A stretch of DNA of 41,135 nt from positions 1 through 41,135 of IMG/VR virus record IMGVR_UViG_3300005530_000017. One strand, written 5' to 3'. Position numbers and translations under genes: made by a program. The number at the start of each line of letters is the position of its first letter. The first letter of the stretch is position 1. This DNA is from a virus. The notes under the pieces are model-generated. The model worked only from the letters and a program-made list of their open reading frames with translations. It did not search any database and had not been told where the DNA came from. This document shows, one piece after another, positions 1-41,135 of the stretch.

Positions 1-54
1 GACCGCTTGGCCGGCCAGCGGGGCGACTCCCTGAGCGAGCGGCGGGGCGCCTGA
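1..54 (+). CDS. 3' end of the Xis-like gene (partial, duplicate of 41016-41069)
   Basis: The first 18 codons of the window are open and end in TGA at 52-54. They are the C-terminal part of the protein encoded in full at 40707-41069. The TGA overlaps the ATG of integrase by one base (TGATG). This is not a separate gene; it appears twice only because the contig ends overlap. Confidence 0.9.
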   Translation, partial: DRLAGQRGDSLSERRGA

Positions 55-120
55 TGCGGAAGACGCTGAAAGAGTATGGGTCGCACGGCCGCAGCGTCCG
101 GGTGTTTCAGGAGACGTTCG
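1..120. repeat. Terminal direct repeat, left copy (circular closure)
   Basis: These 120 bases are identical to 41016-41135. They run through the last codons of the Xis-like gene and the first codons of integrase, that is, through the middle of a translationally coupled gene pair. A physical terminal repeat is not expected to interrupt such a junction, so I read this as the overlap left when a circular or circularly permuted genome is assembled. Removing one copy gives 41,015 bp. Confidence 0.95.
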
Positions 121-1295
121 CCAACCGCGCCCGCCAGAGCTTGGTGCGGGTCCAGTGGCGCGAAGGCGGGAAGCTCCGCACGGAGTCCTTGCCCGACAGT
201 CGCGACAACCAGGCGCGCGCCAAAGCGTTCGCGGAAGGCGTCGCCGAACGGCTCACGCTCCATGGGACGGGCGCGCCGAAGCGCATGGCGATGCTGGAAC
301 TTGGGGAGCGCTACCTCGCCGCGCACCCGACGCCTGAGACGTGGCGCCCCAAGACACGCGTCGGGTTTCTGAATCGCTGGAAGGTCTGGCTCACGTTCGC
401 GTCGCCGACGCGGCGCATTGATACGGTGACGCCAGACACCATCGACGAGTTTCGTGGAGCGATGCGGGCGCAGGGCTACGCGGTCAACCAGATGGCGAAC
501 CACGTCCAGCTCGTGAAGTCGGTGTATCGATTCGCGCGCTCGCGGAAATATCTGACCGAGAACCCGCTTGCCGACTACGCGATGAAGCTGTCACGCGACC
601 AGCGGCGGCTTGAGGTGCCTGAGTGGACGGCCGAGGAATGCGGGAGAATCCTCGCCGCGCTGAACCCGAAATCGTCGCGCACCTGGCGGACATACTGCAC
701 CGTGGTGCTCGCGGCCGTCCTTGGCATGCGGATCAACGCGCTGCTCAACCTCGAGTGGCGTGACGTGGATCTGGACGCGCGCGCGGTGCATTGGCGCCCG
801 GAACTCGACAAGCTCGCCAAGGATCGCACCCAAGCGATGCCCCGTGACGCGGTGCGCGGGTTCCGGCTGCTCCGGGCGTGGCGCGCCAAGATCGGCTACA
901 CGGGTCCGTTCGTCGTGCCGGGCGACAAGCGGCGGCAGAAGCGCGCGGGGGAGCGGCCGTACAGCTACCAAGCCCTGAACCAGACCCTCAAGCACGCGGC
1001 GACGGTGGCGCAGGTGCGGTGGATCGACTACCGCGCCATGCACGGGTTCCGCCGCCATGTCCTCAACAACGCGCTCGCGATCACGGGCGGGAACATCGTC
1101 CGCGCCGGGCAGTTCATCGGCGACACGGATCTCCGGACGCTCCAGCGGTCCTACGTCCGCGAGCGCGCGGAGGACCTGAGAGATATCGCCGACCAGATGG
1201 CGCTGCCACCGAAACCGCAACACACCGATGGCAACGAAACCGTAACCGAGCCATCAAACCGCCGCGCACGCCAGCGACAGGAGACTCGTAAGTGA
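54..1295 (+). CDS. int: Tyrosine-recombinase integrase
   Basis: Site-specific recombinase that would integrate and excise the phage at attP/attB. The 413-residue length is normal for a phage integrase. Residues 1-75 look like an arm-binding region and about 80-180 like the SAM-like core-binding domain. The catalytic domain follows: Arg I is R226 (GMRINALLNLEW), a Lys is near 253-256, the HxxR box is H330-G-F-R333, and the nucleophile is Y367 in RTLQRSYVR. The second His/Trp position, usually in LGHxxxxTTxxY, is Asp here (IGDTDL, D357). The start is ATG 54, overlapping the stop of the Xis-like gene, so the two are translationally coupled. attP lies immediately downstream, which supports the assignment. 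Confidence 0.95.
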   Translation: MRKTLKEYGSHGRSVRVFQETFANRARQSLVRVQWREGGKLRTESLPDSRDNQARAKAFAEGVAERLTLHGTGAPKRMAMLELGERYLAAHPTPETWRPKTRVGFLNRWKVWLTFASPTRRIDTVTPDTIDEFRGAMRAQGYAVNQMANHVQLVKSVYRFARSRKYLTENPLADYAMKLSRDQRRLEVPEWTAEECGRILAALNPKSSRTWRTYCTVVLAAVLGMRINALLNLEWRDVDLDARAVHWRPELDKLAKDRTQAMPRDAVRGFRLLRAWRAKIGYTGPFVVPGDKRRQKRAGERPYSYQALNQTLKHAATVAQVRWIDYRAMHGFRRHVLNNALAITGGNIVRAGQFIGDTDLRTLQRSYVRERAEDLRDIADQMALPPKPQHTDGNETVTEPSNRRARQRQETRK

Positions 1296-1476
1296 TGCAC
1301 CGTCAACGCCTTACCGCAGAGCCACAGGTCGGAATTGAACCGACGACCGCGCGGCTACCAATCGCCACGTTTCGGACGGAAATCGCTGTCTCCACAGGGG
1401 AGAGCGACCGTAACATCGTCCAGAATCCGCCGAACGAACGCCAAACCGCGCGCAGAAACAGTAACCAAAGCGTAAC
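1240..1476 (+). other. Possible integrase arm-type sites around attP
   Basis: Short related words containing GTAAC surround the tRNA-like core: CCGTAAC at 1240-1246 (inside the end of int), CCGTAAC at 1408-1414, AGTAACC at 1460-1466 and GCGTAAC at 1470-1476. All are on the same strand. Spaced repeats flanking an attP core are the pattern expected for integrase or Xis arm sites, but the words are short and this is only a suggestion. The rest of 1296-1560 shows no convincing gene or promoter. Confidence 0.3.
1320..1361 (-). other. attP: attP core: 3' half of a tRNA, probably tRNA-Thr(GGU)
   Basis: Read on the minus strand this is the 3' half of a tRNA: anticodon loop TTGGTAG (1361-1355), anticodon-stem 3' strand CCGCG, variable loop CGGTC, a perfect T-arm GTCGG-TTCAATT-CCGAC (1344-1328), a 7-nt acceptor strand CTGTGGC (1327-1321) and discriminator T (1320). 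The 5' half is absent: the bases before the anticodon loop do not form a matching anticodon stem, and no D-arm is seen. A tRNA half directly beside int is the usual form of a tRNA-targeting attP, whose strand exchange lies in or near the anticodon loop and restores the host gene. The GGT anticodon implies tRNA-Thr; the isotype is inferred from the fragment only. No CCA follows (CTG instead). Confidence 0.85.
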
Positions 1477-1560
1477 ACAAAAACCAGCGCGCGAAATTCA
1501 ACTCGCGCCGAGCCCGGCCCGCCTCCCCGGTGACGCCACCGGCACGCATCGGGTGGCCTC

Positions 1561-1887
1561 GTGAGCGCCCGGAATCATTACGACGCCGGCCTTGGCGTCC
1601 TGCCGATTCGATGGATTCACGGCGCTGCGCCGGACGGAACGTGGGGGCTGGTGCTCTGCGAGGTCTGGCGGGCACAAACGGAAATCGCGTACAGCGAGGC
1701 CAACAAGCCGCGCGTCGTGGTGGAAGCGGATCTCGAGACGCGGCTCTTTGTCGGCGGCGCGTGGATGCGGCTGCTGAACAATGGGTCGATGTCCGCTGTA
1801 ACGCCCGGGGAGGTGCGGCGTCACGCCCGGCTGCTCCGATCGCGGTCGTGGCACGCCACAATCACGCTCGACGGGTGGGACTCGTGA
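1561..1887 (+). CDS. Hypothetical protein, first gene right of attP
   Basis: 108 residues, start GTG 1561. I do not recognise the family. It is a soluble-looking protein with several Trp residues, a central beta-rich part and a basic helix near residues 85-95. It would be the first gene inside the prophage at the attP-proximal end. Its TGA (1885-1887) overlaps the GTG of the next gene, and five genes in a row follow this pattern, so it belongs to one translationally coupled early operon. Confidence 0.7.
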   Translation: MSARNHYDAGLGVLPIRWIHGAAPDGTWGLVLCEVWRAQTEIAYSEANKPRVVVEADLETRLFVGGAWMRLLNNGSMSAVTPGEVRRHARLLRSRSWHATITLDGWDS

Positions 1888-2180
1888 GCCGCCGCGACGA
1901 CGTGCTCGCGTGGCTCGATACCCTGACCCCGCTCGCGCGACGGATCGCCCGGAAAGCGGGACGATCGGGCGCCACGGTCGCGGATCTCCGGCACTACGCG
2001 ACGACGCGCGGGCTCATGTCGGGCGTGGAATCGCGGACGCGGGCCTCGTACCTGGGCCACGTCATGCGGCGGGCTGGCCTCGTGCCAACGGGCCGGTATG
2101 CCCGCTCCACGGTCGCGCGCTCGCATCGCAACATCCAGATGGTTTGGGTACTGCCGGAGTACACGCGGAGGGCGTCGTGA
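1884..2180 (+). CDS. Small basic protein, possible HTH/winged-helix
   Basis: 98 residues from GTG 1884, which overlaps the stop of the previous gene (GTGA). The frame is open much further upstream, but the overlap start fits its neighbours and leaves a compact Arg-rich protein. A stretch around residues 30-65 (ATVADLRHYATTRGL, then TRASYLGHVMRRAGL) could form a winged-helix-like DNA-binding unit with a second part that recognises a site. This is inferred from composition and helix pattern only. It ends in TGA 2178-2180, overlapping the next GTG. Confidence 0.65.
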   Translation: MSRRDDVLAWLDTLTPLARRIARKAGRSGATVADLRHYATTRGLMSGVESRTRASYLGHVMRRAGLVPTGRYARSTVARSHRNIQMVWVLPEYTRRAS

Positions 2181-2398
2181 GCGCCCGCCGTGGATTCCGC
2201 AACGAGTGGATGCACGATTTCCTTGTCGGCCGCTACTGCGTGCGCGTCTGGCATCGGGAACGCTGGCGCCCGTTCTTTTCGCGCCGCTACGTCGTCGTCG
2301 CGTTCGGAGCGGGGCCGATTGGCGTTCAGGTCATGCACACTATGACGCACGAGCAATTCCTGGCGGTGACCAGGAATGCTGGAGATATCGCGTCGTGA
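2177..2398 (+). CDS. Hypothetical 73-residue protein
   Basis: Starts at GTG 2177 and overlaps both neighbours by four bases. The protein is aromatic and basic (FLVGRYCVRVWHRERWRPFF near residues 15-34) with no transmembrane segment or metal motif. Family not recognised. The stop-start overlaps on both sides are the main evidence that it is translated. Confidence 0.6.
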   Translation: MSARRGFRNEWMHDFLVGRYCVRVWHRERWRPFFSRRYVVVAFGAGPIGVQVMHTMTHEQFLAVTRNAGDIAS

Positions 2399-2931
2399 GC
2401 GCCCCCAAGCTGTCCACCGCGCGCGAGCCCGCCGCGTTGGTGTTCGTGGTGCCGATGCCGCCGAACCTGGCGAACGGGCGGATGCACTACATGCAGAAGC
2501 ACCGGATCAAAGTCGGCTACTGGGCGCTGCTCGACATGATGCACCTCGGTGCCTGCGATGCCCCGGCGATCAATGCGTTCTATCGCCTCGGTCGCCGAGC
2601 GGCGTCGCGGAGTCTCGGCGCCGAAATCGAACGGGCGTGCCTTTTCGCGTCCGCGTATGTCGGCGCCAAGGTGGCCCGGCGCGATCCCAACCTCGTCGCA
2701 CAGCGCTGGCCGCGCGCCGCGATCCGCTCCGTGATGTACGTCGGCGCGAAGAACGACGCCGGGAACGCCATGAATCGGCACAAGTGGGTTGAAGACTGGC
2801 TGGTGACGCGCGGCTTTCTCGTGGACGACAACCCGGACGCGCTGCGATGGGATGGGCTGCCCGAGCAAGTCGTGAAGCGCGACGGCAACTACCGCATCGA
2901 GCTCACGTTGACCGCGGAGCCCACGCCATGA
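2395..2931 (+). CDS. RusA-like Holliday-junction resolvase (copy 1)
   Basis: 178 residues from GTG 2395. The C-terminal half matches the RusA pattern of a DxxN box, a helix with Lys, then an acidic pair: D121-A-G-N124, K130 and D134, then D144-D145 after a Gly, and a closing beta strand (YRIELTLT). RusA proteins resolve Holliday junctions and branched DNA made during phage replication and recombination. The middle (about residues 50-110) is longer and more divergent than in typical 120-140 residue RusA proteins, so this may be a fused or diverged form. A second, clearer RusA homologue lies at 8157-8690. Confidence 0.65.
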   Translation: MSAPKLSTAREPAALVFVVPMPPNLANGRMHYMQKHRIKVGYWALLDMMHLGACDAPAINAFYRLGRRAASRSLGAEIERACLFASAYVGAKVARRDPNLVAQRWPRAAIRSVMYVGAKNDAGNAMNRHKWVEDWLVTRGFLVDDNPDALRWDGLPEQVVKRDGNYRIELTLTAEPTP

Positions 2932-3173
2932 CGACCGGACTCTGGATTGTCGTGGTCGGCTGGGTGGCGCTCGCCGCCTACACCTGTGGGGTCTGGGATC
3001 GGCTCTGCACGCGAAACCGCTTCCGTGATGCGCTCGAACGCGCGCTCGACGCGGAAGCGGAGATCCAGATCGCTCGCGTGGCCCGGTACGCCGACTGCCC
3101 AAGCTGTGCGGCCGACCGGCTGATCCGCGCGTCGGGCTCGCGGCCCCCGGTGGGCGTGGAGGACGGCGAGTGA
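2928..3173 (+). CDS. Small single-pass membrane protein
   Basis: 81 residues, ATG 2928 overlapping the previous stop (ATGA). Residues 4-24 (LWIVVVGWVALAAYTCGVW) form one transmembrane helix, followed by a charged helix around 30-52 and a short Cys pair (CPSCAADR, C58/C61). It is probably an inner-membrane protein with a cytoplasmic helical tail. Function not recognised. It sits in the early operon away from the lysis genes, which makes a holin role unlikely. Confidence 0.7.
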   Translation: MTTGLWIVVVGWVALAAYTCGVWDRLCTRNRFRDALERALDAEAEIQIARVARYADCPSCAADRLIRASGSRPPVGVEDGE

Positions 3174-3586
3174 TCGTGCAACGGACAGGCATCGAGCCGA
3201 CACGCCGACAACTCATGGCGCTCGAACGCGAGAACGCGCAGTGGCCCACGGCGCTGCGACCGATTCCGCGCGAGCAATGGCCCGACGGCGCGCGTATGAC
3301 CGCCGCCCCGTCTGCCGCGTGGCGCTCGCGCGATTACCTCGTGGTGCTCTACGAGGAACGCCCCGGCGTGCAACGTCTCACCATCTCGTCAACGCACGTT
3401 GCCGGCCGGGATTGGGTGGACGGCCTGACGTGGGACACGCTGCAACGCCTCAAAGGAGAGGCGGGATTCGCGGACCGCTACGCCGTCGAGCTGTTCCCGC
3501 CTGACGCGGAAGTCGTGAACGTCGCGAACCTGCGCCACCTCTGGCTGCTCGACGCTCCGCCCACGTACGGATGGAAACGCGCATGA
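3170..3586 (+). CDS. Hypothetical phage protein, DUF7694-like
   Basis: 138 residues, start GTG 3170 overlapping the previous TGA. The C-terminal two thirds resembles small phage proteins I associate with DUF7694: a WxSRDYLVVLYEE strand, a WDGLTWDTLQRLKGEAGF-like helix, then AVELFPPDAEVVNVANLRHLWLL at the end. Function is unknown for the family; such genes usually sit among early or replication genes, as here. The family name is from memory and was not checked. Confidence 0.6.
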   Translation: MIVQRTGIEPTRRQLMALERENAQWPTALRPIPREQWPDGARMTAAPSAAWRSRDYLVVLYEERPGVQRLTISSTHVAGRDWVDGLTWDTLQRLKGEAGFADRYAVELFPPDAEVVNVANLRHLWLLDAPPTYGWKRA

Positions 3587-4026
3587 GCGATCTCGAAATG
3601 GATCTCTTGTTTCGGGACTCCCGTCGCTGCCCCTGCGGGGGCTGGCTCGCGATTGAATGCGATGAATTTGGACGCGCGCTCCAGTATTGCGACCGTTGCG
3701 GGGCCGTGTCGAGTGCGATGCGGACGCCGCTCGTGCCGGTCGAAATCGTGGTGCCCGTGTATCCGCTCTGTGCCTGTGGCCGTGGCTCGGTCGTGTCGCC
3801 GCTCGCGCACATCTGCAAGCTCTGTGAGCAGGAGGCCAAGCGCGCGGCGGCGCGCATCAGCATGGCGCGTCGGCGGGCCGCGGCCGAGCGCGTGCTGCCA
3901 CCACCCTGTATCGGTGCGCCCTGCTGCACGGTGTCCGGCGCAGGGTTCTACTGCGATGGCTGCGCCGCGCGACGCCGGAAAGCGCCGCGCGCACAGGCCC
4001 CGCGGAAAACTGGGAGGGCGGCGTAG
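3583..4026 (+). CDS. Cys-rich zinc-ribbon protein
   Basis: 147 residues from ATG 3583, overlapping the preceding stop. It carries several CxC/CxxC knuckles: CPCGG (C16/C18), CDRCG (C36/C39), CACG (C63/C65), CKLC (C78/C81), and a C-terminal set including CIGAPCC and CDGC. An Arg/Ala-rich helix lies between. This suggests two or three structural zinc sites. The pattern fits a nucleic-acid-binding or scaffold role but no catalytic motif is visible. It is the first of a series of small Cys-rich proteins in this operon. Confidence 0.65.
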   Translation: MSDLEMDLLFRDSRRCPCGGWLAIECDEFGRALQYCDRCGAVSSAMRTPLVPVEIVVPVYPLCACGRGSVVSPLAHICKLCEQEAKRAAARISMARRRAAAERVLPPPCIGAPCCTVSGAGFYCDGCAARRRKAPRAQAPRKTGRAA

Positions 4027-4365
4027 GTGGCCCGGCTATGTCGCGGAAACTGCGGAACTGTGGTGGTGCCTCCGTGGTGGTGGTGCCCGCCGTGCAAACT
4101 CGGGCACGACGTCGAACTAATGGCCGTCCGCGTGGCGGCTCATATCCCGAGTGCCGTGCGTCACGCCGTGCTAGCGCGAGACGGCATGGTGTGTCGCCAC
4201 TGTGGAAAGGCAGTGCGCCTCGGGGTTGGGCGCCGACGCAACAACGGCGACGTGCTGTCGTTCGACCACTTCCCCCTGCCTGTCAGCAAGGGCGGCAAAG
4301 GAACGGTCGAGAACGTCGTCGTCGCATGCATGGATTGCAACCGGCGGCGCGGAGACCGCTTCTAG
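4027..4365 (+). CDS. HNH endonuclease
   Basis: 112 residues from GTG 4027, directly after the previous TAG. An N-terminal knuckle (C5, C9, C20, C23, around the unusual PPWWWCPPC) is followed by a classic HNH core: RDGMVCRHCG (C56/C59), LSFDHFPLP (D80-H81), ENVVVACMDCNRRRG (N96, C101/C104, N105). HNH proteins nick or cut DNA. Roles in phages include packaging help, homing and host DNA attack; the position just before the replication initiator does not decide between them. The stop (TAG 4363-4365) overlaps the next start by one base. Confidence 0.88.
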   Translation: MARLCRGNCGTVVVPPWWWCPPCKLGHDVELMAVRVAAHIPSAVRHAVLARDGMVCRHCGKAVRLGVGRRRNNGDVLSFDHFPLPVSKGGKGTVENVVVACMDCNRRRGDRF

Positions 4366-5234
4366 TGGCCCGCATCAGAACCGTGAAACCAGAACTCCCC
4401 CAAGACGCCAAGCTCGCGAGAGTCTCGCGAGAGGTTCGCTACCACTTCGTGCTCCTGTGGACCGTCGCGGACGACGCCGGATATTTCCGCGCGAGCCCGC
4501 GTTCGATGCTCGGGCAGCTCTACCCGCACGATTTGGACGTCACCGCTGCGGACGTGGAGCGCATGGGGCGGGAATTGGCCGAATTGGGTCTCGTCGCGTT
4601 CTCCGAAACACCCGACGGCCCGCTCGGTTTCGTCTGTAACTGGCAGCGGCATCAGCGGATAGACCGTCCGTCGAAGTCGCATCTTGCCGAATTGTTCGCG
4701 CAACACTCGCGAGACCGTCGCGATGGTTCAGCGCACGGAGTCCTGAGTCCTGAGTCCTTAGTCCAGAGTCCTGAACTAGAGGATGATGATGATCTGGGGG
4801 GCGATGCCGTTCGCGTCCCGTCTGAGCCGGAACTGACAGCGCTGTATCTCGCGATCTGTGCCAACAAGGCCGTGACTGAGAAGTGGGGCGAGCAGCCCAA
4901 CCCCTACACCCCGGCGAGTGCCGCCTCGCTGTACGCCGTGCTCCGTTCCGCCGGAGTGCCGCCCGAAGTCGCGCGCCTGTCGTTCTACCGCCAGTGCCGC
5001 GACAACCCGCAGGACAAGCCGCCACGGTCGATCAACTACTTCCGCCCCGGCATCGAGCAGGATTGGCAGGTCGAGCAGACCAGGCGTGCCGTCGCCGCGA
5101 ATGGGGATGTTGCCCCGGCCGTGATTCCGTTCCGACCGAGAAATGCCCGCCCCAACAAGCTCGAGGAAGGTCGCGCGAACCTCGCCGCGGCCATCGAGCG
5201 CCGTGCCAAAACGAGGACCGATCATGGCGAGTGA
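4365..5234 (+). CDS. Phage replication initiator (winged-helix, lambda O-like role)
   Basis: 289 residues from GTG 4365, which overlaps the HNH stop. Residues 1-105 match a common phage replication-protein N-terminus: MARIRTVKPE, then a helix with LLWTVADDAGYFRASPR, an SMLGQLYPHDLDVT turn, a second helix and GFVCNWQRHQRIDRPS. This is a winged-helix DNA-binding domain. Residues 115-150 are a Ser/Asp-rich linker, and 155-230 form a helical C-terminal domain likely to meet the loader or helicase. The linker is encoded by five iterons (4738-4772), the arrangement known from lambda O. The next gene resembles helicase loaders. No phage helicase is present, so host DnaB would be recruited. Confidence 0.8.
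   Translation: MARIRTVKPELPQDAKLARVSREVRYHFVLLWTVADDAGYFRASPRSMLGQLYPHDLDVTAADVERMGRELAELGLVAFSETPDGPLGFVCNWQRHQRIDRPSKSHLAELFAQHSRDRRDGSAHGVLSPESLVQSPELEDDDDLGGDAVRVPSEPELTALYLAICANKAVTEKWGEQPNPYTPASAASLYAVLRSAGVPPEVARLSFYRQCRDNPQDKPPRSINYFRPGIEQDWQVEQTRRAVAANGDVAPAVIPFRPRNARPNKLEEGRANLAAAIERRAKTRTDHGE
4738..4772 (+). repeat. ori: Five tandem 7-bp iterons inside the initiator gene: putative replication origin
   Basis: Tandem heptamers: GAGTCCT 4738-4744, GAGTCCT 4745-4751, GAGTCCT 4752-4758, TAGTCCA 4759-4765 (two changes), GAGTCCT 4766-4772. They encode the linker between the DNA-binding and C-terminal domains (residues 125-136) and are followed by a more A/T-rich stretch (4773-4795, with repeated GAT). 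Initiator-binding iterons inside the initiator gene next to an easily melted stretch are the known layout of lambdoid origins. A 7-bp period is out of step with codons, so protein repetition alone does not explain it. Confidence 0.6.
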
Positions 5235-5769
5235 CGCGGCCGTGGGGCGCATGCTCGCGATCCTCCACGAACTCTTTCCGACGCGGGACCTGAGCCCGGC
5301 AACGCTCGACGCATGGGCGCTGGTGTTTGCCGATTGGGACGACGCCGAATTTCAGACCTGCGCGATGGCTGCCGCACGCGAGCCCAGCCGGACGTTTTTC
5401 CCAACGCCGGGCGAAGTCGCGGCGCACCGGGCATCGCCGGTCGTGGACACGGACGTGCTGCTGGCGCGGATCAGCAAGCTCGGAACGCACCACCCGAACG
5501 CGGGCTGGCTCTACCCGCGCGTGGACGCCGTGCGCACGGCGTTTGGAAACGCCACGGCCGACGCCTACGCCGCAGCGGGCGGCCCGCTCTGCTACGCCGA
5601 CGACGCGCGGGACGGCTCGAGCACAACGCGGGACATTGCCCGCCAGCGGTTCGCGGCGGAGTTGCGGGCGAGTGTCAAGCGCGATCCGGGCGCGCTGTTC
5701 CCTGCCGCTCCGTCGCGTCCGCAGCTCGCCAGCGGGAGTCCGCTCGCGCTTGTGGAGCGTGCCTCATGA
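5224..5769 (+). CDS. Putative helicase loader (G39P/lambda P-type role)
   Basis: 181 residues from ATG 5224, overlapping the end of the initiator gene by 11 bases. Residues 8-60 match the N-terminal domain of phage helicase-loader/inhibitor proteins: MLAILHELFP, LDAWALVFADWDDAEFQTCAMAAARE and SRTFFPTPGEVAAHR. The rest is less conserved and ends in a Ser/Pro-rich tail. Loaders of this kind deliver host DnaB helicase to the origin through the initiator. Position after the initiator gene is the strongest support. No Walker A motif is seen, so it is not a DnaC-type ATPase. Confidence 0.65.
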   Translation: MASDAAVGRMLAILHELFPTRDLSPATLDAWALVFADWDDAEFQTCAMAAAREPSRTFFPTPGEVAAHRASPVVDTDVLLARISKLGTHHPNAGWLYPRVDAVRTAFGNATADAYAAAGGPLCYADDARDGSSTTRDIARQRFAAELRASVKRDPGALFPAAPSRPQLASGSPLALVERAS

Positions 5770-6095
5770 GCGCCCCGCTATCGAGCGTGGCCGATCGCCT
5801 GGCTGGCGATCCGATGTGGGCCGTGGACGACGACAAGCGCCCCGTCACCCGCGAAATGAAGTGCATCTGCGGACGCCCGTTCACGCAACGCCAGCTCTCC
5901 GAACGCTTCCTGCGCGTTGTCGCCGCGGCGGGCGCGCGGAGCTCGGCCGTGTTCACCCAACAGATCCCTGACGGCTGGTTGCCCCTCTGGTGCCCGCCGT
6001 GTGAACGAAACGACCTGGGCAACCGCGCGAAGGTGGACGCGATCCGCCAGCACGAGCGGAACGGCAACCCCGACTGGACCGATACCGACCGATGA
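5766..6095 (+). CDS. Small Cys-containing protein
   Basis: 109 residues from ATG 5766 (ATGAGCGCC, overlapping the previous TGA). Two knuckles, CICG (C33/C35) and CPPC (C76/C79), probably form one zinc site. The helix after the first knuckle (FTQRQLSERFLRVVAAAGA) and the second knuckle with CERNDLGNRAK resemble a small treble-clef-like fold. Function unknown; it lies in the replication operon. Confidence 0.6.
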   Translation: MSAPLSSVADRLAGDPMWAVDDDKRPVTREMKCICGRPFTQRQLSERFLRVVAAAGARSSAVFTQQIPDGWLPLWCPPCERNDLGNRAKVDAIRQHERNGNPDWTDTDR

Positions 6096-6154
6096 TCGAA
6101 ACCCTGAACGCGCCTGAGCGATACGGCGCCCCCACCACGAGGACTTTTCGATGA
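6092..6154 (+). CDS. Possible 20-residue coupling ORF
   Basis: ATG 6092 overlaps the previous TGA (ATGA) and its own TGA (6152-6154) overlaps the ATG of the next gene at 6151. The peptide MIETLNAPERYGAPTTRTFR has no recognisable feature. The double overlap suggests that ribosomes pass through it, so it may serve only to carry translation to the next gene. Too short to be sure. Confidence 0.35.
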   Translation: MIETLNAPERYGAPTTRTFR

Positions 6155-6537
6155 GCACCCCACAGCCGGTGAGCGCCCCGCTCGTCGCCCCGCGCGAACA
6201 CGGCATGTTGTTCTCGGGAGAGATGGTGCGCGCGCTGCTCGCGGGGCAGAAAACGCAGACCAGACGCGTCGTCACGAAGCACAATTCGCAAGTCGGGACG
6301 TGGCTGTCGTGGGACCGGCTCGACTGGTCGAGCGTATTCGCGGACGGCGCGGGCAGTGGGAGCGAATACCTGCACGTCGGCGGGCCAGAGGACACGATGC
6401 ACCGCGTCCGCCCGCGGGTGCAGCCCGAGGATCGGATCTGGGTACGCGAGACGTGGCAGTACGCCGACTGGACCGAGGGCGGCGATCCCTTCGTTCGCTA
6501 TCGCGCCGACGAGGCGGTGCGGCTCTGCGTGGTATGA
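6151..6537 (+). CDS. ASCH-like phage protein, C-terminally truncated
   Basis: 128 residues from ATG 6151. It contains the hallmark opening of a common phage family related to ASCH (RNA-binding-type) domains: MLFSGEMVRALLAGQKTQTRR, later VQPEDRIWVRETWQY and FVRYRAD. In relatives I recall, the domain continues for about 60-100 more residues, with a WRPSIHMPRWASR-type segment that is absent here. The protein stops soon after VRYRADE, and the +1 frame beyond the stop reads on for about 15 codons. It may be a shortened or decaying copy. Function unknown. Confidence 0.6.
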   Translation: MSTPQPVSAPLVAPREHGMLFSGEMVRALLAGQKTQTRRVVTKHNSQVGTWLSWDRLDWSSVFADGAGSGSEYLHVGGPEDTMHRVRPRVQPEDRIWVRETWQYADWTEGGDPFVRYRADEAVRLCVV

Positions 6538-6576
6538 CCTCGACCGCGAAGTGGCCGAACCGCCGGAGCCACGCCG

Positions 6577-6783
6577 ATGAGCGACCGCGTGGTCTATATC
6601 CGCCCGCACGTCCGCCTGCCGGGCGCCGTGTTCACGCACCTGATCGCCGACGAATCCACCGTCACCCGATGCGGCGCATTCCGCGGCGAGCAACTCGGTC
6701 CGCACCCGTCCAGCCTGCCGGCGACGTGCCCGGCCTGTCTTGCCGCGCGTGACGCGGAATCCCTCAACCGAGGGCCAGCATGA
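6577..6783 (+). CDS. Small protein with Cys knuckle
   Basis: 68 residues from ATG 6577, with a CGGAG-type ribosome site at 6566-6570. One Cys (C32) in VTRCGAFRGE and a C-terminal CPACLAAR (C51/C54), with His 20 nearby, could hold one zinc. A short motif of this type (RCG...CPACL) is common in small phage and actinobacterial proteins of unknown function. The TGA overlaps the next ATG. Confidence 0.55.
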   Translation: MSDRVVYIRPHVRLPGAVFTHLIADESTVTRCGAFRGEQLGPHPSSLPATCPACLAARDAESLNRGPA

Positions 6784-6995
6784 GCACGCGCCCGCACCAA
6801 ATGGCCTTGCCGCTCGATCCGCCCTGCCCCGCATGTGGCGGCCATTGGCAACGCCCCGCCTTCAACTTCGACCGGCTCGACGCGGACGGTGGCTGCGAAG
6901 TGTTCCAAGTCTGTGCGAAATGCAGGCGCGAAGTTGCCGCCGCTCCGACTGCCGGGGCGGCCCACCCGAACCGAGAGACGATAGACCATGAATGA
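6780..6995 (+). CDS. Small zinc-ribbon protein
   Basis: 71 residues from ATG 6780, overlapping the previous stop. Two knuckles, CPACGG (C18/C21) and CAKCR (C44/C47), separated by a beta hairpin (FNFDRLDADGGCEVFQV) make a standard zinc ribbon. It is likely to bind nucleic acid or a partner protein; no enzyme motif. The next gene begins before it ends. Confidence 0.6.
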   Translation: MSTRPHQMALPLDPPCPACGGHWQRPAFNFDRLDADGGCEVFQVCAKCRREVAAAPTAGAAHPNRETIDHE

Positions 6996-7335
6996 GAGCC
7001 GGACGCAGTTCCTCGCCCGCATCGCGTATTTTCTCGAAGCGCACGGCCGCGACGAAGGCGGGTTATCTGAAGCCACGCGGCAGTCCTTTCAGGCGGACGC
7101 GGATCGCCTGCGCGAAGTGGCGGGCATCCACCCTAGCGCGAACACCCCGCGTTGTCACGAGACGCGATTCAGCACGTATCAGGGCATCCGCCAGCGCGAG
7201 GCGTGCAGTCGGCCTGCCGGCCACGCCGAGCATCACCGCTGGTACTGCGTGAACGCGTGCTTGCACCGGGGCTGTGCCGGACAACGCCCGCGAGTGAGCG
7301 CCGCCGTCCCCTCCACCGGAGAACCGAATGCGTGA
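6988..7335 (+). CDS. Hypothetical protein with N-terminal helical domain and Cys/His tail
   Basis: 115 residues from ATG 6988, overlapping the previous gene by 8 bases. Residues 1-46 are helical (RTQFLARIAYFLEAHG, ATRQSFQADADRLREVAG). The second half has scattered Cys and His (CHETRF, ACSRPAGHAEHHRWYCVNACLHRGC) that look like a metal site. Family not recognised. It overlaps the start of the next small gene. Confidence 0.55.
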   Translation: MNESRTQFLARIAYFLEAHGRDEGGLSEATRQSFQADADRLREVAGIHPSANTPRCHETRFSTYQGIRQREACSRPAGHAEHHRWYCVNACLHRGCAGQRPRVSAAVPSTGEPNA

Positions 7336-7471
7336 CCGGAACCGGCGCTGCCGCGAGACAGGCAAGGTCATGTGGCGCACCCGCGCGGCGGCCACGGAAG
7401 CGCTGGAGCAGTGCGCCCGGATGCGGCGCGAGAAGCGGCGCGCACGTGTGCGGGCAACCGCTGAGGCATGA
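7328..7471 (+). CDS. 47-residue very basic protein
   Basis: ATG 7328, overlapping the previous stop (7333-7335). The protein is nearly one third Arg (RNRRCRETGKVMWRTRAAA, RMRREKRRARVR). The start RCxxTGKVxxRT and the following helix resemble small phage proteins that normally end with a CxxCxxWHLT-type segment. That segment is missing in this frame, and a Cys/His-rich continuation occurs in the overlapping next frame. It may be a truncated relative or a frameshifted pair with 7446-7802. Confidence 0.45.
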   Translation: MRDRNRRCRETGKVMWRTRAAATEALEQCARMRREKRRARVRATAEA

Positions 7472-7802
7472 CTCGACGTACCACGAATGCAGTCACCCCG
7501 GCTGCTACTTCGCATGGCGCGTCGAAACGTCCGCCGACGCGCCCCCCGCCAGCGCGCCGCCGCTCCACGTCCACACCTGCACGGACCCCGGACCATTCAT
7601 CGCCCAGATCGCCGAGCGAGACGCCGAGATCGCACGGCTGCAAGAGGCCGGCAACGCCTTGATGGACGTCGCATGGCATGATGAGGAGTGCCCTCAACGC
7701 TACGAGCCCAGGCGGGATTGCGTCTGCGGCTACGAGGCCGCCTCGAAAGCCTGGCGGGCGCTCGCGGGGGCGGCCCCCAAGACGGAGACCCCACGTGGCT
7801 GA
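7446..7802 (+). CDS. Cys/His-rich protein with coiled helix
   Basis: 118 residues. The best start is GTG 7446, overlapping the previous ORF by 26 bases; the frame is open further upstream but is occupied by other genes. N-terminal metal-type pattern CGQPLRHDSTYHECSHPGC, then a short helix IAQIAERDAEIARLQEAGNALMD (about 57-79), then HDEECPQRYEPRRDCVCGYEAASKAW. The last part resembles a pattern seen in small phage proteins in which Cys and His cluster around a helix. Function unknown. Confidence 0.5.
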   Translation: MCGQPLRHDSTYHECSHPGCYFAWRVETSADAPPASAPPLHVHTCTDPGPFIAQIAERDAEIARLQEAGNALMDVAWHDEECPQRYEPRRDCVCGYEAASKAWRALAGAAPKTETPRG

Positions 7803-8160
7803 GATGCCGAGTGAAACCGAGCGGACCTGCACGACATGCCTACTCTGCCTGCGCGCAGACTACGGCTACTCCAACTACACGGTGGAGGGGACGACGCTTT
7901 CGTGCCTCGCTGGGCTGAACGATGCGCTCGATGGTCAAGAAGAGCCGTGGCGCGAAGTGACACCGGAGCTGGCTGCGATTTTGGACGTCGCCAAGACTTG
8001 CAGACGATATCGCGAGGGCGCGCCAGCGACGCTTGACGTGGATCACGAAGGACTGCCCTACCCAGGGTCGTGGACCGTCGCCCAAGTCAAAGCGGCGGGA
8101 TGCACCGACGACGACGAGGCGGCTGAGTTGATGGTCCAGCGGGAGGCCCGGAGCCCATGA
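7795..8160 (+). CDS. Cys-cluster protein of unknown function
   Basis: 121 residues from GTG 7795, chosen because GGAG at 7784-7787 lies seven bases upstream; ATG 7804 is the alternative. CTTCLLC near residues 13-19, a later Cys (SCLAG) and CRRYREG near residue 65 could bind a metal. The C-terminal third is acidic and helical. Family not recognised. Its TGA overlaps the start of the second RusA-like gene. Confidence 0.55.
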   Translation: MAEMPSETERTCTTCLLCLRADYGYSNYTVEGTTLSCLAGLNDALDGQEEPWREVTPELAAILDVAKTCRRYREGAPATLDVDHEGLPYPGSWTVAQVKAAGCTDDDEAAELMVQREARSP

Positions 8161-8690
8161 GCGGGTTCGCCCTGTCGCTCGAGGAGCAGGTTGACGCTTT
8201 GGTGGCGAAAGGTGCCCCACGCGACAAGGCGGAAGCCGCCGTCTACGGACAGGCGCGTGCCGGCGTCGTCGCATCCGAGCCCGAGCCCGAGAAGCCAACC
8301 GTCGCCCTGCCCTTCACCTTCACGGTCCCGTGGACGCTGCTGGTGGCCGACAACGAAAAGACGGTGCCGCAGAAAGTCCGCACCAAGGACGACCGGATCG
8401 CCGTCAAGAACTGCCTGACCGCCAAGTACGCGCACGCAAAGAAAGAGATCCAGAAGCAGCTCAAAAAGCAGACGGGCGATGCCGATCCGTTCGAGGGCCC
8501 TGCGCACGTCGTGTATCGCTTTTACTGGCCAGACCGGCGCCGCCACGACGCCGCGAACATGCTCAAGCTGCTGAACGACTGCCCTTCCAAGATCGTCTAT
8601 CGCGACGACGCCCAGCTCCACCGTGGCACTTGGACGACGGCCGTAGACCCGGACCGTCCCCGCTGCGAAATCGAAATCCGCCCGCTGTAA
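8157..8690 (+). CDS. rusA: RusA-like Holliday-junction resolvase (copy 2)
   Basis: 177 residues from ATG 8157. Residues 50-177 match RusA: first strand LPFTFTVPWT, a helix with Lys residues, then RRRHDAANMLKLLNDC (D131, N134, K137, D141), IVYRDDAQLHRG (D150-D151) and a last strand PRCEIEIRPL. RusA dimers cut Holliday junctions. Residues 1-45 are an extra helical extension with EEQVDALVAKGA-type spacing that could be a small protein-binding module. This copy fits the family better than the one at 2395. It precedes the RNA ligase by 19 bases. Confidence 0.8.
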   Translation: MSGFALSLEEQVDALVAKGAPRDKAEAAVYGQARAGVVASEPEPEKPTVALPFTFTVPWTLLVADNEKTVPQKVRTKDDRIAVKNCLTAKYAHAKKEIQKQLKKQTGDADPFEGPAHVVYRFYWPDRRRHDAANMLKLLNDCPSKIVYRDDAQLHRGTWTTAVDPDRPRCEIEIRPL

Positions 8691-8709
8691 CCACCCGAAC
8701 GAGACTTTC

Positions 8710-9912
8710 ATGGAACCCGCCATTTTCGGCACGCACGACGAAAAGACACTGGCGCAGCTCGCGGACGTGGCCTCCCGCGCGGACCGGGCCGCGATCATGG
8801 CCGACGGACATCTGGGCTACGTGATGCCGATTGGCGGCGTGGCGGCCTACCGGAACCAGGCCAGCGTCGTCGGCGTCGGGTTCGATATCGCGTGCGGCAA
8901 CGCGGCGATCCGCACGGATCTGACAGTTGAGAGCTTCGACCGCCCGCGCTGGCTCGAGCTCGCGGACGATATCGCGGCGACGGTGAGCTTCGGCGTGGGA
9001 CGGTCGAACCGGGCCGACGATGCGCCGACCGAGCACGAGCTGTTCAAGTCTGACGCATGGGATCTGCTAGCTACGTCGGTCCGTTCGGCGCTCTGGCAGA
9101 AGGCTCGCCAGCAACTCGGCACCGTCGGCTCGGGCAATCACTACGTCGATGTGTTCACCGACGAGCAGGGGCGCATCTGGGTTGGCGTCCATTTCGGCTC
9201 GCGCGGCCTCGGTCATACCATCGCGTCGGGATTTCTCGCGGTTTCGCAGAACCAGCCGTGGGGGACTCGCGTACCTGAACGCGAAGCGCTGCTTGACCTT
9301 GATACCCCGCTCGGTGCGGACTACTGGGCGCTGATGAATCTCGCGGGCGAGTACGCCTACGCTGGCCGCGAATGGGTCGCGCGGAAAGTGGTATCCATCC
9401 TCGGCGGGACCGAGCAGCAGTTGGTCCACAACCACCACAACTTCGCGTGGCGCGAGACACACGAGGGCGAAGACTATATCGTCGTCCGCAAGGGTGCGAC
9501 GCCCGCGTTCCCCGGCCAGCTCGGATTCGTCGGCGGCTCGATGGGCGACGACTCCGTGATTCTTCGCGGCGCGGAAGGTGACACGGCCGAACAGCGCGCG
9601 GCATTGTATTCGACCGTCCACGGCGCCGGCCGTGTCATGTCTCGCACACAGGCCCGCGGCAAGACGAAGGGCTGGGGACCGAAAGCCCGCATCGTCGCGC
9701 CCGGCCTCGTCTCACAAGAAATGCTCGACACCTGGATCAACGAGAAAGGCGTGATCCTGCGCGGCGGCGGACTGGATGAAGCGCCGCACGCCTACCGGCG
9801 ACTTCCCGACGTGCTGGCCGCGCAAGGCTCGACCATCGAAGTCCTGCACACGCTCACGCCGATCATCGTCTGTATGGCGGGCGCTGACGAACACGACCCG
9901 TACAAAGACTGA
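8710..9912 (+). CDS. rtcB: RtcB-like RNA ligase
   Basis: 400 residues from ATG 8710. RtcB joins RNA 2',3'-cyclic-phosphate or 3'-phosphate ends to 5'-OH ends using GTP and Mn2+. All key motifs are present in order: MADGHLGYVMPIGG (31-43), GFDIACGN with D59 and C62, GSGNHY with H144, VHFGSRGLGH with H161, VHNHHNF with H240/H242/H243, and HGAGRVMSR with H304, the guanylylated His of the family. The C-terminal part keeps EAPHAYR and the LTPIIVCMAG end. It is intact and compact compared with cellular RtcB. No archease gene is nearby. In a phage it could repair tRNAs cut by host anticodon nucleases. Confidence 0.93.
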   Translation: MEPAIFGTHDEKTLAQLADVASRADRAAIMADGHLGYVMPIGGVAAYRNQASVVGVGFDIACGNAAIRTDLTVESFDRPRWLELADDIAATVSFGVGRSNRADDAPTEHELFKSDAWDLLATSVRSALWQKARQQLGTVGSGNHYVDVFTDEQGRIWVGVHFGSRGLGHTIASGFLAVSQNQPWGTRVPEREALLDLDTPLGADYWALMNLAGEYAYAGREWVARKVVSILGGTEQQLVHNHHNFAWRETHEGEDYIVVRKGATPAFPGQLGFVGGSMGDDSVILRGAEGDTAEQRAALYSTVHGAGRVMSRTQARGKTKGWGPKARIVAPGLVSQEMLDTWINEKGVILRGGGLDEAPHAYRRLPDVLAAQGSTIEVLHTLTPIIVCMAGADEHDPYKD

Positions 9913-10008
9913 CGCGCGCGCAAATACAACATCTCCAACACGTTACGCCTCCCGCTCGCCGCGGGGGCGGCTCCTCAGAGACGATGAGACCCAACCCCGG
10001 AGACTTGC

Positions 10009-10347
10009 ATGTCTGACTCGATCACCCCTGCGCTCACGCCGGAAGAATGGAAGGCACGTTGCACCGACCGCAGCGGCTCTGTTGGAGTCGGCGACGTTGT
10101 CGTCGTCGTCGATAGCGTCTACGTGGAAAGCGAGGGTTTCTCCCAGTCGCTCCCATATCGGCACGCGACTGCGGCCCTCTGCCTCTACGGCCAGCCGTTC
10201 GGGTTCGCGCAAGCGGATGTCGAAGCCGTCATGGCATGCGCCAAGGCTTCACAGAACACTGGGCTAGATAGCGACACGTTTCTACGAGCTGAGGGCGTGT
10301 CTCGCAAGCTCGCCGCGCTGCTTCCTCCGCCTGAGTCACCGACATGA
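10009..10347 (+). CDS. Hypothetical protein
   Basis: 112 residues from ATG 10009 with GGAGA at 9999-10003. A strand GSVGVGDVVVVVDSVYVE, an aromatic loop and a helix (ADVEAVMACAKASQNT) are visible, then a Pro-rich end. Family not recognised. The preceding 96 bases (9913-10008) hold no gene or clear terminator. The TGA overlaps the next ATG. Confidence 0.6.
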   Translation: MSDSITPALTPEEWKARCTDRSGSVGVGDVVVVVDSVYVESEGFSQSLPYRHATAALCLYGQPFGFAQADVEAVMACAKASQNTGLDSDTFLRAEGVSRKLAALLPPPESPT

Positions 10348-10589
10348 ACAACCAACGCCATCTATTCCTGATCTCCGCCGCGGTCGCCAGCGTGACCGCC
10401 TGCGAACCCCCGACGGCTCCCGTCCGCGACCCCCGCTGCATCTACAAGGGCGACACCCTCGGCGTGCTTTGGACCAGCGGCAACGGCGTCATCACCCACT
10501 GTGACTGGCTGATCGCCGACGTGACGAGCTGCGGCACCAAGCCGGCCCGACTGTCGCCGCCCGCGTGCGTGGTTGGGAAAGCCGCATGA
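10344..10589 (+). CDS. Small lipoprotein or secreted Cys-rich protein
   Basis: 81 residues from ATG 10344. Residues 1-20 are a signal peptide with a lipobox-like end (FLISAAVASVTAC, C20), followed by a Pro-rich spacer (EPPTAPVRDPRC). Four further Cys residues in the mature part could form disulphides. Expected location is the outer or inner membrane facing the periplasm. A role in lysis (outer spanin) or superinfection exclusion is possible but unsupported by position, since it lies far from the lysis genes. Confidence 0.6.
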   Translation: MNNQRHLFLISAAVASVTACEPPTAPVRDPRCIYKGDTLGVLWTSGNGVITHCDWLIADVTSCGTKPARLSPPACVVGKAA

Positions 10590-10789
10590 CGCCACGACTG
10601 ACACCTCGAGAGTGGCAGGTCGCTCGGTTGGTTGCTGAGCGGTGGTCGAATGCCGTCATCGCCGAACGGCTGCACATCAGCGTGTTTACCGTCCAAAACC
10701 ACGTTCGCGCGATTGCGCAAAAGATCCCCGGCGACCGGCAACGCCCACGACAGCGCATACAAGACTACCTGACCACGCGAGCCGCCTGA
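10586..10789 (+). CDS. Stand-alone LuxR/GerE-type HTH regulator
   Basis: 67 residues from ATG 10586, overlapping the previous stop. Residues 4-47 are a complete LuxR-family HTH: LTPREWQVARLVAERWSNAVIAERLHISVFTVQNHVRAIAQKI, with the typical start LTxRExxV, the recognition helix VFTVQNHV and no receiver or sensor domain. GerE-like lone HTH proteins bind dyads as dimers and activate transcription. It is the last early gene, directly ahead of an AT-rich dyad (10804-10822) and the terminase genes. A role as late-gene activator or autoregulator is inferred from this. Confidence 0.85.
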   Translation: MTPRLTPREWQVARLVAERWSNAVIAERLHISVFTVQNHVRAIAQKIPGDRQRPRQRIQDYLTTRAA

Positions 10790-10803
10790 CGTGGCACGTA
10801 GCG

Positions 10804-10822
10804 CTAGCTAACAACTAGCTAG
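10804..10822. promoter_or_regulatory. AT-rich dyad before late genes: candidate operator/late promoter region
   Basis: Perfect 7-bp inverted repeat CTAGCTA-ACAAC-TAGCTAG, 14 bases after the stop of the LuxR-type gene. A second, overlapping 12-bp palindrome (AACTAGCTAGTT) occupies 10813-10824. The island 10803-10846 is clearly more AT-rich than its surroundings. The 19-bp dyad is about the size bound by LuxR-type dimers. TGTGTAAGTA at 10837-10846 could be a weak extended -10 for the late operon. A DNA-packaging (cos/pac) site is an alternative, as terminase genes follow. No gene lies in 10790-10904. Confidence 0.5.
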
Positions 10823-10904
10823 TTAAAGAATGGTCATGTGTAAGTAGGCAAGCGGCCTTAGCTTCGGCAACGAGTTCGGCGGTCCCCACCACTGGCCCCC
10901 TCGC

Positions 10905-11219
10905 GTGCCAAGACGCGCCACGTCAACGAGTTTCGGCGGAATAGCCGGCAACCCTGGCAACAAGACCAAAGCCGGTCCCGGTCGGCCACCCGATACGTTC
11001 AAAAATCGGATGGCGCTTTTGGCGTCTCGTGCGAAAACCGCCAACCAAGTCGAGAAGATCCTGAACGACAAGGATCATCCGGCGTTCATGAAGGCGCTTG
11101 AGTTCGCGGCGGACCGTGGTTTCGGCAAGGTGCCACAGGGCGTGGTTGGCCCAAATGGCGGCCCGCTCGAAGTCCAAGTTCGGTTTGTCCGCGAAGGCCG
11201 CCGGGTGACTGCGTCGTGA
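10905..11219 (+). CDS. terS: Putative small terminase subunit / packaging-associated protein
   Basis: 104 residues from GTG 10905. After a Gly/Pro-rich start (KTKAGPGRPPDTFKNRMALLASR) comes KILNDKDHPAFMKALEFAADRGFGKVPQ, a pattern seen in small phage proteins located just before large terminase. It binds or selects phage DNA in such systems, with TerL doing the cutting and pumping. The assignment rests on position and this pattern; no clear HTH is visible. It overlaps the next gene by four bases (GTGA). Confidence 0.55.
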   Translation: MPRRATSTSFGGIAGNPGNKTKAGPGRPPDTFKNRMALLASRAKTANQVEKILNDKDHPAFMKALEFAADRGFGKVPQGVVGPNGGPLEVQVRFVREGRRVTAS

Positions 11220-11419
11220 GCGCGCCTGAGACGGTCTCGACTCTCGCTGGAACCTACGAGGCGGCCGTGCTGCGTAGTCTGCAGCGCGTTCATTTTTTCA
11301 CAGCGTTGGGTGACGAGTTCGACTGGTTCAACCAGTCCCGGCAGAGTGAGCCGCCGAAGCGAGATTATCTAGCCGAGGCGATGGCGGAGCTCGACGACTT
11401 CTTGGGCTGGGAAGGGTGA
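11216..11419 (+). CDS. Hypothetical 67-residue protein between terminase genes
   Basis: GTG 11216 overlaps the previous TGA, and its TGA (11417-11419) overlaps the GTG of large terminase. Mostly helical and acidic, with aromatic residues (VHFFTALGDEFDWFNQ) and a C-terminal helix. Unknown family; the position suggests a packaging or head accessory role. Confidence 0.6.
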   Translation: MSAPETVSTLAGTYEAAVLRSLQRVHFFTALGDEFDWFNQSRQSEPPKRDYLAEAMAELDDFLGWEG

Positions 11420-12966
11420 GCGCCGTCCTCGAACCAGTGGCCGCGTCCGGCGAGCTCGTACTACCCGAGCCGATTGGCAAGCAGCCCGAATGGCTGGACA
11501 GCCCGGCGACTCGCAAGGTGCTGCGTGTCGGTCGGCGCGGCTCCAAGACCCGCTTCGCGCTGATCGCGGCTATGGCGGGTCACGGTCCAGGATGGGAGGA
11601 TGGCCGCCCGTCGATGCGCGGCGTGCTGCAGGGCGGCGACGTCGTATGGATCGCTCAGAACTACACCAACCTCTCCACCGTGCTATGGCGCGAAGAGATC
11701 GTCCCGCGCATGGGGCATCTGCCGTGGGTCAACCTCAACGTCCAGAAGCACGACGTCGAGATCCCCGGTGTCGGCGCGCTGCTGCTGCGCTCGGGTGACC
11801 GCGAGGCTATCGACTCGATCCGCGGCATCGGCAAGCGGCTCTTCGGCGTGATCGTCGATGAAGCGGCCTGGCTGGACCTACGCGGTGCACTCCAGGACGT
11901 GATTCTGCTTGCGCTGGCGGACAACGACGGGTGGCTCATTCTGATGAGCACCACGAACGCCGGCGCCGATGGCGGCTACGACGATACCGGCGCCCCGCAG
12001 ATCCCGAGCTACTTCAACCTGCTCTGCACGGAGATCCGCGCGGGTAAACGCTCCGACGAGTGGCAGGAGTTCACCGGGACCGCGTTCGACAACCCGACCC
12101 TCTCGCCCAAAGCGATCCAAGACCTGATCGACGAGTACCCGCCGGATAGCCCCAAGCTCCAGCAAGAGGTCTATGCGGCGCTCTTGGAGTCCGGGGTGGG
12201 CCTGGCGCTGCCTGGCCTGTCTGATCGCCACGTCACACCTGCGTTCGCGCCGGAAGGCCACTGGACGCAGTTCGCCGCGTTCGATTGGGGCTATCAGCAC
12301 CCGTGGGCGATGGGGCTCTACTGCGCCGACGAGGACGGGACCGTCTATAAGCAGGACTCGCTCGTGGGGCGGCTGGACCTGCCCGAGCAGATCGACGCGA
12401 AGGCGCGTGCTGGCGGCTTCGACCCCAAGCGGATGGTCGTGTTCGCGGGTGGAGACTGCTGGCGGCAGCGGATGAAGAAAGGCGAGTTCGCGGGGCCGAC
12501 CATCGCTGAGGAGCTGATGAAGCTCGGGTGGCGCATGGTGGCCGCGAATGACGCGCGCGTGGCAGGGCTCAACAACCTGCGCCGGTACACATACCTGCCG
12601 CCCGACCGCCCCGACGCCCGCCCACGCTTTCAGTGGATGGATACGGCGGGCAACCGTGCCTGCCTCGCGCAGATGCAGCGGATGCCGTTGAACCCGTCGA
12701 ATAGCGAGGACGCGCTGAAGGTGGACGCGGACTCGTCGGGTCGCGGCGGTGACGACATGTACGACGAGACGCGCTACGGGCTCATGTCCCGACCGTTGAC
12801 GTCCGTACCATCGGCGGCTGTGGACGAGGAAGGCAAGTCGATGGGCTACAACTACGCCAAGCACCGCCCCAATGAACGCCCGACCGCTGACGCGCTGATG
12901 AGCGAGTGGCTCGGGGAACCCCAGACGGCCACGGTTGGCCGCTACCGCATTCCGGTGAGACGATGA
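11416..12966 (+). CDS. terL: Terminase large subunit
   Basis: 516 residues from GTG 11416. ATPase: Walker A variant GRRGSKTR (G39-R-R-G-S-K44-T45), Walker B LFGVIVDEAAW (D148/E149), motif III STTN (S178-T179-T180). Nuclease: first Asp in AAFDWGYQHPW (D290), a second acidic region around VFAGGDCW, and late acidic residues around DALKVDADSSGRGGDD. It pumps DNA into the prohead and cuts the concatemer. Length is typical. It overlaps both neighbours by four bases within the packaging operon. Headful versus cos cutting cannot be decided from the sequence; the circularly closed assembly is compatible with headful packaging. Confidence 0.93.
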   Translation: MSAVLEPVAASGELVLPEPIGKQPEWLDSPATRKVLRVGRRGSKTRFALIAAMAGHGPGWEDGRPSMRGVLQGGDVVWIAQNYTNLSTVLWREEIVPRMGHLPWVNLNVQKHDVEIPGVGALLLRSGDREAIDSIRGIGKRLFGVIVDEAAWLDLRGALQDVILLALADNDGWLILMSTTNAGADGGYDDTGAPQIPSYFNLLCTEIRAGKRSDEWQEFTGTAFDNPTLSPKAIQDLIDEYPPDSPKLQQEVYAALLESGVGLALPGLSDRHVTPAFAPEGHWTQFAAFDWGYQHPWAMGLYCADEDGTVYKQDSLVGRLDLPEQIDAKARAGGFDPKRMVVFAGGDCWRQRMKKGEFAGPTIAEELMKLGWRMVAANDARVAGLNNLRRYTYLPPDRPDARPRFQWMDTAGNRACLAQMQRMPLNPSNSEDALKVDADSSGRGGDDMYDETRYGLMSRPLTSVPSAAVDEEGKSMGYNYAKHRPNERPTADALMSEWLGEPQTATVGRYRIPVRR

Positions 12967-13376
12967 GCGAGACGAACGGCGCTGGACGCATCCTGTCATT
13001 GACCGACCGCCGCCCGATGAGCAAGGCAGGCGACTACATCACCCGCGCGCAGGCCGAGCAGATCGCCGCGGAACAGGTCGTCGCCGAGTGCGGCAAGGTC
13101 CACGAGTACTACCTGAGTCAAATCCCGGCTTTCTGTGGCCGGATGATCCAGGACGCGCTCCTGCACTATGGGCTGATCGAAGCCCAAGCCGAGACGGCAG
13201 AGGGTGTGACGCCGCTGACAAACGCGGCCAGTGGAGATCGTGCGGGTGCCAGCGAGGAGGTAACCGCCGCCGCAGACGGGCAGACTGTGCCGCGTGAGGC
13301 CCCCGCTCTTGGGAGCGACGTCGAGGCCCCCGGACCCGCCGACTCCACGCCGACGGCGGACGAGGGCCCTGAGTGA
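12963..13376 (+). CDS. Hypothetical protein with acidic disordered tail
   Basis: 137 residues from ATG 12963, overlapping the terminase stop. Residues 25-75 form a helical domain (AEQIAAEQVVAECGKVHEYYLSQ, FCGRMIQDALLHYG). Residues 76-137 are Ala/Glu/Pro-rich and look unstructured. Not recognised. It is probably part of the packaging/head group. Confidence 0.6.
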   Translation: MSETNGAGRILSLTDRRPMSKAGDYITRAQAEQIAAEQVVAECGKVHEYYLSQIPAFCGRMIQDALLHYGLIEAQAETAEGVTPLTNAASGDRAGASEEVTAAADGQTVPREAPALGSDVEAPGPADSTPTADEGPE

Positions 13377-13765
13377 TGTTCGGTCGCACCGAGTCCCGCC
13401 TGCGTGAAGCCAGCATGGCCGCCAACCAGCATGCCTTGCGTGCCTTGCGTGCGGAGGCGCGCGTTGATGCGCTGGTGGAAGCGTTAGCCGCCGAGCGGGC
13501 CCGTTACGACGCGCTCTTGGACAGCTACAAGCTGTTACGCGAGCGCGGCGCGGTCGAAGTGCCTGTCCCGGTCACGCCAGCGGCGTTGCCTCGCGTCGAA
13601 GCCGATCCGCTCAAGATGCTGATCGCGGCGCGTTGCGGCACCGACATGCGACTGCGCGGCGCAATGCTGCGACAGCTTGAGATCGACCGCGCATCCGGCC
13701 TCAAGGACGATGCGATTGAGCTGAGCATCCTCTCGGGCATCTCGTCTGACGGGGTGCCGGCGTGA
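13373..13765 (+). CDS. Coiled-coil protein
   Basis: 130 residues from GTG 13373 (ATG 13376 is an in-frame next codon). Residues 5-55 are a long helix with heptad spacing (EASMAANQHALRALRAEARVDALVEALAAERARYDAL), then a Pro-rich joint and a C-terminal helical part (MRLRGAMLRQLEIDRASGLKDDAIELS). Possibly oligomeric. Function unknown; it lies between terminase and portal. Confidence 0.6.
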   Translation: MMFGRTESRLREASMAANQHALRALRAEARVDALVEALAAERARYDALLDSYKLLRERGAVEVPVPVTPAALPRVEADPLKMLIAARCGTDMRLRGAMLRQLEIDRASGLKDDAIELSILSGISSDGVPA

Positions 13766-13971
13766 AGCGCGAAGGTGACGTGGTGAGCGACGGAGAAACT
13801 ACCGTCTATCCCCTGACCGATAACGGCCAGGTTCTCTGCGACATCGAATACTCCTTCTTCTTCGACGCCGTTGTCATTCCGCGCCTTCCAGACGCGGCTG
13901 CTCAGTTAGACAGTGTGCTGCCTGTTTCGGTCAACACCGTTCTATCCCCTAGTCCGAAACGGTTCCCGTGA
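13762..13971 (+). CDS. Hypothetical 69-residue protein
   Basis: GTG 13762 overlaps the previous TGA, and its own stop overlaps the next GTG at 13968. The middle is aromatic and hydrophobic (CDIEYSFFFDAVVIPRLP). No known family. The base composition is slightly more AT-rich than that of its neighbours. The two overlaps are the main evidence that it is real. Confidence 0.5.
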   Translation: MKREGDVVSDGETTVYPLTDNGQVLCDIEYSFFFDAVVIPRLPDAAAQLDSVLPVSVNTVLSPSPKRFP

Positions 13972-14327
13972 AGTACACGGCGCCCTCGTTCACCGTCCCG
14001 GCCAGCGCCGGCAGCGCGGACTACTGCGACGCGCACGGCCACGCCATGCCGGACGCGCGTGGGCGCTGCATCCGTTGCGGCGCTCCGTTGCCTGACGCGG
14101 AAAGTCGCACCGCCTGTGATCGTCGCGGGCATATCTGGAACAACCCGGACGGCACCACCTACCAGCGCATCCGTGGCAAGTCGTCCGAGACAGTTGACGT
14201 GACCTGCGGGCTGTGCGGCAAACCTGCGACGCTGCCGAAATACGCCGCCTATAGTGGCGTGCGTCCGTCCGGCGTACCCGTAAGCAGCGACGTTCCGCCG
14301 AATTTCCCTCGCCCGGTTCCAAAGTAG
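13968..14327 (+). CDS. Zinc-ribbon protein
   Basis: 119 residues from GTG 13968. Three metal-type sets: YCDAHGHAMPDARGRCIRCG (C20, H23/H25, C34/C37), ACDRRGHIW, and CGLCGKPA (C85/C88). The C-terminal part is Pro/Ser-rich. The first set resembles small phage proteins with a CxxHxH...CxxCG pattern. It ends in TAG 14325-14327; the portal gene follows with no clear start for 177 bases. Confidence 0.6.
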   Translation: MKYTAPSFTVPASAGSADYCDAHGHAMPDARGRCIRCGAPLPDAESRTACDRRGHIWNNPDGTTYQRIRGKSSETVDVTCGLCGKPATLPKYAAYSGVRPSGVPVSSDVPPNFPRPVPK

Positions 14328-14503
14328 CTATCGCCTCCAAGAACCTGCCTAACCCGACGCAGTTCCTGACCGGCCAAGCCGCCGTCGATGCGTCCGCGCC
14401 ACTGGCCGAGACGCCCCGCGGCGGTGCGGAGTTCAGCTTCCGTGGTGAGTCCACGGGTGCCACCGCCACCGGCGTTGCCGGCGCCCCAACACCGCTCGGT
14501 GCG

Positions 14504-17002
14504 ATGCTCGGCGATCTCGGCCAACCTGAACAGCCGGCGCAACAGAGCCCGTTCGCGGGCATGGGTCCGCTGCTCGAGCAGACCGACGATCAGGTGTTCA
14601 AAACGACGGACGGGCTGATTCAGCGGCAAGAGCTGATCGCGCTCAATCACCTCGCGCAAGACACCCACTGGACCTACGTCAAGCTCGGCTATCCGTGGTC
14701 CACGCTGACCAAGGAGCCGAACCGCGACCGCTACACGCAGTCGCTGCCGTATGGCTCGGCCGGCGTCACGATCCAGGCGGTCCCGAACAAGGCGTGGGAC
14801 CAAATTAACAAGACCACAGAAGCGCTGCTGGTGGATTTCCCGCAGATGGAGTGCGAGCCCGGCGACGACTCCGACGAGGCCGAACACGCCTGCGATCTGG
14901 GCGACCGCTTCCTGACGCAGCAGGCCTCTGAGCAGGGCACCAACGATCCCGTGCTGTTCTGGGACCGCTTGCAACGCTCCATGACGTGCGCGAGCGCCTA
15001 CCTCGAGTGCTGGACCGACCCGACCGGCGGCGGCTACGTGCCGTTGCAGATCCCGGCGCACCCGATGGCGCAGAGCCCCATGCAGCCGTTGCTCGGGCCA
15101 GACGGGATGCCGACGACGGACCCGATCCTCCGCTACGTGACGGGCCCGGTGAATCCGGACGGCACGTTCGGCGAAGGCGCGCAGTTCACGACGGACCCGA
15201 CGCAGGCCGCGCCCCAGTGGCAACCCAAGATGATGGCGTCCAAGTGGCAGCGCGAGCATATCCGGGTGTATCCCGAGACGGCCACGGTGGACACGGCCGA
15301 GAAGGTGATCGTGCTCGGCTACTGCACCATCGGCGAGGGGAAGCGCCGGTGGCAGTCAGTCGTGAGCATGGACGCGGACGCGCTCTCGAAGCTCTGCGAC
15401 TGGACGCCGCCCCGCTACTACGTGCTCTTGCCGCTGTTCCAGCGCGCGCGGTGGAAGCTCACGGACGGGCGCGACAAGAACAAACAGGGCTCGTCCGACG
15501 AGCGGATCTTCTTCTACTACCATGTGTTCGCGAAGGCCTCGCCGGATCACAAGCGGGGCGCCGACGTGGTGGTGACGGGTGCCTCGATTGGCACCGGAGA
15601 CGCCGGCTTCGTGATCGACCGCGCGTTGCTCGCCATGGACGTAGAGCTCCCGGTGCCCAATGCGGAGGCCGGACAGCCGCCCAAGAAGGAAACGCGGTGC
15701 ATGGAGATCCCGGTCGTCCAGATCACGCCGCGTGGCGATCCGGACGAGCAAGACCCCACGGGCCGCGCCTACATCGAAATGTCCGCCGGTGCCATCGAGA
15801 ACAACGCGCACTTGGCGATGTCGTTCTCCGAGGCGCTGGACAAGAACCTCCACCTCGAAGGCTACGCCTCGTCAGTGAGCCCGATCAGCGGGCAGCAGCG
15901 CGACGATGCCAGGGCGACTGGCGATCTGATCCCGCTGGTGCGCGCCGAGGACAAGCCGAGCTGGGGCGAGAAGATCGAGCTCGACAACTCGTTCGTGACC
16001 ATGTACAAGCTGGCGAGCGAGGAGATCAACTCCATCGGCTCGACCGTGCGGGCCGCGCAGGGTCAGGATCAGGCGGACGAAAAGAGCGGTCGCGCCATCC
16101 AACTCGCCACGGCGAACAACAACGTCTCGCTCGGCGGCATGAACACGGCGGCCAACGGCGCCTACACGCGCTGGTGCCGCATCAAGCTCGAGATGGCGAT
16201 GCGCGACTTCACGACGGAGCAGGAGATCAGCTATGTCGGCGAGGACGGCATCTTCAAGACCGAGGCGTTCCACGCTACCGACTTCGCGCTGATCGGCAAA
16301 GTGACCGTGAAGGCCGGCACGGGTGGGCTGATCACGCCCGAGGCGAAAGCGCAGGACGCGATCCAGCTCGTAAATGCGCGGATCCTCGATCAGAACGAGG
16401 CCGCGGACGCCCTGCGCCCCGCGTTCTCACGCCGGCTGGGGTTCCCCCCGTCCGCCCACGAGCAGCGGATCGAGCGGCAGATCACGGGCTGGGAAAAGGG
16501 ACCGCCGTCACCCGATTGGGCCGCGCAGTTCCAGCAGTATCAGGCCGCGAAGCAGCAATTCGACGCCGCCACGCAGCAGTACCAGGCGTTGCAGGCGCAG
16601 GCGCAGCAGACCGGCCAGCCGTTGACCGTGCCCGCACCACAAGCACCACCGGCCCCGTGGAGCCCGTTCGCGCCGCTCCCGACCGACGACGAGCCGTTGA
16701 TCGCGCAGTTCCGGCAGCGCCGGCTCGCAAAGCTGATCGACTCGGCCAAGTTCGGCCAGTTCGATCCGTCGTGGCAGCAGATCGCCCTCGACGAATACGC
16801 CCGCATGCGGAACGCCGTCGCGGCATCGCAGCCACCGGCTGCCCTCCCGAAGGGCGTGATCATTCAGGGCAAGGCCAGCGACCCCGCCTCGATCGCCGCC
16901 GAAGAAAAGGCCGCGGTTAACCCGCAGGCTGTTCCTCCCGCGCCCGCTCCTGCACCAGCTCCCTCACCCACGCCGCAGCGCGCGCCGCTGCAACCCGCCT
17001 AA
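14504..17002 (+). CDS. Portal protein
   Basis: 832 residues from ATG 14504. The dodecameric portal forms the vertex through which DNA enters and leaves. Evidence: position between terminase and scaffold/capsid, and length (long portals of roughly 700-830 residues are common in podoviruses). Portal-like features include RDRYTQSLPYGSAGVTIQ, a long alternating alpha/beta middle and the DQADEKSGRAIQLA helix. A long C-terminal helical part carries a Gln-rich segment (QFQQYQAAKQQFDAATQQYQ) and ends Pro/Ala-rich. No strong ribosome site precedes 14504. The same frame is open and coding-like back to 14330 with no ATG/GTG/TTG, so the true start may be upstream. Confidence 0.8.
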   Translation: MLGDLGQPEQPAQQSPFAGMGPLLEQTDDQVFKTTDGLIQRQELIALNHLAQDTHWTYVKLGYPWSTLTKEPNRDRYTQSLPYGSAGVTIQAVPNKAWDQINKTTEALLVDFPQMECEPGDDSDEAEHACDLGDRFLTQQASEQGTNDPVLFWDRLQRSMTCASAYLECWTDPTGGGYVPLQIPAHPMAQSPMQPLLGPDGMPTTDPILRYVTGPVNPDGTFGEGAQFTTDPTQAAPQWQPKMMASKWQREHIRVYPETATVDTAEKVIVLGYCTIGEGKRRWQSVVSMDADALSKLCDWTPPRYYVLLPLFQRARWKLTDGRDKNKQGSSDERIFFYYHVFAKASPDHKRGADVVVTGASIGTGDAGFVIDRALLAMDVELPVPNAEAGQPPKKETRCMEIPVVQITPRGDPDEQDPTGRAYIEMSAGAIENNAHLAMSFSEALDKNLHLEGYASSVSPISGQQRDDARATGDLIPLVRAEDKPSWGEKIELDNSFVTMYKLASEEINSIGSTVRAAQGQDQADEKSGRAIQLATANNNVSLGGMNTAANGAYTRWCRIKLEMAMRDFTTEQEISYVGEDGIFKTEAFHATDFALIGKVTVKAGTGGLITPEAKAQDAIQLVNARILDQNEAADALRPAFSRRLGFPPSAHEQRIERQITGWEKGPPSPDWAAQFQQYQAAKQQFDAATQQYQALQAQAQQTGQPLTVPAPQAPPAPWSPFAPLPTDDEPLIAQFRQRRLAKLIDSAKFGQFDPSWQQIALDEYARMRNAVAASQPPAALPKGVIIQGKASDPASIAAEEKAAVNPQAVPPAPAPAPAPSPTPQRAPLQPA

Positions 17003-17355
17003 TGCCTGTCGTCTCGAAAGCGCAGAACGCCGCGATGCACGCCGCCGCCGATGGCGACTCCTCGCTCGGCATCCCCAAGGACGTGGGCCAGGAGTTCACG
17101 AGCACACCCCCCGCGTCTCCGCTGCCCGACTACGTGCAGGCGCAGATGGGCCACAAGGCCGCGAACCGGAAGGCGCACCGTGGACGCCGGGGCCGCGGCA
17201 AGGGTGTCAAGCCAGCCGCCGATCTCCACGCCGAGGCCAAGACGCACATGGCCGCCGCGCAGGCCGCACCGACGCCACAAGGGGCCATGAATCACCTGTT
17301 CAAGGCCGTGCGCTCGCTGCACGCGGCCAAGCAATCGCAGATGCCAACGCTCTAA
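17002..17355 (+). CDS. Small basic head-associated protein
   Basis: 117 residues from ATG 17002, sharing one base with the portal stop. The opening MPVVSKAQNAAMHAAADGDS then LGIPKDVGQEF matches a pattern known from many phage proteins near portal or capsid genes (SKAQ...A..G.S..GIPK.V..EF). A very basic stretch follows (KAANRKAHRGRRGRGKGVKP), then a helix. It may bind DNA or portal. A 45-base T/C-rich gap (17356-17400) follows. Confidence 0.6.
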   Translation: MPVVSKAQNAAMHAAADGDSSLGIPKDVGQEFTSTPPASPLPDYVQAQMGHKAANRKAHRGRRGRGKGVKPAADLHAEAKTHMAAAQAAPTPQGAMNHLFKAVRSLHAAKQSQMPTL

Positions 17356-17400
17356 CGCGCCACCGATTCTTCTTGCGTTTCTCTCACCATTGGCCTATTT

Positions 17401-18600
17401 ATGTCCCCGTCAGCGACAACTGAAGCTCCCGACGTTCCGAGCGCCCCGTCCGTGTCCGATTGGGCCGCCGAGCAATTCGGCGAGATCCCACAAGGCACGG
17501 CGAGTGAGTCGCCAGAGCCGAACGAATCCGCAGCTGCCGGTGGAGACGACCTCCACACTGAGCACGCGGACGGTTCCGAAGGAACGCTCGAAGCGGCAGC
17601 GACCGCCGCGACACCTGCCGAGAGCGCGGGGACGACCCCCGAGACGCCCGCAGCGACCACCGATCCTCTTGCGGACACTGAGCCTCTCACCTTCACAGTG
17701 AACGGGCGGACCGTCGCGAATGACGGCATCCGCGTGTTCAAGGAAGGCGGCGCGGTGATCACGCCCGAGGCATTGGCCGATGTGCAGACCAAACTCGGCG
17801 AACGCGAATCCCTCTTTGAGCGGAACCGCGCGCAGAGTGTCGAATACCAGACGCTCTCCAAGGTCACGGAATGGACCAACCCGGAAGGCAGGACGTTCAG
17901 TGGACCCGACGCCGCGATCGAGATGCGGATCGGGAACGCGTCGCTTGCCGCCGAGAACAAGTTGCTCATCGAGACGCTCACGGACCCCGCAAAACTGATC
18001 TCGGTCTTGATGACCGAGCAGGTGCCGGACGGTCGCGGTGGGCTCCGGGAGCAATTGGTCCTCAATCCCGCCGCGTTGCAGGCGATGCAGCGGGAACACG
18101 CGCTGACGAGCCGCGAACTGGCGAACGCGATCCGCGATCACTACCGCGGCGTGGTGGCGAGTGCCGCACAGGCGCAGCCGGCACCCGTGGATTTCACGGC
18201 GGAAGCGCCGAAGCTCATGCAGGCGGTGGCCGACGCGGCGAAGCTGGACCCGACCGTGTTGACCCCACAGGACCGCGCGCTCTTGGCGAAGCAGATCCCC
18301 TATCACACCAAGGACGGCAAAGTGTCCCTGGAGTGGCAGGAGCTCGTCAAGGAGCGGATCCAGTTGCGCGCGGATCAGAAAGCGCAACAGCAGACGCTCG
18401 TCGCCTCCACGTCCAAGGCCGCGACCGACACGGCCGCACGTATGGCCGCCGCGGCGCGTGGCGTCAAGCAGACCGTCGCACCGACTACCCCGGCAGTCCG
18501 ACCGGCCACGCCGTCGCCGCAGAGCGAACGGGTCGCGGCCGAGTCCGATGCCTTCGCTCTGATGTTGAACGCTGGCGCGAACGCAATGCGCCAGCGGTAA
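17401..18600 (+). CDS. Scaffolding protein (putative)
   Basis: 399 residues from ATG 17401. Residues 1-95 are Ala/Thr/Glu-rich and acidic, likely disordered. A beta part (PLTFTVNGRTVANDGIRVFKEGGAV) follows, then long charged helices to about residue 330 and an Ala/Arg-rich C-terminus (TDTAARMAAAARGVKQT). Composition and position directly before the major capsid gene fit an internal scaffold that directs shell assembly and leaves before DNA entry. No protease motif is seen. Confidence 0.65.
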   Translation: MSPSATTEAPDVPSAPSVSDWAAEQFGEIPQGTASESPEPNESAAAGGDDLHTEHADGSEGTLEAAATAATPAESAGTTPETPAATTDPLADTEPLTFTVNGRTVANDGIRVFKEGGAVITPEALADVQTKLGERESLFERNRAQSVEYQTLSKVTEWTNPEGRTFSGPDAAIEMRIGNASLAAENKLLIETLTDPAKLISVLMTEQVPDGRGGLREQLVLNPAALQAMQREHALTSRELANAIRDHYRGVVASAAQAQPAPVDFTAEAPKLMQAVADAAKLDPTVLTPQDRALLAKQIPYHTKDGKVSLEWQELVKERIQLRADQKAQQQTLVASTSKAATDTAARMAAAARGVKQTVAPTTPAVRPATPSPQSERVAAESDAFALMLNAGANAMRQR

Positions 18601-18629
18601 CACCTCCCTTCGTCGTCTCACTTTTGGCT

Positions 18630-18646
18630 GTGCGGTAGAGCCGCAC
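18630..18646 (+). other. Hairpin between scaffold and capsid genes
   Basis: Perfect inverted repeat GTGCGG-TAGAG-CCGCAC in the 59-base gap before the capsid start. No T-run follows, so it is not a standard intrinsic terminator. A hairpin here could stabilise or process the capsid mRNA, or limit read-through. The rest of the gap shows only a weak AGGG ahead of GTG 18660. Confidence 0.45.
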
Positions 18647-18659
18647 TCACAGGGCCCTC

Positions 18660-19967
18660 GTGGCCACCGGATTTGCAACCCCCAGTTCCGCCGCCACCGT
18701 CAATTCACTGGCGGACCTCTACACCAAGGCGAACACCACCGTCAAGACCGCGATCAAGCTGATCACGGAGGAACAGAAGTGGTTCCGCTCCTACCCGAAG
18801 GAGAACATCGTCGTCTCGGGCAACGAGAATCGCGTCCCGCTGATTCTCTCGCGACCCATCCTGCCGAGTTTCATCCCGGACGGTGGCAGCGAGCGGATCA
18901 TGCAGACCCCCGCGCCGACGCATGGCACGTTCATGCCGGTCGAGATGAACGTCCGCCACGGCTACACGAGTCTCGCGCAGGCGTTCAGCCAGAAGTCCCG
19001 TGGCGCCATGATCGAGGACCAGACGACGTACCAGGCGAACATGTCTGGCTACTCAATCGGCATGGGCATCGGCCTCTCCACCTACGGCACGTCCGTGGCC
19101 ACGCTGGCCGTCGTCAAGAACACGGGCTCCGCGAGCGCCACGCAGGTGGTGTCGCTCAAGAATGCCTACGGCTCGAGCACGTTCTGCCCCGGTGGCGACT
19201 CCGGCGTCCAGGACACGTACCTCTCGAACCCGGTCCGCTTCCCGGTCGGGAACCGCATCGCGTTGATCCGCTCCGGCGCGATCGTGGAGTTCGGCACCGT
19301 CACCGCGGCGCCCTCGGCGTCGGCCGGCGTCGGCAACATCGACGTGACCTTCGCGTCGTCCATCACGCCGACTGCGGGCGATCTCGTCGTCTCGGCGAAC
19401 GCTGATGGCGACGTGACCCTCACGGGCACGGACTACAACCAGTGGCCGGAAGGATGGACGTCGATCCTGACCTCCGACTCCTGCCAGGGCCAGACGACCA
19501 CGAGCTTCCCGCTGTGGGCGGCCGGGTCCACGTCCACGGCCTCGCAGCGTCTCTCCTTCGTGGTCAAGGAGAAGATGATCAACGAGTGCTGGAACGCCGG
19601 TGGCCTGACCCTCAATCGGTTCATCATGCCGCAGGGCGTCCGGCGCGATGCCATCCAGGGCGAGCTCGGGGCGCGGCGCTACGACTCGGCCGAGACGGAC
19701 ATCGAGGGCGACCTGAATGCTGGCAGCGGCCAGCAGTACTTCACGTCGCAGCTCGCGATCCCCAACACGCTGATCGGCTGGTTCGATCAGGCCGTGTCGA
19801 AGATCGAGCTCTCCGACAACCCGGACGAGCAGGCGTCGAAGTCGATCTTCAAGCTCGACAAGGTGCAGGGCAAGGCGCAGATCGCCGCTGGGTACGACTA
19901 CTTCTACCAGCGCGTGATCTCCAGCCGTGCCGCCTGCGGCTATGCCACGAATCTCTCCACGCAGTAA
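18660..19967 (+). CDS. Major capsid protein
   Basis: 435 residues from GTG 18660. Assigned from position after the scaffold, size and sequence style. The N-arm helix (LADLYTKANTTVKTAIKLITEEQKWFRSYPKE) is followed by a long mixed beta region (PSFIPDGGSERIMQTPAP, FMPVEMNVRHGYTSLAQAFSQKS). An Ala/Gly/Thr-rich insertion around 140-260 could be a surface domain, and the C-terminal half contains NRFIMPQGVRRDAIQGELGARRYDS. The fold is probably HK97-like, although I cannot prove this from motifs. A GGGGAGA ribosome site for the next gene follows at once. Confidence 0.8.
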   Translation: MATGFATPSSAATVNSLADLYTKANTTVKTAIKLITEEQKWFRSYPKENIVVSGNENRVPLILSRPILPSFIPDGGSERIMQTPAPTHGTFMPVEMNVRHGYTSLAQAFSQKSRGAMIEDQTTYQANMSGYSIGMGIGLSTYGTSVATLAVVKNTGSASATQVVSLKNAYGSSTFCPGGDSGVQDTYLSNPVRFPVGNRIALIRSGAIVEFGTVTAAPSASAGVGNIDVTFASSITPTAGDLVVSANADGDVTLTGTDYNQWPEGWTSILTSDSCQGQTTTSFPLWAAGSTSTASQRLSFVVKEKMINECWNAGGLTLNRFIMPQGVRRDAIQGELGARRYDSAETDIEGDLNAGSGQQYFTSQLAIPNTLIGWFDQAVSKIELSDNPDEQASKSIFKLDKVQGKAQIAAGYDYFYQRVISSRAACGYATNLSTQ

Positions 19968-19982
19968 GGGGAGACGATCATC

Positions 19983-20627
19983 ATGGCACAGTCACCGTTC
20001 GTCGCACAGGCGGCGTGGCCGAACACGTCGAAGCAGCGGATCACCGTTGCGATTGATTCGGATCAGCAGCAGTTCATGATCGCGTTCAACTACCTCTTGG
20101 CGGCCTTGCAGCGATGCTTGGCCTTCATGAGTGGGGCGTGCGTGCCGATGACCACCTCGACACTCTCGATTGGCACCACCGTCACCCTGGCGGCGAGTGC
20201 CAACCTGATCGCGATCAACGGCGTGATTGGCTCCGTGGCGGCCGAGACGGCGAAAGCCTTTGGGTCGCTCGGAACAATCCCCGCGAGTACATGGGGGCTG
20301 ATCACCGTCGAGCGCATCGCGAACGCGACCACCACGTTCGTGTCCGCTGCCGCCAACTACACCACGGGTTACGCGAGCGAAGCGGCAGCGATTGCCGCGA
20401 TGCCGGCGCAGTCCGCGAACAAGGCCGTCGTCGGCTACCTCACGATCCTCGCCAGCTCGAGCGGGTGGGTTGCGGGCACCGACGCGCTGGCCGGCGGCAC
20501 GGGTGGCAATCCCGCCACCACGACCAATTACTACTCCATCCCCGGCGCGGCCGACACGGCGAGCTGGACCAAGGTCACACAGATCGCGAACCCCGTGGGC
20601 ACCGTGCTCTCGGCGGCGCAGCGCTGA
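19983..20627 (+). CDS. Structural protein, possible head decoration/fibre
   Basis: 214 residues from ATG 19983, preceded by GGGGAGA at 19969-19975. Ala/Thr/Ser-rich, with alternating beta segments and an N-terminal helix (FMIAFNYLLAALQRCLAFMSG). Repeated short patterns of the type TTVTLAASANLIAINGVIGS resemble decoration or fibre proteins. It follows capsid, so a head decoration or surface protein is likely. Not firmly recognised. The stop overlaps the next ATG by one base. Confidence 0.6.
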   Translation: MAQSPFVAQAAWPNTSKQRITVAIDSDQQQFMIAFNYLLAALQRCLAFMSGACVPMTTSTLSIGTTVTLAASANLIAINGVIGSVAAETAKAFGSLGTIPASTWGLITVERIANATTTFVSAAANYTTGYASEAAAIAAMPAQSANKAVVGYLTILASSSGWVAGTDALAGGTGGNPATTTNYYSIPGAADTASWTKVTQIANPVGTVLSAAQR

Positions 20628-21463
20628 TGCCGTACCCGCTGTCGCTCAACGAGTACGTCAAGCCGGAGTACTTCGCCGAGGCCCCGGAGTCGTGGAATAG
20701 ACGACTCCGGGAGATCTCGCCGATCACACCGAACTTGGCGCACCTGCGGTTTCGGAAGTTCGAGCCGCGGGCGGATTGGGCGACGGCACCGTTCAACGAT
20801 CAACCGGACCGCCCGATGTGGGCGATCTACAGCTGTACCCCGCGTGCGCTGGTGATCCCGGCGCGCGCGGAGCAGTTCGCGTTGCATTGGTCGGAACTCT
20901 CCACAGAGCGGCAAGCCGGCCGCCGTGGGGTCGTCTCCGACTACCAGCACTTCATGTGGCACACGCACGGCGTCGAAGTGCGGCCCCTGTGGCTCTTGCA
21001 GGGCGAGTGGGGCGGAACACCGTGCCTCTACAGCCCGCGCGAGAAGCGCTACCTCGATGCGTCGGGCGCGATGAGCGAGCCGTTCCCGCCCGGATTCTTC
21101 CGCCCCTGTCCGTTCGATGAGCGCGCGGTACGTGGCCTGACGGCCCGTGACCGCCTGTTGCAGGCGTGCAATCGCTACGACGCGCTCGAAGCGATGGACG
21201 GCGCCGACGCGCTCAAGGCCGAAGACGAAGCCGCCGAGCGGGTCTTTCGCGAGACGTACCTGGACACGCTCTCGGTGCTGATGATGCCGGCCGTCGAGTT
21301 CATGAAATCCGCGATCGGCAAGACGGAAGTCAACGAGGCCTTGCCGCCCCCGCCGGAAGGCCTGACCAACACGCTCGCGCAGTGGAAAGACGTGTGGAAA
21401 GAAACGGGCACGATGCTCGGGGTCGGCATTGCGCCCCACAAGAAGGTCCACGCCACGAGTTAG
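20627..21463 (+). CDS. Hypothetical structural-region protein
   Basis: 278 residues from ATG 20627 (TGATG overlap). Rich in Trp, Tyr and Pro in the first 180 residues (YQHFMWHTHGVEVRPLWLLQGEWGG), then acidic helices (LTARDRLLQACNRYDALEAMDGADALKAEDEAAERVF) and a VNEALPPPPEGLTNTLAQWKD end. No known family came to mind. It lies between capsid and connector genes, so it may be a virion or assembly protein. Confidence 0.6.
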   Translation: MPYPLSLNEYVKPEYFAEAPESWNRRLREISPITPNLAHLRFRKFEPRADWATAPFNDQPDRPMWAIYSCTPRALVIPARAEQFALHWSELSTERQAGRRGVVSDYQHFMWHTHGVEVRPLWLLQGEWGGTPCLYSPREKRYLDASGAMSEPFPPGFFRPCPFDERAVRGLTARDRLLQACNRYDALEAMDGADALKAEDEAAERVFRETYLDTLSVLMMPAVEFMKSAIGKTEVNEALPPPPEGLTNTLAQWKDVWKETGTMLGVGIAPHKKVHATS

Positions 21464-21503
21464 CACGAGTTCGCACCCCCACGAGTCGCGCGCTGATGCG
21501 CGC
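21454..21503 (+). repeat. Short direct repeats and a GC hairpin in an intergenic gap
   Basis: CACGAGT occurs three times (21454-21460, 21464-21470, 21480-21486). Directly after comes a perfect hairpin GCGCGC-TGAT-GCGCGC (21488-21503), then a pyrimidine tract to 21530. The pyrimidine tract has few T bases, so a terminator is doubtful. It could be a regulatory or RNA-processing site ahead of 21536. Confidence 0.35.
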
Positions 21504-21535
21504 TCATCCCTCCTCATTCCCTCCTTGGCCCTGAC

Positions 21536-22438
21536 ATGACCGCACCGATGGCACCCCTCACCGCTGAACAGATTGGCGTCCCGCTCACCCCGTCGAAGCC
21601 CGCGCATCCGGGTGCGGTCAAGACGGGCTCGCAGCGTGACCGCCGCTTCACGGACACCTTCTACGACGTCTATAAGCATCCCGTGAAGTTCCCGAACGGG
21701 CGCCCCTTCACCGGCGAGCGCGAGTTCACGTCGGGCACGGACCGCGAGTCGATCACGGCCGGCTTCATCACGTCCGACTTGCAGCAGGGCGCGCACTTCT
21801 GCGACAACCCCGACATGGGGCAGACGCCACAGGAGCGGTTGCTGACCCTGGGCTCCTCGTGGGCGTGCCCGTGGTTGCCGCTCGCCAAGTACTTCCGGTT
21901 CAACTACCGGCGGAAGACGATCAGCTACGCGCTGGACAAGATGGTGGCCGACGAACGCGAGGCCCTGTCGCGGTTCTGGGACGCCGCGGCGAAGGCGGCC
22001 GGCGAGAGCGATGTGGTGGATCCGGAGCAGCCGAACAAGCTGCCGTTCCGCATCCGTCGCCTGCTCGGCGTGCCGTCGCAGTACACGAACCAGATCAAGC
22101 TCGCCGAAGCGATGCGCGCGGGCGACCCGTGGCTGTTGGGATTCGTCGAGACGCCCAACGAGGAACTCGCGAAGATCCTGGGCTTCAACCTCCAGTACAT
22201 CGGCGGCCACGCCTCCGACGCAGAACACACGCTGGTCAAGCTGCCGGAGCCGCCCAAGCCGGTGAGCACGCCGGATCAGGTGCTCGGCATGGAAGCCGCG
22301 GCGCTCGCGCGAATGGTGGCGCAGATCGTGGACGAGACGCTCAACGCCCGCGAACAGGCCAAGAAGGCCGCGAAGGGCCAGTCCCTGCGCGACGCCAAGT
22401 CGGCACGCCGGCAGACCGCGACGGCCGGGGCTGAATAG
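21536..22438 (+). CDS. Hypothetical structural-region protein
   Basis: 300 residues from ATG 21536. The N-terminal part has Phe/Pro/Arg-rich loops (FPNGRPFTGEREFTSGTDRES, then WACPWLPLAKYFRFNYRRKTIS), and the C-terminal 70 residues form an Ala/Lys-rich helix (AAALARMVAQIVDETLNAREQAKKAAKG). I do not recognise it. The position before the connector gene suggests a virion or assembly role. The stop overlaps the next GTG. Confidence 0.6.
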   Translation: MTAPMAPLTAEQIGVPLTPSKPAHPGAVKTGSQRDRRFTDTFYDVYKHPVKFPNGRPFTGEREFTSGTDRESITAGFITSDLQQGAHFCDNPDMGQTPQERLLTLGSSWACPWLPLAKYFRFNYRRKTISYALDKMVADEREALSRFWDAAAKAAGESDVVDPEQPNKLPFRIRRLLGVPSQYTNQIKLAEAMRAGDPWLLGFVETPNEELAKILGFNLQYIGGHASDAEHTLVKLPEPPKPVSTPDQVLGMEAAALARMVAQIVDETLNAREQAKKAAKGQSLRDAKSARRQTATAGAE

Positions 22439-23133
22439 TGGCGACCTACGACAGCACGTACCTGCTCGGGTTGTTCAACCGCTTGGCCGGTCGGCCAGAC
22501 GGGGATTTGATCACGCCCGAGACGAAGTACCAGATGCTGTCGGAAGCGCAGAACCAAGTGCTCGCGGACTTGGCCGCTATCGCGCCGTGGTCGCTGTACC
22601 CCACGGCGCCCTATGGCGCGCTGCCCACGCTCACGACGACCGACAATCAGATATACACGTTCGGCACGGACGCGAGCGGCTACGCCAAGTTCCCGATGCA
22701 CGCCCAGATCTATCAGGCGCTCGAGGATATCCCGACGTGCCCGCTGATCGAGGGTGTGGACTACATGAACGAAGGCACGCAGATCCGCGCGCTCAACAAC
22801 GGGACGCTGGCTTCGACGCTCTACGTGTACGGGATCTTCCAGCCGCCCGATATCACGGCCGACGTGCAGCCCACGTTGATGCCCGAAGCGACGCGCGAGC
22901 TGATCGCGATCCGCGCGGCCTACAACTTCGGCACCGAAGGCAACCGGAATCCCGCGTTGTCGGGCGCGATGGCGACCCGCTACGGCTACCCGCTGATCAC
23001 GGCGCCCGGACGCTTCGCGTTCTGGTGCCTGACGTGGAAATCGCAGTTCAAGGGCGGCGGCGCGAACGGCGGCAGTTGGACCGGCCGCCAGTTGGCGCTC
23101 GGCGGCTACAACAACAACCAGTGGGCGACGTGA
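22438..23133 (+). CDS. Head-tail connector / adaptor-like protein
   Basis: 231 residues from GTG 22438. Opening helix (TYLLGLFNRLAGRPDGDLITPETKYQMLSEAQNQVLADLAAIAP), then a beta part with PLIEGVDYMNEGTQIRAL and a helical return ELIAIRAAYNF. The start, a helix followed by TPETKYQMLSEAQNQV, resembles the adaptor proteins (T7 gp11 or P22 gp4 type) that ring the portal below the head. Placement between head genes and tail genes fits. Confidence 0.6.
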   Translation: MATYDSTYLLGLFNRLAGRPDGDLITPETKYQMLSEAQNQVLADLAAIAPWSLYPTAPYGALPTLTTTDNQIYTFGTDASGYAKFPMHAQIYQALEDIPTCPLIEGVDYMNEGTQIRALNNGTLASTLYVYGIFQPPDITADVQPTLMPEATRELIAIRAAYNFGTEGNRNPALSGAMATRYGYPLITAPGRFAFWCLTWKSQFKGGGANGGSWTGRQLALGGYNNNQWAT

Positions 23134-23167
23134 TGCCCGTTCCTTTCCTTGACCTGAGTCTGATTCG

Positions 23168-23560
23168 ATGACGACCACGATCCGCGCACCCGGACGGCAT
23201 TTCACGCTGACCACGGACCATGACAGTACCGTGGTGGAGTTCGGACCCGGAGGGACCAATGCGGGGCTTTCGACGCTGGTGATGCAGATCGTGCCTGACG
23301 GCGACTGGTCCGGGAGCCTGACGGTCAAAGGGCGCATCGCGGGCCAAGACGCGGAAGCTGTTGATCCTGTCGGGATTCCCTACCATCCCGCGAACGTCGG
23401 CGGGACCGCCAGCGACTACGCGCTCGTGTCGAGCGCCATCACGGGTGACGCGCTGATCCAGATCCCGTCGAACGGACTCACGGTGTCGCTGGACGTGACC
23501 GCCAGCGCCGGGACGTGTGAAGTATTCGTCTGGGACCTTCAGGGCAACTCGGCGCCGTAA
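23168..23560 (+). CDS. Beta-rich structural protein
   Basis: 130 residues from ATG 23168. Almost entirely beta pattern with Gly/Asp turns (STVVEFGPGGTNAGLSTLVMQIVPDGDWSGSLTVKGRI, then LTVSLDVTASAGTCEVFVW). It looks like a jelly-roll or Ig-like domain. Possible decoration, head-completion or tail protein. Next gene five bases away. Confidence 0.6.
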   Translation: MTTTIRAPGRHFTLTTDHDSTVVEFGPGGTNAGLSTLVMQIVPDGDWSGSLTVKGRIAGQDAEAVDPVGIPYHPANVGGTASDYALVSSAITGDALIQIPSNGLTVSLDVTASAGTCEVFVWDLQGNSAP

Positions 23561-23565
23561 CGACG

Positions 23566-24183
23566 ATGGCCACGACGCCCTTTACCAGCCTGATCGCGGG
23601 CACGTCCACCGCGAGCGCGGATATCCTCGCGTTCGTGGACGTGAGCGATTCGAGCCAGAGCCCGCAAGGCTCGACGCTCAAGATCACGATTGCGAACCTG
23701 TTCGGGACCGTGCCGGTGCCGATCATCGTGACGTCCACAACCGCGCCGCAGTTCAAACTCGCCTACGACGGGAGCAACTTTCTGACGGTCACTGTCTCGA
23801 GCGCGGGCGCGGTGAGTATCGCGCCCACCGGCTCGGGCAAGGCCATCGCCACCGCCGCCAGTGTGCCGGTGACGATCAACGGCAAGCTGATCGCGTCCTC
23901 GGCGGGCGACAATCTGCGCCTCACGGCCGATGGCACGGACGCGAAAGACGGCGTGGTGGCGGCGAGCGGATTGGGCGTCCTGTTCTTCGGGCATGAGGCG
24001 AACGCCGAACTCCAGATCACGGCACTCGGCACCATCACGGCCTCGGCGAGCACGACGACCCGCGCCGGCTTCAATCTCCTGCCCGGTGCCGCCCCCACGG
24101 CGCCCACGAATGGCGATATGTGGACGACGAGCGCGGGGCTGTTCGTGCGGATCAACGGCGCCACGGTCGGCCCGCTCTCCTGA
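23566..24183 (+). CDS. Tail fibre-like beta protein
   Basis: 205 residues from ATG 23566. Thr/Ser/Ala-rich beta strands throughout, ending in PGAAPTAPTNGDMWTTSAGLFVRINGATVGPLS. That ending is typical of phage fibre or receptor-binding C-termini (PTNGDxWxxxxGLFVRxNG). The N-terminal 40 residues may attach to the tail. The two genes after it include another beta-helix protein. Confidence 0.65.
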   Translation: MATTPFTSLIAGTSTASADILAFVDVSDSSQSPQGSTLKITIANLFGTVPVPIIVTSTTAPQFKLAYDGSNFLTVTVSSAGAVSIAPTGSGKAIATAASVPVTINGKLIASSAGDNLRLTADGTDAKDGVVAASGLGVLFFGHEANAELQITALGTITASASTTTRAGFNLLPGAAPTAPTNGDMWTTSAGLFVRINGATVGPLS

Positions 24184-24188
24184 CGGCC

Positions 24189-25100
24189 ATGTCGAGCGCT
24201 GTGATCTCGCCCTCAGACGACGCCAGCGTGAGCCGGCTGACGGAGTTTCAGGACAAGGCGGCCAGCGCGTCCTATATCCGCGTGATGCCAGGCCGCTACG
24301 TGGTGGACGGCGTTGTCTCGTTCCTCACCGATCAGGTTTGGGACCTGAGCGGAGCGGTGCTCGTGCAGACCGGAACGACGCTGTCGCTGTTTTCGGCGTC
24401 GCTGGTGGATGGCTGGCAGGTGATCGGTCCGGCGGTGATCGTCGGGCCTGGGGGCACTGGCGGCTCTGCCGTTGGGCTCAACATCAGCGCCTGTCAGGAT
24501 TTCCGCGTTAACAGCCTGACGGTGCAGTCGGTGAATGGCACCGGCGTGCTCCTGCAAGGCGATGCGCGGACCAGCGGCTCCCTGGCGAGCCTCCGCGTTC
24601 AAGCGTGTGATATCGGCGTGGACGTGGCGGCGCAGGCCGAATACACGACGTTCACCGCGCCGATGATCCATACCTGCGGCACGGGCGCCCGAATCGCTGG
24701 CGGCAATACGACGTTCGTGGGCGGCACCCTCACCGCGAACACCACGGGCCTCGCCTTGATCGCGGGCGTGAATGACGCGCACGGCATCTGCTCGGGCGTC
24801 AACATCAATCACAACACGACCCCGATCCAGGCCACGGGCATCACGAACGGCTTCACGTTCGCGGGGTGCCACATCTACGAAGGCCCGATCCTGATTGACA
24901 AGTGCCGTGGGTTGTATTTCGACGGCGGCACGATCGACGTGTCCACGATCCAGAACAACAACAGCGACGGCACCGGCGATCTCAACGGGATCACGAACGC
25001 CTACCTGCCGGGCAGCTATTCGATGCCGCTGTCCGTCACGTCCACCGATGGGCACGCCGCGCAATTCGTCGTCACGAACTGCCACGGTCCCGCCTCCTAA
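24189..25100 (+). CDS. Right-handed beta-helix tail spike (short)
   Basis: 303 residues; ATG 24189 preferred because the upstream frame overlaps the previous gene. After about 30 residues (TEFQDKAASASYIRVMPGRYVVDGVVSFLTD) come coils with the pectate-lyase-like rhythm of Gly/Asn turns and beta strands (FRVNSLTVQSVNGTGVLLQG, LRVQACDIGVDVAAQAEYTTF, CHIYEGPILIDKCRGLYFDGG). Such spikes bind or cut surface polysaccharide. Catalytic residues cannot be assigned by eye. Shorter than the 27052 spike. Confidence 0.75.
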   Translation: MSSAVISPSDDASVSRLTEFQDKAASASYIRVMPGRYVVDGVVSFLTDQVWDLSGAVLVQTGTTLSLFSASLVDGWQVIGPAVIVGPGGTGGSAVGLNISACQDFRVNSLTVQSVNGTGVLLQGDARTSGSLASLRVQACDIGVDVAAQAEYTTFTAPMIHTCGTGARIAGGNTTFVGGTLTANTTGLALIAGVNDAHGICSGVNINHNTTPIQATGITNGFTFAGCHIYEGPILIDKCRGLYFDGGTIDVSTIQNNNSDGTGDLNGITNAYLPGSYSMPLSVTSTDGHAAQFVVTNCHGPAS

Positions 25101-25112
25101 CCCCCTGCGCTG

Positions 25113-25373
25113 ATGTCCGAACGCCTCATCCCGATCTCGAAGAAGCAGCACGACTATCTGACGCAGCTCACGGCGGGGATGGAGTCGGCGCGCGAGAAGA
25201 TTGCCACCGCGGCGTCCGTGATCCTCATGGGTCTCGACGATGAGCTGGGTCCGGTCGGCGTGCTCGGCGCCCGCTGCACGGAGGGGGTGTACTCCCTTGC
25301 CGTGGAGATTGCGGACGCCCCCGCCGTCGCGCCTGCCGACCTCCACACACCGGCCGAGTCGCATGAGGTCTAA
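25113..25373 (+). CDS. Hypothetical 86-residue protein
   Basis: ATG 25113, thirteen bases after the spike. An N-terminal amphipathic helix (LIPISKKQHDYLTQLTAGMESAREKIATAASVILMG) is followed by a small acidic domain with one Cys. Not recognised. It could be an accessory tail protein or chaperone. The TAA overlaps the next ATG (TAATG). Confidence 0.6.
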   Translation: MSERLIPISKKQHDYLTQLTAGMESAREKIATAASVILMGLDDELGPVGVLGARCTEGVYSLAVEIADAPAVAPADLHTPAESHEV

Positions 25374-27055
25374 TGGCCGTCGCGCTCGGGCGGCGGAAGT
25401 CTCTTGTCGCGGGTCCGTGGAAAGGAGTCTTCAACTCTAAGGACCCGTTTGACGACGCGCCAGACCTCTTGGTCGATGCGCGGAACGTGTACATCCCCGA
25501 CCCCGACAACGCCTCGGGCGTGTATGCGCGGCCGGGGTTCGTCCTCAGCAACAACGGCGCGGCGATCTACACCGACGCCACGACGTTCAAGGGACAGGGC
25601 GCGTGGACGCACTTCGAGCTTGACGGCACGACGATCAACTTCGCCGTGTTCGGCGGCAAGCTCTTTCGGCAAGACACGCTCTGGACGGACGTCACCCCGG
25701 TCGGCGTCACGATTGATGGCGGGATCGCGACCCGCGTGTACTCGGCCGATCTCGGCGGCACGATGGCCGTCACGGACGGCGTGCATCGCCCGTGGGTCGC
25801 GTCGAGTCTCGCGAGCACGCCGATTGTCGGGACCTACATCGACTTCGACAGCGCTGGGACCAACTGGCAGGCCTACGGGCCGCCGGTCGTGTATGGCGAC
25901 TCGGGGTTCTTCGTGCTTACCGCCGTGGGCAGCGTGGCCGCGCGGATCGACATCGCATGGTCGGAAGCGAACGATTGGACCACGGGATACCAGCAAACGA
26001 ATTTCGATAACCGCTGGACGCTGGAACAGACGGGCACGCAGCCGATCTATGCGCTCGCGGCTACGAACGTCGCGCTCTACTACTTCCGCGCCCGCTCCAT
26101 CGGCGCGATCTCAGGCGCGGTCGGGCCTGACCTGGCTTCGACGGCCACGCACGACCTGATCTCGAACAACGTCGGGACCATCGCGCCGCAGACGGTCGTG
26201 CAGTTCGGCAACACGATCTTCTTCTGCGATCCGGTCGGCCGGCCGTGGCGATTCGCGACGGGCAACGCGCCGGAGCCAATCTGGCACCAACTCCGGAGCA
26301 TCGTGGAGGCGGCCGACACCGGCTACCCCGCGATCACGGCGATTGTCTCGACCGCGACGTTCGACCCGACGCTCAACCTCTACGTCGTCGCGATCTGGAG
26401 CCCCTCACCGGGGAGCGCCGCGAGCCCCACTGAGGCGCATTGGTTCGACGCCTACACGGGGCGCTACGTCGGCCGCATGAGCATTGGCCCGAGCGATCCG
26501 GGCACCACGCTCGACTGTCTCGCGTCCTTCGTGGACAGTAACGGGCGCGGATCGCTCGTCGCGCTGGGCTCCGCGGCCGCCGGTGGGCCATCCGGGTTCC
26601 TCTGGAACATGTCGAACCTCGTCGGCATCCCCGACGATCTCGCGACGGAGGATCTGGTGATCCTCACCACGGAGGATTCCGTCACGCTCGTGATGGAAGG
26701 CCAGTTCGCCGTGTGGAAGGACAACGATCAGGTGCCCTTGATCAGCGTCCAGACGGGCCGGATGGGCTACGCCGCTGACCTCGTGTGGAACGCCGATCAG
26801 GCGACGGCGATCACGGGCACACAAGCGCCCATTGCGGTCACGATCACGACGCCCAACACGGCGGGCAGTCTCGTGGGCACGCCGACGCCGACGACCTCGG
26901 CGGACGGCATGTACCGCACGATGATGGGACTCGATATCCGGAGCGCGCGGGGCGTGCAGTTCGCGTTCACGCCGACGACGGCGGACGCCCAGTGGAACGT
27001 GCAGCGGGTCGAAATGCCGGCGGTGCCTGCCGTGGCCGGCGTGGGTGACGCATGA
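25373..27055 (+). CDS. Tail nozzle/hub-like protein (beta-propeller style)
   Basis: 560 residues from ATG 25373. Opens with RRKSLVAGPWKGVFNSKDPFDDAPDLLVDARNVYIPD, a motif (W.G.N....P....A....N..I) common at the start of podovirus tail hub or nozzle proteins. Next come repeating blades of short strands (HFELDGTTINFAVFGGKLFRQDTLWTDVTPVG, FGNTIFFCDPVGRPWRFATG, HWFDAYTGRYVGRMSIGP). It fits the T7 gp12-type nozzle or P22 gp10-type stabilisation proteins. Family not certain. Its TGA overlaps the spike gene. Confidence 0.6.
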   Translation: MAVALGRRKSLVAGPWKGVFNSKDPFDDAPDLLVDARNVYIPDPDNASGVYARPGFVLSNNGAAIYTDATTFKGQGAWTHFELDGTTINFAVFGGKLFRQDTLWTDVTPVGVTIDGGIATRVYSADLGGTMAVTDGVHRPWVASSLASTPIVGTYIDFDSAGTNWQAYGPPVVYGDSGFFVLTAVGSVAARIDIAWSEANDWTTGYQQTNFDNRWTLEQTGTQPIYALAATNVALYYFRARSIGAISGAVGPDLASTATHDLISNNVGTIAPQTVVQFGNTIFFCDPVGRPWRFATGNAPEPIWHQLRSIVEAADTGYPAITAIVSTATFDPTLNLYVVAIWSPSPGSAASPTEAHWFDAYTGRYVGRMSIGPSDPGTTLDCLASFVDSNGRGSLVALGSAAAGGPSGFLWNMSNLVGIPDDLATEDLVILTTEDSVTLVMEGQFAVWKDNDQVPLISVQTGRMGYAADLVWNADQATAITGTQAPIAVTITTPNTAGSLVGTPTPTTSADGMYRTMMGLDIRSARGVQFAFTPTTADAQWNVQRVEMPAVPAVAGVGDA

Positions 27056-29124
27056 CGGCGACGATCCCGAAAGTCCAGCCCTACGCGAAGCGTGGCGTGC
27101 CCGTGCCAAGCGGGTCGCCGACGCTCGCGGAGTGGGCCTCGACGCTCGCAGGCTGGCTCGGGATCGAGTTCGGCAACGTGCAGCGCGGGCTCAACATCTA
27201 CCCCGCGTCGAAGGCCGAGACGGGCGTGGTGGACGTGACGATCCCGCACGGCAACGCTCGACGCTACGGCGCGGAGACGACCGGCGACAACACCGTCTAT
27301 CTGCGGAACATGCTGCTCTCGGCGGTCGCGCTGGGGATCGAAGCGATCACGGATATCCAGGTTCCCTGCTCCAAGAAGCTCACCTTCCCGAGCGGGACAC
27401 GCCATACGCACACGCTGGGCGGCGCGTGGGTGTTCGACTGGGAGTTGGCGAGCGGCCAAGGCGGCTCCAGCTACTTCGAGAATGACGACACGGTGACTGG
27501 TGACTCCGACGTCATTCTCACGAACCTCACCCTCAAGGGCCCGTGGCCGGACGATGGCGGCCCCTTTGGGCAGGGGCGCGTCGTCAATGGCGTCTTGGTC
27601 GCGCCCGTGACGGGGTTCCACCCGCGCCGCGTGGACGGCTTGCAGGTGAACGGGTGCAACATCACCAACATCCCCGGCATCGCGTTTGGCTATCAGGGCG
27701 TCAAGAATTTCAAGTTCTCGAACCTCTACATCTCCCGCTGTGGACGCGACGGGCTGACGGGCTGGTGGTTCGGCACGGGCTGGAACCTCCAAAACGGCCT
27801 GATCTCCAACGTGTTCTGTGATCGCGTGGGCGACGATGGCCTGGCCATCCACGCCTCGAGCGGGGGGCTCCCAAACACCGACACACGGCCGACCGGCATC
27901 CAGATCAACGGCGTGCGCGTGCAGGGCTGGACGAACACCGTCACCTCGTCCGCCACGGTCGCGATGACCGCTGCGAGCAAAACCGTGACGGCGACGGCCA
28001 GCGTGTTCACAAGCGCCGACGTGGGCAAGACGTTCTATGTGCCCGGAGCCGGTGCGGCCGGTGCAGCGCTCGCGACCTACGTCCTCTCGTACATCTCGGG
28101 TACGCAACTGCACCTCGGCGTGACCGCGAGCACGACCGTCTCCGGCGCGGCGGCGGTCTATTCGTTCGGCGCGGGGCGCGGTCTGATCCTCGATGGCGTC
28201 GCGGACGTGCAGGTGAATGACCTGTTCGTGGACACGACGTTCGCGCAGGGCGTGGCGATCACGTCGGATGGCGTGGCGGGATCGAGCGGGTTCCGGTCGC
28301 AGCGGGTGACGGTCAAGGGTAAGGTGGTGCGGGCGGGCACGTTGGGGAACGCGAGCCAGCCGCAATCGGGCCTCTACGAAAGCGCGGTGGACTACATCGA
28401 CACGGACCTCGACGTGTCGCTCTCGGCGGGCAAGGGGATGTACGTCACGGATGCGCTCGGCCCCAAGCTGCGCGGGAGCGCGATTGGCAACGGGACGCTG
28501 ATCACGGACTACGGCGTGGACTTGGATGGCGTGGTGAGCGCGTCGAGCAATGTGATCAACGCCGACGTGGATGTTCGCTCGGCGGCCAACAAGGGCGGTG
28601 GGATTAGGACGCACTACGCTCCCTTCTGTCGCGTGAATGGCGAGTACGTGGACAACGGGCAGGCGCAAGCGGGCGGTGGCACCGACACGAACGGCTCGGG
28701 CATTCTCCATAACGGGGATCACACGATGATCCTCGGGCCAGTGGTGTCGCGCGACACCCGTGTCTCCGCCGCATCGCGGACGCAGACCTCGCCGCTGGCC
28801 GTGCAGAACGCCGGTGGTGTGCCGGTGATCATCATCGACCCCGGCGCGTTCCAAACCGCAGTCAGCGGATCGAACATCAACATCGCTAACCCCAACGCCG
28901 TCGTGATTCGCCGGGGCGCCTACGACCAGAGCCCCGCCAACGCGCGATTGGCCTTCGATCAAGACTTGAGCGGCTTCCGCAAGTACAGCGGCACGGGCTC
29001 CCCCGAAGGCGTCGTTACCTCCGGCGTCGGCAACGTCTACGACCGCACCGATGGCGCGGCCGGAACATGGCGCTACGTCAAGGCGACGGGCGCCGGCAAC
29101 ACCGGCTGGGTGGCCGTCTACTAG
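27052..29124 (+). CDS. Beta-helix tail spike (long), receptor-binding/depolymerase candidate
   Basis: 690 residues from ATG 27052. N-terminal 50 residues (PYAKRGVPVPSGSPTLAEWASTLAGWLGIEFGNVQRGLN) look like an attachment part. Residues 70-620 are a pectate-lyase-superfamily beta-helix with coils such as VNGCNITNIPGIAFGYQGVKNFKFSNLYISRCGRDGLTGW. The C-terminal 60 residues (SPEGVVTSGVGNVYDRTDGAAGTWRYVKATG, then GWVAVY) are the common end domain of spikes and fibres. It probably recognises or degrades a host surface glycan. An Ala/Thr-rich insertion at about 300-370 may be an extra domain. Confidence 0.85.
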   Translation: MTATIPKVQPYAKRGVPVPSGSPTLAEWASTLAGWLGIEFGNVQRGLNIYPASKAETGVVDVTIPHGNARRYGAETTGDNTVYLRNMLLSAVALGIEAITDIQVPCSKKLTFPSGTRHTHTLGGAWVFDWELASGQGGSSYFENDDTVTGDSDVILTNLTLKGPWPDDGGPFGQGRVVNGVLVAPVTGFHPRRVDGLQVNGCNITNIPGIAFGYQGVKNFKFSNLYISRCGRDGLTGWWFGTGWNLQNGLISNVFCDRVGDDGLAIHASSGGLPNTDTRPTGIQINGVRVQGWTNTVTSSATVAMTAASKTVTATASVFTSADVGKTFYVPGAGAAGAALATYVLSYISGTQLHLGVTASTTVSGAAAVYSFGAGRGLILDGVADVQVNDLFVDTTFAQGVAITSDGVAGSSGFRSQRVTVKGKVVRAGTLGNASQPQSGLYESAVDYIDTDLDVSLSAGKGMYVTDALGPKLRGSAIGNGTLITDYGVDLDGVVSASSNVINADVDVRSAANKGGGIRTHYAPFCRVNGEYVDNGQAQAGGGTDTNGSGILHNGDHTMILGPVVSRDTRVSAASRTQTSPLAVQNAGGVPVIIIDPGAFQTAVSGSNINIANPNAVVIRRGAYDQSPANARLAFDQDLSGFRKYSGTGSPEGVVTSGVGNVYDRTDGAAGTWRYVKATGAGNTGWVAVY

Positions 29125-29136
29125 TGCGAATTTTCA

Positions 29137-29165
29137 TGGCGACCCCAGCGGATTTCCGTTATACT
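29137..29165 (+). promoter_or_regulatory. Possible promoter before ejection-protein genes
   Basis: The 81-base gap after the spike is AT-richer than its surroundings. TATACT (29160-29165) is a 5/6 match to the -10 hexamer; TGGCGA (29137-29142) is 17 bases upstream and is a weak -35 (3/6). The distance to ATG 29206 allows a normal leader. Low confidence because late genes could simply be read through. Confidence 0.35.
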
Positions 29166-29205
29166 TTTGGCAACTCACACACAGGCTCGGTTCATATGAC
29201 CTAGC

Positions 29206-30015
29206 ATGAGCTGGTTCAGCAAGCATTTCGGGATTACTCTCGACTCGCACAGTCTCGGTAACCTGATCAAAGACGCATCCCCGGCGGCGGCTCTTGTCGG
29301 TGGCCCCCTTGGGATTGCGCTCGCCGGTGGCCTCTCCACCTTGGGCGATTTGGGCCGGGGCAAGAACATCGGCCAAGCCATCAAAGGCAGCGTCGGCAAC
29401 GCGGCGCTCGGCGCGGGCGTCGGCTCGCTCGCCACGCATGGCTTCCTCGGCTCGGGATTGCAGGGCTTCGCGGGCGGCACGCCGGCTAGCGCAGTCGGCA
29501 GCGCGGCGGGTTCCGTCGCCGCTCCGACCGCTGATGCCGCTGGCACGGCGGCTGGTGGTGCCGGTGGGCTTTCGTCCGTCGCGTCGTCAGGCGGCCTCGC
29601 GAGTGCCGCGCCGGCACCGATCACGGACGCCCTGAGCATCACGCCGAGCAGCAGCGCGTTGAGCTTGGCCCCGACTGGCGGATTCCCCGCCATCGACGGT
29701 TCCGCGATCCACGCGGCCACCCTGCCAGCGTTCCACGCTCCGCAGGCAGGCTTGCTGAGTAGGGTTGGCGGGTTCCTGAAGAACAACCCCGAAGTGGTGG
29801 ACCTTGCCTCGCGCGAGATCCCCACGGCGCTCTCCGGCGCGCAGGTCGGAGCCCTGAACGCCAACGCGGATGCCACCCGCGCCGCGACGGCCCGCACCCA
29901 AGCGCAGGACAAGGCCCTCGACCCCTTCCGCGCGGGCTTGCTCGGCACCCTCGGCACCCGCCTCACGACGCCCGTGAGCCGGAATCCATACCTTCCCGCA
30001 CCCGTGGGGGGCTGA
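29206..30015 (+). CDS. Internal virion (ejection) protein, Gly/Ala-rich
   Basis: 269 residues from ATG 29206. The first 90 residues have Gly/Ala/Leu-rich hydrophobic helices (AAALVGGPLGIALAGGLSTLG, GNAALGAGVGSLATHGFLG). The middle is Ala/Ser/Gly-rich and low-complexity. The C-terminal part has ANADATRAATARTQAQDKALDPFRAGL. Podovirus ejection proteins carry such membrane-active sequences and form a channel through the envelope. It is the first of four consecutive genes with this character. The assignment is by style and position. Confidence 0.65.
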   Translation: MSWFSKHFGITLDSHSLGNLIKDASPAAALVGGPLGIALAGGLSTLGDLGRGKNIGQAIKGSVGNAALGAGVGSLATHGFLGSGLQGFAGGTPASAVGSAAGSVAAPTADAAGTAAGGAGGLSSVASSGGLASAAPAPITDALSITPSSSALSLAPTGGFPAIDGSAIHAATLPAFHAPQAGLLSRVGGFLKNNPEVVDLASREIPTALSGAQVGALNANADATRAATARTQAQDKALDPFRAGLLGTLGTRLTTPVSRNPYLPAPVGG

Positions 30016-30018
30016 CCG

Positions 30019-31260
30019 ATGGCCGCCGCGCTCACGCTCGACCAGCCGACCACGACGCCGGTCACCGATCCCAACGCTCCGGCCAAGCCCAAGCCCGTCA
30101 CGGCGGGCGCGGCCCCGGCGCTCAGTCTGGCCCCCATGACGGCCAGCACGCCAACCACGGCCCCCGGCACTGCCAGTTCTGCGAGCCCCACGAGTGCGGC
30201 ACCGGCTGCGCCCATGACCACGGCGGCCCCGCTCTCGACCGAATACCCAAGCGCGCCCAGCACGACGGGCACGCCGCAGAATCGGTTGCAGCTCGCGACC
30301 ACCGCCTTCGACACGTTCGCCAAGTCCACGGACCCCGCGTACCAGGCCGATCTCCGATCCGCAACGCAGGCCGCCGCCGGCAAGGGCACCATCGGCTCGG
30401 GCGGGCTCCGCACGACCTACGGCGATCTCGCGAACCAGCGGGCCCTCGCGTTGGACACGGAGAAGGAGAACCTCATCAACTCCGCGACCACGGGCACCAT
30501 CGCGGATCAGCAGGCCGCGCAAGCCAACGCGATCGCGCAGCAGAACGCCAACACGTCCGCGACGGGCGTCACGGGCAACCTCGCCTTGGGCCAGGGGCAG
30601 CTCTCACTCGCCCAGACCGCGCAGGCCACGAGCGCCGGTCAGACGCAACAGCAGATCGACCTCGCGAAGCAGCAGGCCAGCGAAGAAAACGCGCTCGCCA
30701 CAGCGGGCTTGACGGGTGAACTCAACGGAACCGATACACTCGCCGCGAAGCAGCAGGCGATCAACTCGGCCGTGGCCCAAGGCCAGCTATCGGTCGCGCA
30801 GGGACAGTTGGCGCTCTCGCAACTCGCGCAGTCGCAGGGCAACACGCTCGCGCAGGGGCAGCTCTCGCTCGCGACGACGACGGAGCAGAATCAGAACGCC
30901 GTCGCGCAGGGGAACCTGCAACTCGCCCAGCAGCAGCTCGCGCAGCAGGCCTCGCAGTTCGGCCTCTCGCTCGAACAGCAGAAGGCGCTCGCCACGCTCG
31001 CCGATCAGACCGCGAACCGGCAGATCGACGTGAGCTCGGCACAGGGCCAGAACACGCTGCTCGTGCAGCTCGCCAACATCATCGGCGGACCGTCCGGCAA
31101 CGTGGACCCGAACCTGTTGGCGGCCCTCTACAAGTCGCTCGGGCTGGCCGTGCCGAGCGGCGGGAACGCTTCGACGCAGACGCCGACGCCCCCGCCGGGG
31201 GCCACCGGCACGGCGGGGACCGTCGTGCAGGGCGGCGGTAAGGATTCGGTGGCCGTATGA
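30019..31260 (+). CDS. Internal virion protein, Gln/Ala-rich repetitive
   Basis: 413 residues from ATG 30019, four bases after the previous gene. Residues 1-85 are Pro/Thr/Ala-rich and disordered. Residues 150-350 are a long helical region with irregular repeats of the type AQGQLSLAQ and NLQLAQQQLAQQ, nearly free of acidic residues. The end is Gly/Thr/Pro-rich. Probably a helical ejection protein. The repeats are visible at protein level and only partly at DNA level. Stop overlaps the next ATG. Confidence 0.65.
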   Translation: MAAALTLDQPTTTPVTDPNAPAKPKPVTAGAAPALSLAPMTASTPTTAPGTASSASPTSAAPAAPMTTAAPLSTEYPSAPSTTGTPQNRLQLATTAFDTFAKSTDPAYQADLRSATQAAAGKGTIGSGGLRTTYGDLANQRALALDTEKENLINSATTGTIADQQAAQANAIAQQNANTSATGVTGNLALGQGQLSLAQTAQATSAGQTQQQIDLAKQQASEENALATAGLTGELNGTDTLAAKQQAINSAVAQGQLSVAQGQLALSQLAQSQGNTLAQGQLSLATTTEQNQNAVAQGNLQLAQQQLAQQASQFGLSLEQQKALATLADQTANRQIDVSSAQGQNTLLVQLANIIGGPSGNVDPNLLAALYKSLGLAVPSGGNASTQTPTPPPGATGTAGTVVQGGGKDSVAV

Positions 31261-32333
31261 GCTTCCTCCAGGCACTCGGGACCGCTGGCCGCGTCGTCGG
31301 CGCAGGGTTTGGCGGGTACGCGCAGGATGAGCAGCAGCGCAAGGTGAACGCCCTAACGCAGCACAAACAAGACGAGGAAGACCAGAACAGCGCCGTAATG
31401 CGATTGGTCAACTTGCACAAAGCGGCCGAACTTCAGCTTGGCGATGCGAACTACGCTTCCGCTCTGGCAGCTGTGACCAAGGCGCAAGAGATCGCGCGCG
31501 AGGGCGTGCACGTCCAGGAGGCTAAAGACCTCGCGCCGATCCACACCCAAGAGGCAATCGATACCGCGAAGGGCACGGCACCGATCACACTCGGCACTCA
31601 TACCGCGGAGCGCGACTACGACAACGCGCACCCGGCGCCGCAGACGATCAGCACCCCGAACGGCGTTGTGCGCGTGCCCGGCAACGGGCCGGCGGTTCCG
31701 ATTCTCGACGCTGGCGGCCATCCCGTCGTGAAGGGTGCCATCGGCGGCGGCGGCCTTGCAGCGCCGGTCATGGCGAAGGTCGGCCAAGCCGGTGAGATGC
31801 TGAAGAAAGCCGCTGATCTCCTGCCACTGGCAGAAGGGCTCGGGGTGTCGCTCCCGCAGTCCGCATCAGCCGATATCGCGCACCGCGGGCTCGGCGTCGG
31901 GTCGCTGCGTATCCCCGGCACGTCTGGCGTCGGATCGCTCATGCTCAACCATGACGCGAAATACGCGCAGTATCAGGCGGCCCTCTCGCCGTTCATCCTG
32001 GCGGCGGCTCACGCCCTGTCCGGCGCGCGTATCAATCAGGATCAAGTCGAGCAGATCCGGCAGTCCATCGAGGTGGCGCCGGGCGACTTGCAAAACCCTG
32101 CGGTGATCGCGCAGAAGAAGAAAAACCTGATCGACCTGCTCAACTCCATCACCGGATCACTGCCGGAAGATGCGATCAGCGCCCAAGAGAACCAGATGGA
32201 CGCAAGCTCGCTTCAGCGGCTCGCGGGCTCTGGCTATCGGAGCCGGACGGGGCGCGGCGGCGCGAGTCCGGCCGGCGCATCCAGCGGCGATCCTGACTTT
32301 GACGCACTCATGGCCAAGTACAAGAAGCCGTGA
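31257..32333 (+). CDS. Internal virion protein
   Basis: 358 residues from ATG 31257, overlapping the previous stop. Opens with Gly-rich FLQALGTAGRVVGAGFGGYAQDEQQRKVNAL. An amphipathic helical part follows, then a beta/Gly part around 120-170 and helices (LSPFILAAAHALSGARINQDQVEQIRQSIEV). It ends with GASSGDPDFDALMAKYKKP, a style seen at the C-terminus of phage internal proteins. Likely ejected with DNA or part of the internal core. Confidence 0.6.
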   Translation: MSFLQALGTAGRVVGAGFGGYAQDEQQRKVNALTQHKQDEEDQNSAVMRLVNLHKAAELQLGDANYASALAAVTKAQEIAREGVHVQEAKDLAPIHTQEAIDTAKGTAPITLGTHTAERDYDNAHPAPQTISTPNGVVRVPGNGPAVPILDAGGHPVVKGAIGGGGLAAPVMAKVGQAGEMLKKAADLLPLAEGLGVSLPQSASADIAHRGLGVGSLRIPGTSGVGSLMLNHDAKYAQYQAALSPFILAAAHALSGARINQDQVEQIRQSIEVAPGDLQNPAVIAQKKKNLIDLLNSITGSLPEDAISAQENQMDASSLQRLAGSGYRSRTGRGGASPAGASSGDPDFDALMAKYKKP

Positions 32334-34159
32334 ACCCCGACGACGAGGTATTCGCGAAAGCCAAGCAGCTGCGCGACGCGGGCGTTCCGCTGGACGAGAT
32401 CGAGCGCTACGTCCAGTCGAAGCTCGGGGCGCCGAGCCCTACGGCTGGTCCTGCCCCGCTCTCGGCGGCTGACTCGACGCTCCACGCCGCGCGGCTCGCG
32501 AAGGCGCAGGCGATTCAAGCAGAGCCGGACGACACAAGACCCTCGGTCGTGGAGCAAGGGCTCGGAACCTTCGCCTCACTCGGACGGGACATTCCTGGCG
32601 TAGAGGCGGCACAAGCCGGTTTGGCGGCCGGATTTAGTCACCTGCCTGGCCTGCGTCCATCGACCGGGCCTGTCGGATACGGCGAAGCGCTGAACGAGAT
32701 CCGGGACGCCGAGAACTCTGCGCCACGCGCAGCGCGCGTCGGCGCTCGGATCATTGGTGGCGGCGTGGCAGCTCTCGCAATGCCCGCACTCGCCGAGAAG
32801 GCCGCTGGCTCGGCGGCCGTGGCGTCTCTGCCGAAGGCAGAGCGTATCATGGCGCTGGTTCGCGGCGCGGCGTCAACGCCAGCGCTCCAGGGCGCGACCT
32901 ACGGCGCGGCGAGCGGCGCGCTTCAGGCTGACCCAAACGCCGGGCTTGGCCGTCGTGCGTTGGACGCAGGGATTGGTGCCGCGGCTGGCGCAGTCACCGG
33001 CAAGCTCGGCGAGAACCTGAGCATCGCCGGACGGTCGTTCCTGTCCAAGCCGCTCGACAAGGCGGCGCTCGCACGTCAGGCCGAAATGGCCGGTGCCGAC
33101 GCGGTGAACTACGGACGCGCAGAGGCGGAAGGCCGCGCGGTCGGAGGCACGACGCCTGAGCTCGAAAAGATTCTGAGCAATCCGTCGCCGACGCTCGCGC
33201 CGTATGTGCGTGAAGTCACACAAAACTCCGAATCACTCGCGAACGCCACGCCGGCACAACGGCTGATCGAAGCGTACAAGCTGATGAGCGAGCGCCAAGG
33301 ATTGCTCGAGCGGCGCATCGTGCAGGCCGCGCCGACTGACTTCAAGGCCGGATCGGCGCTGGAAGGGCGCGACATCGGCGCGGTCAAGTCGGCGTTACAG
33401 CAGGCCGCGAGTGCACCGAGTCGTGTCACGAAGCCGCCGATCACACTCGACATCGCCCCCGAGAACTATTCGGTCGATCCCCAGATCACGCCGGGACGCG
33501 AGGCGTTGCAAGGTCCGGTGCAGGAAGGCGGCTTGTCGCGAGTGACCACCGCGCATCCGGACCCGACCCTCCGGCAAGCGCTGCGTGACTTCCCGAAGTC
33601 GTCCGTCCCCCCGAAGGCGCAAGGCCCCGCCGGGCCGGCATTTCAGCTTCGGGGCCAAGCTGAGCGTGTCGTGCCGGGCGTGGACATTTCGACGCCGGCC
33701 ATGCGGGTCCAAACCGCACCGCCGAAGACCATCGACTACCCGGCGGCGATGCCGTCGCTCCGGAACGCTATCTCGGAGCACGCGCGGCTCTCAGGCATCG
33801 ACAACGCCGCGGGCTCGGGCGCGGACGCCGCGCGGACGCTCATTGAGGAGCCGCACCGCGGCTACAACAAGCAGCTTCAGAACTCTGCATCGTCGTTCTT
33901 CGACCAGTTGAACAACCGGACGCCGTGGTCCAGTCCCGCTGCGCCGATGACGGCCGACGAGCAGACGGCGGCGCTCTCCGGGGCGCTTGGTCGCAATCGG
34001 GAATACCTCAGCCTCTCGCTGCTCCCGAAGCCCTGGTTCAGCAACAACTCATCGAACATCGCTCCGATCATCCGTGCGATCGACGCGCAGCGCGGGACTC
34101 CGCTGACCGTTGACGCCTTCCGTTCTATCGTGGCCTCGCAGGGACACCCCACCCCATGA
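32330..34159 (+). CDS. Internal virion / ejection protein (large)
   Basis: 609 residues from GTG 32330, overlapping the previous TGA. Opening NPDDEVFAKAKQLRDAGVPLDEIERYVQSK is a common internal-protein start. Residues 120-215 have Ala/Gly-rich, membrane-like helices (ARIIGGGVAALAMPALAEKAAGSAAVASLP, TYGAASGALQADPNAG). The long charged remainder is helical. No lytic transglycosylase motif is visible, although some podovirus ejection proteins carry one. Confidence 0.6.
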   Translation: MNPDDEVFAKAKQLRDAGVPLDEIERYVQSKLGAPSPTAGPAPLSAADSTLHAARLAKAQAIQAEPDDTRPSVVEQGLGTFASLGRDIPGVEAAQAGLAAGFSHLPGLRPSTGPVGYGEALNEIRDAENSAPRAARVGARIIGGGVAALAMPALAEKAAGSAAVASLPKAERIMALVRGAASTPALQGATYGAASGALQADPNAGLGRRALDAGIGAAAGAVTGKLGENLSIAGRSFLSKPLDKAALARQAEMAGADAVNYGRAEAEGRAVGGTTPELEKILSNPSPTLAPYVREVTQNSESLANATPAQRLIEAYKLMSERQGLLERRIVQAAPTDFKAGSALEGRDIGAVKSALQQAASAPSRVTKPPITLDIAPENYSVDPQITPGREALQGPVQEGGLSRVTTAHPDPTLRQALRDFPKSSVPPKAQGPAGPAFQLRGQAERVVPGVDISTPAMRVQTAPPKTIDYPAAMPSLRNAISEHARLSGIDNAAGSGADAARTLIEEPHRGYNKQLQNSASSFFDQLNNRTPWSSPAAPMTADEQTAALSGALGRNREYLSLSLLPKPWFSNNSSNIAPIIRAIDAQRGTPLTVDAFRSIVASQGHPTP

Positions 34160-34440
34160 CCGCCAGGACAAAAAACCGCTGGATTACCGTTGCCGCGCTT
34201 GTGAGTGCTGTCGTCGGCGCGCTCGGTGCCGTGGCTTCGACCGCGCGCGTGCTGAACACTCACTTCGTCCCGGCCGACACGTTCCGCGTCTTCCAGGCGG
34301 GGCAAGCGATCCAGCATACCCGCGACTCGCTCAACGCCATCGCGCAATTCGAGCGGCTGTATGATCGCGTGAGTGTGACCGACAGTGGCGTTGCGATGCT
34401 CGTCCGTGCCTGCCATCGGAGCGGGGAGTGCCGCCCATGA
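34156..34440 (+). CDS. Membrane-anchored protein of the lysis cassette
   Basis: 94 residues from ATG 34156. One N-terminal transmembrane helix (WITVAALVSAVVGALGAVAS, residues 10-29), then a periplasmic helix (FRVFQAGQAIQHTRDSLNAIAQFERLYDRV) and a Cys-containing end (CHRSGECRP). The layout resembles an inner-membrane spanin (Rz-like) or a small accessory of holin. No matching outer spanin is nested in it. Position directly before endolysin supports a lysis role. Confidence 0.55.
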   Translation: MTARTKNRWITVAALVSAVVGALGAVASTARVLNTHFVPADTFRVFQAGQAIQHTRDSLNAIAQFERLYDRVSVTDSGVAMLVRACHRSGECRP

Positions 34441-34901
34441 CGCAGATCCACACCGTAACGGCTGTCTCGGCGCACTTCACGCTCGAGGAACTGACCCACA
34501 GCGACGCCGCGGCGATCCACGGGATCGACAACTCCGCGCCGGACGACGTGCAGCAGAACCTCGTGCGGCTGACGGTGACGGTGCTGGAACCGGCGCGCGC
34601 CGTGTGTGGCGTGCCCTTCGAGGTCAGCGACGGCTACCGCTGCCCCAAGGTCAACGCGCTCGATGGCGGGGTCCTTCACAGTCAGCACGAGAAAGGCGAG
34701 GCGGCTGACGTCGTGCCTCGTGGGCTCGCGCTCCCCGCCGCGTTCGACCGCATCCGGCGCTCCGACGTGCCCTTCGATCAGATCATCCTCGAAAGTGGGT
34801 GCATCCACCTCTCCTGCGCGGCGCTGGGCGCAACGCCCCGTCGCGAAGCCTTGGTCCGGCGCGGCAGTCCGGGCCACTGGACGTACATCCCTGCCGATTG
34901 A
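34437..34901 (+). CDS. Endolysin, M15-type peptidase
   Basis: 154 residues from ATG 34437, chosen over GTG 34428 because GGGGAG (34423-34428) is eight bases upstream and the ATG overlaps the previous stop. M15 signature: FTLEELTHSDAAAIHGIDN, VSDGYRCPKVNALDGG, SQHEKGEAADVV and IILESGCIHLSC. Likely zinc ligands are H84, D91 and H124, with E119 as a candidate catalytic acid. It should cut peptide cross-links in peptidoglycan. No signal peptide, so it depends on the holin. Confidence 0.88.
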   Translation: MTQIHTVTAVSAHFTLEELTHSDAAAIHGIDNSAPDDVQQNLVRLTVTVLEPARAVCGVPFEVSDGYRCPKVNALDGGVLHSQHEKGEAADVVPRGLALPAAFDRIRRSDVPFDQIILESGCIHLSCAALGATPRREALVRRGSPGHWTYIPAD

Positions 34902-34924
34902 CCCCTCTCCCCTCAGCTACCCCT

Positions 34925-35260
34925 ATGCTCAAGCTCCTGACCCACACCCCGCTCCTGGGCCTCCTGCTCGGCCCTGTCGTCACCCTTCTGATCGACCAGC
35001 TCAAGCGCGCATGGGCGTGGCTGGACGCGCAGAGCCCTGTCGTGAAGCAGAGCTCCGCTGTCGTGCTGTCGTTCCTGCTCGTGGGGCTCTCGCAGCTCCT
35101 ACCGGGCAGCGTGCCAGATGCCTGCGCGAACGTGGCCGCCACGGGGCTCTCAGCCGCGTGCGAGCAGGCATTGGCGAGCGGCCCGCTCCTGACGTCGATC
35201 CTCACGGCGCTGATCGCCATTGCGGTGAAGCACGGGCAGCAGACGCAGGTTGCGAAGTAG
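34925..35260 (+). CDS. Holin (putative)
   Basis: 111 residues from ATG 34925, 23 bases after the endolysin. Three hydrophobic segments: LLGLLLGPVVTLLIDQL (about 9-25), SSAVVLSFLLVGLSQLL (43-59) and LLTSILTALIAIAVKHG (88-104), with a short polar C-terminus (QQTQVAK). Size, three segments and position match phage holins. The three bases after its stop separate it from the convergent lipoprotein gene; no terminator hairpin is evident. Confidence 0.75.
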   Translation: MLKLLTHTPLLGLLLGPVVTLLIDQLKRAWAWLDAQSPVVKQSSAVVLSFLLVGLSQLLPGSVPDACANVAATGLSAACEQALASGPLLTSILTALIAIAVKHGQQTQVAK

Positions 35261-35263
35261 GCG

Positions 35264-35851
35264 CTAGTCGCGAGGCGGGTTGTAGTTCATCGTCGCCCGG
35301 AGGTAGCGGATCTGACCGTAGCGTACGGAGTCGGGGTTAATGCCTTGTAGAAGTACGCTAAAATCAGCGCTACCTCCGGCCGGCAGAGACGGGACGGTGA
35401 ACCCCTCGCTCGCCAGTCCTGCGATAAAGTTGAAGGCAGCCATCTCGTAGCTCACAGCCTGTGTGTTGATAAGGCGGCCGGAGATACGAATTCCGCCAGG
35501 CGCAGTTTCCATCTTGAGACGCGCCACGTCGAAGCCTTGTCCAATTTTCTGTAGGTCGGCGGACGCAAGTTCGATGTACGGCGAATAACTCCACGCGCTG
35601 CCGGCGATCGAGTCATCATGATACGCCCGGTTTATCGGGTCGCTGATGCTCATGAGCGAGCTGTCCATGTAGGTGACAGCAGTTACGAGCACGCCCACGG
35701 AATCTGAGAGGGTGCGGGCCGCTCTGATATTGCCCTGTTGCCGAATCGCCTCCGAATGGCTGCCCTTGGAGGTGGTCGAGCAGGCCGCCAATCCCAGCGC
35801 CGCAGGAAGCAGCAGCAGCAGCGAGCAACTCAACACCTTGGCTTGCTTCAT
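35264..35851 (-). CDS. Lipoprotein, likely lysogen-expressed
   Basis: 195 residues, minus strand, ATG at 35851 with GGAG seven bases upstream. Signal peptide and lipobox: VLSCSLLLLLPAALGLAAC (C24), then a Ser/Thr spacer. The mature part has a helix with SDSVGVLVTAVTYMDSSLMSISDP and a beta C-terminal domain ending LRATMNYNPPRD. The gene is more AT-rich than the rest of the genome and opposite to the lytic genes, the mark of a moron. It may modify the host surface or block superinfection. It follows the membrane gene at 35864 by 12 bases, so the two form an operon. Confidence 0.8.
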   Translation of the reverse strand: MKQAKVLSCSLLLLLPAALGLAACSTTSKGSHSEAIRQQGNIRAARTLSDSVGVLVTAVTYMDSSLMSISDPINRAYHDDSIAGSAWSYSPYIELASADLQKIGQGFDVARLKMETAPGGIRISGRLINTQAVSYEMAAFNFIAGLASEGFTVPSLPAGGSADFSVLLQGINPDSVRYGQIRYLRATMNYNPPRD

Positions 35852-35863
35852 GTTCGACTCCGA

Positions 35864-36238
35864 TCAGGATGAGATTTCCTCGACAATCTCCACGGATATC
35901 ATGCTCCGGCGTCGCGCGCCGAACCAGATCCATAGAATCGGTATGGCGGTGGCCCATATTGCCAGCGAGACCGCCACCCACTTCAAAGAAGTGGCATAGC
36001 CGGCGTCGGCGGCATGGCGCGCCCAAGCGGCCGTGTGCATTTGTGCGGTGTCTCCAGTGGCGAAGTATTGATGGTCAGCCCGTTCCGCCATGCCGTAGCT
36101 GGCGGTAGCGTAGTTCGAGTAGATGACTGCCACCCCGACTGCCGGTAGCCCGGCCAGGGCCAGGCCGACAAGCAACATCACGAGTTGACCGCCGTGGAGG
36201 CCAGCCATCCAACGACTCAACACGTTGCGCCACATCAT
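35864..36238 (-). CDS. Two-helix membrane protein, partner of the lipoprotein
   Basis: 124 residues, minus strand, ATG 36238 (or adjacent ATG 36235); AGGAG lies seven bases upstream. Two transmembrane segments: LVMLLVGLALAGLPAVGVAVIY (about 19-40) and VAVSLAIWATAIPILWIWFG (88-107), with an external loop of about 45 residues between them (ASYGMAERADHQYFATGDTAQM) and an acidic cytoplasmic end. Not recognised as a family. First gene of the leftward pair, read from the 36240-36372 intergenic region. Confidence 0.75.
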   Translation of the reverse strand: MMWRNVLSRWMAGLHGGQLVMLLVGLALAGLPAVGVAVIYSNYATASYGMAERADHQYFATGDTAQMHTAAWARHAADAGYATSLKWVAVSLAIWATAIPILWIWFGARRRSMISVEIVEEISS

Positions 36239-36258
36239 CTTCGGCTCCTGTTCGGGGT

Positions 36259-36289
36259 TTTCAACAGCCTTTCAACAGTCTGTGGATAA
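36259..36289 (-). promoter_or_regulatory. DnaA box with two TTTCAACAG repeats in an AT-rich gap
   Basis: TGTGGATAA at 36281-36289 reads TTATCCACA on the minus strand, a perfect consensus DnaA box. Just upstream are two identical 9-mers TTTCAACAG (36259-36267 and 36270-36278) 11 bases apart, one helical turn. An AT-rich stretch follows (36285-36311). The arrangement looks like a small DnaA-dependent origin or a DnaA-controlled regulatory site in the leader of the leftward operon. No gene occupies 36239-36372. Confidence 0.5.
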
Positions 36290-36372
36290 ACGACTTAGCA
36301 GATTATTGACTTGCGCGCTTCGGCTCTTGTTCGCATGTTCTGAGCGGCACTCTTAAGGCGTGTTGAGCGACG

Positions 36373-36600
36373 ATGCGAAAGGCACAGTTTGGAGAGGGAT
36401 TCGGGCGCGGTGTGTGGATCGCCCCGTGGATGGGACCGAACGGCGAGCTGGTGATGGTTGCGGTGACGAGCACGCGCCGGCAAGCGTGTGCGCCGCGCTT
36501 GGTGGCTCCCGGCGAGAACAGCGTCGAGATCGCCGATGAGCTATGGCGCGAGCTCGAAGCCGTCGAGCCGGAGTCGCGAATGAAACTGCGGGTCATTTAG
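36373..36600 (+). CDS. Hypothetical protein between lysogen operon and repressor
   Basis: 75 residues from ATG 36373, on the plus strand between two leftward genes; its last eight bases overlap the 3' end of the repressor gene tail-to-tail. Beta-rich first half (VWIAPWMGPNGELVMVAVTSTRR) and an acidic C-terminal helix. No family recognised. TTGACT at 36306-36311 could be a -35 but no clear -10 follows. Confidence 0.55.
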   Translation: MRKAQFGEGFGRGVWIAPWMGPNGELVMVAVTSTRRQACAPRLVAPGENSVEIADELWRELEAVEPESRMKLRVI

Positions 36601-36967
36601 CCGCCCGCTTCCCACCGGCGGCTTTCCCATGTGCCGGTGACATCGCCGAGTCGGGAATCTGCCTCGGCTTGCGTCGAGCCGTCTCCCACACGCGCCACAG
36701 CTCTTTGCGCGGCGGATCTTCCCTGCTGCCATCCTCGAAGAGCCACGCCTGACTGACTGTGAAGAACTCAGCGACAGCACGCTGCGCCGCCGCTTTTTCC
36801 GGCAGGCGACCGTCGCGTATCAGGCCCGTAAGCCATTGTCCTGTATGGCCGGCAGCCTCCGCGATCGCCGCGTTCGTAGGCGCGTCGCCCCGGTCCAAGA
36901 ACCACAGCCATCGCAAGTAGCCGAGCCTGAGGTGAAAGCCGGCACCCGATTGTTTCACGCGAAACAT
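36593..36967 (-). CDS. Phage repressor (CI-like HTH protein)
   Basis: 124 residues from ATG 36967, minus strand; GTG 36958 (codon 4) is an alternative with better spacing to AGGA at 36968-36971. Residues 18-80 form an XRE-type HTH unit: LRWLWFLDRG, then TNAAIAEAAGHTGQWLTGLIRDGRLPEKAAAQRAVAEFFTVSQAWLFEDG. The last motif, VSxxWLxxG, is typical of phage CI and Cro relatives. There is no peptidase domain, so it would not be cleaved through RecA. It faces a rightward promoter with an operator (36991-37022). Confidence 0.75.
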   Translation of the reverse strand: MFRVKQSGAGFHLRLGYLRWLWFLDRGDAPTNAAIAEAAGHTGQWLTGLIRDGRLPEKAAAQRAVAEFFTVSQAWLFEDGSREDPPRKELWRVWETARRKPRQIPDSAMSPAHGKAAGGKRAAK

Positions 36968-36990
36968 TCCTGAGGCTGGAAAGTGACCCC

Positions 36991-37022
36991 TTGACAGCGT
37001 TCGGACGCTTACTTATCGTAAG
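36991..37022 (+). promoter_or_regulatory. Early rightward promoter with overlapping operator
   Basis: TTGACA (36991-36996), perfect -35; 17-base spacer; TATCGT (37014-37019), 4/6 -10. An inverted repeat CTTAC-TTATC-GTAAG (37008-37022) covers the -10, an ideal repressor site. It lies between the leftward repressor and the rightward Cro-like gene, the place of the lambda PR. A second, leftward promoter for the repressor probably overlaps but is not clear. Confidence 0.75.
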
Positions 37023-37071
37023 GCGCGCGAAGTAATCAACGGTTGCCTATACCACGGCAGGATTGGAAACG

Positions 37072-37302
37072 ATGGCCATGACTCCATTAGAGCGCAAGGC
37101 GGCATTCAAGGCGGCAGTCACCCTTGCGCAGACCACGCTCGACGCAGCCGCAAGCGACGTGTGTGGCGTGACCTGGTTTCACCTCTCGGAAGGACTCGCC
37201 AACCGTCGCGCCCTGAGTGCCGAAGTGCAGGCGAAGTTCGCGGCCTATATCGGGCGCTCTGTGCGCACGGTGTTCGGGCCGTCAGCAGTTGCAGCAGCGT
37301 AG
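37072..37302 (+). CDS. Cro-like HTH protein
   Basis: 76 residues from ATG 37072. The frame opens with TTG 37063, but ATG 37072 gives the more usual protein. Small HTH pattern: RKAAFKAAVTLAQTTLDAAASDVCGVTWFHLSEGLANRRALSAEVQAKFAAYIGRSVRTVFG. The ending resembles Cro/CI family proteins. It is the first gene of the rightward early transcript and divergent from the repressor, so a Cro role is inferred. No function beyond DNA binding is visible. Confidence 0.65.
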   Translation: MAMTPLERKAAFKAAVTLAQTTLDAAASDVCGVTWFHLSEGLANRRALSAEVQAKFAAYIGRSVRTVFGPSAVAAA

Positions 37303-37375
37303 GACCCTCTGCTCCGCGCGAAGGGGCGCGGGCGAGGCTGGTGGGCCACGGCAGTCGTTGCACATGGGAACGAAC

Positions 37376-37732
37376 ATGCAATCAACCAGCGACAGCACAT
37401 ACCACTTTCGAGGACGCGAGCGGCCCGCCAGTCGGGCGCAGCGCCTCGCCGCGCGGAAAAGTGCGGAGCAGGACGCCCACGGCATCGTGGTGGGCGTGAT
37501 CGGACCCGAGGGCCGAGTGCCGCTCGTGGTGCGGGAGCACTTCCCGGCGTGGTGGACGGACTTGCGCCGCAAGCAGAACACGATCTACGGCGCGCTGCTC
37601 CGCTTCATCGACGTGAGCATCATGGCGGGCGTGCCCCGCAAGACGCTCAAGGTCATTCCGCGGATCATCGACGCCTACATCGACGACTGCTACGAGGACG
37701 TGCAGCCGGTCGATCTCGGGGAAGCCGCGTGA
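37376..37732 (+). CDS. Hypothetical early protein
   Basis: 118 residues from ATG 37376, with GGGA about eight bases upstream; ATG 37364 is an in-frame alternative. N-terminal 35 residues are Arg/Ser-rich. The rest has a helix-rich unit (FPAWWTDLRRKQNTIYGALLRFIDVSIMAGVPRKTLKVIPRIIDAYIDDCYED). Family not recognised. The position right after the Cro-like gene suggests an immediate-early role. Confidence 0.6.
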   Translation: MQSTSDSTYHFRGRERPASRAQRLAARKSAEQDAHGIVVGVIGPEGRVPLVVREHFPAWWTDLRRKQNTIYGALLRFIDVSIMAGVPRKTLKVIPRIIDAYIDDCYEDVQPVDLGEAA

Positions 37733-37899
37733 TGCCCGCCGAGCAGGACGCCAAGACGCAAGCGCCCGTCGCACAGGACGTACCCGAGCGGTGCGGGCAG
37801 TGCGGCCACTACGCGAAGATCGTGGCCTACGGGTGCTGCGCGCCGTGTGTCAGTGACGTGGAACGCGAAGCCAACGAGGCGGCGCGCGCAAGTCGGTAG
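37732..37899 (+). CDS. Small zinc-ribbon protein
   Basis: 55 residues from ATG 37732, sharing one base with the previous stop. CGQCGHYAKIVAYGCCAPC is a compact zinc knuckle pair (C21/C24 and C35, C36/C39). A charged helix follows. Such proteins are frequent phage accessory factors; function unknown. Confidence 0.55.
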   Translation: MPAEQDAKTQAPVAQDVPERCGQCGHYAKIVAYGCCAPCVSDVEREANEAARASR

Positions 37900-37914
37900 C
37901 ACCTGAAACGAGTT

Positions 37915-37949
37915 GGACCCCGCCACGCACTCGCGGTGCGCCGGGGTCC
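37915..37949 (+). terminator. Strong GC hairpin, possible terminator or regulatory RNA structure
   Basis: Left arms GGACCCCG (37915-37922) and CGCAC (37926-37930) pair with GTGCG (37936-37940) and CGGGGTCC (37942-37949). There is a small asymmetric internal loop (CCA against C) and a five-base loop TCGCG. No U-tract follows, so it is not a normal intrinsic terminator. It lies in the 118-base gap before 38018 in the early operon, where an antitermination or attenuation site would be expected. Confidence 0.5.
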
Positions 37950-38017
37950 GTGGCCAGCGACTTCTGAGGGGCATCGCTGACCCGGAGAAACGTAAGCCCC
38001 GCCGGAGTGAACGCAAC

Positions 38018-38389
38018 ATGGGCAGTCTATTGGCCGACCGAGACGCCGACATCCTGTTGGAGCACGAGGCGCACGCCGCGCGTGTCCTCCAGGACGTCAT
38101 GGACGACAAGATCGTGAGCCTGTTCCCGGATCGCGTGAACGCGGAGCCCGATGGCCGCACCAAGCTGGCCGCGCTCTCGCTGATGAAGAAGCTCGATGAG
38201 CAGCCGATGAAGTTCCTCATCGAATACGTCCAGTTGCAGCAGACGGTCGCCGCGCTCGTGAAGTCCGTGGGCGTGCTCACCGACCGCCTGAACGGCGGCG
38301 AGGGCGAGCGCTCCATCGAGGACATGCGCGGACGCCTCTCGACCATGAGCAGCACCGTCGCGGCGCTGTCGTTCCACGAGGCCCACTGA
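38018..38389 (+). CDS. Helical hypothetical protein before Gp157 gene
   Basis: 123 residues from ATG 38018; GGAG (38004-38007) lies ten bases upstream. Long helices (RDADILLEHEAHAARVLQDVMDDKIVSLFP, then a coiled-coil LQQTVAALVKSVGVLTDRL) ending with MSSTVAALSFHEAH. Not recognised. It sits directly before the Gp157 and SSB-like genes, so it may belong to the same single-strand DNA/recombination set. Confidence 0.6.
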   Translation: MGSLLADRDADILLEHEAHAARVLQDVMDDKIVSLFPDRVNAEPDGRTKLAALSLMKKLDEQPMKFLIEYVQLQQTVAALVKSVGVLTDRLNGGEGERSIEDMRGRLSTMSSTVAALSFHEAH

Positions 38390-38390
38390 C

Positions 38391-38942
38391 ATGAGCGCGA
38401 CGGTCAAGTTGTACGAGCTCTCGGAAGCGCGCGCCATTCTGGATGCGTGGCTCAACGAGAGCGAAGGCGAGCTCACGCCGGAACTCGAAGCATTGCTCGC
38501 GGAAGTCAACGCCTCCGCCGACGAGAAGATCGAGCGCGTCGCGCTCTACATCCGCGAACGACTCGCAACGGCAGACGCGGTGGACGCAGAAGCCGAGCGG
38601 GTCGCGGCTATCGCCAAGCGGGAACGGCGCGCGGCCGAGTCCTTGAAGGCGTACCTGACGCGCGAAATGGAGCGCTTGGGCAAAGACCGTGTGAACGGGC
38701 TGCTCTGCACGGTCGCGTTCCAGAACAACCCGCCCGCGGTCCAGTGCGCGCTGGATGAAAACACACTCCGCGCCGCGTTCCTGAACGAAGCCAGTGCGCC
38801 GGCTGGCGTCGGCCAGTTCGTCGTCGAGAAGCCCGCGAGCTACCGCATTGACGCCGCCGTGGTCAATCAGGCCGCCAAGGCCGGTGACGCGCTCCCCGAT
38901 TCTATCCAACTCACGCAGGGCCGTTCACTGAGGATTCGTTAA
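38391..38942 (+). CDS. Siphovirus Gp157-like protein
   Basis: 183 residues from ATG 38391. Matches the Gp157 pattern: KLYELSEARAILDAWLNESEGELTPELEALLAEVNASADEKIERVALYIRERLATADAVDAEAERVAAIAKRERRAAESLKAYLTREMER, then a beta part. These proteins are found beside phage recombination or SSB genes and have been linked to phage resistance in streptococci; molecular function is unsettled. The next gene is an SSB-like protein, the usual neighbour. Confidence 0.85.
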   Translation: MSATVKLYELSEARAILDAWLNESEGELTPELEALLAEVNASADEKIERVALYIRERLATADAVDAEAERVAAIAKRERRAAESLKAYLTREMERLGKDRVNGLLCTVAFQNNPPAVQCALDENTLRAAFLNEASAPAGVGQFVVEKPASYRIDAAVVNQAAKAGDALPDSIQLTQGRSLRIR

Positions 38943-39530
38943 ATGCCTGATACGATTACCGCAACCGGGAGCACGGCGAAGTTCCTGCCGCATCCAGAGG
39001 GCCAGTTCGTGGCGCAATGCGTGGATACCATTGCGCTTGGCGATGTGGTGAGCACCTACCCCGGAAGGCCAGACCAACTCGTGTCGAAGTGCGCGCTCGT
39101 ATTCCGTACTGGCGAACGTAACGCGGACACGGGCGAGTACATCGACATCGGGCGCGAGTTCACGGTGTCGATGGGCGACAAGGCGAACCTGCGGAAATTC
39201 CTCGAGCAGTGGCGCGGCAAGGCCTACACCGATGAGCAGGTCGAGGCAGGCGTGCCGTTGCACAAGCTCGCGGGCAACTTCGGACTCATCACCGTGGAGC
39301 ATCAGCGCAGCCAAGCGGGTCGCACATATGGCAAGGTGACGGCGTGCGTCGGGCTGCCGAAGCAGATGCAGGAACTCGCCAAGCCCTTCGCCGACTACTC
39401 ACGTTCGCCGCACTGGGACGAGAAGAAACGTGCGAACGCCGCCGCCGCTGCTGCGTTCCGTGAAGCGCAACCGGCGCAAGGCGGGGTGGACGATGAGCCG
39501 CCGCACGAAGACGACGACCTGCCGTTCTGA
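38943..39530 (+). CDS. Phage single-stranded-DNA-binding-like protein
   Basis: 195 residues from ATG 38943. Domain part: FLPHPEGQFVAQCVDTIALGDVVSTYPGRPDQLVSKCALVFRTGE, then REFTVSMGDKANLRKFLEQWRGKAYTDEQVEAG and LHKLAGNFGLITVEHQRSQAGRTYGKVTACVGLP, matching a phage family found near Gp157. The acidic tail ends DDDLPF, the classic SSB C-terminal tip that binds replication proteins. It is likely to coat single-stranded phage DNA. No RecT, Erf or exonuclease is present nearby, so partners could be host proteins. Confidence 0.75.
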   Translation: MPDTITATGSTAKFLPHPEGQFVAQCVDTIALGDVVSTYPGRPDQLVSKCALVFRTGERNADTGEYIDIGREFTVSMGDKANLRKFLEQWRGKAYTDEQVEAGVPLHKLAGNFGLITVEHQRSQAGRTYGKVTACVGLPKQMQELAKPFADYSRSPHWDEKKRANAAAAAAFREAQPAQGGVDDEPPHEDDDLPF

Positions 39531-39598
39531 TGCCCACGCCTTCGACGTGTCCCTGTGACCGCGAGCCCGACGACGCCCCAGACGAGGACCCGCGCTGA
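39530..39598 (+). CDS. Possible 22-residue coupling ORF
   Basis: ATG 39530 shares its first base with the SSB-like stop, and its TGA (39596-39598) overlaps the next ATG. Peptide: CPC motif and an acidic end (EPDDAPDEDPR). The overlaps imply translation but no function is visible. Confidence 0.4.
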   Translation: MPTPSTCPCDREPDDAPDEDPR

Positions 39599-39873
39599 TG
39601 TCGCACCCCGTCACCGCCAAACGTCTCGCGCTCGTGTGCGCCCTGGCCTCTGCGCTGCTGTTCGTGTCCGCGCTCCCCGCGGCGTTCCTCTGGCGGTACG
39701 CGCTGCCCGCGACGGTGCTCGGGCTCGGGGCGCTCGGCTATCAGCGGCATCCCCGCGCGCTCCACGCGCTCAGTCGGACGCTGGATCGGTGGGCGGACGG
39801 CGATCGCCACAAGGACGCGGAACTGCTCGCGAAGCGGCACCCGCTCAAGTCACGCACCACGACCACTCTCTGA
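39598..39873 (+). CDS. Two-helix membrane protein
   Basis: 91 residues from ATG 39598. Two hydrophobic segments (LALVCALASALLFVSALPAAF, about 10-30; and YALPATVLGLGALGYQ, about 34-49), then a charged tail (LDRWADGDRHKDAELLAKRHPLK). Probably sits in the inner membrane. Family unknown; a role in exclusion or host control is possible. Confidence 0.65.
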   Translation: MSHPVTAKRLALVCALASALLFVSALPAAFLWRYALPATVLGLGALGYQRHPRALHALSRTLDRWADGDRHKDAELLAKRHPLKSRTTTTL

Positions 39874-39880
39874 GAAAAAA

Positions 39881-40456
39881 ATGAAAACCCTCGCACGCGA
39901 AGATTTGCGGCAGATGCTGGAGCTGCACGAGAAGTGGCTGCGCGGCATAGATGGCGGCTCGCGCGCTGACCTGAGGGGCGCTGACCTGACGGACACTGAC
40001 CTGAGGGGCACTGACCTGAGGGGCGCTGACCTGACGGGCGCTGACCTGACGGGCGCTGACCTGACGGACACTGACCTGAGGGGCGCTGACCTGACGGGCG
40101 CTGACCTGAGGGGCGCTGACCTGACGGGCGCTGACCTGACGGGCGCTGTCCTGAGGGACGCTGTCCTGACGGGCGCTGTCCTGACGGACGCTGTGTTGTC
40201 TGACGGAGTGCGGTGGGACGAATATCTGCGCGAGGTCGTGCCAGCGCTGCTCGTGGCTGGTGGGCGGGCGCTCGTGGAGGTCGCCACGCCGGATGTATGG
40301 GCGTGCCACGCCTGGAATAACTGTCCGATGCACGCGGCATTCGGGGCGAGCGGAACTCACGAAGTGCCCGCGCTCTATCGTGGGCAGGCCGAGCGGTTCG
40401 TGCAGCTGTTCGACGCGGGGCTCATTCCGCTGCCCGAGGCGGCGCCAGCGGCGTGA
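39881..40456 (+). CDS. Pentapeptide-repeat protein
   Basis: 191 residues from ATG 39881. Residues 29-108 are 16 uninterrupted pentapeptides of the type A(D/V)LxG, with T or R at the fourth position. They should form a right-handed quadrilateral beta-helix. The first 28 residues are helical. The last 80 (residues 110-191) are non-repetitive, with CHAWNNCPMHAAFGASG and QAERFVQLFDAGLIPLP. Some pentapeptide proteins mimic DNA and act on gyrase (Qnr/MfpA), but the 16-repeat rod here is short and gyrase binding is not implied by sequence. Confidence 0.9.
   Translation: MKTLAREDLRQMLELHEKWLRGIDGGSRADLRGADLTDTDLRGTDLRGADLTGADLTGADLTDTDLRGADLTGADLRGADLTGADLTGAVLRDAVLTGAVLTDAVLSDGVRWDEYLREVVPALLVAGGRALVEVATPDVWACHAWNNCPMHAAFGASGTHEVPALYRGQAERFVQLFDAGLIPLPEAAPAA
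39965..40204 (+). repeat. Sixteen tandem 15-bp DNA repeats encoding pentapeptides
   Basis: The 240-base stretch is 16 units of 15 bp of the form GCTGACCTGACGGGC, with very few variants. The last four units change GAC to GTC/GTG (Asp to Val). Synonymous sites are nearly uniform, so the units are similar at DNA level and not only in protein. This is the mark of recent unit duplication, and unit number may vary between isolates. Confidence 0.9.
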
Positions 40457-40707
40457 CGGACACCGCGCACAACCGGCCGATGGTGCTGGCGATCGGGATC
40501 AGATTCGCGCTCAAGCGGCTCGTCCGACTGCGCTTCGCCACGGACAGCACGTCGTTGGCAGAGTTCGACGCGGCGAAGGAGCAGATCGAATCGGCAATCG
40601 AGCAGTTGAAGGACATGGCCACCGAAGTTCCCTCTCCCCCTGCACCGCGAGGCGCGGACAACGTGAACACGAATTCTCAGCGACTCGCGGGGAGGCGTGC
40701 GCGGTAA
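40453..40707 (+). CDS. Hypothetical protein
   Basis: 84 residues from GTG 40453, overlapping the previous stop. A basic first half (PMVLAIGIRFALKRLVRLRFATD) and a helix (LAEFDAAKEQIESAIEQLKDMATE), then a Pro-rich and basic end. Not recognised. Its TAA overlaps the next ATG by one base (TAATG). Confidence 0.55.
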   Translation: MTDTAHNRPMVLAIGIRFALKRLVRLRFATDSTSLAEFDAAKEQIESAIEQLKDMATEVPSPPAPRGADNVNTNSQRLAGRRAR

Positions 40708-41069
40708 TGGCCGACGCTCCGGAACTGGCGGAAGTCCTGGCTGATGCGCGCGAGCGGGCGGCGATCCTTCGACTCGAAGGGCATCCCTCGCAAGCGCGCT
40801 CGATCGAAGCGTTCGTGGACCGCGTGGCGAGCTGCATGCGCGGCTACCTGACACTGCTCTCCGATGCGGAAGCGCACATGCGGAGCGGGTGGAGCCTGCC
40901 GCGGCTCCGGTCGCACTTCGCCGAGTGGCAGGAGGCAGGCTTCGCGTTCCTGGACAGTCGCGGTCGGCGGCGGTACTGCGAGTGCATCGTGCCGGCACGT
41001 ACCGCGCGCGAGGCGGACCGCTTGGCCGGCCAGCGGGGCGACTCCCTGAGCGAGCGGCGGGGCGCCTGA
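40707..41069 (+). CDS. Xis-like HTH protein coupled to integrase
   Basis: 120 residues from ATG 40707. A helical first half, then YLTLLSDAEAHMRSGWSLPRLRSHFAEWQEAGFAFLDSRGRRRYCECIVP. The L(S/T)xxEA...W...LR..F...G.A....RGRRRY pattern resembles a MerR/excisionase-type HTH. Its TGA (41067-41069) shares a base with the integrase ATG, so the two are translated together, as expected for recombination directionality and integrase. The family call is by pattern and position. Confidence 0.6.
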   Translation: MADAPELAEVLADARERAAILRLEGHPSQARSIEAFVDRVASCMRGYLTLLSDAEAHMRSGWSLPRLRSHFAEWQEAGFAFLDSRGRRRYCECIVPARTAREADRLAGQRGDSLSERRGA

Positions 41070-41135
41070 TGCGGAAGACGCTGAAAGAGTATGGGTCGCA
41101 CGGCCGCAGCGTCCGGGTGTTTCAGGAGACGTTCG
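41016..41135. repeat. Terminal direct repeat, right copy
   Basis: Identical to bases 1-120; see the left copy. It covers the end of the Xis-like gene and the first 67 bases of integrase. Confidence 0.95.
41069..41135 (+). CDS. int: Integrase, 5' fragment (duplicate of 54-120)
   Basis: The first 22 codons of integrase are repeated at the right end because of the contig overlap. The full gene is at 54-1295. This is not an additional gene or a truncated integrase. Confidence 0.9.
   Translation, partial: MRKTLKEYGSHGRSVRVFQETF

Follow-up and report, generated by a model that had tools for sequence, protein, structure and literature searches.

Genetic context of rtcB in the phage genome

The window analysed here is a stretch of 41,135 nucleotides, positions 1 to 41,135 of IMG/VR virus record IMGVR_UViG_3300005530_000017, and comes from a soil phage that is likely to be temperate, as suggested by the presence of an integrase. 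Its left arm carries, after a gene for a RusA-like Holliday junction resolvase, an ORF encoding a member of the RtcB family of RNA ligases (Table 1). This gene, called in a preliminary description of the same DNA, proved to be real, with an exact ATG-TGA reading frame whose product matches PF01139 (E=3.9e-68; 231 bits against a cut-off of 27; residues 15-388) and PHROG 1075, 'tRNA splicing ligase' (2.5e-69). An AlphaFold model, for which 59 sequences (the window RtcB and relatives) served as input, reached a mean pLDDT of 93.3, and all 16 significant matches in a PDB comparison were RtcB structures, headed by RtcB-GMP (4dwq), with a TM-score of 0.74 and an E-value of 5.9e-28 against the canonical fold of the P. 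horikoshii 4dwq/1uc2 type. The protein thus displays the features of the RtcB superfamily (PF01139), including a profile match along its whole length, the dinuclear metal ligands with the guanylylated histidine, and the RtcB fold. It does not belong to the RtcB2 family, since its score with TIGR03073 (RtcB2-PrfH) is 80.5 bits against an NCBIfam cut-off of 271.8. As judged against five relatives, dN/dS values (0.12-0.20 in four of the five comparisons, synonymous sites being saturated in the fifth) indicate that the gene is under purifying selection. No tRNA gene was detected within the window, and no Rfam match for a structured RNA was found there.

Table 1. Features at the phage rtcB locus and selected tRNA genes at related loci (positions without a prefix are those of the window).
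Feature	Position	Strand	Basis or remark
RusA-like Holliday junction resolvase, directly upstream of rtcB (19 bp gap)	8157..8690	+	PF05866 1.3e-12; PHROG 34 2.5e-11
RtcB-family RNA ligase ORF, 400 aa, ATG-TGA	8710..9912	+	Profile matches, fold
Metal ligands D59 and C62, motif VGFDIACGN	8884..8895	+	Invariant in 163 relatives; E. coli D75/C78
N143, H144 (triphosphate/metal), then Y145-V146-D147 at guanine-pocket positions F204/E206 of P. horikoshii; D147 for canonical Glu	9136..9150	+	
Metal ligand H161	9190..9192	+	Alignment
Metal ligand H243	9436..9438	+	Alignment
H304, predicted nucleotidylated histidine, motif STVHGAGR	9619..9621	+	E. coli H337; invariant
M389-A390 where canonical RtcBs have a C-terminal Lys-Gly (K480 P. 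horikoshii, K407 E. coli)	9874..9879	+	
C-terminal tail DPYKD	9895..9909	+	Kept in most of the subfamily; low model confidence, pLDDT 67
Phage tRNAs with long variable arms near rtcB	L032:3612-3890, L032:5958-6051, L022:9496-9589, L047:7683-7774, L007:9372-9464		

Conserved catalytic residues and a rebuilt guanine pocket

Residues D32, D59, C62, N143, H144, H161, H243 and H304 align with E. coli D48, D75, C78, N167, H168, H185, H281 and H337, respectively, and are kept in essentially all of the 163 closest relatives. The earlier statement that the metal ligands and a guanylylated His304 are present was thus correct for both the catalytic residues and the H304 numbering. The same description had proposed a complete active site, a view that has to be revised for the guanine pocket. 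In P. horikoshii RtcB, F204, E206 and K480 touch the guanine base, and single alanine mutants at these positions are each inactive unless archease is added (PMC3973293). Their counterparts in the window protein are Tyr145, Asp147 and Met389; a second alignment places Ala390 at the K480 position, and Lys occurs at neither Met389 nor Ala390. The guanine contacts that characterize canonical GTP-dependent RtcB (Glu206 and Lys480) are thus both missing.

These substitutions are highly conserved, D147 being found in 163 of the 163 relatives and M389 in 162, whereas both the Glu and the C-terminal Lys are retained in all 74 canonical RtcBs compared (copies from E. coli, Gemmatimonadota, Deinococcota and Pseudomonadota, together with those of ten other phages). 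Tyr in place of F204 is shared with some canonical enzymes, so that the Glu-to-Asp and Lys-to-Met pair alone can serve as a diagnostic feature. From these alignments, the paired change marks out an entire subfamily, none of the 74 canonical proteins having it. Two outlying sequences, L264 (F-x-N...MADD) and L259 (F-x-Y...MAG), have lost both residues too, which suggests that the loss of Glu and that of Lys are coupled. The DPYKD tail is missing from some bacterial members of the subfamily, and its Lys399 was rejected as a general substitute for K480, as members L265, L270, L271 and L273 have no tail.

Other irregularities were encountered in individual rtcB genes. The bacterial copy closest to the window (L085:8001-9203) has an in-frame stop ahead of the final residues of the conserved tail. 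A second RtcB relative, L263 (G093:C9:10200-12000), in which several catalytic residues are changed, is likely a non-ligase paralog, to judge from its sequence; the same genome has a canonical copy. Canonical rtcB genes from many Deinococcota genomes (e.g. L275) are interrupted beyond profile position ~50 by a long in-frame insertion, giving two separate profile matches in open frames of 880-1070 aa, a pattern as expected of inteins.

Distribution and origin of the subfamily

RtcB in itself is common among phages (591 of 50,697 phage records), and matches were found in 189 IMG/VR contigs. Among the matches listed, three phages carry members of the present subfamily, with 46-54% identity to the window protein, the others showing at most 34%. 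A member of the subfamily is also present in a culturable phage, Sinorhizobium phage AP-16-3, and Meiothermus luteus has a relative. The best matches are genes of bacterial chromosomes, with 77% identity in Gemmatimonadota and 69% in Meiothermus, and to judge from them the subfamily resides mainly on bacterial chromosomes. In the limited literature collection covered, no description of a Gemmatimonadetes RtcB subfamily was found, and this pocket-altered group is apparently undescribed.

In the phylogenetic tree, the window sequence is placed with the Gemmatimonadota copies L085 and L088, in a group rich in Gemmatimonadota sequences (SH-aLRT 94-95), and both of these genes (77% identity) lie among ordinary bacterial, non-phage neighbours. 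Because of this nesting and level of identity, the window copy was probably captured from a Gemmatimonadota host. A separate group of 30 rows is entirely viral, and well-supported branches force at least five changes between bacterial and viral labels, indicating several transfers of rtcB between bacteria and viruses. Neighbour clustering across 163 loci revealed no conserved operon partner; apart from rtcB itself, the one cluster that recurred very often was an antisense ORF over rtcB. The idea that the two RtcB types exclude each other in Gemmatimonadota was considered and dropped, as cases were too few and one genome (G014) clearly has both.

Association with archease, RtcA and tRNA genes

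The preliminary description had noted the absence of archease, which was confirmed for the entire viral record; the window accordingly lacks the partner, in the same genome or operon, of the RtcB-archease tRNA-splicing pair. This absence is the rule for the whole subfamily and not a peculiarity of the phage. Archease was identified in 13 of 81 Gemmatimonadota genomes. All 13 belong to the set of 15 genomes that carry canonical RtcB, whereas the 19 genomes whose sole RtcB is the short form yielded no archease (Fisher p 1e-7, not corrected for phylogeny); for under half of these 19, assignment to the subfamily was made from the sequence, and for the rest from bit score alone. RtcA was likewise found in only one of 19 host genomes of the subfamily. 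Given both distributions, the subfamily appears to work alone, without archease, which is notable because the studied archaeal enzyme, when substituted at these sites, needs archease.

A tRNA gene lies within 500 bp of rtcB in 14 of 70 non-redundant viral loci of the subfamily (null expectation 5.7, p<2e-4), always on the same strand, and in 9 of 57 bacterial ones (null 2.6, p 2e-4), as compared with 0 of 58 loci of canonical bacterial rtcB. At several loci (Tunturi_5, L022, L032, L047, L049 and L062), rtcB is in or beside clusters of 7-32 tRNAs, and at L050 a gene for an ATP-grasp RNA ligase (PF09414) overlaps the rtcB end. Such linkage and the L050 ligase gene are independent hints at tRNA as a substrate. 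With an association above chance and missing from canonical bacterial loci, tRNA repair is the best-supported role of the subfamily, although tRNA genes may also stand next to rtcB because of integration sites or of gene-dense tRNA regions. No tRNA gene was found beside rtcB in the window or in its nearest relatives L005, L085 and L088.

Several phage tRNAs near rtcB, of types that normally have a short arm (Lys, Asn, Ala, Ile), are predicted to have long, base-paired variable arms (Table 1). Intron-bearing phage tRNAs were rejected as candidate substrates, the long tRNAs near rtcB having long variable arms and no introns. A 3.3 kb contig binned as Gemmatimonadetes has rtcB amid at least eight same-strand tRNA genes (L101:454-2432) and could be a piece of phage DNA that was assigned to a bacterial bin. 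In Tunturi_5, rtcB is followed within the tRNA cluster by a RimK-like gene for the modification of ribosomal protein S6 (L004:9378-10157); in Anabaena, one repressor is common to rtcB, rimK and a tRNA operon (PMC10272220).

Proposed function and relation to known systems

The explanation that we favour, with a confidence just above even, is that of a stand-alone RtcB-type RNA ligase, acquired from a Gemmatimonadota host chromosome, that mends cleaved tRNAs for a temperate phage and has an altered nucleobase pocket. Such an enzyme would act independently of archease and RtcA. A nucleotide would be loaded onto His304 with two Mn2+-type metals and passed on to an RNA 3'-phosphate, derived from a 2',3'-cyclic phosphate, after which the activated 3' end would be sealed to a 5'-OH RNA end, the whole ligation using a pocket devoid of the canonical Glu and Lys contacts. 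Cleaved tRNAs would be the most likely substrates in this phage, and the putative benefit in infection would be to sustain translation when tRNA is cut by RNases of the host or of infection stress.

The protein shares its fold, metal ligands, nucleotidylated His and Arg308/312 with the canonical RtcBs that work with archease (P. horikoshii 4dwq/1uc2, Thermus TTHA1785, human RTCB). In contrast to these, it has neither the guanine-contacting Glu and Lys nor an archease, is about 80 residues shorter and has an extra C-terminal tail. The RtcBs of E. coli and of jumbo, actino- and Listeria phages are likewise archease-free, about 400 aa long and endowed with all catalytic residues, but they show only ~30% identity to the window protein and keep the F/Y-x-E motif and the terminal Lys; moreover, E. 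coli has RtcA/RtcR, whereas the hosts of the present subfamily mostly have no rtcA. The chromosomal short RtcBs of Gemmatimonadota, Meiothermus, Hydrogenibacillus and others belong to the same subfamily (64-77% identity, same pocket residues, usually the same tail), and differ from the window copy in being bacterial genes that sometimes stand beside tRNA genes. The T4 Rnl1/Pnkp system has likewise been proposed to mend tRNA broken in infection, through an ATP-grasp ligase and a kinase whose chemistry is unrelated to that of RtcB.

As a phage gene, the window rtcB is ordinary; the interest lies in a widespread bacterial and phage subfamily that lives without archease and is changed at two pocket positions reported as essential in the archaeal enzyme when archease is absent. 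The subfamily makes the GTP dependence of RtcB chemistry directly testable, and its same-strand linkage to tRNA genes offers a concrete hypothesis on what phage RNA repair acts upon. One tentative reading, which we hold to be possible but rather doubtful, is that the subfamily has been freed from GTP, the Glu-to-Asp and Lys-to-Met changes letting His304 take ATP or any NTP without archease; it would then constitute a tRNA-linked, cofactor-relaxed 3'-phosphate RNA ligase of bacteria and phages. In this respect, the K480A mutant of P. horikoshii RtcB, when supplied with archease, uses ATP better than the wild type (PMC3973293). An archease-free ligase of relaxed cofactor use for 2',3'-cyclic-phosphate ends would, if real, be a useful reagent. 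By analogy with the same enzyme, in which a single Ala at E206 or K480 abolishes activity without archease (PMC3973293), activity of the window RtcB is not guaranteed. These mutants could also point to a catalytically weakened relic in which the pocket changes abolish NTP binding. We regard this as most improbable, because D147 and M389 are themselves almost invariant, the catalytic set is preserved across 163 sequences and dN/dS values are low, all of which fits a conserved, working alternative pocket better than a relic.

A more specific role was put forward in the preliminary description, namely counter-defence by a ligase that undoes the cleavage of tRNA by host anticodon nucleases that abort infection. 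An RNA ligase acting on tRNA is backed by the fold, the catalytic residues and the tRNA linkage of the subfamily; the counter-defence part finds no direct support in the window, which has no tRNA genes and neither a linked nuclease nor another counter-defence gene. Same-strand tRNA linkage in several independent phages is consistent with it, as are the precedent of T4 Rnl1/Pnkp against PrrC and the published proposal for phage RtcB (PMC7824862, PMC10264068), the idea having been put forward for jumbo-phage RtcB (PMC7824862). Yet the subfamily occurs as an ordinary, stand-alone chromosomal gene in many bacteria, beside tRNAs there too, so that the phage copy may merely boost a host function, and we consider specific counter-defence conceivable but on balance unlikely.

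Lower still in probability is a part in mending rRNA or ribosomes, or a moron function that helps the lysogen under stress in general, similar to RtcB2-PrfH or to E. coli RtcB mending MazF-damaged 16S rRNA. The integrase, and hence a likely temperate lifestyle, would suit this role, and repair of 16S rRNA is a known function of bacterial RtcBs (PMC9223846). The protein is, however, not an RtcB2 (TIGR03073 score of 80 against 272), a PrfH neighbour is absent, and the linkage observed is to tRNA rather than to rRNA or release factors. A very remote prospect is that the protein ligates no RNA and instead attaches a nucleotide to DNA or RNA ends as a cap, shielding phage DNA ends near the RusA resolvase. 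End capping is reportedly carried out by M. xanthus RtcB3 and by the E. coli enzyme (DNA3'pp5'G), and the RusA-type gene directly upstream in the window has, at L005, a vaguely similar counterpart in layout, a short unassigned ORF directly upstream of rtcB. The ORFs preceding rtcB in the window and in L005 nevertheless have no detectable homology, for which reason RusA was rejected as a functional partner, and no replication neighbour is conserved across the subfamily. At 2098-2931 of the window, 5.8 kb from rtcB, lies an ORF with no Pfam match whose product resembles that of the small L005 ORF directly before rtcB (phmmer 8e-30).
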